A stretch of DNA of 64,000 bases from Pseudooceanicola sp. HF7 (lineage in GTDB: Bacteria; Pseudomonadota; Alphaproteobacteria; Rhodobacterales; Rhodobacteraceae): NCBI RefSeq assembly GCF_011806405.1, contig NZ_JAATOW010000007.1, forward strand, positions 62,001 through 126,000. The letters are read 5' to 3'. Positions 1-64,000 of the stretch are shown piece after piece. Position 1 is the stretch's first letter. Every line of letters begins with the position of its first letter. Made by a program: the position numbers and the translations under genes. Below the pieces are notes generated by a model. The model was not told the origin of the DNA. It searched no databases and was given only the letters and a program-made list of their open reading frames with translations.

Positions 1-990
1 CGCCCGGCTGAAGGCCAGCGGGATCAGCGCCGCATAGCCCGCGCCCATCAGCACGAAGCCGATGAAGCTGCTCGTGGCCGTGGCCGGGCCGGTCACCAGC
101 AGGATGCCAAGCGCGGCCGTCAGCGCGCTGACCCGCGCCACGGCGACAGGGCCGGCGCGCGTGATGGCCCCGTCGACCACCAGCCGGACAGACACCATGG
201 AGATCGAGAACAGCGCGTAGCCAAGCGCTGCGCGGGCCTCCTCCAGCCCGACGACATCGCGCAGGTAGACCGCGCTCCAATCGGCCATGGCGCCTTCGCC
301 CAGGCCCGATGACAGGGCGATCAGCCCCACCAGGATCAGCGCCCCGCGCGGCAGGGCCAGCACCGGCTGGCGCCTGCGCCGGGCACTCTGCGGCTTGGCG
401 GTCTCTGCACCGGGTTTGACCTCGGGCGCGGTCACGGCGCTGGCAGAGGGGCCGATGAAGGGCCAGGCCAGCCCCAGCCAGACCACCGCGATCACCGCGA
501 AATGCACAGCCACGGACAGGCCCAGGGCGCTGGCCACATAGCCGCCCGCCGCCCCGGCCCCCGCGCCAAAGCTCCACATCGCGTGGATGGAGGACATGGC
601 AGACCGCCCCAGGCGTTTCTCCACGTCAGAGGCCCAGGCGTTCATGGTCACATCCATCGCCCCGTGGCTGGCCCCGAAAAGCATCAGCACAAGGCCCAGC
701 ATCCAGACCGAAGGCGCCAGCCCGATGGCCACCAGCGTCACCGCATAGGCCAGCGCACACCAGCGCGTCACCCGCGCCGCGCCCAGCCGGTCGGCCAGAC
801 CCCCGGCCTGCGTGAAAGAGGCCAGAGCGCCCAGCCCTATCAGAAGGAACAGCAGGCCCAGCTGGCCATTGTCCAGCCCGTGGCGGGCCATGACCGCCGG
901 AATGCGGGCCGCCCAGGAGCCGATGAAAACCCCGTTCAGGGCAAAGGCGGCCGCAACGCAGCGCCAGGGCGTCAGGAAGGATGCCGTCAT
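1..990 (-). CDS. MFS transporter (partial, C-terminus outside window)
   Basis: The minus strand is open for 330 codons from an ATG at 990 to the window edge, so the C-terminus is missing. The protein starts MTASFLTPWR and has alternating hydrophobic segments. The first half contains the major-facilitator motif-A region (GGLADRLGAARVTRW). A basic cytoplasmic loop near residues 190-205 (ETAKPQSARRRRQ) separates the two halves. The pattern resembles the YbjJ/fucose-permease-like branch of the MFS, but the substrate cannot be read from sequence. The gene diverges from a second MFS gene at 1254. Its ATG overlaps the stop of a possible 54-codon upstream ORF (ATGA), which could mean translational coupling. 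The family call is firm and the function is unknown. Confidence 0.85.
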   Translation of the reverse strand, partial: MTASFLTPWRCVAAAFALNGVFIGSWAARIPAVMARHGLDNGQLGLLFLLIGLGALASFTQAGGLADRLGAARVTRWCALAYAVTLVAIGLAPSVWMLGLVLMLFGASHGAMDVTMNAWASDVEKRLGRSAMSSIHAMWSFGAGAGAAGGYVASALGLSVAVHFAVIAVVWLGLAWPFIGPSASAVTAPEVKPGAETAKPQSARRRRQPVLALPRGALILVGLIALSSGLGEGAMADWSAVYLRDVVGLEEARAALGYALFSISMVSVRLVVDGAITRAGPVAVARVSALTAALGILLVTGPATATSSFIGFVLMGAGYAALIPLAFSRA

Positions 991-1151
991 GTCTGGCTCC
1001 GCTTTGGTGTTTCGGTCCTGGGGTGCAGGTCAGCCCCGCGGTCGTGTCCGGAGGTCCGGCGCAGGGGGCGGCCCCGGGCGCTGCGCTTCCTGCGTGACAG
1101 GTCCGGCAGGCCGGGGGCGTCCCACTTGCGCGCTTTAGCGTCTTGGGACAT
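987..1151 (-). CDS. Possible small basic ORF upstream of the MFS gene
   Basis: A 54-codon ORF starts at ATG 1151 and ends in an ATGA overlap with the MFS start at 990. It begins MSQDAKARKWDAPGLPDL and continues Arg-rich (RRKRSARGRPLRR). I see no convincing Shine-Dalgarno sequence. The composition of its second half could simply reflect GC-rich non-coding DNA. The exact ATGA junction is the only argument for it being real. It could be a leader ORF, a degraded regulator N-terminus, or chance. Confidence 0.25.
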   Translation of the reverse strand: MSQDAKARKWDAPGLPDLSRRKRSARGRPLRRTSGHDRGADLHPRTETPKRSQT

Positions 1152-1253
1152 TGCTAGGCCAGACGGCGAACGATCAAAACATGCGACCCGGTTGTTCATT
1201 TTTGCAACAATAAAGGCCTGTGCGGATTTTCGACCGCCCGGTACTGACAGATC

Positions 1254-2510
1254 ATGACCAAGTCCACACCCCTGGCCGCGGCGGCCTCCCAGCCGATCTG
1301 GCGCCGTCCCGTGGCGCTGCTGGTGCTGATGGCGGCGGCCATGCCGATCTCCTTTGCGACCTGGTCGGCCCTGCTGAACAACTTCGTCATCGAGGCCGCG
1401 CAATTCGACGGCCATGACATCGGCTGGCTGCACACGGTGCGCGAGATCCCCGGCTTCCTGTCCTTCGGCGTGGTCTTCGTGCTGATCTTCGTGCGCGAAC
1501 AGGCGCTTGCGGTGATCTCTCTCTGCCTGCTGGGGATCGCCACGGCGATGACGGCCTATTTCCCCTCGCTCGGCGGGATCCTGACGATCACCTTCCTGTC
1601 TTCCGTGGGGTTTCACTACTACGAGACGGTGAACCAGTCGCTCCAGCTGCAATGGCTGAAAAAGGAAGAGGCCCCCCGCATCCTGGGCAAGCTGCTGGCC
1701 GTGGGCTCCTTCGCGACGCTGATCAGCTACGGGCTGATCGTGCTGCTCTGGGATTCCCTCGGGCTGACCTACAACACGGTCTTCATGATCGCCGGTGCGG
1801 TGACCACCAGCCTGGCGCTGGCCGCCTGGTTCCTCTTCCCGCATTACGAGGCGCCAAATCCGCAGCGCAAGCACCTGGTGCTGCGCAAGCGCTACTGGCT
1901 CTATTACCTGCTGCAATTCATGGCCGGGGCGCGGCGGCAGATCTTCGTGGTCTTCGCCGGTTTCATGATGGTCGAACGCTTCGGCTTCGACGTGCACGAG
2001 GTCACCTCGCTCTTCATGATCACCCTGCTGTGCAACATGGTCACCGCGCCGATGATCGGTCGCGCCGTGGGGCGCTTCGGGGAACGCAACGTGCTGATCT
2101 TCGAATACACCGGGCTTGTCGTGATCTTCTCCCTCTACGGCGGGATCTACATGTTCGGCTGGGGGCTGGCTCTGGCCGCCACGCTCTACGTGATCGACAA
2201 CCTGTTCTTCTTCCTTGCCATGGCGCTCAAGACCTACTTTCAGAAGATCGCCGATCCCGGGGATATCGCCCCCACTGCCGCCGTGGCCTTCACGATCAAC
2301 CATATCGCGGCCGTCTTCCTGCCCGCGGCGCTTGGCTACCTCTGGCTGGTCTCGCCGGGCGGGGTCTTCGTGCTGGCGGCCGGCATGGCCGGTGGCTCCC
2401 TTGTGCTGGCGCTGCTGATCCCGCGCCACCCCGTCCCGGGGCATGAGACGATCTTTGCCCGTGGCCTGCCCGCGCCCGCCGATCCCGCGCCGAATTCCCC
2501 CGCCGAATAA
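1254..2510 (+). CDS. MFS transporter, 418 aa
   Basis: This is an integral membrane protein with about 12 hydrophobic segments spread over its length, typical of a major-facilitator carrier. A short cytoplasmic N-terminus precedes TM1 (PVALLVLMAAAMPISFA). A charged central loop around residues 200-215 (APNPQRKHLVLRKRYW) divides two six-helix halves. The C-terminus is a proline-rich tail. I cannot assign a substrate. The start at 1254 follows a 263-bp divergent promoter region shared with the minus-strand MFS gene. That region contains an imperfect inverted repeat of TTGTT and AACAA at about 1194-1212, which could be an operator. The family call is firm; function is open. Confidence 0.85.
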   Translation: MTKSTPLAAAASQPIWRRPVALLVLMAAAMPISFATWSALLNNFVIEAAQFDGHDIGWLHTVREIPGFLSFGVVFVLIFVREQALAVISLCLLGIATAMTAYFPSLGGILTITFLSSVGFHYYETVNQSLQLQWLKKEEAPRILGKLLAVGSFATLISYGLIVLLWDSLGLTYNTVFMIAGAVTTSLALAAWFLFPHYEAPNPQRKHLVLRKRYWLYYLLQFMAGARRQIFVVFAGFMMVERFGFDVHEVTSLFMITLLCNMVTAPMIGRAVGRFGERNVLIFEYTGLVVIFSLYGGIYMFGWGLALAATLYVIDNLFFFLAMALKTYFQKIADPGDIAPTAAVAFTINHIAAVFLPAALGYLWLVSPGGVFVLAAGMAGGSLVLALLIPRHPVPGHETIFARGLPAPADPAPNSPAE

Positions 2511-2609
2511 GCCGCGACACACCCCGCCCGCGCGGCCCCGCCACCCGTCCAGCTTGACCTTGGCGGCACTTGCGACTACGCCGCAGGCTCATTCAGCCCG
2601 AGGACAGCC

Positions 2610-3482
2610 ATGCCCACTTTCACCGCCTTTACGACGCTCACGGCCAAGACCGATGCGGAAGCGCTCGGCGAGGCGATGGAAAACCTGATGCCCGAACCCT
2701 ACGGGATCGGCGTCTTCGAAATGGAAGACGGCTCCGGCCTCTGGGAAGTGGGCGGCTATTTCAACGAAGCGCCCGACGTGGCGGGGCTGGCCCTGCTTTC
2801 GGCGATGAACAACGCCAAGCCCTTCGTGATCTCCGAACTGCCCGACACCGACTGGGTCGCCAAGGTCAAGCGCGACCTCTCCCCGGTGCAGGCCGGCCGC
2901 TTCTTCGTCTATGGCTCCCATGATGCGGACAAGGTGCCCCAGGGCGCCGTGCCCCTGCTGATCGAGGCCGCGATGGCCTTCGGCACCGGCCACCACGGCA
3001 CCACGCTGGGCTGCCTGCGCGCGCTGGACCGGCTGGACGAAGAAGGCTTCCGCACCGAAAAGACCGCCGATATCGGCTGCGGCACCGCCGTCCTGGCCAT
3101 GGGCGCTGCCGCCATCTGGCCCGGCAAGCCCATCGCCAGCGATATCGACCCGGTCGCGGTCGACGTGGCCGTAGCCAACCTGACCGCCAATGGCATGGAC
3201 GGCTCCGTCCATTGCGTGGAGGCCACCGGCTTTGACCACCCGGACCTGAAGGCCGGCGCGCCCTATGGCCTGATCTTCGCCAATATCCTGATGGGCCCCC
3301 TGATCGGCCTGGCCCCCGATATCGCGGCGCACCTGGAACCGGGCGGCTACACGATCCTGTCGGGGCTGCTGAACGAACAGGCCCCCTCGGTGCTCGAGGC
3401 CTACCAGGCCGAAGGCTTCACCCTGCATTTCTCTGAGCAGATCCGCGAATGGACCACGCTCACCCTGAAGAAATCCGGCTGA
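2610..3482 (+). CDS. prmA: Ribosomal protein L11 methyltransferase
   Basis: PrmA uses S-adenosylmethionine to methylate ribosomal protein L11 in the cytoplasm. The 290-residue length matches the family. An N-terminal substrate-recognition region (residues 1-130) leads into a Rossmann methyltransferase fold. The SAM-binding motif I is DIGCGTAVLAMGAA near residue 154, followed by the acidic end of strand beta2 (SDIDPVAVDVA). The family signature before it is AMAFGTGHHGTT, and the NIL motif follows (FANILMGPL). The gene stands alone between the MFS gene and a convergent DUF1127 gene. A T-poor hairpin follows the stop codon. Confidence 0.96.
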   Translation: MPTFTAFTTLTAKTDAEALGEAMENLMPEPYGIGVFEMEDGSGLWEVGGYFNEAPDVAGLALLSAMNNAKPFVISELPDTDWVAKVKRDLSPVQAGRFFVYGSHDADKVPQGAVPLLIEAAMAFGTGHHGTTLGCLRALDRLDEEGFRTEKTADIGCGTAVLAMGAAAIWPGKPIASDIDPVAVDVAVANLTANGMDGSVHCVEATGFDHPDLKAGAPYGLIFANILMGPLIGLAPDIAAHLEPGGYTILSGLLNEQAPSVLEAYQAEGFTLHFSEQIREWTTLTLKKSG

Positions 3483-3502
3483 GCTGATTATCCCCGCTTG
3501 AT

Positions 3503-3528
3503 CCCCTGCCGGGCGCTCCGGGCAGGGG
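3503..3528 (+). terminator. Hairpin after prmA, weak terminator
   Basis: Arms CCCCTGCC (3503-3510) and GGCAGGGG (3521-3528) form a perfect 8-bp stem with a 10-nt loop, 20 bases after the prmA stop. No T-run follows on the plus strand, so intrinsic termination would be weak. Confidence 0.45.
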
Positions 3529-3576
3529 CCTTCCGGCGCCTTGAACCTTCACCCCGAAACCTGACACCCGGACATG

Positions 3577-3607
3577 AAAAAACCGCCCCGGAATATCCGG
3601 AACGGTT
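3577..3607 (-). terminator. Rho-independent terminator of the DUF1127 gene
   Basis: Read on the minus strand, AACCG and CGGTT enclose a CCGG/CCGG inner stem, followed directly by six T residues (positions 3582-3577). It lies about 43 bases past the DUF1127 stop codon and fits an intrinsic terminator for that short transcript. Confidence 0.8.
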
Positions 3608-3649
3608 CTTCCTGTTTCCCCATGAGCGACCCTTGGGCCGCGAGACGCC

Positions 3650-3844
3650 TTAGCGGCGTGCGACGGAGTCGATATCCCCGCGGACGAGGCCGATGTCGTT
3701 CAGTTCACGGTCGGTCAGGCGGGACAGCGCCTTGCGGGTCAGGCGGGCATCGTTCCAGTCGGCAACCGCGGCGATCAGGCGGTACACGGCGCTGGCGGTG
3801 GAGATGTAGAGGGCGGAGGGGGCGTTGGTGTTCGAAACGGTCAT
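3650..3844 (-). CDS. DUF1127 family small protein
   Basis: A 64-residue basic protein. Its C-terminal half (WNDARLTRKALSRLTDRE, then LNDIGLVRGDI) is the typical arginine-rich DUF1127 helix-turn region. In alphaproteobacteria, DUF1127 proteins are small stress-linked proteins; some bind RNA and affect sRNA maturation or phosphate/carbon homeostasis. The gene has an AAGGA ribosome-binding site 8-9 bases before the ATG and its own terminator, so it is probably a single-gene transcript. The AT-rich stretch upstream (about 3895-3990) probably holds its promoter. The specific role here is unknown. Confidence 0.85.
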   Translation of the reverse strand: MTVSNTNAPSALYISTASAVYRLIAAVADWNDARLTRKALSRLTDRELNDIGLVRGDIDSVARR

Positions 3845-4191
3845 CGGAATATCCTTTCAGGGGAGTCAGGCGGCCGGAGCCAGCATGTTCTGGAAGGGCA
3901 GGTAGAGTTTTTATTTTGCCCAAACAAGCAGCAAAACTGCATGGGATGCATGCTCAAAACGCATGGCTTGGGGAAATATTCACCAAATCTTCAAAAACCC
4001 GAAAAAACCCTTTGTTTGCATGTCGGAAACGGGTCGCGAATCGCCTGCCAGCGACATCTTCTGGGGCCTTTCCGACACGCGCTGCCGGATTTCGACGATT
4101 TTCAAAGGGCTTGGTAAATGTTCCCCTTTCGTGCTATCCCCGGAAAAACCCCTCCTAGAAGGGGAAATCTGGCGAAAAGGGCAGGGCGACC
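3845..4191. promoter_or_regulatory. Divergent intergenic region, DUF1127 / ruvC
   Basis: This 347-bp gap is noticeably AT-richer than its surroundings. It must hold the promoters of the DUF1127 gene (minus) and ruvCAB (plus). It contains several GCATG copies between 3939 and 3965. A GTTC-N7-GTGC element at 4120-4134 is one base off the alphaproteobacterial LexA box (GTTC-N7-GTTC). A small hairpin CCCCT/AGGGG lies at about 4146-4161, just before ruvC. None of these is proven. I see no further ORF with a ribosome-binding site. Confidence 0.4.
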
Positions 4192-4701
4192 ATGCGCATT
4201 TTGGGCATCGACCCCGGATTGCAGAACCTGGGATGGGGTGTGATTCGTGTTGAGGGCAGCAAGATCACCCACCTGGGCAACGGAATCTGCCATGGCACGG
4301 GCGATGGGCTTCCCGCCCGGCTTCTGGCCCTGCATGATCAGCTGACAGAGGTGGTGGAACGGTTTCAGCCCGAAGCGGCGGCCGTGGAACATGTCTTCGT
4401 CAACCGCGACGGGGCCGGCACGCTGAAGCTGGGGCAGGCCCGTGGCATTGCCCTGCTGGTGCCCGCGCGCTACGGGCTGGAGGTGGGCGAATACGCCCCC
4501 AACAAGATCAAGAAGACCGTGGTCGGCGTCGGCCATGCGGACAAGACGCAGATCCAGCACATGGTGAAGCTGCAATTGCCCGGCGTGAAACTGGCCGGGC
4601 CGGATGCGGCGGATGCGCTGGCCGTGGCGCTCTGTCATGCCCATTACATGGCGTCGTCCTTCGCCGCCTCGGTCTCTAGAGCGGTGGAGAAACAGGGATG
4701 A
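4192..4701 (+). CDS. ruvC: Holliday junction endonuclease RuvC
   Basis: RuvC cleaves Holliday junctions symmetrically as a dimer, guided by RuvAB. The 169-residue length matches the family. The RNase-H-like catalytic acidic residues are visible: Asp7 in [12 protein letters not shown], Glu in AAVEHVF near residue 66, and the Asp pair in [14 protein letters not shown] near 139-142. The gene follows a 347-bp regulatory gap. Its stop overlaps the ruvA start by four bases (ATGA, 4698-4701), so ruvC and ruvA are translationally coupled. A LexA-like element upstream is only suggestive. Confidence 0.97.
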
Positions 4702-5369
4702 TCGGAAAGATATCCGGGATCGTCGATTACAAGGCGCTGGATCACGTGCTGATCGACGTGCGCGGCATTGGCTATATCGTCCATTGTTCGGACCGGGTGC
4801 TGGCGGGGATGCCTGGCCCGGGCCAGCCGGTGGCGCTTTATACCGACATGCTGGTGCGCGAGGATCTGCAACAGCTCTTCGGCTTCCCCACGCTGGTGGA
4901 AAAGGAATGGCACCGCCTGCTGACCTCTGTCCAGGGCGTGGGGGCCAAGGCTTCTCTGGCGATCCTGGGCGCGCTTGGACCTGACGGCGTGTCCCGTGCC
5001 ATCGCGCTTGGCGACTGGAACGCGGTCAAGGCGGCCAAGGGCGTCGGCCCCAAGATCGCGCAGCGCGTGGTGAGCGAGCTCAAGGACAAGGCGCCCACCG
5101 TCATGGCCATGGGCAGCGGTCCCACCGCGCTGGCCGATGCGGTGGTCGAACCCGATACCACCGTGGCCCGGCCCGCGCCCAAGCCCGCTGCCTCCTCCGC
5201 GCCGGCCACCAACAACGCCCAGGGGGATGCGCTTTCCGCGCTCACCAACCTTGGCTACCAACCAGGAGAGGCCGCCTCTGCCGTGGCGACCGCCCTGGGG
5301 GAGCAACCCGATCTTGACACCTCTGCGCTCATCCGCACCGCCCTGCGCCTTCTTGCCCCCAAGGATTAG
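4698..5369 (+). CDS. ruvA: Holliday junction DNA helicase subunit RuvA
   Basis: RuvA forms a tetramer that binds the four-way junction and loads RuvB. The 223-residue protein has the N-terminal OB-fold domain ([12 protein letters not shown]), two helix-hairpin-helix motifs ([14 protein letters not shown] and [14 protein letters not shown]) and a C-terminal RuvB-contacting domain (about 175-222). An Ala/Pro-rich flexible linker at about 140-175 joins the last two. It overlaps ruvC by four bases. It is separated from ruvB by 120 bases that hold an unusual set of 11-bp repeats. Confidence 0.97.
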
Positions 5370-5393
5370 GCAGGCGAAGGTTAACACCGGCTA

Positions 5394-5466
5394 CCGCAGC
5401 GTGCGGAGCGCACCGACGTAATACCGACGTGATACCGACGCGAAACAGACGTCGGACAGACGTGGA
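5394..5466 (+). repeat. Five 11-bp phased tandem repeats between ruvA and ruvB
   Basis: After a small hairpin (CCGCA/TGCGG, 5394-5406), five consecutive 11-mers run from 5412 to 5466: ACCGACGTAAT, ACCGACGTGAT, ACCGACGCGAA, ACAGACGTCGG and ACAGACGTGGA. The core A-C-(C/A)-G-A-C-G-(T/C) is kept at the same phase in all five. The block ends 23 bases before the ruvB start codon. The 11-bp period is close to one turn of B-DNA, so all cores face the same side. Function is unknown. Confidence 0.75.
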
Positions 5467-5489
5467 TTTCAGGCCCCGAAAGGCCCCCG

Positions 5490-6527
5490 ATGACAGAGCC
5501 CGATCCGACCCTCCGTGCCAGCCCTTTGCCCGAAGATGCCGCCGCCGATACGCGCGCCCTGCGGCCCCAGGGGCTGGGCGAATTCATTGGCCAGGCAGAG
5601 GCGCGCGCGAACCTGTCGGTCTTCATCCAGTCCGCCCGCCAGCGGGGCGAGGCGATGGACCACACGCTGTTCCACGGCCCCCCGGGCCTGGGCAAGACGA
5701 CCCTGGCCCAGATCATGGCGCGCGAGCTTGGCGTGAACTTCCGCATGACCTCCGGCCCGGTGCTGGCCAAGGCCGGGGACCTCGCCGCGATCCTGACCAA
5801 CCTGGAAGCGCGGGACGTTCTTTTTATCGATGAAATCCATAGACTTAACCCCGTCGTGGAAGAGGTGCTCTACCCCGCGATGGAGGATTTCGAGCTGGAT
5901 CTCGTGATCGGCGAAGGCCCCGCCGCGCGCACTGTGCGGATCGAATTGCAGCCCTTCACCCTGGTCGGGGCCACGACCCGGCTGGGCCTGCTGACCACGC
6001 CCCTGCGCGACCGGTTCGGCATCCCGACGCGGCTGCAGTTCTACACGGTCGAGGAACTGCATGAGATCGTCACCCGCAACGCCCGCCTGCTGGGCGCGCC
6101 CGCCGATGACGAGGGCGCGCGTGAAATCGCCCGCCGGGCCCGCGGCACGCCCCGGATCGCCGGCCGCCTGCTGCGCCGCGTCGTCGACTTCGCCGTGGTC
6201 GAAGGCGATGGCACGATCACCCGCGAACTGGCCGATTCCAGCCTGACCCGCCTCGGCGTCGACCACCTGGGCCTGGACGGGGCGGACCGGCGATATTTGC
6301 AAATGATCGGAGAGGGTTACCAGGGCGGCCCCGTCGGGATCGAGACGCTCTCGGCGGCGCTTTCGGAAAGCCGGGACGCGCTTGAAGAGGTGATCGAACC
6401 CTTCCTTCTGCAGCAAAGCCTGATCCAGCGGACCCCGCGCGGACGGATGCTGACGGCCCGCTCCTGGAAGCACCTGGGCCTCACGCCGCCCCGCGCCCCC
6501 GGCACCGCCGACCTGTTCGAGGATTAG
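5490..6527 (+). CDS. ruvB: Holliday junction ATP-dependent motor RuvB
   Basis: RuvB is the hexameric AAA+ ring that drives branch migration with RuvA. The 345-residue length is typical. An N-terminal segment ([11 protein letters not shown]) leads to Walker A (GPPGLGKTT, about residue 64), Walker B (FIDEIHRL, about 112) and sensor 1 (GATTRLG). The C-terminal winged-helix domain ends near [16 protein letters not shown]. The ATG at 5490 follows a repeat-bearing leader rather than overlapping ruvA, so ruvB may have extra control. Confidence 0.97.
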
Positions 6528-6600
6528 CCTTCCGCCGCCTTTCGCCTTGCGCTCCGGGCCCCTTGCTGAGAAGCAATTGCCCCACGAAAAGGAGAGAGCC

Positions 6601-7248
6601 ATGGCCGGATTCGCCCCCGACGCCGATCAGATCGCCGCGCTTTTCACGGATGCATCCGGTCAGTTCCGCTTTGCCCGCTGGTCCCGGCCCATCGTGCCGG
6701 TGATCTTCGGAGCGGCCGAGGAAAGCCTGCCGCCCCTCAAGGGCGCGATAGAGACCGTGGTCATGGCCTCCGGTCACAAGATGTCCGACAGCGATGCCGA
6801 TCTGGGCGCCAACCTCATGATCTTCTTCCTGCGCGACTGGCAGGAGTTGGCAGAGGTTCAGAACATGGACCAGCTGGTGCCCGACCTGGACAACCTGCTG
6901 CCCCGCCTGCAGGCGGCCGATGCCGATCAGTACCGGTTTTTCCGTTTTGAATCAGATAACTCCATCCGCGCGGGCTTTGTCTTTCTGCGCATGACAGGGG
7001 GGCTTGCGAAGATGTCCGCGGCGGACCTGGGGCTGGAACAGACGCTGAAATCCATGCTGCTCTGGTCGCCCGGGGCCTTTGCCGAAAGCTCCGCCCTGGC
7101 GCGGGATGCCGAAAGCGGGCAGGGGCTTCTGCGCCCGGACCTGGCCGCGCTGGTCAACGCGGCCTACGATCCGGTCCTGCCCAGCTACAGCGAAGATCCC
7201 AGCCTGGCGTTGCGCCTCGCGGCCCGTGCGGCGCGCTTTTACAACTAG
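6601..7248 (+). CDS. Conserved protein of unknown function between ruvB and ybgC
   Basis: A 215-residue acidic, soluble protein without a signal peptide or membrane segment. The start at 6601 is chosen because AAGGAGA lies six bases upstream; a longer TTG-started frame lacks this. The N-terminal part (FTDASGQFRFARWSRP) precedes a mostly helical region and an Ala-rich C-terminus (LALRLAARAARFYN). I recognise no catalytic motif. Its position between the ruv operon and the tol-pal operon, with short gaps of 73 and 54 bases, suggests co-transcription. Guilt by association points equally to recombination or the envelope, so no function is assigned. Confidence 0.8.
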   Translation: MAGFAPDADQIAALFTDASGQFRFARWSRPIVPVIFGAAEESLPPLKGAIETVVMASGHKMSDSDADLGANLMIFFLRDWQELAEVQNMDQLVPDLDNLLPRLQAADADQYRFFRFESDNSIRAGFVFLRMTGGLAKMSAADLGLEQTLKSMLLWSPGAFAESSALARDAESGQGLLRPDLAALVNAAYDPVLPSYSEDPSLALRLAARAARFYN

Positions 7249-7302
7249 GCTTGCCGCGCGCCCCTTCGGGTGCTTCAGTAACCTGGTACAAGAGGATCCC
7301 GG

Positions 7303-7698
7303 ATGCCCATCACCCACCGCCTTTCGCTGCGTGTCTATTACGAGGATACCGACCTTTCCGGTATCGTCTATTACGCCAACTACCTGAAATTCATCGAAAG
7401 AGGCCGCACCGAATGGGTCCGGGACCTGGACATAGACCAAGTCCTTCTGAAGGCAGAGGAGGGGGTCGTCTTTGCCGTGCGCCGGCTTGAGGCGGATTAC
7501 CTGGCCCCCGCCCGCTTCGACGATGAGCTGACGGTAGAGACCACGCCCGAATCCGTCTCTGGCGCGCGTATCAACCTCAGGCAGGACGTGCTGCGCGCGG
7601 GCGAGCTTCTCTTCAGCGCCCAGGTCACCCTCGTGGCCCTGTCAGAGACCGGTCATCCGGTGCGTCTTCCGGCGAAGATCCGCCTGAAGTTGCACTAG
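7303..7698 (+). CDS. ybgC: Tol-Pal-associated acyl-CoA thioesterase
   Basis: YbgC is a hotdog-fold (4HBT) thioesterase that hydrolyses acyl-CoA or acyl-ACP and is almost always encoded next to tolQRA. The 131-residue length matches. The catalytic stretch is YYEDTDLSGIVYYANYL followed by the helix FIERGRTEW; the Asp of EDTD is the expected nucleophile or base. The gene sits 138 bases before tolQ, across a region with its own strong promoter and palindrome. tolQ may therefore be expressed both by read-through and independently. Confidence 0.95.
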   Translation: MPITHRLSLRVYYEDTDLSGIVYYANYLKFIERGRTEWVRDLDIDQVLLKAEEGVVFAVRRLEADYLAPARFDDELTVETTPESVSGARINLRQDVLRAGELLFSAQVTLVALSETGHPVRLPAKIRLKLH

Positions 7699-7744
7699 CG
7701 CCGGATGAACTGAGGTCACACCCCCGTGTAAGACGGGCAGTTTT

Positions 7745-7783
7745 ACGCCAATTCATTGGCGTTTCGCATCCCACTGCTATATT
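7745..7783 (+). promoter_or_regulatory. tolQ promoter with a perfect 18-bp palindrome
   Basis: ACGCCAAT-TC-ATTGGCGT (7745-7762) is a perfect inverted repeat. Its right arm contains a plausible -35 (TTGGCG, 7756-7761), followed after 16 bases by a good -10 (TATATT, 7778-7783). The tolQ ATG is 53 bases further on. The overlap of palindrome and -35 looks like a repressor or activator site. No T-run follows, so it is not a good terminator for ybgC. Confidence 0.6.
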
Positions 7784-7836
7784 TTGCCAGGCAATCAGGT
7801 CGCACAAGAGACGGCCGAAACGGCAAGAGCAGGCAT

Positions 7837-8532
7837 ATGGATCCAACAACCCTCGCAGCGGCGCAGGAGCTCGACTTCTCGATGCTCGGCCTCGTGGCAC
7901 GCGCCACCCCAACCGTGAAGCTCGTCATGCTCCTTCTGGTGCTGTCGTCCTTCTGGAGCTGGTCGATCATCATCCAGAAGTTCGTCACCTACCGCCGCGC
8001 GCGGGCAGAGGCGGCGCGTTTCGATCGCGCCTTCTGGTCAGGTGAGCCGCTGGATGAGCTTTTCGATGAGATCGGGCCGGACCCCTCGGGCCGCTCGCAG
8101 CGCGTCTTTGCCGCCGGCATGACCGAATGGCGCCGCTCCCACCGTATGGATGGCCAGATGATCGCTGGCGCGCAGGCGCGGATCGACCGCTCCATGGACG
8201 TGGCCGTGGCGAAAGAGGCAGAGAGCCTTCAGTCCGGCCTGCCGGTGCTGGCCACCGTCGGGTCCACCGCGCCTTTCGTGGGGCTGTTCGGTACCGTCTG
8301 GGGCATCATGCACGCCTTCGTCGGCATTGCCGAAAGCCAGAACACCAACCTGGCCGTCGTCGCCCCCGGCATCGCAGAGGCCCTTCTGGCCACCGCGCTT
8401 GGCCTGCTGGCCGCCATCCCGGCAGTGATCTTCTACAACAAGTTCTCCACCGATGCGGACCGGATCGTGGGCGGCTACGAAGCCTTCGCAGACGAATTCT
8501 CCACCATCCTGAACCGCCAGCTGGAGAGCTGA
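7837..8532 (+). CDS. tolQ: TolQ, proton-channel subunit of Tol-Pal
   Basis: TolQ is the inner-membrane MotA/ExbB-like subunit that, with TolR, uses proton flow to energise TolA. The start is placed at ATG 7837 (MDPTTLAAAQELDFSM), giving 231 residues, the usual TolQ length. The in-frame TTG at 7756 lies within the promoter and is rejected. Three membrane segments are visible: about 28-47 (VKLVMLLLVLSSFWSW), about 128-150 (TVGSTAPFVGLFGTVWGIM) and about 168-190 (GIAEALLATALGLLAAIPAV). Thr/Pro positions typical of the proton path are present. It is followed after one base by tolR. Confidence 0.96.
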   Translation: MDPTTLAAAQELDFSMLGLVARATPTVKLVMLLLVLSSFWSWSIIIQKFVTYRRARAEAARFDRAFWSGEPLDELFDEIGPDPSGRSQRVFAAGMTEWRRSHRMDGQMIAGAQARIDRSMDVAVAKEAESLQSGLPVLATVGSTAPFVGLFGTVWGIMHAFVGIAESQNTNLAVVAPGIAEALLATALGLLAAIPAVIFYNKFSTDADRIVGGYEAFADEFSTILNRQLES

Positions 8533-8533
8533 G

Positions 8534-9043
8534 ATGGGTGCTTCCCTCCAGTCTTCCGGAAAGAGCTCGGGTCGCAGGGGGCGCCGCCATGGCGGGCGCG
8601 CCCGGCCCATGGCAGAGATCAACGTCACGCCCTTCGTCGACGTGATGCTGGTGCTGCTGATCATCTTCATGGTCGCCGCGCCGCTGATGGTCGTGGGCGT
8701 GCCCGTGGAGCTGCCAAAGACCGCTGCCACGTCGCTGCCCTCCGAACAGGAAGAGCCGCTGACCGTCACGGTCACCGCCGATGGTACGATCATGATCCAG
8801 ACCAGCGAGACGCCGCGCGATGAGCTGGTGTCCAAGTTGCGCGCCGTGGCCTCTGAACGCGCGTCTGACCGGATCTACCTGCGCGCGGACGGGGCCGTGC
8901 CTTATGAGCAGGTCGTGCAGGTGATGGGCGCGCTCAACGGGGCGGGCTTTGCCAACATCGGTCTGGTGACGGACACCGGCGGGCCGGACTTCGACGAGGC
9001 AGGCGCTGGCGGGGACGCACCGGCTACCGGCGCAGAGAACTAG
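8534..9043 (+). CDS. tolR: TolR, biopolymer-transport subunit
   Basis: TolR is an ExbD-family protein with one transmembrane helix and a periplasmic domain, the partner of TolQ. The conserved signature MAEINVTPFVDVMLVLLIIFM begins near residue 32; its membrane Asp (FVDVML) is the proton-carrying residue of the family. The basic N-terminus (SGRRGRRHGGRARP) is cytoplasmic. At 169 residues it is slightly longer than E. coli TolR owing to an Ala/Gly-rich C-terminal tail. Spacing to both neighbours is under 10 bases. Confidence 0.96.
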   Translation: MGASLQSSGKSSGRRGRRHGGRARPMAEINVTPFVDVMLVLLIIFMVAAPLMVVGVPVELPKTAATSLPSEQEEPLTVTVTADGTIMIQTSETPRDELVSKLRAVASERASDRIYLRADGAVPYEQVVQVMGALNGAGFANIGLVTDTGGPDFDEAGAGGDAPATGAEN

Positions 9044-9050
9044 GAAGAGA

Positions 9051-10289
9051 ATGCACGCGGGTCACGTCATATCCGGCGCAGGCCACCTTGGCCTGATCGG
9101 CTGGCTGCTTTTCAGCGGCCTGTTTCAGCCTGCCCCGCAGGAGGTGGAGTTCACGCCTGTCTCCATCATCTCGTCCGAGGAATTTGCGGCCCTGCAGAAC
9201 CCGCAAGAGGCCCAGCCCGAAGAGCCCGCGCCCCAGGCCCCGGATGCCATGACAGACCTGCCGGAACAGGAAGCCCCCGCGCCTGAGCCAGAACCGGAGC
9301 CCACGCCAGAACCGCCGACACAATCCGTGACGCCCCGGCCGCGCCCCGAGCAGCCCCAGCCGGAAGAACCCGTGGCCGATGCCACGCCTCCGGCGCCCGA
9401 ACCCGTGCCAGAGCCCCCCGCGCCGGAGCCCGCGCCCGAAGAGCAGGCCGCCGTTCCCCCGCAACCCGAGCCCGTTCCGGCCCCCGTCCGCCCGGATGCA
9501 GAGCCGACCCCGCAGGATGCCCCTCGCGTCAGCCCGGAGCCCGTGGCACCGCGCGAAGAGGACCTGCCGGTCGATGATGTCGCCCGTGAAGAGGTCGCGC
9601 CCTCTGACGAGCCCGCAGAGGTCGTCGAGGAAGAACAGGACGCCGCCGCGCCGGAAGACAGCACCACGCGCATCGTGACAGAGGCAGATGAACCAGCCGC
9701 TGCGCCGCCGCCGCGCGCGCCGGAGCAGTCCGTGCGCCCGAAGACCCGCCCGGAACGCCCCGCGCCCCAACCGGAGCCCGAGTCGGAACCTGACACCCAG
9801 ACCGCTGCCGCGCAGCCCGAGCCGGAACCCGAACCGGCGCCCGAACCCGAGGCCACCCCGGAGCCGGAGCCTGCTCCGGAGCCGGAGGAGGACAACCAGC
9901 AGGACCTGATCGACCAGGCCCTTGCAGAGGCCCTTGGCGGGTCAGGGACCAGTCCCGAGCCCCAGGTGCAGCCCCTGACGGCCGGAGAGATGAACGTGAT
10001 GCGCCTGTCGGTGGAAGCCTGCTGGAAGGTCGATCCCGGTTCGGCCTCTGCCCAGGTGACGGTCACGCTTGCCTTCTCGATGGATCGCAACGGGCGCGTT
10101 CAGCCCAATTCCATCGAAATGGTGGCGTCCGAGGGGGGCGAACCCTCTGCCGCGCGCGCAGCCTTCTTGGATGCGCGCCGCGCCGTGCTAGCTTGTGAGA
10201 ATGGCGGCTACCCGCTGCCGGCTGAGAAATACGACCAGTGGAAAACGATCGAAATGACGTTCAACCCGGAAAACATGCGGAACCTGTGA
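9051..10289 (+). CDS. tolA: TolA-like protein with long Pro/Glu-rich periplasmic spacer
   Basis: The 412-residue protein occupies the tolA slot between tolR and tolB. A short N-terminal membrane segment (about 8-24, [16 protein letters not shown]) is followed by roughly 250 residues of low-complexity Pro-Glu-Ala repeats ([12 protein letters not shown] type). A compact C-terminal domain begins near residue 320 ([18 protein letters not shown]) and resembles the TonB/TolA C-terminal fold that contacts Pal/TolB. E. coli TolA has an Ala/Lys helical spacer; here the spacer is Pro/Glu-rich and strongly acidic, closer to TonB-style extended rods. The stop shares one base with the tolB ATG. Confidence 0.85.
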
Positions 10290-11641
10290 TGATTTCATCG
10301 AAACGGCCCAGATCCCTTCTCTCTGCTGCGCTGGCGGCCTTCGCGCTGCTTGGCGCGGCCCTGCCGGGCGCGGCCCTGGCGCAATCCGACGGCCCGCTCC
10401 GGATCGAGATCACGGAGGGCGTCATTGAGCCGATGCCCTTCGCCGTCCCCGATTTCGTTGCCGAAACGCCCCAGGCCACGGACATCGCCTTCCGCATCGG
10501 GCGGGTGGTGGCCTCTGACCTGAGCGGCACCGGCCTGTTCCGGGAAATCCCCTCCGGTGCGCAAATCGGCAAGGTCAGCTCCTTCACCGCGCCGGTGCAA
10601 TTCGCCGACTGGAAGGCCGTGAACGCAGAGGCGCTGATCACCGGCGCGGTCAGCGTGCAGGGCAACCAGGTCAACGTGAAGTTCCGCCTGTTCGACGTTT
10701 TCGCGGGCCAGGAGATGGGACAGGGGCTGCAGTTCTCCGGCACCACGGAAGGCTGGCGGCGCATGGCCCACAAGGTCGCGGACGAGGTCTATTCCCGCAT
10801 CACCGGCGAGGGGCCCTATTTCGACAGCCGCGTGGTCTATGTCTCTGAAAGCGGGCCAAAGGACGACCGGCGCAAGCGGCTGGCGATCATGGATTACGAC
10901 GGCGCGAACGTGCAGTACCTGACCGACAGCACCGCCATCGTGCTCGCCCCGCGCTTTTCGCCCACGGGGGACCGGGTGCTTTACACCAGCTACGAAAGCG
11001 GCGTGCCGCGGATCTACGTGCTGGACGTGCGCACCGTTTCTCGGCGGGTGGTCAACACCGGCACCGGCGACATGAGCTTTTCGCCCCGCTTCGGGCCGGA
11101 TGGCCGCACGGTGGTCTATTCGCTGACCAACGGCAGCAACACGGATATCTACCGCATGGACATCGACAGCGGGCAATCGGTGCAGCTGACCTCTGCCCCC
11201 TCGATCGAGACTGCGCCCAGCTTTTCCCCCGATGGCCAGTCCATCGTCTTTGAAAGCGACCGCTCCGGGACTCAGCAGCTTTACATCATGCCGGTCAACG
11301 GCGGAGAGGCGCGCCGCATCTCCTTCGGAGAGGGGCGCTATTCCACGCCGGTCTGGTCCCCGCGCGGCGACATGATCGCCTTTACCAAGCAATCCAAGGG
11401 CCGCTTCCACATCGGCGTCATGCGCACCGATGGCTCTTCCGAACGCCTGCTCACCGCCTCTTTCCTGGACGAGGGGCCCAGCTGGTCGCCCAATGGACGC
11501 GTGATCATGTTCGCGCGTGAAACCCAGGGCGCGACCGGGTCTTCCTCGCTCTATTCCGTGGATGTCACCGGGCGGAACCTGAAGCGGGTGCAAACCGAAG
11601 GCGGGGCCAGCGATCCGGCCTGGTCGCCCCTGCAGAAATAA
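10289..11641 (+). CDS. tolB: TolB, periplasmic beta-propeller
   Basis: TolB is the periplasmic adaptor between TolA and Pal. The ATG at 10289 overlaps the tolA stop (TGATG) and opens a classical signal peptide ([19 protein letters not shown], cleavage after AALAQ). The mature protein has an N-terminal domain (about 35-180) and a WD40-like propeller with repeated FSPDG/WSPRG blades ([40 protein letters not shown]). The length of 450 residues is normal. A 7-bp hairpin follows before pal. Confidence 0.96.
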
Positions 11642-11648
11642 AGCCATG

Positions 11649-11668
11649 ACCACGGGGCATTCCGTGGT
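11649..11668 (+). other. Hairpin between tolB and pal
   Basis: ACCACGG (11649-11655) and CCGTGGT (11662-11668) form a perfect 7-bp stem with a 6-base loop, eight bases after the tolB stop. Only a weak T-rich stretch follows, so partial termination or RNA processing is more likely than a full stop. This would allow separate tuning of the abundant lipoprotein Pal. Confidence 0.5.
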
Positions 11669-11721
11669 TCATTTCCCCGTGCTAAGCTTGCGCAAAGCAA
11701 TAAACCCTGAGGCAGTTACCC

Positions 11722-12267
11722 ATGATCCATCTGGCAAAAGCCGTTCTTCCCAAGGCCGCTCTTCTCTGTGCCGGGCTCGCGCTCGCCGCGTGTACTGATC
11801 CGGACCGTTTCGATTACCTCGACGGGGCCAACGGCGGCGTCGGTGGCGCGGCCGGTGCCAATGGCCCCGTGGTGCCGGGCAGCGCGAATGACCCAAGCTC
11901 GCCACTCTATTTCCAGCAGACGGTGGGCGATCGCGTGCTCTTCACCGTTGACCAGTCGACCCTGAACCCGCAGGCCGAACAGGTGCTGCGTGGCCAGGTG
12001 GTCTGGCTGACCAACAACCCGGATTTCAACGCGGTGATCGAAGGTCACGCGGATGAACAGGGTACGCGGGAATACAACCTTGCCCTGGGCGCGCGCCGTG
12101 CCAACTCCGTCCGGGACTTCCTGGTGGCCAATGGCGTGGCGCCTGGCCGGGTGCGCACCGTCTCCTACGGCAAGGAACGCCCGCTGGCGATCTGCTCCGA
12201 TGAATCCTGCTACGCCCAGAACCGCCGCGCCGTGACGGTGCTGGCTGCCGGCGGCGCCGGCGTCTGA
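11722..12267 (+). CDS. pal: Peptidoglycan-associated lipoprotein Pal
   Basis: Pal is an outer-membrane lipoprotein that binds peptidoglycan through an OmpA-like domain. A signal peptide with lipobox (LALAAC, Cys22) is followed by a Gly-rich linker (about 32-55). The OmpA-like domain begins near VLFTVDQSTLNPQAEQ and includes the diaminopimelate-binding signature GHADEQGTREYNLALGARRA. The 181-residue length is typical for alphaproteobacteria. It lies in the tol operon, 80 bases after tolB and 19 before cpoB. Confidence 0.97.
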   Translation: MIHLAKAVLPKAALLCAGLALAACTDPDRFDYLDGANGGVGGAAGANGPVVPGSANDPSSPLYFQQTVGDRVLFTVDQSTLNPQAEQVLRGQVVWLTNNPDFNAVIEGHADEQGTREYNLALGARRANSVRDFLVANGVAPGRVRTVSYGKERPLAICSDESCYAQNRRAVTVLAAGGAGV

Positions 12268-12286
12268 GACAGGGAGTAACCGGGTC

Positions 12287-13162
12287 ATGCGCCGCATCCT
12301 GATCGCCCTTACTTGCTCCGTGGCTCTGCCATGGGGCGCGGCGCTGGCCCAGGACCAGCAAGAGACGCTGGCGGATATCCGTCAGCAGCTCACCATGCTG
12401 CACGTCGAGATCCAGACCCTGAACCGCGAGCTTTCGACCACCGGCACCACGGGATCCGTGGCGGCCGGGTCGGCACCGCTTGACCGGATCAACGCCATCG
12501 AGGGCGAGCTGAGCCGCCTGATCGGCAAGACCGAAGAGCTGGAACACCGCATCGACAGCATCGTGGCCGATGGCACGCGGCGCATCGGGGACCTGGAATA
12601 CCGGCTGGTAGAGCTGGAAGGCGGTGATGTCTCCAAGCTGGGAGAGACCTCGACGCTGGGCGGCACAGCGGCCAGCGGTACCACCGGGACGGCCACCGCA
12701 CCCGCAACGGGGCAGGGCGGCACCGCGCAGCCCGCCGATCCCCAGCAGGGCGATGCCCAGCCGGCCAATCCGCAACTGGCTCAAGGAGAGGCCGCGGATT
12801 ACCGCGCGGCCCGTGCGCTTCTGGACCAGGGCGATTACGCCGAAGCCCTTGAAGGGTTTACCGCCTTCGCCGCCAATTACCCCGGCAGCCCGCTGAGCGC
12901 TGACGCGGCGCTTGGCCGGGCGCAGGCGCTTGAAGGGCAGGGAGAGACCGACGCCGCCGCCAAGGCCTACCTGGATACCTTCACCCTGGCCCCGCGCGGC
13001 GATACCGCGCCAGAGGCTCTTTACGGGCTGGGCACACAGCTTTCCGGGCTGGGCGAGACGGCCGCGGCCTGTCGCACCTTCATCGCTGTGTCGGACCGTT
13101 TCCCCGGTACCTCCTTTGCCGCGCAGGCGTCGACGGCGGCTGGCGAAGCAGGGTGCTCGTGA
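12287..13162 (+). CDS. cpoB: CpoB/YbgF, Tol-Pal-associated periplasmic TPR protein
   Basis: CpoB links Tol-Pal activity to peptidoglycan synthesis during division. A signal peptide (LIALTCSVALPWGAALAQ) is followed by a coiled-coil stretch (about 25-110, ADIRQQLTMLHVEIQTLNRE). A low-complexity Ala/Gly/Thr/Pro/Gln linker (about 125-165) leads to TPR repeats (DYRAARALLDQGDYAEALEG; GYPxSPLSADA-like PGSPLSADAALGRAQ). It is the last tol gene and overlaps the following tilS start by four bases. Confidence 0.94.
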   Translation: MRRILIALTCSVALPWGAALAQDQQETLADIRQQLTMLHVEIQTLNRELSTTGTTGSVAAGSAPLDRINAIEGELSRLIGKTEELEHRIDSIVADGTRRIGDLEYRLVELEGGDVSKLGETSTLGGTAASGTTGTATAPATGQGGTAQPADPQQGDAQPANPQLAQGEAADYRAARALLDQGDYAEALEGFTAFAANYPGSPLSADAALGRAQALEGQGETDAAAKAYLDTFTLAPRGDTAPEALYGLGTQLSGLGETAAACRTFIAVSDRFPGTSFAAQASTAAGEAGCS

Positions 13163-14412
13163 ACGAAACAGGCGCGGTGCTGCGTGAAGTGGTTGCCGGG
13201 CATTTTCTGCCCGGCCCCCCGCAGAAGATCGGCCTGGCCGTCTCTGGTGGGGGCGATTCCCTGGCGCTGATGCACCTCATGGCGGAGATTGCCGCGAAGG
13301 AAGCTATTAGCCTGCACGTGGTCACCGTGGATCACGGGTTGCGCCCCGCCGCCCGCGCAGAGGCCGAAGAGGTGGCGCGCCAGGCGGCGAACCTGGGGGT
13401 GCCTCACGACATCCTGACCTGGACCGACTGGGACGGAGAGGGCAATCTGCAGGACCAGGCCCGCCGCGCGCGCTACGCGCTGATGTGCAACTGGGCCGAG
13501 GCCAAGGGCATCACCCAGATCGCCCTGGGCCATACCGCCGATGACCAGGCAGAGACCTTCCTGATGCGCCTGTCCCGCTCCGCCGGGGTCGACGGGCTGT
13601 CCGGCATGTCCGCGCGGCGGCGCATGGGGGCCGTGACCTTCGTGCGCCCGCTTCTGGACACGCATCGCGATTGCCTGCGCCACTACCTGCGCGCGCGCGG
13701 CGTCAAATGGATCGAGGATCCGTCAAACGAGGATGAGCGCTTTGACCGTGTCCGCGCGCGACAGGTTCTCAAGGCGCTCGAACCACTGGGAATTTCCGCC
13801 CAGGGCATCAGCGAGACGACGAAGAACCTGGCCTCCGTGCGCTCCACCCTGGCCTGGTACAGCTTTTGCGAAGCCCAGAAGATCGTCGAGTTCGATCATG
13901 GCGATATCCTCTTTTCCCGCGCCGGCTTCCGCGTGCTCCAGCCCGAGATCGCCCGCCGCTTGCTGATCCAGGCGCTTCTCTGGGTCTCAGGGGCGGACTA
14001 CCCGCCGCGCCGCCGCGCCATGGCCATGGCGCTTGAGGCCGTGCGGTCGGGCACCGGCATGACCCTGCATGGCTGCGCGATCACCCTTGATGCCTCGCGC
14101 ATCCGGGTCGCCCGGGAAGCCGAGGCCGTGGCCGGACATTGCGTGACCTCGGGGCAGCCCTGGGATGGTCGCTGGCAGCTTGTCGGCCCCGTTCTGGAAG
14201 GGGCAGAGGTGCGCGCGCTTGGCAAGGCGGGGCTGGCGCAATGCCCCGATTGGCGCGCCAAAGGCCTGCCACACAGGTCTTTGGCAGGCTACCCTTCCCT
14301 CTGGCAGGGTGATACACTTGTCAGCGCACCTCATGCGGGTGTTGGTAAAGGCTGGTCTGCGAAACTGCTCCGGGATGGGGACGCGTTCTTCTCTGCGCTG
14401 CTTGCACATTGA
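13159..14412 (+). CDS. tilS: tRNA(Ile)-lysidine synthase
   Basis: TilS converts C34 of the CAU-anticodon isoleucine tRNA to lysidine, an essential decoding change. The ATP-pyrophosphatase signature LAVSGGGDSLALMHL (SGGGDS) lies near residue 26. TVDHGLRPAA and ALGHTADDQAETFLMRL follow, all diagnostic. The GTG at 13159 overlaps the cpoB stop in a GTGA junction; another GTG two codons upstream (13153) is possible. The length of 417 residues is within the family range. It couples the tol operon to tilS and is followed 80 bases later by ftsH. Confidence 0.95.
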   Translation: MNETGAVLREVVAGHFLPGPPQKIGLAVSGGGDSLALMHLMAEIAAKEAISLHVVTVDHGLRPAARAEAEEVARQAANLGVPHDILTWTDWDGEGNLQDQARRARYALMCNWAEAKGITQIALGHTADDQAETFLMRLSRSAGVDGLSGMSARRRMGAVTFVRPLLDTHRDCLRHYLRARGVKWIEDPSNEDERFDRVRARQVLKALEPLGISAQGISETTKNLASVRSTLAWYSFCEAQKIVEFDHGDILFSRAGFRVLQPEIARRLLIQALLWVSGADYPPRRRAMAMALEAVRSGTGMTLHGCAITLDASRIRVAREAEAVAGHCVTSGQPWDGRWQLVGPVLEGAEVRALGKAGLAQCPDWRAKGLPHRSLAGYPSLWQGDTLVSAPHAGVGKGWSAKLLRDGDAFFSALLAH

Positions 14413-14428
14413 ATACGCGTCAATGAAA

Positions 14429-14456
14429 CTTATTTTATCCCCGACGGCCTTATGAT
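14429..14456 (+). promoter_or_regulatory. Possible heat-shock type promoter of ftsH
   Basis: CTTATTT (14429-14435) and CTTATGAT (14449-14456), 13 bases apart, loosely fit an RpoH-type promoter. ftsH is a common sigma-32 target. The match is partial, and the call rests mostly on position in the 80-bp tilS-ftsH gap. Confidence 0.3.
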
Positions 14457-14492
14457 AGGCGCAAGATCACAAGTTTCGATGGGAGAGCTCAC

Positions 14493-16409
14493 GTGGGCAC
14501 CGCAAAAAACCTCGCTTTCTGGGCCGTGCTGCTGCTGCTGATCGTGGCGCTGTTCAACCTGTTCAGCGGGTCCGGCAACACGCTGCAAAGCACCAGCCGT
14601 CCTTATTCCACCTTCGTATCCGAGGTGAACGACGGCTTCGTGACCTCTGTCACGCTGGATGGCGAGAAAGTCCTGTACCGCGGGTCGGACGGGAAAGACT
14701 ACGTAGCGATCAAGCCGGAAGACGCAGAAGTCACCAACCTGCTTATCGATCACGATATTCCGGTTTCCGCCAAGAGCCAGGAAGAGAGCGGCTTCCAGGC
14801 CTTCATCATCTCTCTCCTGCCGATCCTGCTGCTGATCGGTGTCTGGATCTACTTCATGAACCGGATGCAGGGCGGCGGCAAAGGCGGGGCCATGGGCTTT
14901 GGCAAGTCCAAGGCCAAGATGCTGACCGAAAAGCACGGACGCGTGACCTTTGACGATGTCGCCGGGATCGACGAAGCCAAGGAAGACCTTGAGGAAATCG
15001 TCGAATTCCTGCGCAACCCCCAGAAATTCTCGCGGCTTGGCGGCAAGATCCCCAAGGGCGCGCTTCTGGTCGGCCCTCCGGGCACCGGTAAGACGCTTCT
15101 GGCCCGTGCCGTTGCAGGCGAGGCCGGTGTGCCCTTCTTCACCATCTCCGGCTCCGACTTCGTCGAGATGTTCGTGGGTGTCGGTGCCTCCCGTGTGCGC
15201 GACATGTTCGAACAGGCCAAGAAGAACGCCCCCTGCATTGTCTTCATCGATGAGATCGACGCGGTCGGTCGCCATCGTGGCGCCGGCTACGGCGGTGGCA
15301 ACGACGAGCGCGAACAGACCCTCAACCAGCTGCTGGTGGAGATGGACGGCTTTGAAGCCAACGAAGGTGTCATCATCGTCGCGGCCACCAACCGCCGTGA
15401 CGTCCTGGACCCCGCGCTGCTGCGTCCCGGTCGTTTCGACCGCCAGGTGACCGTGCCCAACCCCGATGTGAAGGGCCGTGAGAAGATCCTGGGCGTCCAT
15501 GCGCGCAAGACCCCGCTCGGCCCCGACGTCGACCTGCGCATCATCGCGCGCGGCTCGCCCGGCTTCTCCGGTGCTGACCTGGCGAACCTGGTGAACGAGG
15601 CCGCGCTGATGGCCGCCCGTGTCGGCCGCCGCTTCGTCACCATGATCGATTTCGAGAACGCCAAGGACAAGATCATGATGGGGGCCGAACGGCGCTCCAT
15701 GGTGATGACCCCGGCGCAGAAGGAAATGACCGCCTACCACGAAGCGGGCCATGCCATCGTCGGCATGTCGCTGCCCAAGTGCGACCCGGTCTACAAGGCC
15801 ACCATCATTCCCCGTGGCCAGGCCCTTGGGATGGTGATGTCCCTGCCGGAAATGGACCAGCTCAACTACTTCAAGGACGAGCTGGAACAGAAGATCACCA
15901 TGACCATGGCGGGCAAGGCGGCTGAGATCATCAAGTACGGCGAAGGCACCGTGTCCAACGGTCCTTCCGGTGACATCATGCAGGCCTCCAACCTGGCCCG
16001 TGCGATGGTGATGCGGTGGGGCATGTCCGACCGCGTCGGCAACATCGACTACCAGGAGGCGGCCGAAGCCTTCCGTGGTGGCGGTGCCGGTGGGTTCTCG
16101 ATCTCGGCTCACACGAAGGAGCTGATCGAGGAAGAGGTGAAGCGCATCATCGATGACGGCTACGCCCATGCCTACAAGATCCTGACCGATCGCCACGATG
16201 ATTGGGAACGCCTGGCGCAGGGCCTGCTGGAATACGAGACCCTGACCGGCGCAGAGATCGAGCGGGTGATCCGGGGCGAGCCGCCGCAGTCCGAACCGGA
16301 CGAGGACGACAAGCCCGATGCGGGTTCTGCCCCCTCGGTCGCGGCGATCCCCAAGACCAAGCCGCGCAACAAGCCCGAAGGCGGGATGGAGCCCGAGCCC
16401 TCCGCCTGA
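14493..16409 (+). CDS. ftsH: ATP-dependent zinc metalloprotease FtsH
   Basis: FtsH is the hexameric membrane AAA+ protease that degrades membrane and short-lived regulatory proteins. The GTG start at 14493 follows GGGAGAG at the right spacing. Two membrane helices (about 7-24 and 103-122) flank a periplasmic domain. Walker A is GPPGTGKT (about 194), Walker B is [13 protein letters not shown], and the second region of homology is [19 protein letters not shown]. The zinc motif HEAGH lies near residue 416. The length is 638. A Pro-rich tail precedes a strong terminator. Confidence 0.98.
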
Positions 16410-16436
16410 TCCCGGCAAAGATCCAGAAGTCACAGA

Positions 16437-16466
16437 AACCGGAGCCCCCAGCGGCTCCGGTTTTTC
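16437..16466 (+). terminator. Rho-independent terminator after ftsH
   Basis: AACCGGAGCC (16437-16446) and GGCTCCGGTT (16453-16462) form a perfect 10-bp stem with a 6-base loop, followed by TTTTCTTT. It closes the long ruv/tol/tilS/ftsH direction block. Confidence 0.92.
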
Positions 16467-16539
16467 TTTGCGGCTGGGCCTCTTGCGCGCTGAGGCCCGC
16501 CGGGCCATCCTGCGGTTGAGCTAGCCGGAGGAAAGCCAG

Positions 16540-17166
16540 ATGCCTGCCCTGATCAAGACCGCCTATACCGCCCGTGTCACCTGGCTTGGCCTTGTCTCTG
16601 ATCGTGAGGCCGCGCTGGCCTCTGGCGCGGTGCCCTCTGTCAGCGCCCTGTTTTCCGGGCCGGTGGGCGAAGACCACGGCGGGCTGACGCGCCCCTCGTG
16701 TTCCCGCGTGCTGAACCAGTATCCCAAGCGCGGCACGGAGATCCGCAATACGCGCCAGTTCTCGATCCTGTCGGCAGAGGAGCTAACCCAGATCGCGGAC
16801 CGCATGGGTCTGGAAAGCCTGGATCCGGCCATGCTGGGCGCGACGCTGGTGCTGGAGGGGATCCCCGATTTCTCGCACGTGCCGCCCTCTGCGCGGCTGC
16901 AGGGGCCGGATGGCGTGACGCTGACCGTGGACATGGCCAACCGACCCTGCACGCTGCCCGCCCGCGTCATCGAAGATGCGCTGCCGGGCTACGGCAAAAA
17001 GTTCAAACCCGCGGCGAAGGATCGGCGCGGGGTCACGGCATGGGTAGAGAAAGAGGGGATGATTTCCCTTGGGGACGAGCTGCGGCTGTTCGTGCCGGAT
17101 CAACCCGTCTGGTCGGAATACGACAAGGCCCGCCGAGGGAAGCCGGACCTTGTCGAGGCTGGTTGA
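16540..17166 (+). CDS. MOSC domain-containing protein
   Basis: A 208-residue protein with the MOSC fold, shared by molybdenum-cofactor sulfurase C-terminal domains and YiiM/YuaD-type proteins that handle activated sulfur. Visible hallmarks are the RNTRQFSILSAEEL strand, LGATLVLEGIPDFSHVPPSARL and the Cys-bearing VDMANRPCTLPARVI, whose Cys is the predicted persulfide carrier. It has no N-terminal beta-barrel partner or ferredoxin domain, so it is a stand-alone version. The substrate is unknown. Its stop codon abuts the stop of a tiny convergent ORF within one TGATCA palindrome. Confidence 0.85.
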   Translation: MPALIKTAYTARVTWLGLVSDREAALASGAVPSVSALFSGPVGEDHGGLTRPSCSRVLNQYPKRGTEIRNTRQFSILSAEELTQIADRMGLESLDPAMLGATLVLEGIPDFSHVPPSARLQGPDGVTLTVDMANRPCTLPARVIEDALPGYGKKFKPAAKDRRGVTAWVEKEGMISLGDELRLFVPDQPVWSEYDKARRGKPDLVEAG

Positions 17167-17241
17167 TCAGCCCAGGAGCAGAGCGGCAAGCAGAAGGGTT
17201 GCGGCAAAGCTCGAATGAATAACGATGGTGGCGGCACTCAT
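17167..17241 (-). CDS. Candidate 24-residue hydrophobic micropeptide
   Basis: An ORF starts at ATG 17241 with AAGGAG five bases upstream (read on the minus strand) and encodes 24 residues: MSAATIVIHSSF followed by AATLLLAALLLG. It would form a single membrane helix. Its stop (17169-17167) lies directly against the MOSC stop. The good ribosome-binding site and all-hydrophobic sequence argue for a real small membrane peptide, but nothing else supports it. It diverges from fhs. Confidence 0.45.
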   Translation of the reverse strand: MSAATIVIHSSFAATLLLAALLLG

Positions 17242-17387
17242 GGTCAACTCCTTGGCAGCAGGACAAAATCTGTTCTCGTGATATCAACGCCGAAAGCGGC
17301 TGCGGGTTCCATAAAGGTATTCCATTCTTTCGATGGGGCGTATCTTCGACCATGCACAGCCGCCCGCCATGCCCGCCCGTTGCCCAG

Positions 17388-17418
17388 TGTCGCAAGCCTG
17401 AGAACATTGTCGCAAGCC
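17388..17418 (+). promoter_or_regulatory. Two-copy TGTCGCAAGCC direct repeat upstream of fhs
   Basis: The 11-mer TGTCGCAAGCC occurs at 17388-17398 and again at 17408-17418, exactly 20 bases apart, 65-95 bases before the fhs ATG. The half-site TGTCGC followed by A-rich DNA resembles direct-repeat operators of AraC-family regulators with a GATase1-like domain (for example pseudomonad ArgR). The regulator is not in the window. Confidence 0.5.
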
Positions 17419-17482
17419 AAAGAAGGGCGCAGGTTATCGCCGCCGCACGCGCCAGACGGAAGAAGAAAAGGACCCCGCCGGA

Positions 17483-19159
17483 ATGACTTTCCCCACGGAT
17501 ATCGAGATCGCCCGCGCCGCCAACAAGAAGCCCATTCAGGAGGTCGGCGCGCGGCTGGGCATCCCGGCGCAGGCGCTGCTGCCTTACGGGCATGACAAGG
17601 CCAAGCTGTCGCGGGACTACCTGGAAGGGCTGGCAGAGCGGCCGCAGGGCAAGCTGATCCTGGTGACCGCCATCACCCCGACCCCGGCGGGGGAGGGGAA
17701 GACCACCACCACCGTGGGTCTGGGCGACGGTCTGAACCGGATCGGCAAGAAGGCGGCGATCTGCATTCGCGAAGCCTCGCTCGGGCCCTGTTTCGGGATG
17801 AAGGGCGGCGCGGCAGGGGGCGGCCATGCCCAGGTCGTCCCGATGGAAGAGATGAACCTGCATTTCACCGGGGACTTCCATGCCATCACGAGCGCGCACA
17901 ACCTGCTGTCGGCGATGATCGACAATCACATCTACTGGGGCAATGAGCTGGAGATCGACCAGCGCCGGGTGACCTGGCGCCGGGTCATGGACATGAACGA
18001 CCGCGCTCTGCGCGACGTGGTCACCTCGCTGGGCGGTGTCACCAACGGCTTCCCGCGCCAGACCGGCTTTGACATCACGGTCGCCTCCGAAGTCATGGCG
18101 ATCCTCTGCCTGGCCGAGGACCTTGCCGATCTTCAGGCCCGGTTGGGCGATATCATCGTGGCCTACCGCCGCGACAAGACCCCGATCCGCGCGCGGGACC
18201 TCAAGGCCGATGGCGCAATGACCGCTCTGTTGCGCGAGGCGGTGTTGCCCAACCTTGTCCAGACGCTGGAGAACAACCCCGCCTTCGTCCACGGCGGCCC
18301 CTTTGCCAATATCGCCCATGGCTGCAATTCGGTCATCGCCACCAAGGCCGCGCTTGGGCTGGCGGATTACGTCGTCACGGAGGCCGGCTTTGGCGCGGAC
18401 CTCGGGGCGGAGAAATTCATGAACATCAAGTGTCGCAAGGCGGGCCTGGCCCCCGATGCGGCGGTCCTGGTGGCCACGGTGCGCTCTCTCAAGATGTCCG
18501 GCGGCGCCGCGAAAGAAGAACTGGGCCAAGAGAACCTTGCCGCCGTGGAGGCCGGGCTGGGCAACCTGCTGCGCCACCTTGAGAACCTGCGTGGCTTCGG
18601 CGTGCCCGTGCTGGTGGCCGTGAACCGCTTTACCGGCGATACGGAGGCAGAGCTTTCCCTGTTGCAGGAAAAGGTGGAGGCCGCCGGCGCAGAGGTCTTC
18701 CTGTGCTCCCACTGGGCCGACGGATCCGCCGGGATCGAGGCGCTGGCCACGCGTGTGGCCGCCCTGGCCGACAGCGGCGCGGCGCAGTTCGGCATGAGCT
18801 ATCCGGACGAAATGCCCCTGCTGTCAAAGATAGAAAGCGTGGCCCGCCGTATCTATCGCGCCGAGGGGGTGGATGCCGATGACCGGATCCGCGCCCAACT
18901 GGCCGAATGGGAAGAGGCCGGGTTCGGCGACCTGCCGGTCTGCATGGCCAAGACCCAGTACAGCTTCTCTGCCGATCCGACCCTGCGCGGCGCGCCGGAA
19001 GGCTTCCGCCTGCCGATACGCGAGGTCCGGCTTTCTGCCGGTGCCGGCTTCATCGTGGCGATCTGCGGCCAGATCATGACCATGCCGGGCCTGCCGCGCC
19101 ACCCCGCAGCGGAAAGCATCGGCCTGAACGAGGACCTTGAGATCGAGGGGCTTTTCTAG
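17483..19159 (+). CDS. fhs: Formate--tetrahydrofolate ligase
   Basis: Fhs makes 10-formyl-THF from formate, THF and ATP, feeding one-carbon units from methyl-group and serine/glycine metabolism. The 558-residue protein has the family P-loop [14 protein letters not shown] (about 68) and the signature [21 protein letters not shown]. Other conserved blocks are [18 protein letters not shown] and [15 protein letters not shown]. In roseobacters fhs often participates in demethylation of glycine betaine, sarcosine or DMSP, which would fit the bet locus further along. It converges on pdeM with stops sharing CTAG. Confidence 0.97.
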
Positions 19160-19806
19160 CGCGGCATCGGCAGGACCTGCGTGCGCCTTCCCGTCAGGAT
19201 CGCGCGCGCATTCGCCTGCATCAGCCCGGCCAGCACCGGATCCCGGCTACGCAGGCCGCCCGTGTATGTGCCAAAGGCCGGCAGGATCAGCCGGCTGTCA
19301 TCCAGCAGGAAGCAGGGGCGCGCCGCCCCGCGCAGCCCGGCCTTGGGGTGGTAATGGCCTGAGATTTCGCCCTGGGCACCCGGTTCAGCGATATGGCGGA
19401 AGGTCAGCGGGCCCAAGGCAAGCTCACCCAGATGCGTGCCGCCCAGGGCGATTGGGCCGGGATCGTGGTTGCCCTCGAGCCAGATCCAGCGCCGCCCGGC
19501 TTGCAGGCGGGCCAGCCAGTCCAGCTCTGCCTGGCTCAGCGCATCGGCGGCCGCAAGGTCATCGAAGCTGTCGCCAAGGCAAAGGACGGTCGCCGGCGAA
19601 AGCGCCTCAATCTCTGCTTCCAGACGGGTCAGGGTATCGCGGATCTCATAAGGGGGCAGGGCCGCGCCGCCCCGGCGGGCCATCCGCTCTGCCTTGCCCA
19701 GGTGCATGTCGGACAGGCAAAGCAGGCCCTCTGCCGCCCACCAGAGCGTGCCTGAGGCCCGCGCGGTCAGGCGGGCCCCGGACAATGAGAAATCGTAGCC
19801 GTTCAT
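19156..19806 (-). CDS. pdeM: Ligase-associated metallophosphoesterase PdeM
   Basis: A 216-residue calcineurin-like phosphoesterase. All five metal-binding blocks are visible: [32 protein letters not shown] and the preceding LSDMH strand. PdeM is usually encoded with an ATP-dependent DNA ligase, a nuclease and a DEXH helicase in the so-called ligase-associated DNA damage response module. Here only the helicase accompanies it, 31 bases upstream and co-directional. The C-terminal stop overlaps the fhs stop. Function in repair is inferred from the module, not shown by sequence. Confidence 0.9.
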
Positions 19807-19837
19807 GGCGCTGTCGTGGCGCGGCGCGCGGAGAAGT

Positions 19838-22255
19838 TCAAGGGGAGAGGCCTGCTTCCCGCATCAGGCGCTCTGCCTCCAGGGCCTCCAGCCTGGCGCG
19901 GCCTTCGCCCTCTACCGGGACCTTGCCGACCTCTAGGAACAGCGGTGCGGCCAGCGGGGTGATCCGGTCCAGCCGCATGTGATCAATCCGGCCCTGCACG
20001 CGGGCGGCCATTTCCTCGATCCGGCCGAAGTCGACCAGGCCGCGCATGGCCTCTTCGCGGGTGATGCGCATCAGCAGGTGGTCGGGGTCGTATTTCAGCA
20101 GCGTGTCGTACAGGATGTCGGAAGAAAAGGTCGCCTGCCGCCCGGACTTGCGGGCCTGCGGCGTGTTGCGATTGATCAGCCCGGCGATGGTGGCGGCAGC
20201 GCGGAAGGTGCGCTTCATCACCGCGTTGCCGGCCAGCCAGCCATCCAGCCCGTCGCGCAGCGCCTCCATCCCGAAAAGCGGCGCCGGATCGTGGACCGCC
20301 TCCAGCCCCCAGATCAGGACGGCATAATCGGTGGAGACGAAGCCGAGCGGGGCCAGGCCCTCTTCCTCCATCCGCTTGGTCAGCAGCAGCCCCAGGGTCT
20401 GCATGGCATTGCGCCCGGCGAAGCCATAGACCACCAGGTGCTGCCGACCGTCATGGGGGAAGCTCTCGAGCAGCAGGCGTCCGGGTTCGGGCAGGCGAGA
20501 GACCTCTCGCTGCAGGGTCAGCCATTCTGCGGTGTGGGCGGGCAATTCGGGCCAGCTGTCCTGCTGGAACATGCGCAGCACGCGGTGGGACAGCTGGGTG
20601 GAGGTGGCGAACTTGGTGCCGGAGAAGACCGCGACCTTGGGCTTGCGGCCCGGATCGCGGCTGACCTCGACCGTCAGTTCACGCAGGCCTTCGTAGCGCA
20701 CGATCCGGCCTCCGATCAGGAAGGTGTCGCCGGTCGTGAGAGAGGCGGCAAAGCCTTCTTCCACTTCGCCCAGGGGCTTGCCGCCGCCGCGCTTCAGGCG
20801 GACCTTCAGCGTGTCGCTGTCCTGGATCGTGCCGATGTTCATGCGGATCAGCTGGCTCGCGCGCGGGTCGCGCAGCTGCCACATGCCATCGTGGCGCTGC
20901 TTGAGCCGCTGCCACTGGTCGTAGGCGCGCAGTGCGTAGCCCCCCGTTGCCACGTAATCGAGGCATTCATCGAAGGCAGCGCGCGTCAGCGCGGCATAGG
21001 GACCGGCGCTGCGGACCTCTTCGAACAGGGCGGTGGCTTCGAAGGGGCCGGAACAGGCGGTGATCAGGATCTGCTGGCAGAGCACGTCGCGCGGCCCCGG
21101 CCCGCGTGGATCGCCGTCCAGGTCGTTTTCCTTTACCGCCTCAAGTGCGGCGACGCATTCCACCACCTCGAACCGGTTCGCCGGCACCAGCAGGGCCTTC
21201 GATGGGGCGTTGTAGCGGTGGTTCGCGCGCCCGATCCGCTGCACCAGCCGCTTGACGTTCTTCGGCGCGCCGACCTGGATCACCAGGTCCACGTCGCCCC
21301 AGTCGATCCCCAGGTCCAGGCTGCCCGTGCAGACAACGGCGCGCAATCGGCCCTGCACCATGGCCTTTTCCACCCGCTCGCGCTGCACCCGGTCAAGGGA
21401 GCCGTGATGGATGCCGATCGGCAGCCCGTCCGAATTGGCCATCCAGAGGTGATGAAAGAAGATCTCTGCCTGGGCGCGGGTGTTGTGGAAGATCAGCGTG
21501 ATCCGGTGCTTGCGCACCTCTTCCAGCACTTCCTCGATCGCATAGGCCCCGCCGCCGCCCGACCAGGGGGGCGGAGCTTGCGTGGACAGCATCTGGATGT
21601 CCGGGGCAGGGCCGGGATCGGCGTTGAGCACGGCGCAGGGCTCTGGATGGCGGGCCAGGAAACGGGCCAGTGCCGGCGGATCCTCGACGGTGGCGGACAG
21701 GCCCACACGGCGCAGGCCGGGGCACAGGCTGTCCAGCTTCGCCAGCGCCAGCATCAGCTGATCCCCGCGTTTGTTCTCCGCAAGCGCGTGGATCTCATCC
21801 ACCACGACCCGCTTGAGGCCGGCGAAGATCCGCGGCGCATCCTCGTAAGAGGTAAGCAGCGCCAGGCTTTCGGGTGTGGTGAGCAGGATATGGGGCGGGT
21901 CGGCCCGCTGGCGGCGTTTCTTCGTGTAGGAGGTGTCGCCGGTGCGGTCCTCGATCCGGATGGGCAGGCCCATTTCCTCAACCGGGGTTTCCAGATTGCG
22001 GCGGATGTCGGCCGCCAGCGCCTTGAGCGGAGAGATGTAGAGCGTATGCAGACCCTTGTGCTGACCGTCGGCCAGCTCGACCAGCGTCGGCAGGAACCCG
22101 GCCAGCGTCTTGCCGCCCCCCGTCGGCGCAATCAGCAGCAGTGCGGGATCGGATGCCCGCGCCAGCATCTCTGCCTGGTGCGGGTGCAGGGACCAGCCGC
22201 GCTTGGAAAACCAGGTTCGCAAGGGGGCAGGCAGGGGGCTTTGAGGGGCATTCAT
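19838..22255 (-). CDS. Ligase-associated DEXH-box helicase (Lhr-like)
   Basis: An 805-residue superfamily-2 helicase of the Lhr-core type. Walker A is APTGGGKTLAGFLPTL (about residue 43) and Walker B is VVDEIHALAENKRGDQ. Later motifs include GLSATVEDP, HHGSLDRVQRERVEKAM, VCTGSLDLGIDWGDV and QRIGRANHR. The C-terminal half carries the Lhr winged-helix and beta-barrel domains that grip single-stranded DNA. It forms a two-gene operon with pdeM. The ligase and exonuclease commonly found in this module are not next to it, so they may be elsewhere in the genome. Confidence 0.93.
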   Translation of the reverse strand: MNAPQSPLPAPLRTWFSKRGWSLHPHQAEMLARASDPALLLIAPTGGGKTLAGFLPTLVELADGQHKGLHTLYISPLKALAADIRRNLETPVEEMGLPIRIEDRTGDTSYTKKRRQRADPPHILLTTPESLALLTSYEDAPRIFAGLKRVVVDEIHALAENKRGDQLMLALAKLDSLCPGLRRVGLSATVEDPPALARFLARHPEPCAVLNADPGPAPDIQMLSTQAPPPWSGGGGAYAIEEVLEEVRKHRITLIFHNTRAQAEIFFHHLWMANSDGLPIGIHHGSLDRVQRERVEKAMVQGRLRAVVCTGSLDLGIDWGDVDLVIQVGAPKNVKRLVQRIGRANHRYNAPSKALLVPANRFEVVECVAALEAVKENDLDGDPRGPGPRDVLCQQILITACSGPFEATALFEEVRSAGPYAALTRAAFDECLDYVATGGYALRAYDQWQRLKQRHDGMWQLRDPRASQLIRMNIGTIQDSDTLKVRLKRGGGKPLGEVEEGFAASLTTGDTFLIGGRIVRYEGLRELTVEVSRDPGRKPKVAVFSGTKFATSTQLSHRVLRMFQQDSWPELPAHTAEWLTLQREVSRLPEPGRLLLESFPHDGRQHLVVYGFAGRNAMQTLGLLLTKRMEEEGLAPLGFVSTDYAVLIWGLEAVHDPAPLFGMEALRDGLDGWLAGNAVMKRTFRAAATIAGLINRNTPQARKSGRQATFSSDILYDTLLKYDPDHLLMRITREEAMRGLVDFGRIEEMAARVQGRIDHMRLDRITPLAAPLFLEVGKVPVEGEGRARLEALEAERLMREAGLSP

Positions 22256-22292
22256 GGCTGAAATCTAGTCCCGCACCCCGCAGGAGGCGAGG

Positions 22293-22868
22293 CTATTCGG
22301 AGAATTTCTCAAGCCCTTCGCGCAGCTCCGCGATGGTGGAGGCCAGGCGCGTCTCTGCCTTGGAGAAACTCTCGTCCGACCAGCTGGAGAAACGATCGAG
22401 CAGCGGCAGGAAGGTCTCGATCTCTTCGGTGGTCCAGCCGTTCAGGTAATCGCCCAGCACCAGGAACTTGATGGTGCGCACGGCATTGACGGTGGCGCGC
22501 CCCTTGGGCGTAAGCTCCACGATGGTGCGCCGCGCGTCCTTCTGACTGACACCACGGGCCAGCAGCCCCTGGCCGATCATTTCGGACACGATGCGGGAGG
22601 CCCGCGAGGGATCGATCCCCAAGCGGGCGGCGATGGTCGAGACCATCGTCTCTCCCTTGTCCTTGCCGAACTCGTTGGACGGCGCCCAGGTGGCGATAAG
22701 CACATCCAGTTTCGGCAGGTCGATCTCCAGCCCCAGCTGGGTCAGCGCCATCTGTCCCAGCTCACGCTTGTCGCGCCGCCGCCGCCAGTCCTGGAGGATG
22801 GCGTCGATCGCCAGCGCCCTGTCGGTCACGTCCGAGGGGATACCCGCATGTTCAAGGAATTCCGCCAT
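22293..22868 (-). CDS. MarR family transcriptional regulator
   Basis: A 191-residue winged-helix regulator. The DNA-binding core is LGIDPSRASRIVSEMIGQGLL followed by the wing ARRTIVELTPKGRA. A long C-terminal helical region (FSSWSDESFSKAETRLAST) would form the dimer interface. It diverges from a DHA2 drug carrier, the usual pairing for a MarR repressor of an efflux pump. The ATG at 22868 has no nearby Shine-Dalgarno sequence. The perfect AGGAGGA at 22903-22897 instead serves a 14-codon TTG-started ORF overlapping the marR start, or an in-frame ATC codon at 22889, so the true start is uncertain. Confidence 0.9.
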   Translation of the reverse strand: MAEFLEHAGIPSDVTDRALAIDAILQDWRRRRDKRELGQMALTQLGLEIDLPKLDVLIATWAPSNEFGKDKGETMVSTIAARLGIDPSRASRIVSEMIGQGLLARGVSQKDARRTIVELTPKGRATVNAVRTIKFLVLGDYLNGWTTEEIETFLPLLDRFSSWSDESFSKAETRLASTIAELREGLEKFSE

Positions 22869-22911
22869 GTCTTCGTCGCGCGTCCCGATGTCTCAATCCT
22901 CCTACATGTCC

Positions 22912-22968
22912 GGTAGCTTGTACCAGAAAAAGCGTGCCATTGACATGCAATTGTGATGGGCACATATT
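22912..22968 (+). promoter_or_regulatory. Promoter of the DHA2 carrier with possible MarR operators
   Basis: TTGACA (22940-22945), a 17-base spacer and CATATT (22963-22968) form a near-consensus sigma-70 promoter. The spacer holds the palindrome CAATTG, and a GGTA-N5-TACC inverted repeat lies just upstream at 22912-22924. Either could bind the divergent MarR protein. The promoter rules out the in-frame GTG at 22934 as start of the carrier. Confidence 0.6.
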
Positions 22969-23053
22969 TGTCGCAACCCAAAGTATCAAGCCTGAGCATC
23001 CGATTCCAACGTGGCATGCAAGAAAGGCGATCAATTCCGAGAGACTGTTGCCG

Positions 23054-24595
23054 ATGACTTCCACTGAACCGGCCTCTGCCGAGCGAAGGGGCACCGGGCG
23101 CAAAACGCCTGATCTGAACAACCCGCGCGTGCTGATCCTGACCGTTGCGCTGACGCTTTTCCTGGCCTCGACCGGGCAGAGCATCGTCTCGACCGCGCTG
23201 CCTGAGATCGTGAGCGATCTTGGTGGCTTGTCCTATATCGCCTGGGTGGTGACCGCCTATCTGCTGGCCTCGACCGTCGGGGCGCCCATCGCGGGCAAGC
23301 TTGGCGACATGTACGGGCGCAAGATCGTCCTGCAAAGCGCCATCGGCGTCTTCCTGGTGGGCGGCTGGATCGCGGGCATGGCCTGGAACATGCCGATGCT
23401 GATCTTGGGACGGGTCGTGCAGGGGGCCGGGGGCGGCGCGCTCATCGTGGTGTCCATGGCCGTGGTCGCGGATATCCTGCCGCCGCGGGAGCGCGCGAAG
23501 TGGCAGGGGGCCTTTTCTGCCGTCTTCGGTGTCTCCACCGTGATCGGCCCGTTGGTGGGCGGCTTCCTAGTGCAGACGGTCGGATGGCACTGGATCTTTT
23601 TCGTCAACATTCCCTTCGGCATCGCGGCCTTTGCCGTGTTGACGCGGAACCTTCCGGCCCATTCCGGGCAGCAGAAGCACACGCTTGATTACGCCGGCGC
23701 GGTTTGCCTGATGTCCTTCCTGAGCGCCCTGGTGCTGCTGGCCAACCTTGGCGGGACGATCCTGCCCTGGACCTCCCTTCCCTTGCTGCTTCTGATCGCG
23801 CTGGTCATCGCGGCGCTGTGTCTTTTCCTCTTTGTGGAATCCCGCGCGGCAGAGCCCGTCATCCCCCTGTCGCTCTTCAGCGTGCGCAACTACCAGGTGG
23901 CCAATGGCGTCAACCTTCTGGTGGGCATGGTGATGTTCGGCACGCTGTCTTTCGTGCCGATGTTCCTGCAGGTCGTCAAAGGCATGACGCCGGCGGACAG
24001 CGGCGTCTGCCTGATCGCGATGATGGCGGGGATCATGACGGCCTCCGTGCTGTCCGGGCGCTTCATGAACCACACGGGACGTTACCGGATCCTGCCCACA
24101 CTGGCGACCGCCGTCCTGTGCGTGTCGATGCTGGTGCTGTCCCGCATCGGGGTGCAGACGCCGATCTGGACCATCGCGCTGATCCTCTACTTCATGGGGC
24201 TCGGGATCGGGCCGAACCTGGCGGTCGGGGTCGTGGCGATCCAGACCTCCATTCCAAGGGAGCACCTTGGCGTCGGCACGGCCTCGGCCAACATGTTCCG
24301 CCTGACGGGCGGGGCCGTGGGGACCTCCATCTTTGGGGCGATCTTCAACCACGGCATGATCACCCATGTCTCTCCGCTTCTGCCCGGGCTTGAGGACGTC
24401 AGCAGCATCACCACCTCTTACCTTGCAGAGCTTGAGGTGGGCGTGAGGGCGCATGTGATCGAAGGGTTCTCCAACGCGATCACGCCGATGTTCCTGCTGG
24501 GGGCCTGTTTCGCGGCCCTGGCCTGCCTTGTTTCCCTGCGTCTTGTGGAACTGCCGCTGTCCGGCGCGCCGGGCCGGCAGGCCCCGGCAGAGTAG
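23054..24595 (+). CDS. DHA2-family drug:H+ antiporter (MFS, 14 TM)
   Basis: A 513-residue inner-membrane carrier of the DHA2/EmrB group. The start at 23054 (MTSTEPASAERRGTG) is chosen because the consensus promoter lies between it and the farther GTG. Motif D1 (ALPEIVSDLGG), motif A (GKLGDMYGRKIVLQ) and antiporter motif C (GPLVGGFLVQTVGW) are all present. About 14 hydrophobic segments fit the DHA2 topology. The divergent MarR gene suggests induction by a small toxic ligand. The substrate range cannot be read from sequence. Confidence 0.92.
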   Translation: MTSTEPASAERRGTGRKTPDLNNPRVLILTVALTLFLASTGQSIVSTALPEIVSDLGGLSYIAWVVTAYLLASTVGAPIAGKLGDMYGRKIVLQSAIGVFLVGGWIAGMAWNMPMLILGRVVQGAGGGALIVVSMAVVADILPPRERAKWQGAFSAVFGVSTVIGPLVGGFLVQTVGWHWIFFVNIPFGIAAFAVLTRNLPAHSGQQKHTLDYAGAVCLMSFLSALVLLANLGGTILPWTSLPLLLLIALVIAALCLFLFVESRAAEPVIPLSLFSVRNYQVANGVNLLVGMVMFGTLSFVPMFLQVVKGMTPADSGVCLIAMMAGIMTASVLSGRFMNHTGRYRILPTLATAVLCVSMLVLSRIGVQTPIWTIALILYFMGLGIGPNLAVGVVAIQTSIPREHLGVGTASANMFRLTGGAVGTSIFGAIFNHGMITHVSPLLPGLEDVSSITTSYLAELEVGVRAHVIEGFSNAITPMFLLGACFAALACLVSLRLVELPLSGAPGRQAPAE

Positions 24596-24624
24596 GGCGC
24601 CGCGCCTTTCGAACCCTGAAACCA

Positions 24625-24650
24625 AAAAGGCGCCCCAGAGGGCGCCTTTT
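24625..24650. terminator. Bidirectional terminator between the drug carrier and scoB
   Basis: AAAAGGCGCC (24625-24634) and GGCGCCTTTT (24641-24650) form a perfect 10-bp stem with a 6-base loop and T/A tracts on both sides. It serves two convergent genes. Confidence 0.92.
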
Positions 24651-24685
24651 GCATTCTTCCTGAGCAGTGTGACCGCCCCAAGGTC

Positions 24686-25309
24686 TCAAACGATGGTGGC
24701 CTCGGTGGCTGCGCGCATCTCGTCCTCTGAGACGCCATCGGCCAGCTCGACGATCGACAGGCCGCCTTCGACCACGTCCAGCACGCCAAGGTTGGTGATG
24801 ATCCGGTCCACGACACCTGCGCCGGTCAGCGGCAGGGTGCAGGCGTTCAGCACCTTGCTTTCACCATGCTTGTTCTGGTGATCCATCACCACGATGACAC
24901 GGCCAACACCCGCCACCAGGTCCATCGCACCGCCCATGCCCTTGACCAGCTTGCCCGGGATCATCCAGTTCGCCAGGTCGCCGTTCCCGGCCACTTCCAT
25001 CGCGCCAAGCACGGCCGCGGCAATCTTGCCGCCGCGGATCATGCCGAAGGAGGTGGCGCTGTCGAAATAGGCGGTCTTGGGCAGTTCGGTGATGGTCTGC
25101 TTGCCGGCGTTGATCAGGTCCGGATCTTCCTCGCCCTCGATGGGGAAGGGGCCCATGCCCAACATGCCGTTCTCGGACTGCAGGGTGATATCCTTGTCAC
25201 CGACATAGTTGGCCACCAGCGTCGGGATGCCGATGCCGAGGTTCACGTACATCCCGTCTTCCAGTTCCTCGGCGGCACGCGCGGCCATCTGATTTCTGTC
25301 CCAAGGCAT
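24686..25309 (-). CDS. scoB: 3-oxoacid CoA-transferase, subunit B
   Basis: The beta subunit of a succinyl-CoA:acetoacetate-type CoA-transferase, which moves CoA between succinyl-CoA and acetoacetate (ketone-body and polyhydroxybutyrate turnover). The 207-residue protein has [16 protein letters not shown] and [12 protein letters not shown]; the Glu of SENG is the catalytic nucleophile that forms the acyl-CoA thioester intermediate. A good AGGAGGA site precedes the ATG. It is the third gene of an operon in which a LOV histidine kinase separates it from scoA by 24 bases; the family normally has scoA directly followed by scoB. Confidence 0.95.
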
Positions 25310-25333
25310 GGGGGGTCTCCTCCTGTTTTTACA

Positions 25334-26368
25334 TCAACCCTGCAAGGCAAGGTCGGGCAGATCCAGCGTGACCACCGTTCCGGTGGAGCCGGTATTTACA
25401 ACGAGTTTGCCGGAAAGCTGCGTGATCAGACCGTTGATCACGCTGCCGCCGACGCTGGTCTTGTCGGGCCAGCTGACGCCTTCAGGCATGCCGACACCGT
25501 CGTCCGAAACAGTGACCCGCAGGGCCTGCCCGGAGAGCCGTTGCAGGCGCAGTTCCATCAGCCCGGTCTCACGCCCCTCGAACGCATGCTGTAATGCGTT
25601 GGTCATGACTTCCGAAACGACCAGGCCAAGGTTGATGGCCTCATCCGTGGTGACCTCTGCCTCGTCGACCAGCACGTTCACGCGGATGCCGGCCCGGCCA
25701 TCCAGCGCCTGCGTCGCCGCCGACAGCCGGGACAGGTAGGCGCCCAGGGACACGGTATCCATGTTGCGCCGCCGCTCCGGGTTGGACAGCTCCTGGTAAA
25801 GCACCTGAAGGCTCTCCACGCGGCGCGACAGCAGCTCGAACTGGTCGCGGGCATCGCCGGCCGCACGTCCATGGAGGCGAATCAGCGACACGATCATCGA
25901 CAGGTGGTTCTTGACCCGATGCTGCACTTCGCGCATGGCGCTGCGCACGGCATTGGGCGACATGAGGTCTTCGACTTCCGACAGAGGCTTCTGGATGCCC
26001 AGGAAGTACCGCAGGGTGCCGTCTGCCGCGAAGATCGGCGTGAGCATCAGACGGTTCATGAAGGGCGTCCCGTCGGCACGGTAGTTCTGGATGTCGACCG
26101 TCACGTCGACCCGGGAGGCCACGGCCTCACGGATGCGCTTGATATCGTCCGGGTCGGTATCCTTGCCTTGCAGGAAACGGCAGTTCCGGCCAACCGCCAT
26201 TGGGGCGGTGTAGCCGGATACCAGTTCGAAGGCACGATTGACGTAGACGATCGGGCAATCCGGCAGAGCGGGGTCGCATAGCACCATGGCGATATTCGAA
26301 CCGCTGAGCGCCTCGAAAGCCTGTGCATGAGAGATAGGTGGCGGGCTCGGCCTGTGTTCCGTGTCCAT
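25334..26368 (-). CDS. LOV-domain blue-light sensor histidine kinase (HisKA_2 type)
   Basis: A 344-residue soluble sensor kinase. Residues about 15-128 form a LOV (PAS) domain: the photoactive Cys63 lies in GRNCRFLQG, the flavin-contacting Asn95 in QNYRADG, Asn105 in PFMNRL and Gln126 in FLGIQ. All are as in functional FMN-binding LOV photoreceptors. A J-alpha-like linker leads to a HisKA_2 dimerisation helix with phospho-acceptor His150 (EVQHRVKNHLSMIVSLIRLHG). The HATPase domain follows (N-box SEVMTNALQHAF; SDDGVGMPEGV). No transmembrane segment and no response regulator are nearby. It sits between scoA and scoB with gaps of 31 and 24 bases, which points to co-transcription. Confidence 0.92.
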   Translation of the reverse strand: MDTEHRPSPPPISHAQAFEALSGSNIAMVLCDPALPDCPIVYVNRAFELVSGYTAPMAVGRNCRFLQGKDTDPDDIKRIREAVASRVDVTVDIQNYRADGTPFMNRLMLTPIFAADGTLRYFLGIQKPLSEVEDLMSPNAVRSAMREVQHRVKNHLSMIVSLIRLHGRAAGDARDQFELLSRRVESLQVLYQELSNPERRRNMDTVSLGAYLSRLSAATQALDGRAGIRVNVLVDEAEVTTDEAINLGLVVSEVMTNALQHAFEGRETGLMELRLQRLSGQALRVTVSDDGVGMPEGVSWPDKTSVGGSVINGLITQLSGKLVVNTGSTGTVVTLDLPDLALQG

Positions 26369-26399
26369 GTCGGTCGTTCCTAAGCTTCCTGAAACTCTG

Positions 26400-27098
26400 T
26401 CAGGCCGCCGGGCGCGTGGTGCGCTGCTCGATCCGTTTCTCGTGTTCCCCCTGGATGATGCGATGTACGTACACCCCGGGAAGATGGATGTGATCGGGAT
26501 CGAGGCTACCGGTCGGCACGATCTCTTCTACCTCGACAACGCAGATCTTGCCACACATCGCCGCAGGAGGGTTAAAGTTACGTGCGGTTTTGCGGAAGAC
26601 AAGGTTGCCCGTGTCGTCAGCCTTCCACGCCTTGACGATGGAAAGGTCGGCAAAGATGCCCCGTTCCATGATGTAGGTCTCGCCGTCGAAGTCCTTGTGC
26701 TCCTTGCCCTCGGCGATCACCGTGCCCACACCGGTCTTGGTGTAGAAGCCCGGGATGCCCGCGCCGCCGGCCCGCATCCGCTCGGCCAGGGTGCCCTGGG
26801 GATTGAACTCAAGCTCCAGCTCGCCCGACAGGTACTGGCGCATGAACTCCGCGTTCTCGCCCACGTAGGAAGAGATCATCTTCTTCACTTGCCGGGTCTG
26901 AAGCAGGATGCCGATTCCGAAATCATCGACGCCCGCGTTGTTGGATGCGAAGGTCAGATCCTTGGTTCCGGCCTCCTTGATCGCCTGCAACAAGAGCTCA
27001 GGAATGCCGCAAAGACCGAAGCCGCCAGCGGCAATCTCCATGCCGTCGAACAACAGCCCGTCGAGCGCCTCGGCGGCCGAGCCGTATACTTTCTTCAT
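26400..27098 (-). CDS. scoA: 3-oxoacid CoA-transferase, subunit A
   Basis: The alpha subunit of the CoA-transferase, 232 residues. The glycine-rich CoA-binding signature AAGGFGLCGIPELLLQAI lies near residue 23, then ASNNAGVDDFGIG and GAGIPGFYTKTGVGT. It initiates the operon scoA - LOV kinase - scoB. Its ATG has a strong GAGGAGG site. A candidate promoter lies about 30-58 bases upstream. The substrate is probably acetoacetate, but related subunits act on other short acyl-CoAs. Confidence 0.95.
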   Translation of the reverse strand: MKKVYGSAAEALDGLLFDGMEIAAGGFGLCGIPELLLQAIKEAGTKDLTFASNNAGVDDFGIGILLQTRQVKKMISSYVGENAEFMRQYLSGELELEFNPQGTLAERMRAGGAGIPGFYTKTGVGTVIAEGKEHKDFDGETYIMERGIFADLSIVKAWKADDTGNLVFRKTARNFNPPAAMCGKICVVEVEEIVPTGSLDPDHIHLPGVYVHRIIQGEHEKRIEQRTTRPAA

Positions 27099-27127
27099 CT
27101 GGATCCTCCTCAGAATTTATTCCCCCT

Positions 27128-27156
27128 GTCATGACGCCGCAGCGCAGCGGTGTCAA
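27128..27156 (-). promoter_or_regulatory. Candidate promoter of the scoA-kinase-scoB operon
   Basis: On the minus strand a perfect -35 (TTGACA, 27156-27151), a 17-base spacer and CATGAC (27133-27128; three of six consensus positions) precede the scoA ATG by about 30 bases. The -10 is weak, so an activator may be needed. Confidence 0.35.
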
Positions 27157-27221
27157 ATTGTGGAAAATACGTAATATGCCCTGCCAGAGGGGCACTGAGG
27201 GCAATTTCGGGGCTGTTTGGG

Positions 27222-27806
27222 TCAGATGATCCGCACCTGGGTGCCGATGGGCGTGACGGCAAAGAGTTCTTCAATGGCGAAGTTGTAGAGCCCGATGCAG
27301 CCGTCGGAACTGCGCCGCCCGATCTTGCGCGTGTCATGGGTGCCGTGGATCAGGTAGGCGGGCCAGGACAGGTACATCGCGTGGGTTCCAAGCGGGTTGT
27401 CGGGGCCCGGCGGCATGTAATGCAGCTCCGGATTGCGCTCGACCATGGAGGCGGTGGGGGTCCAGTCCGGGCCGACCTTCTTGCGCACGATCTTGGTATA
27501 GCCGCGCTTTGTCAGCTCGTCGGATGCGGGAACGGAGGTGGGATAGACGCGGTAGTCCCCCTCTGCGTTCCAGTAATGCAGCGCGCGGGACGAGGTATCG
27601 GCGACGATACTGGCCACGCCCAGGCTGTCGAAGTGGTCCTGCCAGCTCTGGCTGGAGAAGGAAGAGATGTTGTGACGCGTCGCGGGGGCCGCCAGGCGGG
27701 CCGGCCGTTCGGCCATGGGCACCTGGGCCTCCTGCGCGCGCAGGGCTGTGGGCAGAAGAAGGGCCGAGGCCCCGGCGGTGATCAGGTTCCGTCGCGTGAT
27801 GGTCAT
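27222..27806 (-). CDS. L,D-transpeptidase (YkuD), probably Tat-exported
   Basis: A periplasmic transpeptidase that makes L,D cross-links in peptidoglycan or anchors proteins to it. The ATG at 27806 is chosen for its AAAAGGAG site, giving 194 residues. The N-terminus MTITRRNLITAGASALLLPT contains a twin-arginine motif (TRRNLI) before a hydrophobic stretch, consistent with Tat export. The catalytic YkuD motif is IHGTHDTRKIGRRSSDGCIG, with His and Cys in the expected HGT...SxGCIGL arrangement. It is a single gene between scoA and topA. Confidence 0.92.
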   Translation of the reverse strand: MTITRRNLITAGASALLLPTALRAQEAQVPMAERPARLAAPATRHNISSFSSQSWQDHFDSLGVASIVADTSSRALHYWNAEGDYRVYPTSVPASDELTKRGYTKIVRKKVGPDWTPTASMVERNPELHYMPPGPDNPLGTHAMYLSWPAYLIHGTHDTRKIGRRSSDGCIGLYNFAIEELFAVTPIGTQVRII

Positions 27807-27960
27807 GCTCTGCTCCTTTTTTCGGCAGCGTCTCTCTGGCGCTCGCGCGGAGACTGCTCCAAGGCGGGCCCTGCGTCCATCGCCACGCCTGTAAAGACGG
27901 GTATGGTCATCTATATGCCACCACGCGAATGTGACGCCCGGAGAGCACCGCGTGAGCACG

Positions 27961-27983
27961 AAAAAGGGGCCGCCAGGGCCCCT
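27961..27983 (-). terminator. Rho-independent terminator of topA
   Basis: On the minus strand AGGGGCC (27983-27977) and GGCCCCT (27971-27965) form a 7-bp stem with a 5-base loop followed by five T residues (27965-27961), 26 bases after the topA stop. Confidence 0.85.
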
Positions 27984-28008
27984 GTTCCGGTTCTGCCTCG
28001 CCTATGGC

Positions 28009-30711
28009 TCAGCCGGTGGTTTCATCCGACGTGTCTTCATCGGACTTGCTGGCCGCGGATTTCTTCGCCCCGGTCTTGGCGGCGGTCTTCTTGGCCGGAG
28101 CCTTCTTTGCCGGGGCTTTCTTCGCCGCTGTTTTCTTGGCCGGTGCCTTCTTCGCGGCGGCCTTCTTGGGCGCCGCTTTCCGCGTGGTCTTCTTGCCGGA
28201 CTTGGCGGCGCGTTCCTCGATCAGGGCGACGGCCTGTTCCATGGTCAGATCACCGGGCTCCACCTCCTTGGGGATGGTGGCGTTGATCTTTTCCCATTTC
28301 ACGTAGGGCCCGTATTTCCCGTCGTAGATCGCGATCGGCCCACCGCTGTCGGGGTGTTCGCCCATCTCGCGGATCGGGGTCGCAGCAGCGCCCCGTCCCT
28401 TGCGGGAGGCAACCTTTTCCGCCAGCAGCTGGACCGCGCGGTTCATGCCAACGGTCCAGACGTCCTCGATCCCCTCGAGGTTGGCATTGGTGCCACCCCG
28501 GTCGGACGTCGTGTCGGCGTGTTTCAGGTAGGGCCCGTAACGCCCGATATTGGCCCAGACATTCACCCCGTCTTCCGGGTGCGTGCCCAGCAGGCGCGGC
28601 AGTTCCAGCAGCTTCACGCCCTGTTCCAGCGTCAGCTCTTCGGGCTGCCACTCCTTGGGTACCGACTGGCGGGGCGGCTTCTTGACCTCTTCAGTCACGG
28701 GACCGCGCTGTACATAGGGGCCGAAGCGGCCCTTGAAGATGCGGATCTCATCGCCCTGGTCTTCGCCCAGCAGCTTGCCCTCGGGCGGGATCGCGCTGGC
28801 CTCTGCCTCTGCATCGGGGGGACCGAAGGGGCGGGTGTAGCGGCATTCGGGGTAGTTCGAGCAGCCGATGAAGGCGCCGCCCGACCGCGCGGTGCGCATC
28901 GACAGGCGACCCTTGCCGCAGTTCGGGCACAGGCGCGGGTCGCCACCGTCCGGCAGCGGGGGGAACAGGTGCGGTTCCAGGACCTCGTTGATCTTCTCCA
29001 GCACATCGGTGATGCGCAGTTCCGAGGTCTCCTCGATCGCGGCAGAGAAATCGCGCCAGAAGCGCCGCAGCACTTCCTTGTAATCGCGTTCACCGGCGGA
29101 AACGTCGTCCAGTTCTTCTTCCAAGTCGGCGGTGAAGTCGTATTCGACGTACTTCTTGAAGTAGTTCGACAGGAAGGCAATCACCAGCCGCCCCTTGTCT
29201 TCGGGGATCAGGCGGTTCTTGTCCTTGATGACATAGCCGCGGTCCTGGATCGTCGTGACGATGGAGGCATAGGTCGAGGGGCGGCCGATGCCCAGCTCTT
29301 CCATGCGCTTGACCAGCGTCGCCTCTGTGTAGCGTGGCGGGGGCTGGGTGAAGTGCTGCTCCGGCGTGACCTTGCGCTTCTCTGCGCTTTCGCCCTGGCT
29401 GACCTGGGGCAGGCGCTTGTCATCGTCATCGGTGACCGCGTCATCGCGGCCTTCCTCGTAGACCCGCAGGAAGCCGTCGAACAGGACCACCTGGCCGGTG
29501 GCGCGCAGTTCCACCTGGCCATCGGAGCTGCCGACATCCACCGTGGTCCGCTCAAGGCGCGCGCCTTCCATCTGGCAGGCCAGCGTGCGCTTCCAGATCA
29601 GGTCATAAAGCTTGCGCTGGTCCGCGTCCTGGATCTTCAGCGCGGCGGCGTCCTTGGTCATGTCCGTCGGGCGGATACATTCGTGCGCTTCCTGGGCGTT
29701 CTTGGCCTTGTTCTTGTAGACTCGCGGGCTGCCGGGCACGTATTCCGCGCCGTAGCGGTCCTTGATCGCCTCGCGTGCGGCCGTCACGGCCTCGGGGGCC
29801 ATGTCGATACCATCGGTCCGCATGTAGGTAATGTAGCCTGCCTCGTAGAGCCGCTGCGCGGTGCTCATGGTCTGACGGGCCCCCATGGAGAACTTGCGGC
29901 TGGCTTCCTGCTGCAGGGTCGAGGTCATGAAGGGCGGGCTGGGATTGCGGGAGGCAGGCTTTGCCTCGACCGATTTGACGCTCAGGTCACGGCTGTTGAT
30001 CGCCTGCACCGCAAGGCTGGCGGTGGTTTCGTTGTCCAGGTCGAAGCGGTCCAGCTTCTTGCCGCCGAAGACGGTCAGGCGGGCTTCATATTCCTGGCCG
30101 CGCGGCGTGGCCAGGATCGCCTTGACGGACCAGTATTCCCGGGCCTTGAAGGCCTCGATCTCCATCTCGCGCTCGACGATCAGGCGCAGGCAGACCGATT
30201 GCACGCGGCCGGCGGATTTCGCGCCGGGCAGCTTGCGCCAGAGCACCGGCGACAGGTTGAAGCCGACCAGGTAGTCAAGCGCGCGGCGGGCCAGGTAGGC
30301 CTCGACCAGCGGGGCGTCGACCTGGCGGGGGTTCTGCATGGCTTCTGTGACGGCGGCCTTGGTGATCGCGTTGAAGACAACCCGGCTGACCGGCGTGTCC
30401 TTCTTGATCGCCTTGCGCTTGCGCAGCGCCTCTTCAAGGTGCCAGGAAATCGCCTCCCCCTCGCGGTCGGGGTCAGTTGCGAGGATCAGCGCATTGTCGT
30501 CCTTCAGCGCATCGGCGATGGCCTTCACGTGTTTGCGAGAGTCGCTCGCGATCTCCCAGAGCATCTCGAAATCATGCTCTGTATCGACGGAACCATCCTT
30601 GGGCGGCAGGTCCCGAACGTGCCCGTAAGAGGCCAGGACGGTGTAGTCAGAGCCCAGATACTTGTTGATTGTCTTGGCCTTGGCAGGAGATTCAACAACA
30701 ACGACGGGCAT
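28009..30711 (-). CDS. topA: DNA topoisomerase I
   Basis: Type IA topoisomerase that relaxes negative supercoils, about 900 residues. The start at ATG 30711 (MPVVVVESPAKAKTINKYLG) has AAAGGA eight bases upstream; an ATG 19 codons earlier is less likely. The Toprim domain includes LILATDPDREGEAISWHL, and the catalytic Tyr lies in AGYITYMRTDGIDM. One clear C-terminal zinc ribbon is present (LCPNCGKGRLSMR, then CSNYPECRYT), followed by repeated GRYGPYLK/GKYGPYVKW modules. The last ~55 residues are a histone-H1-like Lys/Ala repeat (APKKAAAKKAPAKK type) ending in an acidic tip. Its expected role is DNA affinity. Confidence 0.97.
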   Translation of the reverse strand: MPVVVVESPAKAKTINKYLGSDYTVLASYGHVRDLPPKDGSVDTEHDFEMLWEIASDSRKHVKAIADALKDDNALILATDPDREGEAISWHLEEALRKRKAIKKDTPVSRVVFNAITKAAVTEAMQNPRQVDAPLVEAYLARRALDYLVGFNLSPVLWRKLPGAKSAGRVQSVCLRLIVEREMEIEAFKAREYWSVKAILATPRGQEYEARLTVFGGKKLDRFDLDNETTASLAVQAINSRDLSVKSVEAKPASRNPSPPFMTSTLQQEASRKFSMGARQTMSTAQRLYEAGYITYMRTDGIDMAPEAVTAAREAIKDRYGAEYVPGSPRVYKNKAKNAQEAHECIRPTDMTKDAAALKIQDADQRKLYDLIWKRTLACQMEGARLERTTVDVGSSDGQVELRATGQVVLFDGFLRVYEEGRDDAVTDDDDKRLPQVSQGESAEKRKVTPEQHFTQPPPRYTEATLVKRMEELGIGRPSTYASIVTTIQDRGYVIKDKNRLIPEDKGRLVIAFLSNYFKKYVEYDFTADLEEELDDVSAGERDYKEVLRRFWRDFSAAIEETSELRITDVLEKINEVLEPHLFPPLPDGGDPRLCPNCGKGRLSMRTARSGGAFIGCSNYPECRYTRPFGPPDAEAEASAIPPEGKLLGEDQGDEIRIFKGRFGPYVQRGPVTEEVKKPPRQSVPKEWQPEELTLEQGVKLLELPRLLGTHPEDGVNVWANIGRYGPYLKHADTTSDRGGTNANLEGIEDVWTVGMNRAVQLLAEKVASRKGRGAAATPIREMGEHPDSGGPIAIYDGKYGPYVKWEKINATIPKEVEPGDLTMEQAVALIEERAAKSGKKTTRKAAPKKAAAKKAPAKKTAAKKAPAKKAPAKKTAAKTGAKKSAASKSDEDTSDETTG

Positions 30712-30888
30712 CCGGGTTCCTTTCGCTTGGCGTCTCACGACTGAGTTCACGCCTTGGCGGCGGAACATGTGGGGTCGGGGACCCGGTTGTCAATGGAGCC
30801 ATTTTGCGGCGGGTGCAAGAGAGGTGAAGCGCTTGTGAGCTGTGGGAGGGCCCGGAAGAGCCTGTGAAAGTGGCAGGAATACGCGCGC

Positions 30889-32052
30889 TCAGGGCACGAC
30901 GGCGATGAAGCCGCCGGGCTGCCGTTCGATCCGGCCTTCAAGTTCCAGGTCGGTCAGCACGGGCGTCAGGGTGCTGGCCGGGACCGCGACGTTGCGGATC
31001 AGCTCATCCTCCTGCAGCGGGTAGGGGCCCAGCTTTTCCAGGATCTGCGCATGAAGCGCGAGGGAGCGCTCCAGCGCGGCTTCCGGGGGGACCTCTGCCG
31101 GTTTCTGCGGCGCGGGCTGCGGCGCCCGGCGGGCAGGGGGCCTTGGCTCGGGCAGGGAGTATTGCTCGGGGCCGAGCGCCTCGATCACGTCGCTGGCGTT
31201 GCGCACCAGGACGGCCCCGTCCCGGATCAGCATGTTGCAGCCCGCGGCTCGCGGATCGAAGGGGTGACCGGGGACGGCCATCACGTCCCGCCCCTGGTCC
31301 AGGGCAGTGCGCGCGGTGATGAGGGAACCGGACCGACCGGCGGCCTCGATCACCACGACGGCGCGCGAAAGCCCGGCCACCAGCCGGTTGCGGGCCGGGA
31401 AATGGCGGGCCGCGGGGGCGAAGCCCATCGGCTGCTCAGAGATCCGCAGCCCGTTCCGGGCGATCCGGGCAGAGAGGTCCGCGTTTTCCTTGGGATATAT
31501 CGTGTCGACGCCGCCGGCCTGAACGGCGACGGTGCCGCTGCGCAGGGCGGCCTCATGGGCTTCGGCATCCACGCCGCGCGCCAGACCCGAGACCACGACA
31601 TAGCCCGCGTCCCCAAGGTCCCGCGCCAAGGCCTTGGCCATGCGCAGCCCCAGGGAAGAGGCCGCCCTTGCGCCGACGACGGCGATCATCTGTGCATTCA
31701 GAAGCTCCGGTCGCCCCAGGACCCAGAGCATCGGAGGCGGGTCGTTCAGATCCAGAAGCTGCTTGGGATAGCCCGGCCCGCCGACGAACAGCAGATGCGC
31801 CCCGTTGCGGTGGCCACGCGCCAGTTCCTGTTCCGCGACCGACATGGGGCAGGGGCTGTACTTCTCTACTCCGGCGGCACGGGCGATTTCGGGAAGGTGA
31901 TCCAGCGCGGCCTCCGCGCTGCCGTGCTCTGCCATGAGCCGGTAGAAACTGGAGATGCCGATACGCCTGGATCGCAAGAGACGGAGCCACGCCAACCGGG
32001 CATCTTCCGTGGTGGGTGGGAGTGGGGGGTGAGTGGAAGGATGTAAATCCAC
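30889..32052 (-). CDS. dprA: DNA-processing protein DprA
   Basis: DprA protects incoming single-stranded DNA and loads RecA in natural transformation. The 387-residue protein has an N-terminal SAM-like region (about 15-75), the extended Rossmann fold (VVGARAASSLGLRMAKALAR; SGLARGVDAEAHEAALR; FPARNRLVAGLSRAVVVIEA) and a C-terminal winged-helix DML1-like domain (KLGPYPLQEDELIRN, ending GGFIAVVP). A Pro-rich linker at about 300-325 joins them. It lies upstream of topA on the same strand, 177 bases away. Other competence genes are not in the window. Confidence 0.95.
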   Translation of the reverse strand: MDLHPSTHPPLPPTTEDARLAWLRLLRSRRIGISSFYRLMAEHGSAEAALDHLPEIARAAGVEKYSPCPMSVAEQELARGHRNGAHLLFVGGPGYPKQLLDLNDPPPMLWVLGRPELLNAQMIAVVGARAASSLGLRMAKALARDLGDAGYVVVSGLARGVDAEAHEAALRSGTVAVQAGGVDTIYPKENADLSARIARNGLRISEQPMGFAPAARHFPARNRLVAGLSRAVVVIEAAGRSGSLITARTALDQGRDVMAVPGHPFDPRAAGCNMLIRDGAVLVRNASDVIEALGPEQYSLPEPRPPARRAPQPAPQKPAEVPPEAALERSLALHAQILEKLGPYPLQEDELIRNVAVPASTLTPVLTDLELEGRIERQPGGFIAVVP

Positions 32053-32176
32053 GACCGTCGTGACTCCGCCTGCTTGCAGAACCCTTGTACGGCTTTGTTG
32101 GTTAAATAACGGTAAAGACTATACGGCACCGGCTTGCGCCCCCTGCGATGTCCGGTCGCAGGGGGCGCACCTAGCG

Positions 32177-33598
32177 TCAGGTGCCCGAACCGCCGACGGT
32201 CAGACCGCCGATCAGGACGGTCGGCTGGCCGACGCCCACGGGCACCCACTGGCCCGCCTTGCCGCAGTTGCCCATGCCGGGATCCAGCGCCATGTCGTTG
32301 CCTAGGGCGCGAATCCGCTTCATCGCCTCCGGTCCGTCACCGATCAGCGTCGCGCCCTTCACCGGGGCCACGCGCTTGCCGTCCTTGATCAGGTAGGCCT
32401 CCGTGCAGGAGAAGACGAACTTGCCCGAGGTGATGTCGACCTGGCCGCCGCCGAATCCCACCGCGTGGATGCCGTCCTTCATGTCGGCCACGATATCATC
32501 GGGGTTGGTATCGCCGCCCAGCATGTAGGTATTGGTCATGCGCGGCATCGGCGCATGGGCGTAGCTTTCGCGCCGTCCGTTGCCGGTGGCCTCAACCCCC
32601 ATGAGCCGCGCATTCTGACGGTCCTGCATGTAGCCCACCAGCACGCCGTCTTCGATCAGGACGTTCCTGCCGCTTGGCGTGCCCTCGTCATCCACGGTGA
32701 TGGAGCCGCGGCGATCCGGGATCGTCCCGTCATCCAGCACGGTCACCCCGCGGGAGGCCACCTGCTGGCCGATCAGCCCGGAAAAGGCCGAGGCGCCCTT
32801 GCGGTTGAAATCGCCCTCAAGCCCGTGGCCGACGGCTTCGTGCAGCATGACGCCGGGCCAGCCCGGCCCAAGGACCACGTCCATGATGCCGGCGGGGGCG
32901 GGAATCGCCTCAAGGTTCACGAGCGCCACGCGTAGGGCCTCGCGCGCCTTGGACTGCCAGTCCGCTGCTTCAAGCAGCCCGTCCAGCGCGATCCGCCCGC
33001 CGCCGCCCGCGGTGCCGGTCTGGCGCTGCCCGTCCTGCTCCACGATGACAGAGACGTTCACGCGGGTCATCGGGCGCACATCGCGTACGATTCCGCCTTC
33101 GGGGCGCAGGATCTCTACTTCCTGGCAGGAGGCGGCGATGGTGGCGCTGACCTGCACGACACGGGGGTCCAGGTCACGGCAGAAGGCGTCGATTTCCCTC
33201 AGGGTGTCGACTTTTACCGGAAAGCTGTGCCCGGCGATGGGATCGAGGTCAGCATAAAGGTGTCGGTTCGTGGCGCGGGGCGGGGGGGCCATGACGCCGC
33301 CGCCACCGCCAACGGCAAGGCGCGCGGTCTCCACCGCCCGCTTCAGCGCACTTTCGGAGATGTCGGTGGCATGGGCATAGCCGGCCACCTCTCCGCGCAC
33401 GGCCCGCAGGCCGAATCCCTCTGCCGCGTCGTAAGAGGCGGTTTTTACGCGACCGTCATCAAAATGCAGCATTTCGGAGCGCCGACGCTCCAGGAAGAGT
33501 TCGCCGTCATCGGCGCCTGCCACCGCGTCACGCAGCAGGGAAAGGGCCTTTCCCTCATCAAGCATGCTCTCGAAGGGGCGAAAAGGGGTGTCTGGCAT
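32177..33598 (-). CDS. tldD: Metalloprotease TldD
   Basis: TldD, with its partner TldE/PmbA, is a zinc protease that processes small peptides (for example microcin B17 precursors and CcdA). The metal-binding HEAVGHGLEGD is clear near residue 250. Family blocks such as GDTNPDDIVADMKDGIHAV and the C-terminal GMGNCGKAGQWVPVGVGQP are present. I prefer the ATG at 33598 (MPDTPFRPFESMLDEG; 473 residues), which follows AAAGG; an ATG eight codons earlier (33622) is possible. It diverges from the cytochrome oxidase operon; pmbA is not adjacent. Confidence 0.94.
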   Translation of the reverse strand: MPDTPFRPFESMLDEGKALSLLRDAVAGADDGELFLERRRSEMLHFDDGRVKTASYDAAEGFGLRAVRGEVAGYAHATDISESALKRAVETARLAVGGGGGVMAPPPRATNRHLYADLDPIAGHSFPVKVDTLREIDAFCRDLDPRVVQVSATIAASCQEVEILRPEGGIVRDVRPMTRVNVSVIVEQDGQRQTGTAGGGGRIALDGLLEAADWQSKAREALRVALVNLEAIPAPAGIMDVVLGPGWPGVMLHEAVGHGLEGDFNRKGASAFSGLIGQQVASRGVTVLDDGTIPDRRGSITVDDEGTPSGRNVLIEDGVLVGYMQDRQNARLMGVEATGNGRRESYAHAPMPRMTNTYMLGGDTNPDDIVADMKDGIHAVGFGGGQVDITSGKFVFSCTEAYLIKDGKRVAPVKGATLIGDGPEAMKRIRALGNDMALDPGMGNCGKAGQWVPVGVGQPTVLIGGLTVGGSGT

Positions 33599-33650
33599 GG
33601 TTTGGGCAGCCTTTCTGGTCATGGCGAACAGGTCACGGGTAAGATATTTC

Positions 33651-33664
33651 TTGATCTAAATCAA
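33651..33664. promoter_or_regulatory. Perfect FNR/FnrL box upstream of ctaC
   Basis: TTGATCTAAATCAA is an exact match to the FNR half-site palindrome TTGAT-N4-ATCAA. It lies 128 bases before the ctaC ATG and 53 bases before the divergent tldD start. In Rhodobacter relatives FnrL controls respiratory oxidases by oxygen. The position well upstream of ctaC leaves activation or repression open. A possible -35/-10 pair for ctaC (TTGTTG 33692, TATGGT 33713) is weak. Confidence 0.8.
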
Positions 33665-33791
33665 AAAAGCGTCCGTTTGCCGCAAGACCGATTGTTGTTC
33701 TGCGTGCGAGAATATGGTTTTAAACGGCGACAGACAACGGGAGCGATCCCGGCTGACCAAAGCGACACGCAGCAATTGATCAGGGTGACCG

Positions 33792-34625
33792 ATGCGACTC
33801 TTGAAACCTTTCCTGGCCTTTCTGGCCGCGTTCACGGCCCTTCCCGCTTTCGCGCAAGAGCTGGAGACCATCGGCAAACCCCATTCGGGTGGAATCGGCT
33901 TCCAGCCGGCCGCAACCGAATTGGCCCGTGACCTTCACTGGCTCGACGGGATGCTGCTGGCGATCATCACGATCATCGTGGTTTTCGTCACCGGCCTGCT
34001 GGTCTTCTGCATCGTGCGGTACAACAAGCGCGCGAACCCGACCGCGGCAAAATTCACCCACAACTCCCCGCTGGAGATTGCATGGACGATCGTTCCGATC
34101 GTGATCCTGCTCTTCGTGCTGGCCTTCTCCCTGCCCACGCTGTTCAAGCAGCAGGAGATCCCGGATGGCGACATCCATATCAAGGTGACCGGCAACCAGT
34201 GGTACTGGAGCTACGAATACACAGATGACGACATCGCCTTCGACGGCTTCATGCTGCCCAAGGAAGACCTGGCCAGCTACGGCTACGCCTCTGACGAATA
34301 CCTGCTGGCGACCGATACCGCCGTGGTCGTGCCCGTCGGGCAGGTCGTCGTGATGACCGTCACCGGCTCTGACGTGATCCACTCCTGGACCATCCCGGCC
34401 TTCGGCGTGAAGCAGGACGCGGTGCCAGGCCGCCTGGCGCAACTGTGGTTCGCCGCGGAACGCGAAGGCGTCTACTTCGGCCAGTGTTCCGAGCTTTGCG
34501 GCAAGGACCACGCCTATATGCCGATCACGGTGAAAGTGGTGGACCAGGCAACCTACGACGCCTGGAAGGCCGCCAGCCAGGACGCCGGTCAGTTCGTGCC
34601 GCTGTCCCAGCTGACCACCAGCTGA
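33792..34625 (+). CDS. ctaC: Cytochrome c oxidase subunit II
   Basis: Subunit II carries the CuA centre that accepts electrons from cytochrome c. The 277-residue precursor has a signal peptide ([19 protein letters not shown]), two membrane helices (about 53-77 and 95-118) and a periplasmic cupredoxin domain. The CuA ligands are visible: His in [14 protein letters not shown], then [12 protein letters not shown] (Cys, Cys, His, Met). The conserved aromatic electron-entry patch is QWYWSYEY. It opens the oxidase assembly operon behind an FNR box. Subunit I (ctaD) is not in the window. Confidence 0.97.
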
Positions 34626-34650
34626 TCCGCGCTTCCCGGCGCTGCCGGAC

Positions 34651-34696
34651 AAGGATATCCTTCGGGGGCCCTGAACCTGTGACAGGTAGGGGCCCC
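34651..34696 (+). other. Palindrome and long hairpin between ctaC and ctaB
   Basis: A perfect palindrome AAGGATATCCTT (34651-34662) precedes a two-tier hairpin: outer arms GGGGCCC (34665-34671) and GGGCCCC (34690-34696), inner arms ACCTGT (34675-34680) and ACAGGT (34682-34687). No T-run follows. It may act as an RNA-processing or partial attenuation site, separating the structural subunit gene from assembly-factor genes. Confidence 0.5.
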
Positions 34697-34721
34697 TGAA
34701 TCCGAACAGAAAGACCCAACG

Positions 34722-35660
34722 ATGAGCGACGCAAGCATCACCCCAGAGGTTACCGGAGGCGAGGCCGAGTTCGGCGATTACATCGCCTTGCTGAAGCCTC
34801 GTGTCATGTCGCTTGTCGTCTTCACCGCCTTCATCGGCCTGATCGCGGCGCCGGTGCCCGTGCACCCCGTGATCGCCTTCTGCGCAGTGCTGTTCATCGC
34901 CATCGGGGGCGGGGCCTCCGGCGCGCTGAACATGTGGTATGACGCCGATATCGACGCGGTGATGAAGCGTACCTCTGGCCGCCCGATCCCATCGGGCCGG
35001 GTGGGCGCGCATGAGGCGCTGGCCCTTGGCCTGACGCTCGCGGGTTTCTCCTGCGTGATGCTGGCGCTGGCCGCCAATGTCTTTTCCGGGCTCTTCCTGG
35101 CCTTCACGATCTTCTTCTACGCGGTGATCTACACCATGTGGCTCAAGCGTTGGACGCCGCAGAACATCGTCATCGGCGGTGCCGCCGGGGCCTTCCCGCC
35201 GATGATCGGCTGGGCCGTGTCGACCGGGGGGGTCAGCCTCGAATCGGTGCTGATGTTCCTGCTGGTCTTCATGTGGACGCCGCCGCACTTCTGGGCGCTC
35301 GCGCTGTTCATGAAAAGCGACTACGACGCCGCCAAGGTGCCCATGCTGACCGCGACCCACGGTCGTCGCGTCACGCGCCGCCACATCCTGGCCTACACGC
35401 TGCTGCTGGCTCCCCTCGCGATCGGCACCGGCTTCACCTCCATCGGCGGGCCGTTCTACATGGCCGTCGCCGTGGTGCTGAACGGGCTCTTCCTGCTGGG
35501 CGCGCTGCGCATCTGGCGCCGGGATGAAGAGGCCGCCGCAGCCGATGGCTACAAGGTCGAAAAGAGCTTCTTCAAGCTGTCGCTGATCTACCTCTTTGCC
35601 CATTTCGCAGCCATCGGCGCCGAAGCCGGCCTGCATCATTTCAACGTAGGAGGCTGGTAA
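34722..35660 (+). CDS. ctaB: Protoheme IX farnesyltransferase (heme O synthase)
   Basis: CtaB adds a farnesyl group to heme b to make heme O, the precursor of heme A for the aa3 oxidase. The 312-residue protein has about eight hydrophobic segments and the UbiA-family Asp-rich motifs: NMWYDADIDAVMKRT (first) and MKSDYDAAKVPML (second). It follows ctaC by 96 bases and overlaps the next small gene by one base (TAATG). Confidence 0.97.
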   Translation: MSDASITPEVTGGEAEFGDYIALLKPRVMSLVVFTAFIGLIAAPVPVHPVIAFCAVLFIAIGGGASGALNMWYDADIDAVMKRTSGRPIPSGRVGAHEALALGLTLAGFSCVMLALAANVFSGLFLAFTIFFYAVIYTMWLKRWTPQNIVIGGAAGAFPPMIGWAVSTGGVSLESVLMFLLVFMWTPPHFWALALFMKSDYDAAKVPMLTATHGRRVTRRHILAYTLLLAPLAIGTGFTSIGGPFYMAVAVVLNGLFLLGALRIWRRDEEAAAADGYKVEKSFFKLSLIYLFAHFAAIGAEAGLHHFNVGGW

Positions 35661-35845
35661 TGCCTCTGGCCCATGAACATGAGATCCACGCGCGCCGCCG
35701 GTCCCGGAACTTCGGGCTGGGCGCGGTGCTGGTCGCTTTCGTCGTGCTGATCTTCCTGCTGACCTTCGTCAAAGTCACGCAGCAAAGCATCGCCTTCCCG
35801 GACCAGCCCGTGGCCTCGGGCAAGCCTGACGCAGGGGGGAACTGA
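35660..35845 (+). CDS. Small single-TM protein of the cta operon (CoxF-like)
   Basis: A 61-residue protein with a basic N-terminus (EIHARRRSRNFG), one transmembrane helix (about 20-41, GAVLVAFVVLIFLLTFVKV) and a short periplasmic tail. Its start overlaps the ctaB stop and its stop overlaps the ctaG start (TGATG). Small unnamed ORFs at this position are common in alphaproteobacterial cta operons and are annotated as CoxF or oxidase-assembly proteins. A role in oxidase assembly is inferred only from position. Confidence 0.85.
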   Translation: MPLAHEHEIHARRRSRNFGLGAVLVAFVVLIFLLTFVKVTQQSIAFPDQPVASGKPDAGGN

Positions 35846-36438
35846 TGGATCCCAAGAAGAAGACCCTTCTTCAGACCGTCGGCACCATCGTCGTCATGGG
35901 CTCTCTCGCCTGGGCGGCGGTGCCGGCCTACAACCTGTTCTGCAAGGTCACCGGCTTCGGCGGCGTGACGCAAGAGGCGACGGCGGGCTCCGATACGGTA
36001 CTCGAGCAGACCATCAAGGTCCGCTTCGATGCCTCCCTCGACCGCAACATGCCCTGGAGCTTCAAGCCCGTGCAGCGGGAAATGGAAGTGAAGATCGGTG
36101 AGACGGCCCTGGCCTTCTACGAGGCGCATAACCCCACCGACCGGCCCGTTGCAGGCTCTGCTGCCTACAACGTCACGCCCTATGAGGCGGGTGGCTTCTT
36201 CACCAAGATCGAGTGCTTCTGCTTCACCGAACAGGTGCTGAAGCCCGGTGAAACGGTGCAGATGCCCGTGACTTTCTACGTGGACCCCGAAATCGTGGAG
36301 GATCGTGACGCGAAATACGTGCATACGATCACCCTGGGATACACATTCTACGAGACCGATCTGCCCGAGGGCTACGCCGTTCCGCAGGAACAAGCGAGCC
36401 TTCTGGAAGAGACCCCAACTGCAACCGATTTGAATTAA
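35845..36438 (+). CDS. ctaG: Cytochrome c oxidase assembly protein CtaG (Cox11)
   Basis: CtaG/Cox11 delivers copper to CuB of subunit I. The 197-residue protein has a short cytoplasmic N-terminus, one membrane helix (about 9-28, [19 protein letters not shown]) and a periplasmic domain. The copper-binding CFCF motif lies in [12 protein letters not shown], and the family block PVDFYVDP-like [11 protein letters not shown] is present. It is translationally coupled to the upstream 61-residue gene and lies 25 bases before ctaE. Confidence 0.96.
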
Positions 36439-36463
36439 CGCGGCCGCGGCGAGGAAGAGCGAT

Positions 36464-37264
36464 ATGGCGCACGAAAAGAACCACGACTACCACATTCTCC
36501 CACCCTCGATCTATCCGTTCCTGGGATCGGTGGGCACCTTCATCATGCTGTACGGTGCCGTCCTGCTGATGAAGGACAGCGGCCCCTGGATGTTCCTGCT
36601 GGGCCTGTTGATCGTGCTCTACACGATGTGGGGCTGGTGGGGCGAGACCATCGCGGAAAACAAGGCCGGCGATCACACGCCCGTCGTCCGCATCGGCCTG
36701 CGCTACGGCTTCATCCTGTTCATCATGTCCGAAGTCATGTTCTTCGCCGCATGGTTCTGGAGCTTCTTCAAGAACGCCATCTACCCGATGGGCCCCGAAT
36801 CCCCCATCGTGGACGGCGTCTGGCCCCCCGCCGGGATCGAGACCTTCGACCCCTGGCACCTGCCGCTGATCAACACGCTGATCCTGCTGTGCTCCGGTGC
36901 GGCGGCGACATGGGCCCACCACGCCCTGGTGCATGAAGACAATCGCAAGGACATCAAGTCCGGCCTGATCATCGCCGTGGCCCTGGGCCTGATCTTCACC
37001 GCCTTCCAGGCCTATGAATACAGCCACGCGGCCTTCGGCTTCGGCGGCAACATCTACGGCGCCAACTTCTTCATGGCGACGGGCTTCCATGGCGCGCACG
37101 TGATCATCGGGACCATCTTCCTGTTCATCTGCCTGATGCGCACCTACGCGGGTCACTTCACCCCGGACGATCACGTGGGCTTCGAAGCGGCGGCCTGGTA
37201 CTGGCACTTCGTCGACGTGGTCTGGCTCTTCCTCTTCGCCGCGGTCTATATCTGGGGCGGCTGA
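36464..37264 (+). CDS. ctaE: Cytochrome c oxidase subunit III
   Basis: Subunit III is the seven-helix membrane subunit that stabilises the oxidase and its oxygen path. The 266-residue length is typical. Visible family blocks are [31 protein letters not shown] (with the conserved Glu in SEVMFF), [15 protein letters not shown] and the C-terminal [26 protein letters not shown] ribosome-binding site precedes the ATG. A strong terminator closes this part of the operon. Confidence 0.97.
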
Positions 37265-37309
37265 ACGTGACCGGCCCGGATCCTTCCGGGCCACCGAAGG
37301 ATCATTCGG

Positions 37310-37337
37310 AAAAGGCGCGGGCGTTCCGCGCCTTTTT
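37310..37337 (+). terminator. Rho-independent terminator after ctaE
   Basis: AAAAGGCGCGG (37310-37320) pairs with CCGCGCCTTTT (37326-37336) around a 5-base loop, ending in a T5 run. A second small stem (GGCCCGGA/TCCGGGCC, about 37273-37292) lies just upstream. Confidence 0.92.
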
Positions 37338-37355
37338 CGCTGAGAGGGGGACACC

Positions 37356-38042
37356 ATGCGGGCAAGGCTGATCGGGGCCATCGTGATCGGGATCGCGGGG
37401 ACTGCGATCCTCGTATCGCTGGGCAATTGGCAGGTGCGGCGCCTGCACTGGAAACTTGACGTCCTGGAGCAGATCGAATCGCGCATCGACGGACCGGTGG
37501 CGGATCTGCCCGCTTCGCCCGATCCCGAGCGGGATGAATACCTGCCCGTCGCGGTGACCGGCCGCTTCCAGGGAGAGCCGCTGCGGGTCCAGTCCGCGAT
37601 GGAGGGGCAGGGCGCCGGCTACCGGATCATCCAGGGCTTTGATGCGCCCTCCGGCCCGCTGCTGATCGACCGCGGCTTCCTTTCGCAGGGACGCCCCCTG
37701 CCGCCCACGCCGGACGGGGAGGTCACCGTGATCGGTAACCTGCTCTGGCCCGATGAACAGGACGGCTTCACCCCCGATCCCGATCTTGACGAAGGCCTGT
37801 TCTACGCCCGCGACCTGCCCCGCATGGCAGAGGTCCTTGAGACCCGGCCGCTTCTGGTGGTGCGCCGCGAAGGGCCCGGCGGCGGCGGTGACCTGGTCGC
37901 CTTCCCCGTCGGAACCAGCGGAATCCGCAACGATCACAAGGGATATGCGGTGACGTGGTACTCGCTGGCCGCCGTATGGCTGGTCATGTCGGGCTTTCTG
38001 ATTTATCGCATGTCGAAACAGTCGAAAGGCAAAGTGACGTGA
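37356..38042 (+). CDS. SURF1 family cytochrome oxidase assembly protein
   Basis: SURF1 helps insert heme A into subunit I. The 228-residue protein has the expected two terminal membrane helices (about 4-23 and 196-216) around a periplasmic domain. The family blocks LGNWQVRRLHWKLDVLEQI and GYRIIQGFDAPSGPLLIDRGF are clear, as is NDHKGYAVTWYSLA before the second helix. It stands 18 bases after the ctaE terminator and overlaps thrC by four bases (GTGA), so expression may come from read-through or a promoter in the short gap. Confidence 0.95.
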   Translation: MRARLIGAIVIGIAGTAILVSLGNWQVRRLHWKLDVLEQIESRIDGPVADLPASPDPERDEYLPVAVTGRFQGEPLRVQSAMEGQGAGYRIIQGFDAPSGPLLIDRGFLSQGRPLPPTPDGEVTVIGNLLWPDEQDGFTPDPDLDEGLFYARDLPRMAEVLETRPLLVVRREGPGGGGDLVAFPVGTSGIRNDHKGYAVTWYSLAAVWLVMSGFLIYRMSKQSKGKVT

Positions 38043-39427
38043 CTTACATCTCGACACGGGGCAAGGCGCCCGAGTTGACCTTCGAAGAGGCCATGCTGAC
38101 GGGTCTCGCCCGCGACGGCGGCCTTTACGTGCCTGCCGAAATTCCCACCTTCTCCGCAGAGGAAATCGCGGCGCTTGGCGGGGTCTCCTACGAAGAGGCC
38201 GCCTTCCGCATCATGTGGCCCTTCCTGGGCAATGCCTTCGGGGCGGACGAGTTCCGCGCCTGCATCGCGCGCGCCTACGCCGGCTTCGGCCATGCTGCAC
38301 GCGCGCCGCTGGTGCAGCTGGAACCGAACCACTTCCTGGCAGAGCTCTTCCATGGCCCGACGCTGGCGTTCAAGGACTTCGCCATGCAGCTCATCGGGCA
38401 GCTCTTCCAGGCGGCCCTGAAGAAATCCGGCAAGCGCGTGACCATCGTCGGCGCGACCTCCGGCGATACCGGATCTGCCGCGATCGAGGCCTTCCGGGGG
38501 CTGGACAACGTGGATGTCTTCATCCTTTTCCCCCACGGCCGCGTCTCCGAAGTGCAGCGCCGCCAGATGACCACGCCGGATGATGCCAACGTGCACGCCC
38601 TGGCGGTCGATGGCGATTTCGACACCTGCCAGGCGCTGGTGAAGGACATGTTCAACGATTTCGCCTTCCGCGACGAAGTCGGGCTGGCGGGCGTGAACTC
38701 CATCAACTGGGCACGGGTGCTGGCGCAGGTCGTCTACTACTTCACCACTGCCGTCAGCCTTGGCGCTCCCGAGCGCAAGGTCAGCTTCACCGTGCCCACC
38801 GGCAATTTCGGCGATATCTTCGCCGGCTACATTGCCCGCCGTGCCGGTCTGCCGATCGAAAAGCTGATCGTGGCCACGAACCAGAACGACATCCTGCACC
38901 GGTGCCTGACCACCGGCGAATACCGCCCCGATGGCGTGACGCCCTCGATCAGCCCGTCGATGGATATCCAGGTCAGCTCCAACTTCGAACGCGCGCTCTT
39001 CGATGCGCTGGACCGGGACGGCAATGCCGTCGGACAGCTCATGGATGAACTCAAGGCGGGCGGCTTTACCGTTCCGCAGGGCGCCCTTGGCGCGCTTCAG
39101 GATCTCTTTGCCTCTGGCCGCTGCTCAGAGGACGAGACCCAAGAGACGATCCGAGAGATGCTGGAACAGACCGGAGAGCTGCTTTGCCCGCATTCCGCCG
39201 TGGCCGTGAAGGTCGCGCGGGAAATGCGCGACAGCCACGTGCCGATGGTCACCCTGGCCACGGCGCACCCGGCCAAGTTCCCCGATGCGGTGGAAGCGGC
39301 CTCTGGCGTTCGGCCGGACCTGCCGCCGCGTATGGCGGATCTTTTCGACCGGCCCGAACGCGTGACCCGTCTGCCCGGCGACCTTGCCGCGGTCGAAAGC
39401 TTCATCCGCGAAAAGAGGGCTTCATGA
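38039..39427 (+). CDS. thrC: Threonine synthase
   Basis: ThrC converts O-phosphohomoserine to threonine with pyridoxal phosphate. The GTG at 38039 (VTYISTRGKAPELTFEEA) overlaps the SURF1 stop and gives 462 residues, as in the long Gram-negative form. The PLP lysine is in TLAFKDFAMQLIGQ, the phosphate loop is GATSGDTGSAAIEAF and a further conserved block is VPTGNFGDIFAGY. It is coupled at its end to an M16 peptidase (ATGA). Confidence 0.96.
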   Translation: MTYISTRGKAPELTFEEAMLTGLARDGGLYVPAEIPTFSAEEIAALGGVSYEEAAFRIMWPFLGNAFGADEFRACIARAYAGFGHAARAPLVQLEPNHFLAELFHGPTLAFKDFAMQLIGQLFQAALKKSGKRVTIVGATSGDTGSAAIEAFRGLDNVDVFILFPHGRVSEVQRRQMTTPDDANVHALAVDGDFDTCQALVKDMFNDFAFRDEVGLAGVNSINWARVLAQVVYYFTTAVSLGAPERKVSFTVPTGNFGDIFAGYIARRAGLPIEKLIVATNQNDILHRCLTTGEYRPDGVTPSISPSMDIQVSSNFERALFDALDRDGNAVGQLMDELKAGGFTVPQGALGALQDLFASGRCSEDETQETIREMLEQTGELLCPHSAVAVKVAREMRDSHVPMVTLATAHPAKFPDAVEAASGVRPDLPPRMADLFDRPERVTRLPGDLAAVESFIREKRAS

Positions 39428-40686
39428 GCGTAGAGCTGACCACCCTTTCCAACGGCTTCCGCATTGTCACCGAACATATGCCCAGCCTGCAATCGGCCTC
39501 CATCGGGATCTGGGTCTCTGCCGGCGGGCGCCATGAGCGGCCCGAGCAGAACGGCGTGGCGCATTTCCTTGAGCACATGGCCTTCAAGGGCACCAACAAG
39601 CGCAACGCCCTGCAGATCGCCGAGGTGATCGAGGACGTGGGCGGCTACATCAACGCCTATACCTCGCGTGAGGTGACGGCCTATTACGCCCGCGTGCTGA
39701 AGAACGACGTGCCCCTGGCGCTTGAGGTCATCGCCGACATCCTGCGCGACAGCATCTTCGACCCGCGTGAGATCGAGGTGGAGCGCGGCGTGATCCTGTC
39801 AGAGATCGGCCAGGCGCTGGACACGCCCGATGACGTGATCTTTGACTGGCTGCAGGAACGCGCCTACCCGGAACAGCCCCTTGGCCGGACCATCCTTGGC
39901 CCGGAAGAACGCGTGCGCGCCTTCACCCAGGCCGATCTGGCAGGCTTCGTGCAAGAGCATTACGGACCGGGCCAGATGATCCTGTCTGCCGCCGGTGCCG
40001 TGGACCACGCGGATATCGTGGCCATGGCGGAAAAGCTGTTTGGCGACATGAAAGCCCACGGTCAGCCCGACCTGGTGCCGGCCCGTTTCGTCGGCGGTGA
40101 GATCCGCCAGGTGAAACAGCTTGAGCAGGCCCATGTCACGCTTGGCTTCGAAAGCCCCGATTACCGCCATCCGGATGCCTATGCCGGCCAGATCTACGCG
40201 GCCGCCCTTGGCGGGGGCATGTCCTCTCGCCTGTTCCAGGAGATCCGTGAAAAGCGCGGCCTTTGCTACACGATCTTCGCCCAGGCCGGCGCCTATGCGG
40301 ACAGCGGCATGACCACGATCTATGCCGGCACCTCCGGCGACAAGGTCGGAGAGCTTTGCAACATCGTCCTGGACGAGATGAAGCGCGCCGCCGACGGCAT
40401 TTCCGAGGCAGAGGTGAACCGCGCCCGCGCCCAGATGAAGGCCGGTCTTCTGATGGGGCTCGAAGGGGCTTCCTCGCGCGCCGAACGGCTGGCCCGCATG
40501 GTCGAGATCTGGAACCGCGTGCCGCCCTTGGAAGAGGTCGTCGCCCGGATCGATGCGGTCACCCCCGAGGAGATCCGCGCCCATGCAGAGAAGATGGCGA
40601 CCCGCGCGCCCATGGCGCTGGCGCTTTACGGGCCGGTTGCCAACGCGCCCGATTTCGCTGGGCTGACGGCCCGCCGCGCTGCCTGA
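39424..40686 (+). CDS. M16 family zinc peptidase (processing-peptidase-like)
   Basis: A 420-residue pitrilysin-family protein resembling the mitochondrial processing peptidase beta subunit. The inverted zinc motif HFLEH (in GVAHFLEHMAFKGTNKR) and the downstream Glu region (EVERGVILSEIGQALD) are intact, so it should be active. A C-terminal half with a degenerate second repeat completes the clamshell. No signal peptide is present, so it acts in the cytoplasm. The start overlaps the thrC stop, and the stop overlaps a GNAT gene. This thrC-M16-GNAT order recurs in rhodobacters. Confidence 0.94.
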   Translation: MSVELTTLSNGFRIVTEHMPSLQSASIGIWVSAGGRHERPEQNGVAHFLEHMAFKGTNKRNALQIAEVIEDVGGYINAYTSREVTAYYARVLKNDVPLALEVIADILRDSIFDPREIEVERGVILSEIGQALDTPDDVIFDWLQERAYPEQPLGRTILGPEERVRAFTQADLAGFVQEHYGPGQMILSAAGAVDHADIVAMAEKLFGDMKAHGQPDLVPARFVGGEIRQVKQLEQAHVTLGFESPDYRHPDAYAGQIYAAALGGGMSSRLFQEIREKRGLCYTIFAQAGAYADSGMTTIYAGTSGDKVGELCNIVLDEMKRAADGISEAEVNRARAQMKAGLLMGLEGASSRAERLARMVEIWNRVPPLEEVVARIDAVTPEEIRAHAEKMATRAPMALALYGPVANAPDFAGLTARRAA

Positions 40687-41270
40687 TGCTGCGCAACCGC
40701 CGCAAGGTCCGGATAGAGACGGAGCGCATGGTGCTCCGTCCGCCGGTTCATGCGGATTACCGGGAGTGGACGTCCCTGCGGCAGTCCAGCATGGATTTCC
40801 TGACACGCTGGGAACCCTCCTGGTCCGCCGACCACCTTTCGCGGCGCAGTTTCACGAACCGGGTCTACTGGGCGCAGCGCTCGATCACCGGCGGCTCTGC
40901 CGTGCCGCTGTTCCTCACGCGCCGCGACGATGAGGCGCTGCTGGGGGCCATCACCCTGGACAACATCCGGCGGGGGCCGTCCCTCTCGGGGACGCTGGGC
41001 TACTGGATCGGGGAAGGCCACGCGCGCCAGGGCTACATGCGCGAAGCGATCTCGGCCGTGGTGCATTACGCCTTCCACCGGCTGGACCTGAGCCGGATCG
41101 AAGCCGCCTGCCTGCCGGAAAACACCCCCTCGCGGCGGCTGCTGGAAAGCTGCGGCTTCAAGTACGAGGGTGTCGCGCAAAGCTATCTGCAGATCGACGG
41201 ACGCTGGCGCACCCATGTGCTCTATGCTGCGCTGCGCATGGACCGGCGCGGGCGTACCGACGCGGGTTAA
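40686..41270 (+). CDS. GNAT family acetyltransferase, RimJ/RimL-like
   Basis: A 194-residue acetyltransferase of the RimJ type. It begins with the signature IETERMVLRPPVHADYREW. The acetyl-CoA-binding region is LGYWIGEGHARQGYMREAISAVVHYAF, followed by RIEAACLPENTPSRRLLESCGF, the helix-strand typical of RimJ-like proteins. It is the third gene of a coupled thrC-M16-GNAT series (TGATG overlap). It may acetylate ribosomal-protein N-termini, but the substrate is not evident. Confidence 0.92.
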   Translation: MLRNRRKVRIETERMVLRPPVHADYREWTSLRQSSMDFLTRWEPSWSADHLSRRSFTNRVYWAQRSITGGSAVPLFLTRRDDEALLGAITLDNIRRGPSLSGTLGYWIGEGHARQGYMREAISAVVHYAFHRLDLSRIEAACLPENTPSRRLLESCGFKYEGVAQSYLQIDGRWRTHVLYAALRMDRRGRTDAG

Positions 41271-41420
41271 GCCGCTTTCTGACCAGATCGCGGGCGCTTT
41301 CCCCCTGGAAACACGCACAAACAGCGCCCAAAGGCCCGGTCACGGGCACGTGACCACCGCGGACCTGTACCCTCGGCTATCCTCAGCTGTGTCTGAAGCC
41401 ATGCGGAGGAGCGTCGGACA

Positions 41421-42308
41421 ATGCACCTGGTACGATCGAAAAACCTGCTGAGCGGGCTCGCACGGGGGCTGCGTACCCTCTGCCTGCTTGGCCTCGCCTT
41501 GCCGGGCCTGCTGGCAACCGCCCCACCGGCGGCGGCGCAGGGACGGATCAGCCATTGCATCGCCATTGCCGATGCCACCCCTGGCATGGAGTTCCTGCGC
41601 AAGGCCAGCTTCCGCGACCCGGTGCCGGACTTCTCTGTCAGGATCCGTTACCTGACCCATTCCGCCTACCTGATACAAAGCCCGGGCGGCGTCTCGGCAG
41701 TGACGGATTTCCCCGGCTACATTGGCACCGCGGATTTCCTGCCCGACGTGGTGACGATGAACCACGCCCATTCCTCCCATTTCACGGCCTATCCCGATCC
41801 GGCCATTCCCCATGTGCTGCGCGGCTGGTCCGACACTTTCGGCGAGGCGGCAAATCACCATAAAGAGGTCGGCGACATGCTGATCCGCAACGTCTCTACC
41901 GATATCCGCTCCTCCATGGGTGGGGTGGAAGAGAACGGCAATTCCATCTTCATATTCGAGGTCTCGGGCCTGTGCATTGGCCACCTTGGCCACCTGCATC
42001 ACGAACCCAATGAAGAGCAGTACGCAGCCATCGGGCGGCTGGACGTGGTGATGGTCCCGGTGGATGGCGGGATGACGCTGGACACGGTTTCAATGACGAA
42101 GGTGGTGGAGCGGATTAAGAGCTCGATCATCCTGCCCATGCACTGGTTTTCCGGCGCCAGCCTGACTTGGTTCCTGAACCAGATCTCACCGGCCTTCGAG
42201 GTGAAGGTGCGGGACAGCAGCGAGATGGAGGTCTCGCTGCGCGACCTGCCTTCCCGTCCGACCATAATCGTGCTGCGCCCTGAGATCCTGTCCGAACCGC
42301 TGGAGTGA
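41421..42308 (+). CDS. Exported MBL-fold metallo-hydrolase
   Basis: A 295-residue protein with a signal peptide (LRTLCLLGLALPGLLATAPPAAAQ, cleavage after AAAQ). The fold is UlaG-like: RIRYLTHSAYLIQSPGG, NHAHSSHF as the HxHxxH-like site, GHLGHLHHEPNEEQ, and DVVMVPVDGGMTLD near the C-terminus. The first motif reads H-A-H-S-S-H, so metal ligands are mostly kept but Asp is replaced by Ser. The substrate is unknown. Upstream, a GGTCAC-N6-GTGACC inverted repeat (41338-41355) may be an operator. Confidence 0.85.
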   Translation: MHLVRSKNLLSGLARGLRTLCLLGLALPGLLATAPPAAAQGRISHCIAIADATPGMEFLRKASFRDPVPDFSVRIRYLTHSAYLIQSPGGVSAVTDFPGYIGTADFLPDVVTMNHAHSSHFTAYPDPAIPHVLRGWSDTFGEAANHHKEVGDMLIRNVSTDIRSSMGGVEENGNSIFIFEVSGLCIGHLGHLHHEPNEEQYAAIGRLDVVMVPVDGGMTLDTVSMTKVVERIKSSIILPMHWFSGASLTWFLNQISPAFEVKVRDSSEMEVSLRDLPSRPTIIVLRPEILSEPLE

Positions 42309-42344
42309 GAACCGCCTAAGCAGGCGCGGCGCAGGCTGGGGCCC

Positions 42345-43121
42345 TCAGGCGGCCCGGTCGGGCTTGCCGATGGGACGGCGCGTGACCTCTGCCCGCAGCG
42401 CCTCTGTCAGATCCGCCTGGGGGATATCCGTTTCTATGGCCAGCCGGCGCAGGCCAAAGTGGACCCGCGCGATCTCCTGGTAGTAATGCGAATAGGCGTA
42501 GTTCGTCGCGGCCCCGGCAGCGGCGCCCAGCACCGGCACCGTCTGTGCGGCCAGTTTGCGGCCAAGCGCCGTGGCCAGCTTCGGCGAGACGGCTGTGATC
42601 AGCCCGTGCACGCCCGCCCCAGTGACCGTCAGGCGAGAGGTCAGGAACCCGGTCTCAGCCCCCTCGTTGTGGCCCAGCGGCCCGGCAGCGGCAAAGACAT
42701 GCAGGCAATCGAACTGGACGTTGGGCTCTGCGGGATCAAACCCATTCTCCGCCGCGACGCCCTGGATGGTTCGCAGCAGCATGGTCGTGGTCACGGGCAG
42801 CTCTGCCAGTGCCCCCGGCAGGCCGCCAAAGCCGCCCGCCGCCCCCAGCCCCGTGGTGACGATGCGGTTCAGCCAGTCCGGCTGGTCCTTCACCACGCCA
42901 CGAGAACTTTGTGCAGCACGCAGCGCCGTCTCAAGCGCGTATTCCGTCGCGCCGTCCAGCCGGGACTTCACCCGCTTGGGCAGGCGTTCCAGCAGATCTT
43001 CGGCCCGGCCACCGATCAGGGCCAGGACCTGCAGACCCGGTCCACCCGCGCGGCGATAGCGCCGGGCCAGGACCTGGATCTCTTGGACCACTTCAGGGGG
43101 CATATGGTTGTCTTGGGTCAC
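42345..43121 (-). CDS. EcsC family protein
   Basis: A 258-residue protein with the EcsC signature: a glycine-rich hydrophobic core (TTGLGAAGGFGGLPGALAELP; TMLLRTIQGVAAENGFDP) and an Ala/Gly-rich C-terminal segment (VPVLGAAAGAATNYAYSHYY). EcsC in Bacillus accompanies an ABC exporter, but the biochemical role of the family is unknown. I prefer the GTG at 43121, which has GGAGA five bases upstream; an ATG at 43103 would also be possible. No ABC transporter is adjacent. Confidence 0.85.
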   Translation of the reverse strand: MTQDNHMPPEVVQEIQVLARRYRRAGGPGLQVLALIGGRAEDLLERLPKRVKSRLDGATEYALETALRAAQSSRGVVKDQPDWLNRIVTTGLGAAGGFGGLPGALAELPVTTTMLLRTIQGVAAENGFDPAEPNVQFDCLHVFAAAGPLGHNEGAETGFLTSRLTVTGAGVHGLITAVSPKLATALGRKLAAQTVPVLGAAAGAATNYAYSHYYQEIARVHFGLRRLAIETDIPQADLTEALRAEVTRRPIGKPDRAA

Positions 43122-43309
43122 GTCATTCTCCGGGAAGCTTCCCTTAAGATGGGGGCGGAGCGGCCAAAGATCAAATCCAGCGTGTTCAGAGGCGATCCAA
43201 CGGAGCGCGGCATGCGCCGCGCAAGCCATGCCCTGTCAGGGCTGCGCCCTCTGCCGGCCTGCGGCGGCATTCACCTGCCGGGCGCTACCCGCCCTCTGGC
43301 AGATACCTG

Positions 43310-43795
43310 TCAAAGCGCCCGCGTGACCTCGCCCCGCACACCGTCCCAGGCGCCGGGCATCAGCTCCAGTCCCAGCACGCGGTCCGGGTTCGTGGGCGGG
43401 GGCATCTGGACCCCGTCAAGCCGGGTGAAACCGAACCGCGAATAATAGGGCGCATCGCCCACCAGCAGCACCCGCTCCCAGCCCTTTTCGGCGGCGGCAT
43501 GCAGCGACTGGTGGATCAGCAACCCGCCCAGCCCTTCGCCCTGGTGGGTGGGGTGAACGGCCACGGGACCCAGCAGCAGCACCTTCCGGTTCCCGATCAG
43601 CACCGGCCAGTAGCGGATGGCTCCGGCGACGATCTCTTGCCGATCCCGCGCGACCAGCGACAGCCCCTCGACCGGGGCCACGTCATCGCGCAGCCGGTAG
43701 GAACTGAGCGCGGTCCGCCCCGGCGCGAAACAGAGGTCATAGAGGCCCTCGACCTCCCACCAGTCGTCCTTGCATTCCGGAGTCAGTGCAAACAT
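43310..43795 (-). CDS. GNAT family N-acetyltransferase (YhbS-like)
   Basis: A 161-residue acetyltransferase. The acetyl-CoA loop is LLGPVAVHPTHQGEGLGGLLIHQSL (Q/R-x-x-G-x-G/A type), followed by GDAPYYSRFGFTRLDG, the YhbS/DUF-type C-terminal signature. The N-terminus (TPECKDDWWEVEGLYDLCFAPGR) fits the same group. The substrate is unknown. It is transcribed away from the flavin reductase gene at 43885 across 89 bases. Confidence 0.9.
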   Translation of the reverse strand: MFALTPECKDDWWEVEGLYDLCFAPGRTALSSYRLRDDVAPVEGLSLVARDRQEIVAGAIRYWPVLIGNRKVLLLGPVAVHPTHQGEGLGGLLIHQSLHAAAEKGWERVLLVGDAPYYSRFGFTRLDGVQMPPPTNPDRVLGLELMPGAWDGVRGEVTRAL

Positions 43796-43884
43796 GCGTT
43801 TCGCTTCGCCTTTTTGGTGGAAAGCCCCCTAGCACGGGTTTAGACCACCTTCAAACGGAAGCCACCAGCACGAAGGAAGACGCA

Positions 43885-44490
43885 ATGTTCTACAGAACCG
43901 CTGAAGGTCATCCCCTGCCGCACAACCCGTTCAAGGCCATCGTCGCGCCGCGCCCGATCGGCTGGGTCTCCACCCGTGGCAGTGCCGGGGACAACCTGGC
44001 GCCCTATTCCTTCTTCAATGCCGTGGCCGATGCGCCGCCGCAGGTGATCTTCTCCTCCACCTCGACGAAAGAGGACCGCGCCTACGGCAAGGACAGCGTG
44101 GCCCAGATCGGTGAGACGGGCGTCTTCTGTGTCAATATCGTCAGCTATGCCCTGCGCGACGCGATGAACATCAGCTCCGGGGCGCTGCCTGCCGGAGAGG
44201 ACGAGTTCGCGGCCGCCGGGCTGGACAAGGCGGAATGCGACACCATCGACTGCCCGCGCGTCGCCGCGGCCCCCGCCGCGCTGGAATGCCGGATGCTGTC
44301 GATGACCACGCTGAAAGGGGACAACAATATCCTCGTCCTGGGTGAGGTCACCGGCGTGCATATCGACGATGCCTGCCTCAAGGACGGCATGATCGACGTG
44401 ACCAGTTACCAGGTGCTGTCGCGCCTGGGCTACCGCGACTATGCCCGCGTGACAGAAGTCTTTCCCCTGCTGCGTCCTGGACAGAAATAG
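43885..44490 (+). CDS. Flavin reductase-like (FMN-binding) protein
   Basis: A 201-residue split-barrel flavoprotein of the flavin-reductase-like group. Motifs include AIVAPRPIGWVSTRG, NLAPYSFFNAVADAPPQVIFSS and GVFCVNIVSYALRDAMN, all flavin-contacting. The start at 43885 has AAGGAAG upstream and avoids the longer reading through the promoter gap. The family reduces FMN or acts in ferric/quinone reduction; the exact role is not evident. It is followed by a leader ORF and an acetyltransferase. Confidence 0.9.
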   Translation: MFYRTAEGHPLPHNPFKAIVAPRPIGWVSTRGSAGDNLAPYSFFNAVADAPPQVIFSSTSTKEDRAYGKDSVAQIGETGVFCVNIVSYALRDAMNISSGALPAGEDEFAAAGLDKAECDTIDCPRVAAAPAALECRMLSMTTLKGDNNILVLGEVTGVHIDDACLKDGMIDVTSYQVLSRLGYRDYARVTEVFPLLRPGQK

Positions 44491-44541
44491 ACGCCGCGCG
44501 CAATTTGGGATAAACTTGCCCGGCAAACGATGGAGGCTCCG

Positions 44542-44559
44542 ATGGACAAGACCCTTTGA
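44542..44559 (+). CDS. Candidate pentapeptide leader ORF MDKTL
   Basis: ATG 44542 with GGAGG five bases upstream (44532-44536) encodes MDKTL and stops at 44559; an in-frame ATG at 44530 would make MEAPMDKTL. The stop lies inside the left arm of a hairpin whose right arm covers the next gene's ribosome-binding site. Such an arrangement is typical of translation-attenuation leaders. Confidence 0.45.
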   Translation: MDKTL

Positions 44560-44588
44560 AAACCTGACGCACAGACGTTTTCAAAAGG
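44552..44588 (+). promoter_or_regulatory. Hairpin overlapping the Shine-Dalgarno sequence of the CatB-like gene
   Basis: CCCTTTGAAAAC (44552-44563) pairs with GTTTTCAAAAGG (44577-44588) over 12 positions with one mismatch, around a 13-base loop. The right arm includes the first half of the AAAAGGAGGT ribosome-binding site (44583-44592). A ribosome on the MDKTL leader would break the left arm and free the site. Confidence 0.6.
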
Positions 44589-44595
44589 AGGTCCC

Positions 44596-45243
44596 ATGCC
44601 CTTTGCCCTTCCGGATGCACGCACCATCCATCCCATCACCCTGCAGGACGGCACGCCCCACGCCGGCACCGTCTTCCTGAAAGCCGTCATCGACCATCCG
44701 CAGATCACGGTGGGCGATTTCACCTATGCCTCGGATTTCGACCCGCCGGAGCCCCACGGCTGGGCCGCGCGCCTCGCGCCCTATCTCTTCGACTTCTCCC
44801 AAGACCGGCTGGTGATCGGAAAGTTCTGCCAGATCGCCCATGGCACCCGCTTCCTGGGCGCCTCGGCCAATCATGAGACACGCGGCCTCTCGACCTTTCC
44901 CTTTTCGGTCTTCGATCCCCAGACCCTGCCGGGCTACCAGCCCGACACCCGCGACATGATCATCGGCAATGACGTCTGGTTCGGCCATGGCGCAACCGTG
45001 CTGGCCGGGGCGCGGATCGGAAACGGGGTGATCGTGGGGGCAGGGGCCGTGGTGCGGGGAATAATCCCCGATTACGCGGTCGTCACGGGTAACCCGGCCC
45101 GCGTCGCGAAAATGCGCTTCTCACCGCAAGAGGTCGCGACCCTCAACAACCTGGCCTGGTGGGACTGGCCGCCCGAGCAGATCGCCCTGGCCCGACCGGC
45201 CCTGGGAGAGGGCGACGTCGCGGCGCTGGCCAAGCTCGCCTGA
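44596..45243 (+). CDS. CatB-type xenobiotic/O-acetyltransferase
   Basis: A 215-residue left-handed beta-helix acetyltransferase of the XAT/CatB group. Hexapeptide repeats are visible (LVIGKFCQIAHGTRF; IIGNDVWFGHGATVLAG; ARIGNGVIVGAGAVV). The catalytic His is expected in ASANHETRGL, as in CatB NHxxxGxxxx motifs. XAT proteins acetylate chloramphenicol, virginiamycin or other hydroxylated substrates, and many chromosomal members have unrelated roles. It has a strong GGAGGT site partly masked by a hairpin after a tiny leader ORF. It is not flanked by integron features. Confidence 0.92.
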   Translation: MPFALPDARTIHPITLQDGTPHAGTVFLKAVIDHPQITVGDFTYASDFDPPEPHGWAARLAPYLFDFSQDRLVIGKFCQIAHGTRFLGASANHETRGLSTFPFSVFDPQTLPGYQPDTRDMIIGNDVWFGHGATVLAGARIGNGVIVGAGAVVRGIIPDYAVVTGNPARVAKMRFSPQEVATLNNLAWWDWPPEQIALARPALGEGDVAALAKLA

Positions 45244-45267
45244 TCTTCTTCTTGCCGGAAAAACTCA

Positions 45268-45327
45268 GGGGGGAAGGCAGGCCGCCCCCCAGGGGGGGAC
45301 GGCCTGGCGGGGGGGGCAGCCCCCCCC
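45268..45327. terminator. G/C-tract hairpins between convergent genes
   Basis: Between the CatB-like and SulP genes lie G-runs of 6, 7 and 8 bases (45268-45273, 45292-45298, 45309-45316) and C-runs of 6 and 8. CAGGCCG (about 45278-45284) pairs with CGGCCTG (about 45300-45306), and the G8/C8 runs make a second stem at 45309-45327. It is probably a convergent stop region; G-quadruplex formation is possible. Confidence 0.5.
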
Positions 45328-45340
45328 TTCGCCCCTGTCT

Positions 45341-46969
45341 TCAGTGACCGCCCAGGATGCCGGTGCGCACGCCGTAGTCCACGGCAAGCTCGTATTCCGG
45401 GTCATCGGAGCTGTCGATCATCAGGTGACCGGCCTTCTTCAGCAGGTCATGGCAGTTGCGGCTGAGGTGGCGCAGCTGGATCCTCTTGCCTTCGGCCTCG
45501 TATTTCGCGGCCACGGATTCAATGGCCTGCAGGGCCGATTGGTCGACCACGCGGCTGGCCTGGAAATCGATGATCACCAGCGCGGGGTCGCCGCTCACGT
45601 CGAAGAGCTCCGCGAAACCGTCCGAAGAGCCGAAGAAGAGCGGGCCGTTCACCTGGTAGACCTTGGCACCCTCGGGGCTGACGTAGGTCGTGGCGTAGAT
45701 GCGGCGGGCGTTGTTCCAGGCATAGGCCAGGGCAGAGACGATCACCCCGATCACCACGGCCGTGGCCAGGTCCGTCAGAACTGTCACGATGGTCACCAGC
45801 ACGATTACCACCGCATCGGTCAGCGGCACGCGGCGCATGATCTTGAAGGAGTTCCAGGCGAAGGTCCCGATCACCACCATGAACATCACGCCCACCAGCG
45901 CTGCCAGCGGGATCTGCTCGATCAGCGGCGCGGCGAACAGGATGAAGCCCAGCAGACAGAGCGCCGCGAAGATCCCCGCGATCCGCGTCCGCCCGCCCGA
46001 GTTCACGTTGATCATCGACTGGCCGATCATTGCACAGCCGCCCATGCCGCCGAACAGGCCGGTCACCACGTTGGCCGCGCCCTGGGCCACGCATTCCTGG
46101 CTGGCCCCGCCGCGCTGGCCGGTGATCTCACCCACCAGGTTCAGGGTCAGCAGGCTCTCGATCAGGCCGACTGCGGCCATGATCAGCGCATAGGGCAGCA
46201 CGATCTGCAGCGTCTCCAGGGTGAAGGGCACCATGGGGATGTGGAAGCTGGGCAGCCCCCCGGCGATAGAGGCCATGTCCCCCACGCGCGGCACGTCCAG
46301 CCCGAAGACGATCACGATGAAGGCGGTGATGGCGATACCGGCCAGCGGGGCCGGGATGATCCGCGTCACGCGCGGGATGTAATGGATGATCGCCATGGTC
46401 AGGGCGACAAGGCCCAGCATGATCATCAGCGGCCCGCCGGACAGCCATTCGCCCCCCGTGGCACCATGTCCGCCCACTTCGGCGGTGCCCGGCACCTTGA
46501 ACTGGGTCAGCTGCGCCAGGAAGATCACGATGGCCAGCCCGTTCACGAAGCCCAGCATCACCGGGTGCGGCACCAGCCGGATGAACTTGCCCCATCGCAT
46601 GAAGCCCACGAAGATCTGGATGATCCCCATGACCACCACGGCGGCAAACAGGTATTCCACCCCGTGCTGGGCCACCAGCGCGACGATCACCACCGCGATG
46701 GCCCCCGTCGCCCCGGAGATCATGCCGGGCCGGCCGCCCAGGATCGCCGTGATCAACCCGATGATGAAAGCGGCATAAAGCCCGACCAGCGGGTTGACCC
46801 CGGCGACAAAGGCAAAGGCCACGGCCTCGGGCACAAGGGCCAGAGCCACAGTCAGGCCGGAGAGCAGCTCGATCCGCACCCGATCAATGCTCAGCCCCTC
46901 CGTCGGGGAGAGCCGGAGATCCGGCAAGGTGATCCGTTCGGCGAAGGCCGAGAAGCTAGGCTTGGGCAT
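45341..46969 (-). CDS. SulP family anion transporter with STAS domain
   Basis: A 542-residue inner-membrane carrier. The start at ATG 46969 (MPKPSFSAFAERIT) fits the family; longer readings lack homology. The SulP signature VALALVPEAVAFAFVAGVNPLVGLYAA and about 10-12 hydrophobic segments are clear. Residues about 440-540 form a cytoplasmic STAS domain (VYQVNGPLFFGSSDGF; VIIDFQASRVVDQSALQAIE). SulP proteins carry sulfate, bicarbonate or other anions; which one is not evident here. Next to the choline-sulfatase locus sulfate is tempting, but the genes are over 13 kb apart. Confidence 0.93.
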   Translation of the reverse strand: MPKPSFSAFAERITLPDLRLSPTEGLSIDRVRIELLSGLTVALALVPEAVAFAFVAGVNPLVGLYAAFIIGLITAILGGRPGMISGATGAIAVVIVALVAQHGVEYLFAAVVVMGIIQIFVGFMRWGKFIRLVPHPVMLGFVNGLAIVIFLAQLTQFKVPGTAEVGGHGATGGEWLSGGPLMIMLGLVALTMAIIHYIPRVTRIIPAPLAGIAITAFIVIVFGLDVPRVGDMASIAGGLPSFHIPMVPFTLETLQIVLPYALIMAAVGLIESLLTLNLVGEITGQRGGASQECVAQGAANVVTGLFGGMGGCAMIGQSMINVNSGGRTRIAGIFAALCLLGFILFAAPLIEQIPLAALVGVMFMVVIGTFAWNSFKIMRRVPLTDAVVIVLVTIVTVLTDLATAVVIGVIVSALAYAWNNARRIYATTYVSPEGAKVYQVNGPLFFGSSDGFAELFDVSGDPALVIIDFQASRVVDQSALQAIESVAAKYEAEGKRIQLRHLSRNCHDLLKKAGHLMIDSSDDPEYELAVDYGVRTGILGGH

Positions 46970-47026
46970 AATGGGTCCTGGGGGTTGTCTTGCTGATTTC
47001 CTGATCGTGCCGCCCGGATAGCCTGT

Positions 47027-47043
47027 TTGCCGCATCGCGGCAA
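47027..47043. promoter_or_regulatory. Perfect inverted repeat in the sulP/mtnP divergent promoter
   Basis: TTGCCGC-ATC-GCGGCAA has two perfect 7-bp arms around a 3-bp centre. It lies 58 bases before the SulP start (minus) and 142 before mtnP (plus). It is the most regular palindrome in this 215-bp region and may be an operator. No regulator gene is adjacent. Confidence 0.5.
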
Positions 47044-47184
47044 GTTTACCGGGCCGTTTCGCCCCTTCCGTTGCCCTGAAACCCCTTTCCTGCAAGCGGT
47101 CGGGCAATTCCGTTGCGGCCCGGCACTCGCCACGGCACAAATGCATCACGGCAGGCAAGACAGCAGGGAAGGCAGGGGCGCGTC

Positions 47185-48108
47185 ATGGCAAAGTTGAAGC
47201 TGGCGGTGATCGGCGGATCGGGCATCTACGATATCGACGGGCTGGAAGGGGCCGCCTGGCAGCAGGTCGATACGCCCTGGGGCGATCCCTCTGACCAGAT
47301 CCTGACCGGGCGCCTGGGTGGGCTCGACCTGGCCTTCCTGCCACGCCACGGCCGAGGCCATGTCCACGCGCCCACCGATGTGCCCTACCGCGCCAATATC
47401 GACGCGCTGAAACGGCTTGGCGTGACCCATGCGCTCTCCGTCTCGGCCTGCGGGTCGTTCCGGGAAGAGATGGCGCCGGGGGATTTCGTGCTGGTCGACC
47501 AGTTCATCGACCGCACCGTGAACCGGGAGAAAAGCTTCTTCTCCTCGGGCCTCGTCGCCCATGTCTCCATGGCGCATCCGGTCTGCGCGGACCTCGCGGC
47601 GGCGGCGGCCCGGGCCGCCCGTCAGGCCGGTGTCACCGTGCACGAAGGCGGCACCTACCTGGCGATGGAGGGGCCGCAGTTCTCCACCCTGGCGGAAAGC
47701 CGGATGTACCGCGAAAGCTGGGGCTGCGACGTGATCGGCATGACCAACATGCCCGAAGCCAAGCTCGCCCGGGAAGCAGAGCTGCATTACGCCTCTGTCG
47801 CCATGGTCACGGATTACGACAGCTGGCACCCGGATCACGGCGCAGTGGATATCAAGGACATCGTGAAGGTGCTGCAGGGCAACGCCGCCCGGGCGCGCCA
47901 GATGGTCCACAACCTTGCGGCGATCATGATGGGGCATGATCCGGCAGCGGAGGCGGAGCAAAGCGCCCCCCTCAACCCGGTCAGCTGCGCCACGGGCTGC
48001 GGCACGGCGCTGGACTACGCCATCCTTACCGCACCGGACAAGCGCGCCCCCAAGCTGAAGGCAAAGCTGGACGCGGTGGCCGGGCGGCTGCTCGACAAAC
48101 CCCGCTGA
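47185..48108 (+). CDS. mtnP: S-methyl-5'-thioadenosine phosphorylase
   Basis: MtnP splits 5'-methylthioadenosine into adenine and methylthioribose-1-phosphate, recycling the by-product of polyamine and quorum-signal synthesis. The ATG at 47185 gives 307 residues. Signatures are AVIGGSGIYDIDGLEG, the phosphate-binding PRHGRGH, YLAMEGPQFSTLAES and GMTNMPEAKLAREAELHY. apt lies 1 kb downstream and would salvage the adenine released, so mtnP, a peptidase and apt may be linked functionally. Confidence 0.95.
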   Translation: MAKLKLAVIGGSGIYDIDGLEGAAWQQVDTPWGDPSDQILTGRLGGLDLAFLPRHGRGHVHAPTDVPYRANIDALKRLGVTHALSVSACGSFREEMAPGDFVLVDQFIDRTVNREKSFFSSGLVAHVSMAHPVCADLAAAAARAARQAGVTVHEGGTYLAMEGPQFSTLAESRMYRESWGCDVIGMTNMPEAKLAREAELHYASVAMVTDYDSWHPDHGAVDIKDIVKVLQGNAARARQMVHNLAAIMMGHDPAAEAEQSAPLNPVSCATGCGTALDYAILTAPDKRAPKLKAKLDAVAGRLLDKPR

Positions 48109-48228
48109 CAGGACCCGCTTCAGGCCCTGCAACGGGCACCGTGACGGGCGCCTGACGCAGCGTTAATCTGTGGCCCGAAGTATGCTACCCTGACGTGCAT
48201 TCGTTCATGCATTTACAGGAGAGAGCAC

Positions 48229-49074
48229 ATGACCAAGGGCCAGATCCGCGTCCTGCAACGCAAGCTTGCAGAGCTCAGCCTTTACACGGGCAAGATCGAC
48301 GGCATCGTCGGAAACAAGACCCTGGGCGCCATGGCCCGGGCCTTTGCCAAGCTGGACATCCCCTTGCCGCCGTCCTTCGAGGGCTGGAACAAGACCCGCC
48401 GCACCACCGCCTTCCTGCAAGCCTACGCCCTGTCCGAAGGGATCGAGGCGGGCGTGGTCGATGGCCTCTGGGGGCCGCAGACCGATTTCGCCTGGGTCTC
48501 CCTTGAGATGAAGCTGGCAACCGGCAAGATCCGCCAGTTCCGCGACGAGACCCCCGAGACCATCGGCAATCCGGGCGGCTTTCCCACCGAAACGCGATCG
48601 CAACAGGATCTGGTGAAGTTCTACGGCAAGCCCGGCACCCCGGATCGCAAATTCCAGCCCCCGATGGTGCGGGTCAGCCTGCCCTGGAAGATGAAGCTCG
48701 CCTGGGACAAGCGCAACAGCCGTTCCTTCCTCTGGGCGCATGAGAAATGCGCCGACAGCTTGGGCAGGGTCCTGCAACGGATCGACGGCGCCTATAGCGA
48801 CGCGCAGAAAAGCGAGCTGGGGATCGACCTTTTCGGAGGGGATTACGCCCCGCGCAAGATGAAGGGGGCCAATCGCGCCTCTCTGCATTCCTGGGGCATC
48901 GCCTATGATTTCGACCCCGAGCGCAACGGCTTGGACGCCACCCGGCTGACCGCGCGCCTGGCCCAGCCCGATGCCATCCCCTTCTGGGAAGCCTGGGAGG
49001 CAGAGGGCTGGTATTCCCTCGGACGGATGCGGAATTTCGACTTCATGCATGTCCAGGCGGCCCACAGGCTATAA
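48229..49074 (+). CDS. Peptidoglycan-binding M15-like peptidase, no signal peptide
   Basis: A 281-residue protein with two degenerate peptidoglycan-binding repeats (about 4-40, QIRVLQRKLAELSLYTGKID; about 55-92, GVVDGLWGPQTDFAW). A C-terminal D-Ala-D-Ala-peptidase-like domain follows. The expected zinc ligands are His220 and Asp227 in SLHSWGIAYDFDPERN and His274 in FDFMHVQ. It has no signal peptide or membrane helix, unlike a housekeeping carboxypeptidase, so it resembles a phage-type endolysin. No phage genes are nearby. An AGGAGAG site precedes the ATG. Confidence 0.8.
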   Translation: MTKGQIRVLQRKLAELSLYTGKIDGIVGNKTLGAMARAFAKLDIPLPPSFEGWNKTRRTTAFLQAYALSEGIEAGVVDGLWGPQTDFAWVSLEMKLATGKIRQFRDETPETIGNPGGFPTETRSQQDLVKFYGKPGTPDRKFQPPMVRVSLPWKMKLAWDKRNSRSFLWAHEKCADSLGRVLQRIDGAYSDAQKSELGIDLFGGDYAPRKMKGANRASLHSWGIAYDFDPERNGLDATRLTARLAQPDAIPFWEAWEAEGWYSLGRMRNFDFMHVQAAHRL

Positions 49075-49146
49075 ACGGCGTGACATTCGGCCCCTGTCTT
49101 GGCACCAAGGCCCGGTTTGATGTTGCACAGCCGAAAGGACGCTGCC

Positions 49147-49689
49147 GTGAAGGGCCAGGTGAAGACAGTCAGGGACTATATCCGCACCATTCCGGACTTT
49201 CCGCATGAAGGGATCCTGTTCCGGGATGTCACCACGCTTCTGGCCGACCCGCGCGGGCTGCGCCTGGCGGTCGACCAGCTGCTGCATCCCTATGCCGGCC
49301 AGCCCATCGACAAGGTCGTCGGGCTTGAGGCGCGCGGATTCATCCTGGGCGGCGCCATCGCGCACCAGCTGGGCAAGGGCTTCGTGCCGATCCGCAAGAA
49401 GGGCAAGCTGCCCGGCGCGACCATCGGGGAAAGCTACACGCTGGAATACGGCGAAGCCTCGGTCGAGATCCACAATGACGCCATCCAACCCGGAGAGAAG
49501 ATCCTCCTGGTTGATGACCTGCTGGCGACCGGCGGCACGGCAGAGGCCGGGATCAAGCTGATCGAGCGCCTGGGCGGAGAGATCATGGGCTGCGCCTTCA
49601 TCATCGACCTGCCGGAACTGGGCGGCAAGCAGCGGCTGACCGACATGGGCATGGATATCCATATCCTGTGTGAGTTCGAAGGCCTTTGA
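49147..49689 (+). CDS. apt: Adenine phosphoribosyltransferase
   Basis: Apt makes AMP from adenine and PRPP. The GTG at 49147 has AAAGGA six bases upstream and gives 180 residues, the usual length; a longer reading is rejected. The PRPP-binding motif is [17 protein letters not shown], and the N-terminal [23 protein letters not shown] is family-specific. It probably recycles adenine from the mtnP reaction. A large hairpin-rich region follows its stop. Confidence 0.96.
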
Positions 49690-49699
49690 CGTCGGAGTG

Positions 49700-49871
49700 C
49701 CGCGCGGAATTTTCGCGCGGCGGCCGGAAAACAGCCAAGACGTAAGGAAGCCTTAAGTCCTCTGGGGCTAGACATGGGTACCGGCTTTCAAGCCGGGCCT
49801 GCTTGCACAGTTCCCTCGGGGACAATCATCGCGTCCTGCCACTTCCCCCCTCGGCAGGGCGCGATTTTTTT
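49700..49871 (+). ncRNA. Terminator and candidate small RNA region after apt
   Basis: This 317-bp gap (49690-50006) holds three hairpins in a row: CCGCGCG/CGCGCGG (49700-49720), CCGGCTT/AAGCCGG (49781-49796), and a 13-bp terminator stem ATCGCGTCCTGCC / GGCAGGGCGCGAT (49828-49865) followed by T7. The terminator loop is ACTTCCCCCC, similar to anti-ribosome-binding-site loops of alphaproteobacterial sRNAs. The terminator is certain; a separate sRNA start at about 49770 is not. The rest of the gap holds only a TTG-started 65-codon frame that runs through the terminator. Confidence 0.45.
49828..49871 (+). terminator. Strong Rho-independent terminator
   Basis: ATCGCGTCCTGCC (49828-49840) and GGCAGGGCGCGAT (49853-49865) pair over 13 positions with one G-T wobble, with a 12-base C-rich loop, and T7 follows. 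It ends transcription from apt or from a small RNA within the gap. Confidence 0.9.
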
Positions 49872-50006
49872 GGCCTGCGCCACGGGTGGCCGCGCCCGAT
49901 CACCCCCCTGGCGCGGGAACGCGCGGTCAGCCTGGCCCTGGACTTCGCGCAAAAGGTCCAGGCCCTGCTGGCAGAGATCGCGGCAATGACGCCGGGCTGA
50001 CGGGGT

Positions 50007-51413
50007 TCAGCCCAGCACGGCCCCGGGGTTTAGCACGCCATGCGGGTCGAAGACCTGCTTGATCCCGCGCATCAGCTCCAGCTTCACCGGATCGCCGTAT
50101 TTCGCAAGATCCGCCGCCTTCAGCCGCCCGATCCCGTGCTCCGCACTGATGGAGCCGCCATGGGCTACCACCAGGTCGTGGATCACCCCCATGACGGCCA
50201 GCTTCTGATCCGCGAACTCGGCCTTCTTGCGCCCCTTGGGCGGGAAGACGTTGTAATGCAGGTTGCCATCGCCCAGGTGCCCGAAGCAGTTCAGCCGGTA
50301 GGGGCCAAGCGCCGCGATGGCCTCCATGCCCTCGTCGATGAAACGGGGCAGGGTGGCGATGGGAACAGAGATATCGTGGCTGGAAATCGCCCCGATCTCG
50401 CGGTTGGCCTCCGGGATCATCTCCCGCAGGTTCCAGAAATCCTCCGCCTGGGCCTCGTTCTGGGCGATCAGCCCGTCGCTGACCAGCTCGGCCTCGAACC
50501 CGGCGGCAAAGATCTCTTCCATGATCTCGCCCGCGTCGGCGGCCAGCCCCAGATCCACCAGCACCATCCAGTCGGGGTGCGGATCGAAGGGGCGGCGGCG
50601 GTCCGGGAAGGTCTCTGCCAGGAAATCCAGCCCCACGCCGGAGATCAGCTCGAAGGCCGTGACCCCGTCGCCCACCCGGTCGCGGGTCAGCGCCAGCAGC
50701 TCCAGCGCCGCTGTGGGAGAGCTCACGACCATCAGCGCTACCGCCCGGTCCCGCGGCTGCGGGAAGATCTTGAAACTGGCGGCGGTGATCACCCCCAGCG
50801 TCCCTTCGGAGCCGATCAGCAGGTTGCGCAGGTCATAGCCGGTGTTGTCCTTGCGCAGCCCGGTCAGGGTGCGCATGATCCGCCCGTCCGCCAGCACGGC
50901 CTCAAGCCCCAGGCACAGCTCGCGCGTGTTGCCGTAGCGCAGCACGTTCGCCCCGCCCGCATTGGTGCCCAGCACGCCGCCCAGCCGGGCCGAGCCATGG
51001 GCCCCGAAGCTGAGCGGGAACAGCCGGTCGACCCCCCGCGCGGCATTCTGCAGCTCTTCCACGATGACGCCGGCCTCGGCGGTGATGACATTGCCCTGGG
51101 GGTCGACCTCGCGGATGCGGTTCATCCGTTCCAGCGACAGCACCAGCGGGGCAGGGCCATCGGGCATGATCTGCCCTCCGACCAGCCCGGTGCCCCCGCC
51201 ATAGGGGATGACGGGCACGCGGGCCTCGTTGGCCGCGGCCAGGACCAGGCTGACCTCTTCGGTGCTTTCCGGGGCCACGACCAGCTCTGCACGGCCCTGC
51301 CAGGCGCCGCGCGGCTCGCGGTTGTAGGGGGTGGTGTCCTCGCGGAAGGCACGGGGGGACAGGCGCGCGCGCAGGCGCTCGGCAAAGGCGGCATCGGCTG
51401 AGTGGAGTGTCAT
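50007..51413 (-). CDS. FAD-linked oxidase (D-lactate/D-2-hydroxyglutarate dehydrogenase-like)
   Basis: A 468-residue flavoprotein with the FAD-binding type 4 domain: VPVIPYGGGTGLVGGQIMPDG and LFPLSFGAHGSARLGGVLGTNAGG. The C-terminal substrate domain ends with NCFGHLGDGNLHYNVFPP (His motif) and GGSISAEHGIGRLKAADL. These are hallmarks of the GlcD/D2HGDH group that oxidises 2-hydroxyacids and passes electrons on. The exact substrate is not evident. Its ATG overlaps the ptsP stop by four bases, so the two are co-expressed, an unusual partnership. Confidence 0.9.
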   Translation of the reverse strand: MTLHSADAAFAERLRARLSPRAFREDTTPYNREPRGAWQGRAELVVAPESTEEVSLVLAAANEARVPVIPYGGGTGLVGGQIMPDGPAPLVLSLERMNRIREVDPQGNVITAEAGVIVEELQNAARGVDRLFPLSFGAHGSARLGGVLGTNAGGANVLRYGNTRELCLGLEAVLADGRIMRTLTGLRKDNTGYDLRNLLIGSEGTLGVITAASFKIFPQPRDRAVALMVVSSPTAALELLALTRDRVGDGVTAFELISGVGLDFLAETFPDRRRPFDPHPDWMVLVDLGLAADAGEIMEEIFAAGFEAELVSDGLIAQNEAQAEDFWNLREMIPEANREIGAISSHDISVPIATLPRFIDEGMEAIAALGPYRLNCFGHLGDGNLHYNVFPPKGRKKAEFADQKLAVMGVIHDLVVAHGGSISAEHGIGRLKAADLAKYGDPVKLELMRGIKQVFDPHGVLNPGAVLG

Positions 51414-53656
51414 TTGTCCAGGGTCTTCAGGTATTTCATCACGGCCGCGCGCACGGATTGCTCGCCGTCTTCGGCGGCGCGCTCGATTTCTGCGCGCACG
51501 ACCCTCAGGTCGACTTTCATCAACAGGCTCTTCACCGGCCCGATGGAGGCCGGGCGCATCGACAACGCCCGCAGGCCCATCGCGGCCAGGCAGACCGCCT
51601 CGACCGGGCGGCCCGCGTCCTCTCCGCAGAAGCTGAGCGGGGTCTCGGTTTCCTTGCAGCGCTCGACGATGCTTTGCAGGAAAGTCAGGAAGCTGACGTT
51701 CAGCGTGTCGTAGCGCTTGCGCACGCGTTCGTTTTCCCGGTCGGCGGCAAAGAAGAACTGCTTGAGGTCATTCCCCCCGATGGAGATAAACTCCACCTCC
51801 TCGAAGAAGCGGCGCGGGGCAAAGGCCAGGCTGGGGGTTTCCAGCATGGCGCCGACCTCGATGCAGGAGGGGATGGGATGGCCAAGGATGCGCTCGCGCT
51901 CCAGGGTCTTTTCCATCTCCGCACGGGCCTGGCGGTATTCCTCGTATTGCGCCACGAAGGGGAACATCACGGTCAGGGGGCGCCCGTTGGCCGCCCGGAT
52001 CAGCGCCTGAAGCTGCATCCGCATGACGCCGGGCTTGTCCAGCCCCACCCGGATCGCCCGCCAGCCAAGCGCCGGGTTGGGCTCATCGTTGGGCTTCATG
52101 TAGCTCAGCACCTTGTCCGACCCGATGTCGAGCGTGCGGAACACCACGCGCTTGCCCTTGGCATTGTCCAGCACGTGGGAATAGAGCGCCGAAAGCTCTG
52201 ACCGGGTGGGCATCCTGCTGCGGACCAGGAACTGCAGCTCCGTGCGGAACAGGCCCACGCCCTCTGCGCCGGACCCTTCCAGCGAAGGCAGATCGGCCAT
52301 CAGCCCGGCATTCATCGTCAGCGTCATGCGGGTGCCGCACTTGGTGATCGCCGGCTTCTCGCGGATAGAGGCATAGACCTCCTGCGCCTGGGCCTGCATC
52401 GCGATCTTGTCGCGGAAGGCGCTCAACACGGTTTCCTCTGGCCGCAGGTGGGCCATGCCGTTGTCGCCGTCCACCATGATCAGGTCGCCGTTCAGCGCCT
52501 CGGTGGTGATGTTGTTCGCATGGATCACCAGCGGGATGGCAAGGGCGCGGGCGACGATCGCGGCATGAGAGCCGACAGAGCCTTCCTCAAGCACGATGCC
52601 CCGCAGGGAGCGCCCGTAATCCAGCAGCTCGGCCGGGCCGATGTTGCGCGCCACCAGGATCGGATCGGCGGGAATATCCGCGCCGGTTTCCTTGCCCTGG
52701 CCGGTCAGGATGCGCAGCAGGCGGTTGGACAGGTCGTCCAGGTCATGCAGCCGCTCGCGCAGGTATTGATCCGTCGCGCCGCTCAGCCGGGTGCGGGCGG
52801 CGGTCTGTTCCTTTTCCACCGCGGCCTCGGCGGAGAGGCCCCGTTCGATGTCCTCTTCCATGCGCCGCATCCAGCCCTTGGAATTGGCGAACATCCGGTA
52901 GGTTTCCAGCACCTCAAGCTGCTCTGCCCCGCCTTGCGAGGCGGTGGCCAGCATCTTGTCCACGCCCACGCGCAGGTGTTCGACGGCCTCGTGCAGGCGC
53001 TCGCGTTCCTTGACCGGATCGTCGGCGATCGGGTTGGTGATCACCACGCGCGGCTCATGCAACCAGACGTGCCCCTCTGCCGCGCCTTCCTGGACGCAGG
53101 TGCAGCGGAACATCACCGGCTTGGTGTGGCGCGCGGTCATCGGGGCGTTGTCGCCCACGAAGGCGCCCAGCTCTGCCATCTCGGCCAGCACCATGGCGAC
53201 GACTTCCAGCGCGTAGATTTCGTCTTCGGAGTATTTCCGGGCATTCTTGGATTGCACCACCAGCACGCCAAGGGTCTCTCCCAGGCGCTGGATGGGGACA
53301 CCGGCGAAGGCGGAATAGATCTCTTCACCGGTTTCGGGCATGTAGCGGAAGCCGTGTTCCTTGGGGGCGTCGGCGGTATTGACCTGCTTGCCGGTGCGCG
53401 CCACGCGGCCCACAAGCCCTTCGCCCAGGCGCATCCGCGTCTGGTGCACGGCCTCTGCCTTCAGGCCCTCGGTTGCGCAAAGCTCCAGCGTGTCGGCATC
53501 GCGGAACAGGTAGACAGAGCATACCTCGGTCCGCATCTCCTGCGCGATCAGCGCGGTGATCCGGTCAAGCCGCGCCTGCCCATGGCCGTCCTCGGCCATG
53601 ACTTCGCGCAAGCGCGCCAGCATCTGGCGGCTGTCGGTCTGAAAATTATCGCCCAT
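51410..53656 (-). CDS. ptsP: Phosphoenolpyruvate-protein phosphotransferase, nitrogen-type (EI-Ntr)
   Basis: EI-Ntr autophosphorylates from PEP and passes phosphate to NPr and EIIA-Ntr, coordinating nitrogen, potassium and carbon status. The 748-residue protein starts with a GAF domain (about 15-160, VCSVYLFRDADTLELCATEG) that lets it sense glutamine or 2-oxoglutarate. The PEP-utiliser core follows: phospho-His in GSVGSHAAIVARA, VFRTLDIGSDKVL and the catalytic FISIGGNDLKQFFFAADRENER. ptsH/ptsN are not adjacent. Confidence 0.95.
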   Translation of the reverse strand: MGDNFQTDSRQMLARLREVMAEDGHGQARLDRITALIAQEMRTEVCSVYLFRDADTLELCATEGLKAEAVHQTRMRLGEGLVGRVARTGKQVNTADAPKEHGFRYMPETGEEIYSAFAGVPIQRLGETLGVLVVQSKNARKYSEDEIYALEVVAMVLAEMAELGAFVGDNAPMTARHTKPVMFRCTCVQEGAAEGHVWLHEPRVVITNPIADDPVKERERLHEAVEHLRVGVDKMLATASQGGAEQLEVLETYRMFANSKGWMRRMEEDIERGLSAEAAVEKEQTAARTRLSGATDQYLRERLHDLDDLSNRLLRILTGQGKETGADIPADPILVARNIGPAELLDYGRSLRGIVLEEGSVGSHAAIVARALAIPLVIHANNITTEALNGDLIMVDGDNGMAHLRPEETVLSAFRDKIAMQAQAQEVYASIREKPAITKCGTRMTLTMNAGLMADLPSLEGSGAEGVGLFRTELQFLVRSRMPTRSELSALYSHVLDNAKGKRVVFRTLDIGSDKVLSYMKPNDEPNPALGWRAIRVGLDKPGVMRMQLQALIRAANGRPLTVMFPFVAQYEEYRQARAEMEKTLERERILGHPIPSCIEVGAMLETPSLAFAPRRFFEEVEFISIGGNDLKQFFFAADRENERVRKRYDTLNVSFLTFLQSIVERCKETETPLSFCGEDAGRPVEAVCLAAMGLRALSMRPASIGPVKSLLMKVDLRVVRAEIERAAEDGEQSVRAAVMKYLKTLDK

Positions 53657-53972
53657 CCCCTGGGACGTGCCTCCCTTGCGATCCGAAGCGAATAGATCAC
53701 AGGCGCGGGTTGAGAGAAACTCCTTTTAAGCGCGGCAAGCCGCAAGCCGCCATCGAAAGCCCCTGTTCCGTGGGGGCTTTGCGCAGGGTGAAGGCAGGCG
53801 GGCAGGCAACAAGGACAGGTGGCCGGCGGGCCTGCGCAGGGGGGCAAAGGGCATCGGTGCGACACTTTCGGCACGAAAGCCCCGGCGGCGGGCAAGGCCG
53901 CTTGTCCGGGCGTTTCTGCTCGCAAAGGTGAGGGGAAGACTGACTGTCGGACCCGCACAAAGGGAGATCCGC
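53657..53972. other. Intergenic region upstream of ptsP
   Basis: This 316-bp stretch separates ptsP (minus) from a possible small ORF (plus). It should contain the ptsP promoter. The only clear structure is the hairpin AAAGCCCC (53756-53763) / GGGGCTTT (53773-53780); no long T-run follows on either strand. A GC-rich stem CCCGG/CCGGG lies at about 53879-53910. I find no further convincing gene. Confidence 0.5.
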
Positions 53973-54077
53973 TTGGACACTGGCGTCCCACTGCACCCGA
54001 TGGCCCACCATGCCCTCCTGTTGCGCATCCAGATGCTGCTGCCCCTGGTGAAGGACCTGGTGCTGAGCGGCCACTGA
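53973..54077 (+). CDS. Candidate 34-residue small ORF between ptsP and lysC
   Basis: TTG 53973 with AGGGAGA five to six bases upstream encodes 34 residues: MDTGVPLHPMAHH, then an amphipathic Leu-rich helix (ALLLRIQMLLPLVKDLVL) ending SGH. A bidirectional terminator begins 20 bases after the stop, as expected for a small plus-strand transcript convergent with lysC. I know no family for it. The ribosome-binding site and the terminator placement argue for a real gene. Confidence 0.45.
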   Translation: MDTGVPLHPMAHHALLLRIQMLLPLVKDLVLSGH

Positions 54078-54097
54078 CCGCAGCCCCCCGAAAACCG

Positions 54098-54127
54098 AAA
54101 GGCCGGCCCCGCAAGGGACCGGCCTTT
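54098..54127. terminator. Bidirectional terminator, lysC / small ORF
   Basis: AAAGGCCGG (54098-54106) and CCGGCCTTT (54119-54127) form a 9-bp stem around a C/G-rich loop. T-rich DNA follows on both strands. It lies 37 bases past the lysC stop. Confidence 0.85.
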
Positions 54128-54163
54128 GATATTTGGCAGGGGATGTCTGGCAGGGGGCCTGGC

Positions 54164-55402
54164 TCAGGCCGCGTTTTCCAGCCCGAAAGCGTCATGCAGG
54201 GCCTGCACCGCCAGCTCCAGGTACTTCCGGTCCACGATGACAGAGATCTTGATCTCAGAGGTGGCGATGACCTTGATGTTGATGCCCTCGTCCGACAGCG
54301 TCTTGAACATCTTGGCGGCGACACCCGATTGCGACCGCATGCCGATGCCCACGGCGGAAACCTTGCAGCACTCGGTGTCCACAGCCAGTTCGTCGAACTC
54401 GATCATGCCGCTGGACTTGGCATCGAACAGCGCCTTCTCGGCGCGTTTCACCTGGTCCACGGGGCAGGAGAAGGTCATGTCCGTCACGCCCTCTTCAGAG
54501 ACGTTCTGGATGATCATGTCCACGTTCACCCCCGCTTCGGACAGCGGCCCGAAGATCGACGCGGCCACGCCGGGCTTGTCGACGATGGTGACCAGGGTCA
54601 TCTTCGCCTCGTCGCGGGAAAAGGCGATGCCGTTAACGACGTTGGATTCCATGATGTCCTCCTCGGCACAGACAAGGGTGCCGGCAGTGTCGGATTGTTC
54701 CTCGAAGCTGGAAAGCACCCGCAGCTTCACATTATAGCGCATCGCCAGCTCGACCGAGCGGGTCTGCAGAACCTTGGCGCCCAGAGAGGCCAGTTCGAGC
54801 ATCTCTTCAAAGGCGATCTTGTCCAGCTTGCGCGCCTTGGCGCAAACGCGCGGATCGGTCGTGTAGACCCCGTCCACGTCGGTGTAGATATCGCAGCGCT
54901 CCGCATCGAAGGCGGCGGCAAAGGCAACGGCGGTGGTGTCGCTGCCGCCCCGGCCCAGCGTGGTGATCCGGCCCTCGGGCGAGACGCCCTGGAAGCCTGC
55001 GACCACGGCCACCTTCATGCCTTCGCCGAACTTGGCCATGATGTTGTCGGTCGGGATTTCCTCGATCCGGGCCTGGCTGTGGGCGCTGTTGGTCTTCAGC
55101 GGCACCTGCCAGCCCTGCCAGCTGCGCGCGGGCACGTCCATTTCCTGAAGCGTCAGGGCCATGAGACCCGCGGTGACGTTCTCTCCGGAAGAGACGACGG
55201 CATCATATTCGCGGGCGTCATACATGGGAGAGGTCTCTCCCACCCAACCCACGAGCTCATTGGTCTTTCCCGACATGGCAGAGACGATGACGATCACGTC
55301 ATAGCCCTTGGCCACTTCCACGCCCACGCGTTTTGCAGCGCGGCGGATGCGGTCCAGATTGGCGACGGAAGTGCCGCCGAACTTCATCACGAGAACAGGC
55401 AT
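54164..55402 (-). CDS. lysC: Aspartate kinase
   Basis: LysC catalyses the first step of the lysine, threonine and methionine pathway and of diaminopimelate for peptidoglycan. The start at ATG 55402 follows AAGGA and gives 412 residues. The N-terminal kinase motif is VMKFGGTSVANLDRI, then ITTLGRGGSDTTAVAFAAAF and YTDVDGVYTTDPR. Two ACT domains in the last 150 residues (VDKPGVAASIFGPLSEAGVNVDMI; GVAAKMFKTLSDEGINIKVI) bind the feedback inhibitor. thrC lies 15 kb away. Confidence 0.97.
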   Translation of the reverse strand: MPVLVMKFGGTSVANLDRIRRAAKRVGVEVAKGYDVIVIVSAMSGKTNELVGWVGETSPMYDAREYDAVVSSGENVTAGLMALTLQEMDVPARSWQGWQVPLKTNSAHSQARIEEIPTDNIMAKFGEGMKVAVVAGFQGVSPEGRITTLGRGGSDTTAVAFAAAFDAERCDIYTDVDGVYTTDPRVCAKARKLDKIAFEEMLELASLGAKVLQTRSVELAMRYNVKLRVLSSFEEQSDTAGTLVCAEEDIMESNVVNGIAFSRDEAKMTLVTIVDKPGVAASIFGPLSEAGVNVDMIIQNVSEEGVTDMTFSCPVDQVKRAEKALFDAKSSGMIEFDELAVDTECCKVSAVGIGMRSQSGVAAKMFKTLSDEGINIKVIATSEIKISVIVDRKYLELAVQALHDAFGLENAA

Positions 55403-55640
55403 ATGCGTCCTTCGGCCTAGCCCCAAGTCATTTTGGCACGCGCACGCCATGCGCGGGCCCCAGTCAGAATGCCGGTCGGTTTAGGCGCGATTTGCGGGGG
55501 GTGCAAGCGCGGAAAAGCCCATGGGCAAAGGGCGGAAGGCCGCCCGTGCAAACTTGTGCAGCGCGCTTGAACGGCGGGCCGGGACAACAGGCGGGGCAGG
55601 GGGGCGTCGCGGCCAAAGGGCGCGCGCCGCAGCGCTGGCC

Positions 55641-56060
55641 TCAGTTGGTCTTGCGTCGGGGGGTGAAGGGCAGGGGCAGTACCGGCACGCCGTCTTCCAG
55701 CAGCGCGCGGGCCTCTTCGGGCCTGGCCTCTCCGTAGATCGGGCGATCCGGGGTCACGCCGTCATGCATGTCCCGGGCTTCGCGGGCAAAGTCCTTGCCA
55801 ACGTAATCGGCGCTCGACTCGATCTTGCGGCGCATCTCCGCCAGCGCGCGCTCCACCTCTGCCTGGGTCTTCTCCGGCTTGGTCTGCTCTGCACGGGATG
55901 TCCGCACGCGCGGCGCCATGGGGGCCTTTTCCACTTGGGACGAGCCGCAGATCGAACAGGTGACCATGCCCGCGCCCAGCAGCTTGTCGAAAGCGTCCGA
56001 GTTCTGGAACCAGCTGTCGAACCGGTGGTCGTGGTCGCATTTCAGGGAAAACTGGATCAT
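55641..56060 (-). CDS. DUF1178 family zinc-ribbon protein
   Basis: A 139-residue protein. It begins MIQFSLKCDHDHRFDSWFQN and carries a second Cys pair (VTCSICGSSQVEKAPMAP), together forming a likely zinc ribbon. The C-terminal half is charged and helical (QAEVERALAEMRRKIESS; DYVGKDFAREARDMHDG), typical of DUF1178. The start at ATG 56060 is fixed by this homology; longer readings are non-conserved. Function is unknown. It follows the NUDIX gene on the same strand across 219 bases. Confidence 0.9.
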   Translation of the reverse strand: MIQFSLKCDHDHRFDSWFQNSDAFDKLLGAGMVTCSICGSSQVEKAPMAPRVRTSRAEQTKPEKTQAEVERALAEMRRKIESSADYVGKDFAREARDMHDGVTPDRPIYGEARPEEARALLEDGVPVLPLPFTPRRKTN

Positions 56061-56279
56061 GGCGCGTTGGGGCCTGCTGCTCTGCCTGTGACGGATCTGT
56101 TCTGTTTCCGGCAGCGCGATCCGCGGGGCGGTGCGCGCCAAAGGGTAGCTATTACATAATCCGGGTCGCAGGGGATGCAAGAACTGCTTGCAGGGGCAGC
56201 GGCCGCTCGGGCGGTCAGCAGGCACCTCCATGTCCGCGCTAAACGGGCGGGAAAGCCGCCGTGAAATGCGCGGAAACGC

Positions 56280-56786
56280 TCAGAAAACCAGCGTCTCGGG
56301 GTCGAAGGCCAGCAGGATCCTGGCAAGCTCGGGCTCATCCACCAGCCTTGCGGCCTTCTTGCGCGACACCCATTTGCGCCGCCGCTGGCCAGCTTCGGGA
56401 TACTCCGTCTCAAGATGATCCAGCCGCACGGCAAAGACATGGCACAGGCAGGGGATCACCGCGCCATCGTCCAGCACCTTGTCATAGGGAAAGCAGCCGA
56501 TCGGGGTGGTGGCGACCTGGCCCGTCACCCCGGCCTCTTCATAGGCTTCGCGCAGGGCGGCTTCGGCAGGGGGCAGGGATTTCATCGGCCAGCCCTTGGG
56601 CAGGATCCAGCGCCCCGTCCCGCGCGAGGTGATCACCAGGATGCGCGGCTTGTCCCGGTCCATGCGGTAGGTCAGCGCCGCGTATTGATCAAAGATCTTC
56701 TCCCGTTGCGCCGCCTTCGGTGCGCCCCATGCACGTAGTTGGATTCCCAAGGTCCCGTTACCCTTTTGCCTGCTCCGGTTCATCAC
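56280..56786 (-). CDS. NUDIX hydrolase
   Basis: A 168-residue pyrophosphohydrolase. The NUDIX box GWPMKSLPPAEAALREAYEEAGV matches G-x5-E-x7-REUxEExGU except that the first Glu position is Pro/Ala-shifted, with the metal-binding REAYEEAG intact. The approach strand GRWILPKGWPMKS fits the DIPP/Ndx (diphosphoinositol or ADP-sugar) subgroup. The C-terminus WVSRKKAARLVDEPELARIL is usual. The substrate is not evident. Confidence 0.9.
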   Translation of the reverse strand: MMNRSRQKGNGTLGIQLRAWGAPKAAQREKIFDQYAALTYRMDRDKPRILVITSRGTGRWILPKGWPMKSLPPAEAALREAYEEAGVTGQVATTPIGCFPYDKVLDDGAVIPCLCHVFAVRLDHLETEYPEAGQRRRKWVSRKKAARLVDEPELARILLAFDPETLVF

Positions 56787-56941
56787 TGTCCTGTCCCGCC
56801 TCTGCCGGCCCTGTCAGCAGGGCGCGCGGGTCAGACTGCGCGCGTCTCGCGGCGAGGTTGGGTCAATTTTATGAAGAATTTACAAACAAGATACGGCCAT
56901 CCCCGGCGCGCCCCCGCTCTAAGGGCCCTGGCGCGAAAAAG

Positions 56942-56974
56942 CAGCGCCCCGATCCCGCCTTGGGACCGGGGCGC
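56942..56974 (-). terminator. Rho-independent terminator of the bet operon
   Basis: On the minus strand AGCGCCCCG (56974-56966) and CGGGGCGCT (56950-56942) close a stem with an extra GGGA/TCCC step, followed by GCTTTTTCG. It lies 27 bases after the betA stop. Confidence 0.9.
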
Positions 56975-57001
56975 TCAATTTTGCAGCGCTCGGCGGATCG
57001 C

Positions 57002-58675
57002 CTAGCGGTCAGAGGTCTGCCAGCGCGGGTTGATCCAGGGCTCTGCGTTCTCCGGCGCGAGCGGCGCGCGGCCCAGGATGTGATCGCTGGCCTTCTCGCC
57101 CACCATGATCGAGGGCGCGTTGAGGTTGCCATTGGTGATCCGCGGGAAGATGGAGCTGTCGGCAAGCCGCAGCCCCTCCACCCCGATCACCCGGCATTCC
57201 GGGTCCACCACGGCCATGGGATCGTCCGCGCGGCCCATGCGGGCGGTGCCGCAGGGGTGATAGGCGCTTTCGGCATGTTCGCGGATGTGATCGTCCAGCT
57301 CCGCATCGCTCTGGGCGGCGCTGCCTGGGCTGATCTCCTTGCCGCGATAGGGGTCAAAGGCCTTCTGGCCAAAGATCTCCCGCGTCAGGCGGATGCAGTG
57401 GCGGAAGTCCTCCCAGTCGCTCTCTTTCGACATGTAGTTGAAGAAGATGCGCGGCGCCTCGCGCGGGTCGGCCGATTTCAGCGTGACCTCGCCCCGGCTT
57501 TCCGATCGCATCGGGCCGACGTGGGCCTGGAAGCCATGGCCCTCGGCCGCCGCCTTGCCGTCATAGCGCACGGCGATGGGCAGGAAGTGGTACTGGATAT
57601 CGGGGTAATCCACGCCCGGTTTTGACCGCAGGAAGGCCGCGCTTTCAAACTGGTTCGACGCCCCCAGCCCGCGCTTGGTCAGCAGCCATTGCGCGCCCGA
57701 GATCGCCTTCCCCCAGAGGTTCCAGTGCTTGTAAAGCGTGATCGGCTGGATGCTGGCCTGCTGGATGTAAAGCTCCAGGTGGTCCTGAAGGTTCTGGCCC
57801 ACGCCGGCGCGATCCGCGACAACCTCTATCCCGTGTTCGCGCAGATGCGCCGCCGGGCCGATGCCCGAGAGCATCAGGATCTTGGGAGAGTTGATGGAGC
57901 TGGCCGCGATCACCACCTCGCGCCGGGCACGGATGACCTCGATCCGGCCGCGCCGCTCGATCTCCACGCCCACGGCGCGCCCGTCCTCGATCACCACCTT
58001 GCGGGCGAAACAGCGGATCATCTCAAGGTTTTCGCGCTTCAGCGCCGGCTTCAGGTAGGCATTGGCCGTGGACCAGCGCCGGCCCTGCCAGACCGTCTGC
58101 TCCATCGGGCCGAAGCCTTCCTGCTTCTCGCCGTTGTAATCCTCGGTCAGCTCGAAGCCCGCCTGGGCCCCGGCCTCCACGAAGGCATGGAACAGCGGGT
58201 TTTCCCGCGGCCCCCGGCTGACATGCAGCGGGCCATTGTGGCCCCGCCAGGAGGGATCGCCGCCATGACCGCCGTCGTGCCAGTTCTCTGCGCGCTTGTA
58301 GTAGGGCAGCACGTCGGCATAGCCCCAGCCCGCCGCGCCCTGTTCGGCCCAGTGATCGAAATCCCGCGCATGGCCGCGCACGTAGACCATCCCGTTGATG
58401 GAGGACGACCCCCCAACGACCTTGCCGCGCGGCGTCACCAGCCGGCGCCCGCCCAGGCCCGGCTCCGGTTCGGACTGGAAGCCCCAGTCGTAGCGGGACA
58501 TGTTCATCGGGTAGCTCAGCGCGGCCGGCATCTGGATGAAGGGACCGGCATCCGTGCCGCCGAACTCCAGCACCACGACACGGTTCTTGCCGTCTTCGCT
58601 CAGGCGCGCGGCCATCACCGCCCCGGCAGAGCCGGAGCCGATGATGACGAAATCCGCTTCCCGAAGGTCGGCCAT
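57002..58675 (-). CDS. betA: Choline dehydrogenase
   Basis: BetA is a membrane-associated GMC flavoenzyme that oxidises choline to betaine aldehyde. The 557-residue protein has the N-terminal FAD fold [22 protein letters not shown], the GMC signature [14 protein letters not shown], and the second signature [21 protein letters not shown]. The catalytic His lies in HPCGTARMG near the C-terminus, with [14 protein letters not shown] after it. It is the last gene of betI-betC-betB-betA and overlaps the betB stop (TGATG). Confidence 0.97.
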
Positions 58676-60138
58676 CAGAAGGGTGCCTCGACATCGCCGG
58701 TCGCCACGTAGACCGATTTCACCTGGCTGTAATGCTCGATCGCGGCGCGCGAATTCTCACGCCCCACGCCGGACAGCTTCACGCCGCCAAAGGGCGCTTC
58801 GACCGGCGTCAGGTTGTATTCGTTGATCCAGCAGGTGCCCGCCTCAAGCCCGGCGACCATGCGGTGCGCGCGCTTCATGTCGGCGGTGAAGACACCGGCG
58901 GCCAGGCCGAACTCTGTCGCATTGGCGCGCGCCAGCACCTCGTCCTCGTCGCTGAAGGACAGGATCGACATCACGGGTCCGAAGATCTCTTCCTTCGCGA
59001 TGGTCATCTCATCCGTGACCCCGCCGAAGATCGTCGGTTCGATCCAGAAGCCGGGGCCCTCGGGGCAGGTGCCGCCCAGCAGCAGCTCCGCGCCCTCCTG
59101 CTGGCCGATGCGGATGTAGTTCACCACCTTCTGGCGCTGCTCGTCGGTGATCATCGGGCCGATGGTCACCTCCGGATCCAGCGGATCGCCGATGCGGGCG
59201 GTGCGGGTGCGTTCCACCAGCCGCTCGGTAAAGGCCTGCACAAGCCCGTCCTGCACGAAGACGCGGGTCCCGTTGGAGCAGATCTGCCCGGTGGAATAGA
59301 AGTTGGCGTTGATCGCCGCGCTGACCGCGTTCTCAAGGTCCGCATCATCGAAGATGACCAGCGGCGACTTGCCCCCAAGCTCCATCGTGACGTGGCGGAT
59401 GTTCTCTGCCGCTGCCGCATAGACCTTGCGCCCCGTGGGAACGGAGCCGGTCAGGCTGACCTTGTCCACCCGGGTATCGGTGATCAGGGCCGCGCCCACG
59501 TCGCCATAGCCGTTGACCACGTTGAACAGGCCCTTGGGCGCGCCGGCCTCGATGAAGATCTCGGCCAGTTTCAGCGCGCAGAGCGGCGTGACTTCAGAGG
59601 GTTTGAAGATCATGGCATTGCCGCAGGTCAGGGCAGGGGCGGCCTTCCAGCAGGCGATCTGGGTGGGGTAGTTCCAGGCCCCGATGCCGACGCAGACGCC
59701 CAGCGGTTCGCGGATCGTGTAGACGAAATCCCCGCCCGCGCCGCCGAAATGCATCGTCTCTCCGGTGAGAGAGGCCGCGATGCCGCCGAAGAACTCCAGC
59801 GCATCCGCGCCGGAGGTCGCGTCCGCAACGGTGGTTTCCTGGATCGGCTTGCCGGTGTCGATGGTCTCGATCTCCGAAAGCTCCTGGTTGCGGGTGCGCA
59901 GGATGTCGGCGACCCGGCGCAGCACGCGGCCGCGCTCCACCGGGGGCGTTGCCGCCCATTCAGCCTGCGCGCGCCTGGCAGAGGCCAGCGCCTGTTCGAT
60001 CACCGCCGGTGTCGCGGAATGCAGGGTCGCCACGACCTCTCCGGTCGCGGCATAGGTGCAGGTGATTTCACGACCCGCCGTATCCTCGACATAAGCACCG
60101 TCGATGAAATGGCTGCCTGTCGGCTGGACATTCTTCAT
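58675..60138 (-). CDS. betB: Betaine aldehyde dehydrogenase
   Basis: BetB oxidises betaine aldehyde to glycine betaine with NAD(P)+. The start at ATG 60138 ([14 protein letters not shown]) has GAGGAGA six bases upstream; a GTG two codons earlier is too close to that site. It has 487 residues. The catalytic Glu is in [12 protein letters not shown] and the catalytic Cys in [12 protein letters not shown]. Cofactor residues include [19 protein letters not shown]. The SD lies over the betC stop, coupling the two. Confidence 0.97.
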
Positions 60139-60140
60139 GG

Positions 60141-61658
60141 TCACTCTCCTCGGGGATAGCGCTGGTTTTCCTCCAGCACGTTCAGGTCCATGTGGTTGCG
60201 CATGTACCGTTCAGAGGCTTTCTGAAGCGGCTCGAAATCCCAGGGGAAGTAATCGCCGTTGCGCAGCGCCTCGTAGACGATCAGCCGGCGGGCCTGGCTT
60301 TGGCGAACCTCGGCGTCAAAGGCCTTCAGATCCCAGAGGCTGCCGGCCATGTTTGCAAATTCTGCCTCGACAGTTTGCAAATCTGCCTGGCCGCATAGGT
60401 TCTCCATCTCATGCGGGTCGGCCTCAAGATCGAACAGCAGCGGGGGATCCAGCTCGCAGGCGATGTACTTGTACTTGCCCAGGCGCAGCCCGACGAGCGG
60501 CGCATAGGACCCCTCGGCGGCATATTCCATCCGCACCGGCGTCACCCGCTCCGCCCCGTTGGCCAGGCTCACCAGGCTTTCGCCATCGGTCCAGGGCGCG
60601 ATGTCAGAGATATCCACCCCGGCCAGTTCGGCCACGGTCGGCGTCACGTCGATGGTGGAAACCGGCGTTTCCACCAGCCCCGGCGCCATGCCGGGTGCGG
60701 CCACCATCAGCGGCACGCGGGCGGAACCTTCAAAGAAGGTCATCTTGAACCACAGGCCCTTGTTGCCCAGCATGTCACCGTGATCAGAGACGAAAAGCAC
60801 AACGGTGTTGTCCAGCTGGCGGGTCATCTCCAGCGCCTCCATGATCTCTCCGATCTTGTCATCGAGGTAGGAGATATTGGCGAAATAGGCCCGGCGGGAG
60901 CGCTTGATATCCTCTTCGGTGATGTCGAAGTTGCGCCAGTCGTTGGCATCGAAGATGCGCTGGGAATGGGGATCCATCTCTTCGTAGGGCTGGGCCGGGA
61001 CCTCGGGCAGCAGGTGCTCGCAATCCTCGTAGAGATCCCAGTATTTCTTGCGCGCGACATAGGGGTCATGTGGGTGGGTGAAGCTGACGGTCATCATCCA
61101 GGGGCGATCGTCCAGCCGGCGGCCCAGGTGGCGCACCTTGGCCGTGGCCTGGAAGGCGACCTCGTCATCGTATTCCATCTGGTTGGAGATCTCGGCCACG
61201 CCGGCGCCGGTGACCGACCCCATGTTGTGATACCACCAGTCGATCCGCTCGCCCGGCTTGCGGTAATCCGGGGTCCAGCCGAAATCGGCAGGGTAGATAT
61301 CCGTGGTCAGGCGCTTTTCGAACCCATGCAGCTGGTCGGGCCCGACAAAGTGCATCTTGCCCGAAAGATAGGTCTGGTAGCCCGCCCGGCGCAGGTGGTG
61401 CGCATAGGTGGGGATGTCGCTCGCGAACTCGGCGGCGTTGTCATAGACCTGCGTGCGGCGCGGCAACTGGCCGGACATGTAGCTGGCCCGCCCCGGTGCG
61501 CAAAGCGGGCTGCCGGTGTAGGTATTGGCAAAGCGGGTGGAGCGCGCCGCCAGGGCCTTGAGGTGGGGCGCGTGAAGCCAGTCGGCCGGGCCGTCGGGGA
61601 ACAGCGTCCCGTTCAGCTGGTCCACCATGAGAATCAGGATATTGGGTTGGTCAGCCAT
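60141..61658 (-). CDS. betC: Choline-sulfatase
   Basis: BetC hydrolyses choline-O-sulfate to choline and sulfate, feeding BetA. The 505-residue protein is a type I sulfatase: Cys53 in [14 protein letters not shown] is the residue to be converted to formylglycine, with Arg57 in the C-x-P-x-R motif. Metal-binding Asp/Asn are in [13 protein letters not shown] and [13 protein letters not shown], and family-specific [12 protein letters not shown] is present. Choline-sulfatase-specific C-terminal residues ([14 protein letters not shown]) support the call. It overlaps betI by eight bases. Confidence 0.96.
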
Positions 61659-62241
61659 GTGACACCTTCTCGAGCCAGAAATTCAGGTAATCCCCCACCA
61701 TCGACTTGATCCGCTCGCGATCGGGCACATCATCCTGCAGGGCGGCGCGGATGTAGAACCCGTCGATCAGTGCAGCCAGGCCTTGGGCGGCCATCTCGGC
61801 ACTGTCGGAATCCATCAGCTTTCTCAGGTCGAAAAGGAGGTTCGATTGCAGCCGTCTTGCATAGACCTGCAAGAGCCGGCGTGTTTCGTCAGAGCGCAGG
61901 GCGCGGACGTAGAAGTTCAGCCAGGCACCGATGACTTCGCGCTCGAACTGGCTGGAATCAAAGCTGGAATCCGTGATCGCCCGGATCCGCTCCTGCGGGG
62001 TGCGCGCGGTCTTCAGGTTGCTGCGGACCGCCTTGCCGTATTGGCGCAGCACAAAGCGCATCGTCTCCAGGAACATCTTTTCCTTGGAGCCGAAGTAATG
62101 GTGCGCCAGGGCAGATGACATGCCCGCACGCCGCGCTATCTGGCTGACGGTCACCTCAAGAGTGCCCGCCTCGCCGATCTCCGCTATGGTTGCGTGGATG
62201 AGTGCATTCTTTCGCACCGCTTCCATACCGATCTTGGGCAT
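61651..62241 (-). CDS. betI: Choline-responsive TetR-type repressor BetI
   Basis: BetI represses the bet genes and is released by choline. The start at ATG 62241 (MPKIGMEAVRKNALIHA) matches the conserved BetI N-terminus; an in-frame GTG seven codons earlier is less likely. The helix-turn-helix is VSQIARRAGMSSALAHHYFGSKEKMFLE. The 196-residue length is normal. It is the first gene of the betICBA operon and diverges from choX. A BetI-like operator lies 51-70 bases before its start. Confidence 0.96.
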   Translation of the reverse strand: MPKIGMEAVRKNALIHATIAEIGEAGTLEVTVSQIARRAGMSSALAHHYFGSKEKMFLETMRFVLRQYGKAVRSNLKTARTPQERIRAITDSSFDSSQFEREVIGAWLNFYVRALRSDETRRLLQVYARRLQSNLLFDLRKLMDSDSAEMAAQGLAALIDGFYIRAALQDDVPDRERIKSMVGDYLNFWLEKVSHG

Positions 62242-62291
62242 TCCCGTGATCCTCTCCGCCACAAGCCTTTACTTTTCAGGCCCACTCGTTT

Positions 62292-62311
62292 TTGATTAAC
62301 CCGTCAATCAA
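62292..62311. promoter_or_regulatory. BetI-like operator between betI and choX
   Basis: TTGATTAACCCGTCAATCAA is an inverted repeat (TTGATT / AATCAA). It closely resembles the E. coli BetI operator, which also starts TTGATT and contains GTTCAAT. It lies 38 bases before the choX ATG and can control both directions. The flanking CGTTTTT / AAAAACG extends the symmetry. Confidence 0.8.
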
Positions 62312-62348
62312 CAAAAACGCAACCCAAGACCAAGCAACAGGAAAACCA

Positions 62349-63266
62349 ATGACGAAATCTTTGCTCATGATGACGAGTGCTTTGGCAATGTCGGCCTCCG
62401 CCGCTCTTGCCGATTGCGGTGAAGTGTCCTTCTCGGATGTTGGCTGGACCGATATCACCACGACGACCTCCGCCACCAAGCAGGTTCTTCAAGCCCTGGG
62501 TTACGACGTGGACGTGAAGGTTCTCTCGGTGCCGGTGACCTTCGCCTCGCTGGAAAGCGATGACGTGGACGTCTTCCTTGGCAACTGGATGCCGGCGCAG
62601 AACGGCGCCATCTCTCCCTACCTGGAGTCCGGCGAGATCGAATCCGTCGCCACCAACCTGACCGGCACCAAGTACACGCTGGCCGTGCCCGCCTATACCT
62701 TTGAAAAGGGCCTGCAGTCCTACGACGATATCGCGACCTTCCGCGATGAGCTGGACGAAAAGATCTACGGCATCGAGCCAGGCAACGAAGGCAACGCCTA
62801 CCTCGTGTCCCTGACCGAAGAGAACACCCATGGCCTGGAAGGCTTCGACGTGGTGGAAAGCTCCGAACAGGGGATGCTGTCGATGGTGCGCCGCGCCTAT
62901 GACAAGCAGGAGGACATCGTCTTCCTGGGCTGGGAACCCCATCCCATGAACGCCAACTTCGAGCTGAAGTATCTGCCCGGCGGCGAAGACTTCTTCGGCG
63001 GCGAAGGCGTGGTGAACACCGTGACCCGCAAGGGCTTTGTCGAGGAATGCCCCAACCTGGGCACCTTCCTGACCAACCTCAAGTTCTCCCTGCCGATGGA
63101 AAACTCCGTCATGGGCAAGATCCTCAACGATGGTGAGGATGCCGATGACGCGACCATGGAATGGATGAAGGCCAACCCCGATGACGTCCTGGCCTGGGTC
63201 GAAGGCGTGACCACCGTTGACGGTGGGGATGGCAAGGCTGCCGTCCAGGCCATGCTGGCCGACTGA
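62349..63266 (+). CDS. choX: Choline ABC transporter substrate-binding protein
   Basis: ChoX is the periplasmic receptor of a high-affinity choline importer. The ATG at 62349 has AGGA upstream and opens a signal peptide (SLLMMTSALAMSASAALA). The aromatic pocket that grips the quaternary amine is visible as Trp/Tyr residues in VGWTDITTTT, GNWMPAQNGAIS and FLGWEPHPMN. It has 305 residues and belongs to the OpuAC family. It diverges from betI and is followed by an attenuator hairpin before choW. Confidence 0.95.
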   Translation: MTKSLLMMTSALAMSASAALADCGEVSFSDVGWTDITTTTSATKQVLQALGYDVDVKVLSVPVTFASLESDDVDVFLGNWMPAQNGAISPYLESGEIESVATNLTGTKYTLAVPAYTFEKGLQSYDDIATFRDELDEKIYGIEPGNEGNAYLVSLTEENTHGLEGFDVVESSEQGMLSMVRRAYDKQEDIVFLGWEPHPMNANFELKYLPGGEDFFGGEGVVNTVTRKGFVEECPNLGTFLTNLKFSLPMENSVMGKILNDGEDADDATMEWMKANPDDVLAWVEGVTTVDGGDGKAAVQAMLAD

Positions 63267-63285
63267 CCCCGAACCACCCCTGATC

Positions 63286-63310
63286 GGCCCGGTCCCAGAC
63301 CGGGCCTTTT
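63286..63310 (+). terminator. Intra-operon terminator/attenuator between choX and choW
   Basis: GGCCCGGT (63286-63293) and ACCGGGCC (63299-63306) form a perfect 8-bp stem with a 5-base loop followed by TTTT. Partial termination here would give more ChoX than permease, as is usual for binding-protein-dependent importers. Confidence 0.8.
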
Positions 63311-63340
63311 CACTTGCGCCTTTTCACAAAGGAGACCGCC

Positions 63341-64000
63341 TTGGAGTGGCTGGAAAATAACAAGATCCCCGTAGGGGACTGGGCCGCCGATTTCTTCGAC
63401 TGGCTGAGGGACAATTTCTCCGGAGTCGTGGACCTGCTGGCCGAGGGTGCCGAAAGCCTGATCGACGGACTGCTCTGGCTTCTGCAGACCCCGCATCCCT
63501 TCCTTGTCATCGCCGTCTTCGTCGCGCTGACCTGGGCCCTGCAACGCAACTGGAAGATCTGCCTCTTCGTGGCCCTGGGCTTCCTGTTCATCATCAACCA
63601 GGATTACTGGGAAGAAACCACCGAAAGCCTGACGCTGGTGGTGTCCTCCTGTATCGTCTGCATGGCGATCGGGGTGCCGGTGGGCATCGCGGCAGCGCAC
63701 CGCCCGCGGCTTTACCAGGTCATGCAGCCCGTGCTGGACCTGATGCAGACCCTGCCCACCTTCGTCTACCTGATCCCCGCGATCGTCTTCTTCGGCATCG
63801 GCATGGTGCCGGGCCTGATCGCCACGGTGATCTTCGTCGTGCCCGCCCCGATCCGGCTGACCTACCTTGGCGTTTCCTCGACGCCGACCCCGCTGCTGGA
63901 AGCCTCGGAAGCCTTCGGCGGCACGCCCACCCAGACCCTGACCAAGGTCGAACTGCCCTATGCCCTGCCGCAGATCATGGCCGGGCTGAACCAGACCATC
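63341..64000 (+). CDS. choW: Choline ABC transporter permease (partial, runs off window)
   Basis: TTG 63341 has AAAGGAGA seven bases upstream and opens a frame that is still open at 64000 (220 codons). The N-terminus MEWLENNKIPVGDWAADFFD is followed by several membrane segments (about 50-65, 74-86, 95-120, 140-165). The binding-protein-dependent permease signature begins near EASEAFGGTPTQTLTKVELP, the EAA loop that contacts the ATPase. ChoV, the ATPase, should follow beyond the window. Confidence 0.92.
   Translation, partial: MEWLENNKIPVGDWAADFFDWLRDNFSGVVDLLAEGAESLIDGLLWLLQTPHPFLVIAVFVALTWALQRNWKICLFVALGFLFIINQDYWEETTESLTLVVSSCIVCMAIGVPVGIAAAHRPRLYQVMQPVLDLMQTLPTFVYLIPAIVFFGIGMVPGLIATVIFVVPAPIRLTYLGVSSTPTPLLEASEAFGGTPTQTLTKVELPYALPQIMAGLNQTI

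Follow-up and report, generated by a model that had tools for sequence, protein, structure and literature searches.

Why should the genes for the two subunits of one CoA-transferase be separated by a photoreceptor gene? The window analyzed here, a stretch of 64,000 nucleotides from Pseudooceanicola sp. HF7, contains scoA, the gene of a LOV blue-light sensor histidine kinase and scoB in a head-to-tail arrangement on the minus strand. A preliminary description had read this order from the sequence and had proposed that it ties light sensing to the turnover of acetoacetate and polyhydroxybutyrate (PHB). Our comparison with relatives suggests instead that the site next to topA and sco is an old, inherited address of the LOV gene and not a sign of light control over the CoA-transferase. 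We consider it fairly probable that the locus represents an inherited topA-sco photoreceptor with an output in trans that is independent of sco, the response regulator PhyR being the likeliest target of the member in the window.

Anatomy and expression signals of the locus

The open reading frames bear out the described layout, with gaps of 31 nt between scoA and the LOV gene and 24 nt between the LOV gene and scoB (Table 1). Both subunit genes reach the curated cut-offs of their NCBIfam models, TIGR02429 and TIGR02428. The open reading frame at the upstream end of the region is presumably topA. Between it and scoA lies an L,D-transpeptidase-like frame that is matched in near relatives and gave no match in loci L039, L040 and L042. 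An Rfam scan of the window yielded no match at the gathering score.

Table 1. Features of the sco–LOV region in the window.
Feature	Position	Strand	Remarks
scoB, 3-oxoacid CoA-transferase subunit B	24686..25309	-	207 aa; TIGR02428 313.5 bits (cut-off 243.55)
Shine-Dalgarno of scoB, strong (AGGAGG)	25319..25324	-	duplex energy -10.3
LOV blue-light sensor histidine kinase	25334..26368	-	344 aa; LOV ~26-131, HisKA_2 ~147-217, ATP-binding ~230-338, H150
Shine-Dalgarno of LOV kinase, weak (AGGAA)	26377..26381	-	duplex energy -4.2
scoA, 3-oxoacid CoA-transferase subunit A	26400..27098	-	232 aa; TIGR02429 234.7 bits (cut-off 128.5); Pfam CoA_trans 250.2 bits
Shine-Dalgarno of scoA, strong	27105..27111	-	duplex energy -11.2
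TTGACA, candidate -35 element of sco operon	27151..27156	-	~58 nt upstream of scoA start
L,D-transpeptidase-like ORF between topA and scoA	27222..27959	-	NCBIfam L,D-transpeptidase models 63 bits, below cut-offs
topA (presumed name), upstream neighbour marking ancestral LOV-gene site	28009..30768	-	homologue upstream of slot loci in relatives

The kinase, which is co-directional with scoAB, had been described as complete, and all of its flavin residues, the phosphoacceptor and the ATP-binding motifs are indeed present. The Pfam domains PAS_9, HisKA_2 and HATPase_c_2 score above cut-off and cover residues 35–339 of 344. The LOV motif NCRFLQ contains the photoactive Cys63, and Asn95, Asn105 and Gln126 provide the flavin contacts. 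The kinase core comprises the H-box EVQHRVKN with the phosphoacceptor His150, an N-box with Glu253 and Asn257, and a DDGVG (DxGxG) motif. The closest solved structure is EL346 (PDB-entry 4r3a, 294.9 bits, residues 26–338). The NCBIfam model BluLightHisKinLov (NF052306) matches residues 17–338 with an E-value of 4.4e-51; its score of 173.7 bits does not reach the equivalog cut-off of 450 bits, and all NCBIfam light-kinase models remain below cut-off for this protein. Judged from its sequence, the gene is an EL346-type blue-light histidine kinase (LOV-HWE/HisKA_2). Flavin binding and a photocycle are predicted by analogy with its relatives RT-HK (PMC10359499, PMC12148442) and LdaP (PMC10890935), for which both have been reported.

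Of 151 distinct regions upstream of scoA, 129 contain a TTGAC motif no more than 150 nt from the gene, compared with 9% of single-base shuffles. A consensus scan directly upstream of scoA gave no sigma-70 pair, and no -10 partner was identified for TTGACA. The element at -58 in the window is a candidate -35 element of the sco operon. Neither the scoA–LOV nor the LOV–scoB gap contained a terminator-like or promoter-like site on the minus strand in the consensus scan. The LOV gene is probably co-transcribed with scoAB, and a kinase level that follows the sco promoter is plausible. Its Shine-Dalgarno sequence is weaker than that of scoA in 31 of 37 loci and weaker than that of scoB in 30 of 37, counts that include a few misjudged starts (scoB of L005 and L007; the LOV gene of L044, L128 and L138). 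The LOV gene would thus be read from the sco promoter and weakly translated, and therefore few sensor molecules would be made per enzyme molecule. Control of the sco operon by EcfG was considered and gained no support: the consensus GGAAC-N16-17-[C/G]GTT was not seen just upstream of scoA in the window, where it was looked for by eye and not by a formal scan.

Conservation of the scoA|scoB slot and the topA site

A synteny search for the scoA–LOV–scoB order in other genomes, as suggested in the preliminary description, showed that it recurs in many genera. It is present in 27 of 43 LOV-kinase loci, which come from 40 of the 394 Rhodobacteraceae genomes sampled. Of 21 additional loci, newly read from a set of 47 LOV genomes, 7 have it too. 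Since the order is kept in many genera, the slot arrangement is beyond chance. One locus (L049/L129) is counted as a slot although no scoB is reached on its contig, which carries scoA, the LOV gene and a GSCFA-like pair. The flank of L299 was too short to assign a locus label.

In a tree of 107 LOV proteins, the label "slot or topA site" requires 4 changes over 106 labelled rows, compared with a mean of 35.6 after shuffling. Identical proteins were counted once, and our trees are of a quick kind with SH-aLRT values only. Ten PAS kinases lacking the LOV motif (L083–L090, L095, L102) were omitted from both trees, and the long-branch proteins L082, L263 and L264, the last one a slot member without the phosphoacceptor histidine, from the 107-row tree. 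Of 15 slot loci whose upstream flank spans at least 3 kb, 14 have a topA homologue upstream; among 42 slot loci with a shorter flank, topA was seen in 24. Some of these loci come from the same genome, sampled twice (e.g. L042 and L278). In seven rows of the tree the LOV gene stands beside topA and scoAB is gone, one of them with a scoA remnant. Genome G331 has kept its LOV gene and has no scoA match at 1e-80. The window gene, situated between scoA and scoB and downstream of topA, belongs to the same topA-sco lineage as RT-HK, LdaP and their kin. The 63-row clade that unites these proteins includes 15 rows at other sites. A scatter of the kinase over random positions in relatives, which would have spoken against a meaningful arrangement, was not seen within the lineage; most of its members occupy the topA-sco site and a few are found elsewhere.

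The tree of scoA and scoB is weakly resolved (19 of 141 branches starred). On it the LOV label is scattered with 25 changes, the histidine label takes 5–6 changes, and a single clade of His-less members is not rejected (AU p 0.08). Owing to this poor resolution it offers no proof of vertical descent against the LOV tree. We infer vertical descent of the slot gene; transfer of the slot between lineages may be an alternative. According to our proposal the photoreceptor lineage would have settled early in the Rhodobacteraceae at topA-scoAB, between scoA and scoB, and would have been mostly inherited in place, with many losses.

Candidate targets of the kinase

One slot kinase that has already been characterised is RT-HK from Rubellimicrobium thermophilum. 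We identify RT-HK with the slot gene of genome G420 (L275), because the two PhyR proteins of this genome are identical to PDB-entries 9by5 and 9cb6 at every residue of the native part, because the slot protein's length of 349 residues is the number in RT349, and because its His152 and Asn256 are the residues mutated in the published work (PMC10359499, PMC12148442). The RT-HK and PhyR genes of G420 share a contig at a distance of about 677 kb, which conflicts with published locus tags only 35 numbers apart (PMC10359499/PMC12148442); draft-assembly numbering may explain the mismatch. RT-HK is reported to phosphorylate RT-PhyR, more so in the dark, with PhyR as the preferred target at 30 s (PMC10359499, PMC12148442). 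The main texts of the papers on RT-HK and LdaP do not name sco (PMC10359499, PMC12148442, PMC10890935).

The genome of the window encodes a PhyR that is 71% identical to the G420 protein matching 9by5. It is located on another contig in one cluster with NepR (51.1 bits, cut-off 25.7), an ECF-sigma-like gene and a second kinase. The earlier statement that the window contains no response regulator holds for PhyR, NepR and EcfG, which were searched for within the 64 kb and gave no match. Among the genomes of the family sample, by counts uncorrected for genome relatedness, PhyR is present in 35 of 40 with a LOV kinase versus 154 of 354 others, and in all 23 LOV genomes with a His-bearing LOV-family kinase; the five LOV genomes that lack PhyR and NepR have His-less LOV kinases only (p 0.009, likewise uncorrected). 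In genome G577 a His-bearing paralogue adjoins PhyR and NepR, and the slot copy is His-less. We propose that the kinase acts in trans, independently of the CoA-transferase, that the His-bearing window protein would most likely signal to PhyR of the general stress response, and that its signal would probably be stronger in the dark than under blue light.

A different output is known from LdaP (Dshi_1135) of Dinoroseobacter shibae, which is the slot gene L139 (338 aa, Cys61, Arg148), flanked by scoA and scoB, with ends that contain the gene-derived portions of both published primers (PMC10890935). LdaP is described as having an arginine at the phosphoacceptor position, as showing no autophosphorylation, and as a PpsR antirepressor: it binds PpsR and, as seen with a reporter strain, lifts repression in the dark (PMC10890935). 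One clade of the topA-sco lineage has lost the phosphoacceptor histidine once and has kept the photosensor: all four flavin residues are present in 18 of 18 aligned His-less rows. Exceptions in the whole LOV set are Ser for Asn105 (L117), Leu for Gln126 (L253, L259, L263) and a gap at position 126 (L311). L262 (G083), with Trp for the cysteine, Ser for Asn95 and Leu for Gln126, is probably not photoactive. In a dN/dS comparison dS was near saturation, pairs were non-independent and the His group included non-slot proteins; only the relative dN per domain was used. Judging by LdaP, the His-less clade would work by protein binding as a PpsR antirepressor.

Several alternatives to PhyR signaling alone were weighed. 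A dark-active lineage fixed at topA-sco may have changed its output in place, giving PhyR kinases in some genera and, after the single phosphoacceptor loss, phosphate-free PpsR antirepressors in others, with His-bearing members such as that of the window as bifunctional intermediates that phosphorylate PhyR and bind PpsR. We regard this as possible at a low probability; if true, the stress response and the photosynthesis genes would share one light switch. That the window protein is itself an LdaP-like antirepressor, freeing photosynthesis genes by binding PpsR in the dark with phosphotransfer secondary or lost, is unlikely. LdaP being a slot gene with this dark activity argues for it; the window protein, however, keeps His150 and the whole H-box and is only 40% identical to LdaP. 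Furthermore, the pull-down with LdaP gave 7 PpsR peptides in white light, 7 in blue light and 1 in the dark, where the bait was about tenfold less; the evidence for a preference in the dark comes from the authors' western blot and reporter (PMC10890935). A main target other than PhyR, e.g. a single-domain regulator encoded at another locus, is quite unlikely in view of the preference of RT-HK at 30 s (PMC10359499, PMC12148442) and the co-occurrence of His-bearing members with PhyR in 23 of 23 genomes of the family sample. In its favour, a receiver-domain match adjoins the LOV kinase locus of Caulobacter (L082), and no regulator match was found beside the slot kinases: in a scan of 144 LOV loci, PhyR, NepR or EcfG lie near 3, and no slot is among these.

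The tie to acetoacetate and PHB turnover, through the shared operon or contact with the CoA-transferase, draws on the tight co-directional order, which is kept across 27 genera in the family sample. We reject it as the best reading and consider it very unlikely, because LOV genes persist at topA after scoAB has left, G331 has no scoA match, in the pull-down with LdaP 15 proteins were enriched (260 identified overall), which include PpsR and neither ScoA nor ScoB according to the published account (PMC10890935), and the scoA|scoB junction also hosts unrelated genes in relatives (GSCFA, DUF1801, YCII and more). The output chemistry also differs among clades at an unchanged address, and no scoA or scoB residue tracking the LOV gene comes near to being diagnostic (best column difference 0.41 between LOV and non-LOV operons). 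As a control, sucC was readable in 27 of 30 loci fetched (61 genomes matched): sucD starts within 100 nt in 5 and farther away in 8, and in the other 14 none was found over ~1.5 kb, a class that may include misses of the motif search. Split subunit pairs thus look ordinary in Rhodobacteraceae. Inferring function from an operon neighbour calls for caution in this family, in which unrelated genes often separate the two subunit genes of CoA enzymes.

Comparison with RT-HK, LdaP and EL346

The photochemistry, PhyR phosphorylation, PpsR binding and dark activity referred to here were demonstrated by other groups, in relatives. RT-HK shares with the window protein the domain order, the histidine and ATP motifs, the scoA|scoB slot and a PhyR in the genome, at 48–50% identity. 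It differs in a linker of 24 instead of 23 residues between LOV domain and phosphoacceptor and in two PhyR matches instead of one; its photochemistry and phosphotransfer have been measured, whereas the window kinase is known from sequence. LdaP has the same slot, LOV residues, domain order and 23-residue linker, but an arginine in place of His150, and is 40% identical. EL346 from Erythrobacter litoralis, the best solved relative, is reported as a light-activated monomer (PMC10359499) and also has a 23-residue linker, whereas RT-HK and LdaP are dark-active. LOV kinases in Erythrobacter and Aurantiacibacter records have no sco or topA within their flanks of mostly 5 kb. The dark logic that we infer for the window kinase is uncertain, because its linker length is that of the light-activated EL346 as well as of LdaP, and RT-HK has 24 residues. 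The comparison places RT-HK and LdaP, two published photoreceptors, at a single inherited address, separated by one phosphoacceptor loss. They and their kin offer a natural series in which to follow the change from a histidine kinase to a phosphate-free regulator whose light sensor is intact.

Gene order and transcription of the sco operon

The preliminary description placed a complete LOV kinase between scoA and scoB, the genes of the two 3-oxoacid CoA-transferase subunits. ORF coordinates confirm this position, with gaps of 31 nt (scoA/LOV kinase) and 24 nt (LOV kinase/scoB). The kinase is complete: Cys63, Asn95, Asn105, Gln126 and His150 are present, and the N-box and the DxGxG motif are intact. 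Its best solved relative is EL346 (4r3a).

Genes of the sco operon in the window
Feature	Coordinates	Strand	Evidence
scoA	26400-27098	minus	above curated cut-off
LOV kinase, 344 residues	25334-26368	minus	PAS_9, HisKA_2, HATPase_c_2 domains
scoB	24686-25309	minus	above curated cut-off

A consensus scan of the window found neither terminator-like nor promoter-like sites on the minus strand of either gap. A TTGAC element lies 58 nt ahead of the scoA start; of 151 distinct scoA upstream regions, 129 carry TTGAC in the 150 nt before the gene (38 of the 44 with a LOV gene, 91 of the 107 without). Since the gaps are free of such sites and the element is common to scoA upstream regions, the three genes are probably transcribed together from a general sco promoter. 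The Shine-Dalgarno sequence of the LOV gene is weaker than that of scoA in 31 of 37 loci with this gene order and weaker than that of scoB in 30 of 37, which fits an operon that is strongly translated but yields few sensor molecules.

An imperfect inverted repeat (window 27099-27160; GACACCGC...GCGGCGTC) overlaps the TTGACA element ahead of scoA; its conservation in relatives is not obvious by eye. On the other side (window 22293-24595), a MarR-like regulator gene is divergent from an MFS efflux-type gene whose end is convergent with scoB. The MFS gene scores 222.8 bits with the DHA2 model, slightly below the cut-off of 230.2.

Distribution of the arrangement and its position beside topA

The scoA-LOV-scoB order was found in other genomes. 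In a family sample of 394 genomes (about one per genus; kinase search at E 1e-50), 40 genomes carry a LOV kinase of the window kind at 43 loci, all of which were read. The kinase lies between scoA and scoB (the slot) in 27 of them. At one locus (L129/L049) scoA and the LOV gene are followed by a GSCFA-like pair and, right after it, the contig end. Three LOV loci adjoin topA without scoAB, and 12 are at other places, including that of genome G083, whose LOV protein lacks the photoactive Cys. The slot is present in 8 of 22 genomes of the window's genus. Named records from a species-genome scan place it in Oceanicola, Pseudooceanicola, Carideicomes, Mesobaculum, Rubellimicrobium, Kangsaoukella and Amaricoccus; in the same scan, the available flanks of LOV kinases from Erythrobacter, Aurantiacibacter, Parvularcula, Palleronia, Aurantimonas and others contained no sco gene. 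An order-level search matched 47 genomes, all of the same family (the family name being that of the named records), and yielded 7 slots among 21 new loci read.

Where 3 kb or more of upstream flank is available, the neighbour topA is present at 14 of 15 slot loci (two of the 15 from one Rubellimicrobium); with a shorter flank it was seen at 24 of 42. It is also present at 31 of 38 scoA loci without a LOV gene. Outside the slot, the LOV gene directly follows topA in genomes G198, G331, G208, G549, G560, G546 and G452. In G452 a His-less LOV gene is separated from topA by a 32-residue scoA remnant (L301:1317-1412; 81% identity, E 2e-13), the scar of a lost scoA; G546 has a weaker remnant (E 0.009) ahead of its LOV gene. 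A tight scoAB is found elsewhere in the G198 genome, and scoA, a GSCFA-like pair and scoB lie about 107 kb away in G208; in G331 a search at 1e-80 gave no scoA match. The straightforward interpretation is that scoAB departed from the topA site and the LOV gene remained. A 107-protein tree from which the columns around the phosphoacceptor were left out requires 4 changes for the label "slot or topA site"; four lineage members (L043, L294, L295 and L298) are at neither place. The topA-sco address of the LOV gene thus looks old, with a scoA+scoB tree too weak for confirming strict vertical descent.

What else occupies the junction was surveyed in a 120-genome sample (114 scoA matches, 104 loci read; four of the ten left out are known LOV slots). 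The distance between scoA and scoB is below 100 nt at 83 loci, 100-400 nt at 10, 400-1000 nt at one and above 1 kb at 7; two loci hold a LOV gene and one has no scoB in the stretch. Among the genes in the junction, with one representative of each kind scanned, are DUF1801, YCII, a GSCFA gene together with a partner, and small proteins that match no Pfam family. The GSCFA gene and a second gene occupy about 1.85-2.1 kb in several genera (L233-L237, L185, L344; one protein confirmed by Pfam, the rest by eye). L049 has both the LOV kinase and the GSCFA-type pair, and in L128 the LOV gene shares the junction with a carboxymuconolactone-decarboxylase-like gene. Likewise, at 22 of 27 loci read by motif search (L312-L341), the pair sucC-sucD is interrupted or its genes were not found side by side; in the window genome (L331) 609 nt lie between them. 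Because of this mixed cargo and the sucC-sucD interruption, a position between subunits is weak functional evidence in this family. The proposal that light sensing is tied to acetoacetate/polyhydroxybutyrate turnover is not borne out on present evidence, and the LOV gene stays where scoAB left. The arrangement is real, conserved and informative; as far as this evidence goes, it is not a light-metabolism link.

Proteins of about 78-97 residues between scoA and scoB (L148, L161, L175, L203, L226, L249 and L078; no Pfam match for the three scanned) look by eye like one or two families. In L221 and L232 scoA is followed by a long ORF, 1060 aa in L232 and there placed ahead of scoB, that by eye resembles a secreted glycoside hydrolase.

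Phosphoacceptor loss and association with PhyR

A first tree holds 18 proteins among 88 with N, D, R, S, G, A or E in place of His150; the larger one, built from more genomes, holds 27 among 107. A single change accounts for all losses in both trees: one clade lost the phosphoacceptor, once. Its 27 members are divided between the slot (21) and the topA site (5), one having too little flank for a label, and His is kept in 55 of 55 proteins labelled elsewhere. The 18 His-less rows retain all four flavin residues, and their H-box is eroded. Mean identities for LOV, DHp and ATP domain are 0.64, 0.46 and 0.55 in these rows; the 21 rows of His-bearing slot proteins give 0.58, 0.55 and 0.47. In close pairs, dN is well under dS for all domains. 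Scaled to LOV, the His-less group has a freer phosphoacceptor domain (1.05 vs 0.84) and a tighter ATP domain (0.69 vs 1.2), over 149 and 123 pairs that are not independent. HATPase models match 16 of 17 His-less members scanned, HisKA_2 8 of 17. From these sequence patterns, the His-less members seem to be photosensors that are maintained but lack phosphotransfer. Passages of PMC10359499 already note that some EL346-like proteins form a His-less subgroup.

Contig C12 of the window genome carries genes of the general stress response, namely PhyR, a divergent NepR and an ECF-sigma-like gene, and also a 572-aa gene that matches the LOV protein in its kinase part. PhyR (E 1e-40) is found in 35 of 40 LOV genomes vs 154 of 354 others. 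The five LOV genomes lacking it have no match even at 1e-20 and no NepR, and their LOV proteins are exclusively His-less. PhyR accompanies a His-bearing LOV protein in 23 of 23 genomes vs 12 of 17 with only His-less ones (p 0.009, kinship of genomes ignored). Among a further 22 LOV genomes it is absent once (G576), where the slot protein is His-less. In G577 (L346:6237-8880) a His-bearing LOV paralogue, whose closest relatives are the non-slot L293 and L122, lies beside PhyR and NepR with a small, by eye secreted-looking gene in between; the slot copy has Asn. Among the 144 LOV loci scanned, a PhyR-type match nearby is otherwise confined to L076 and L082, and both matches are partial.

Relation to known LOV kinases

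Two slot members are already CHARACTERISED: LdaP (L139) and RT-HK (L275). We identify L139 of genome G056 with LdaP (Dshi_1135 of Dinoroseobacter shibae) because it agrees in length (338 aa), in Cys61 and Arg148, and in the two ends covered by the published cloning primers; it is flanked by scoA and scoB. Passages of PMC10890935 describe LdaP as having a photocycle and no autophosphorylation, and as binding PpsR and antagonising it, the latter in the dark. L275 of G420, also in the slot, is taken as RT-HK of Rubellimicrobium thermophilum because of its 349 aa, H152 and N256, together with two PhyRs in G420 that match PDB entries 9by5 and 9cb6 over their native part. RT-HK is reported to phosphorylate RT-PhyR, with more activity in the dark. 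The two genes are close by published locus tags and about 677 kb apart in G420.

The terms scoA, acetoacet, 3-oxoacid and topA are absent from the main texts of PMC10890935, PMC10359499 and PMC12148442. Passages of PMC4335406 list Dshi_1135 as a LOV kinase and do not mention scoA, and a full-text literature search for LOV kinases with CoA-transferases gave nothing relevant among the matches listed. The lineage of the window protein joins RT-HK and LdaP, and the window protein belongs to an already known kind of LOV kinase.
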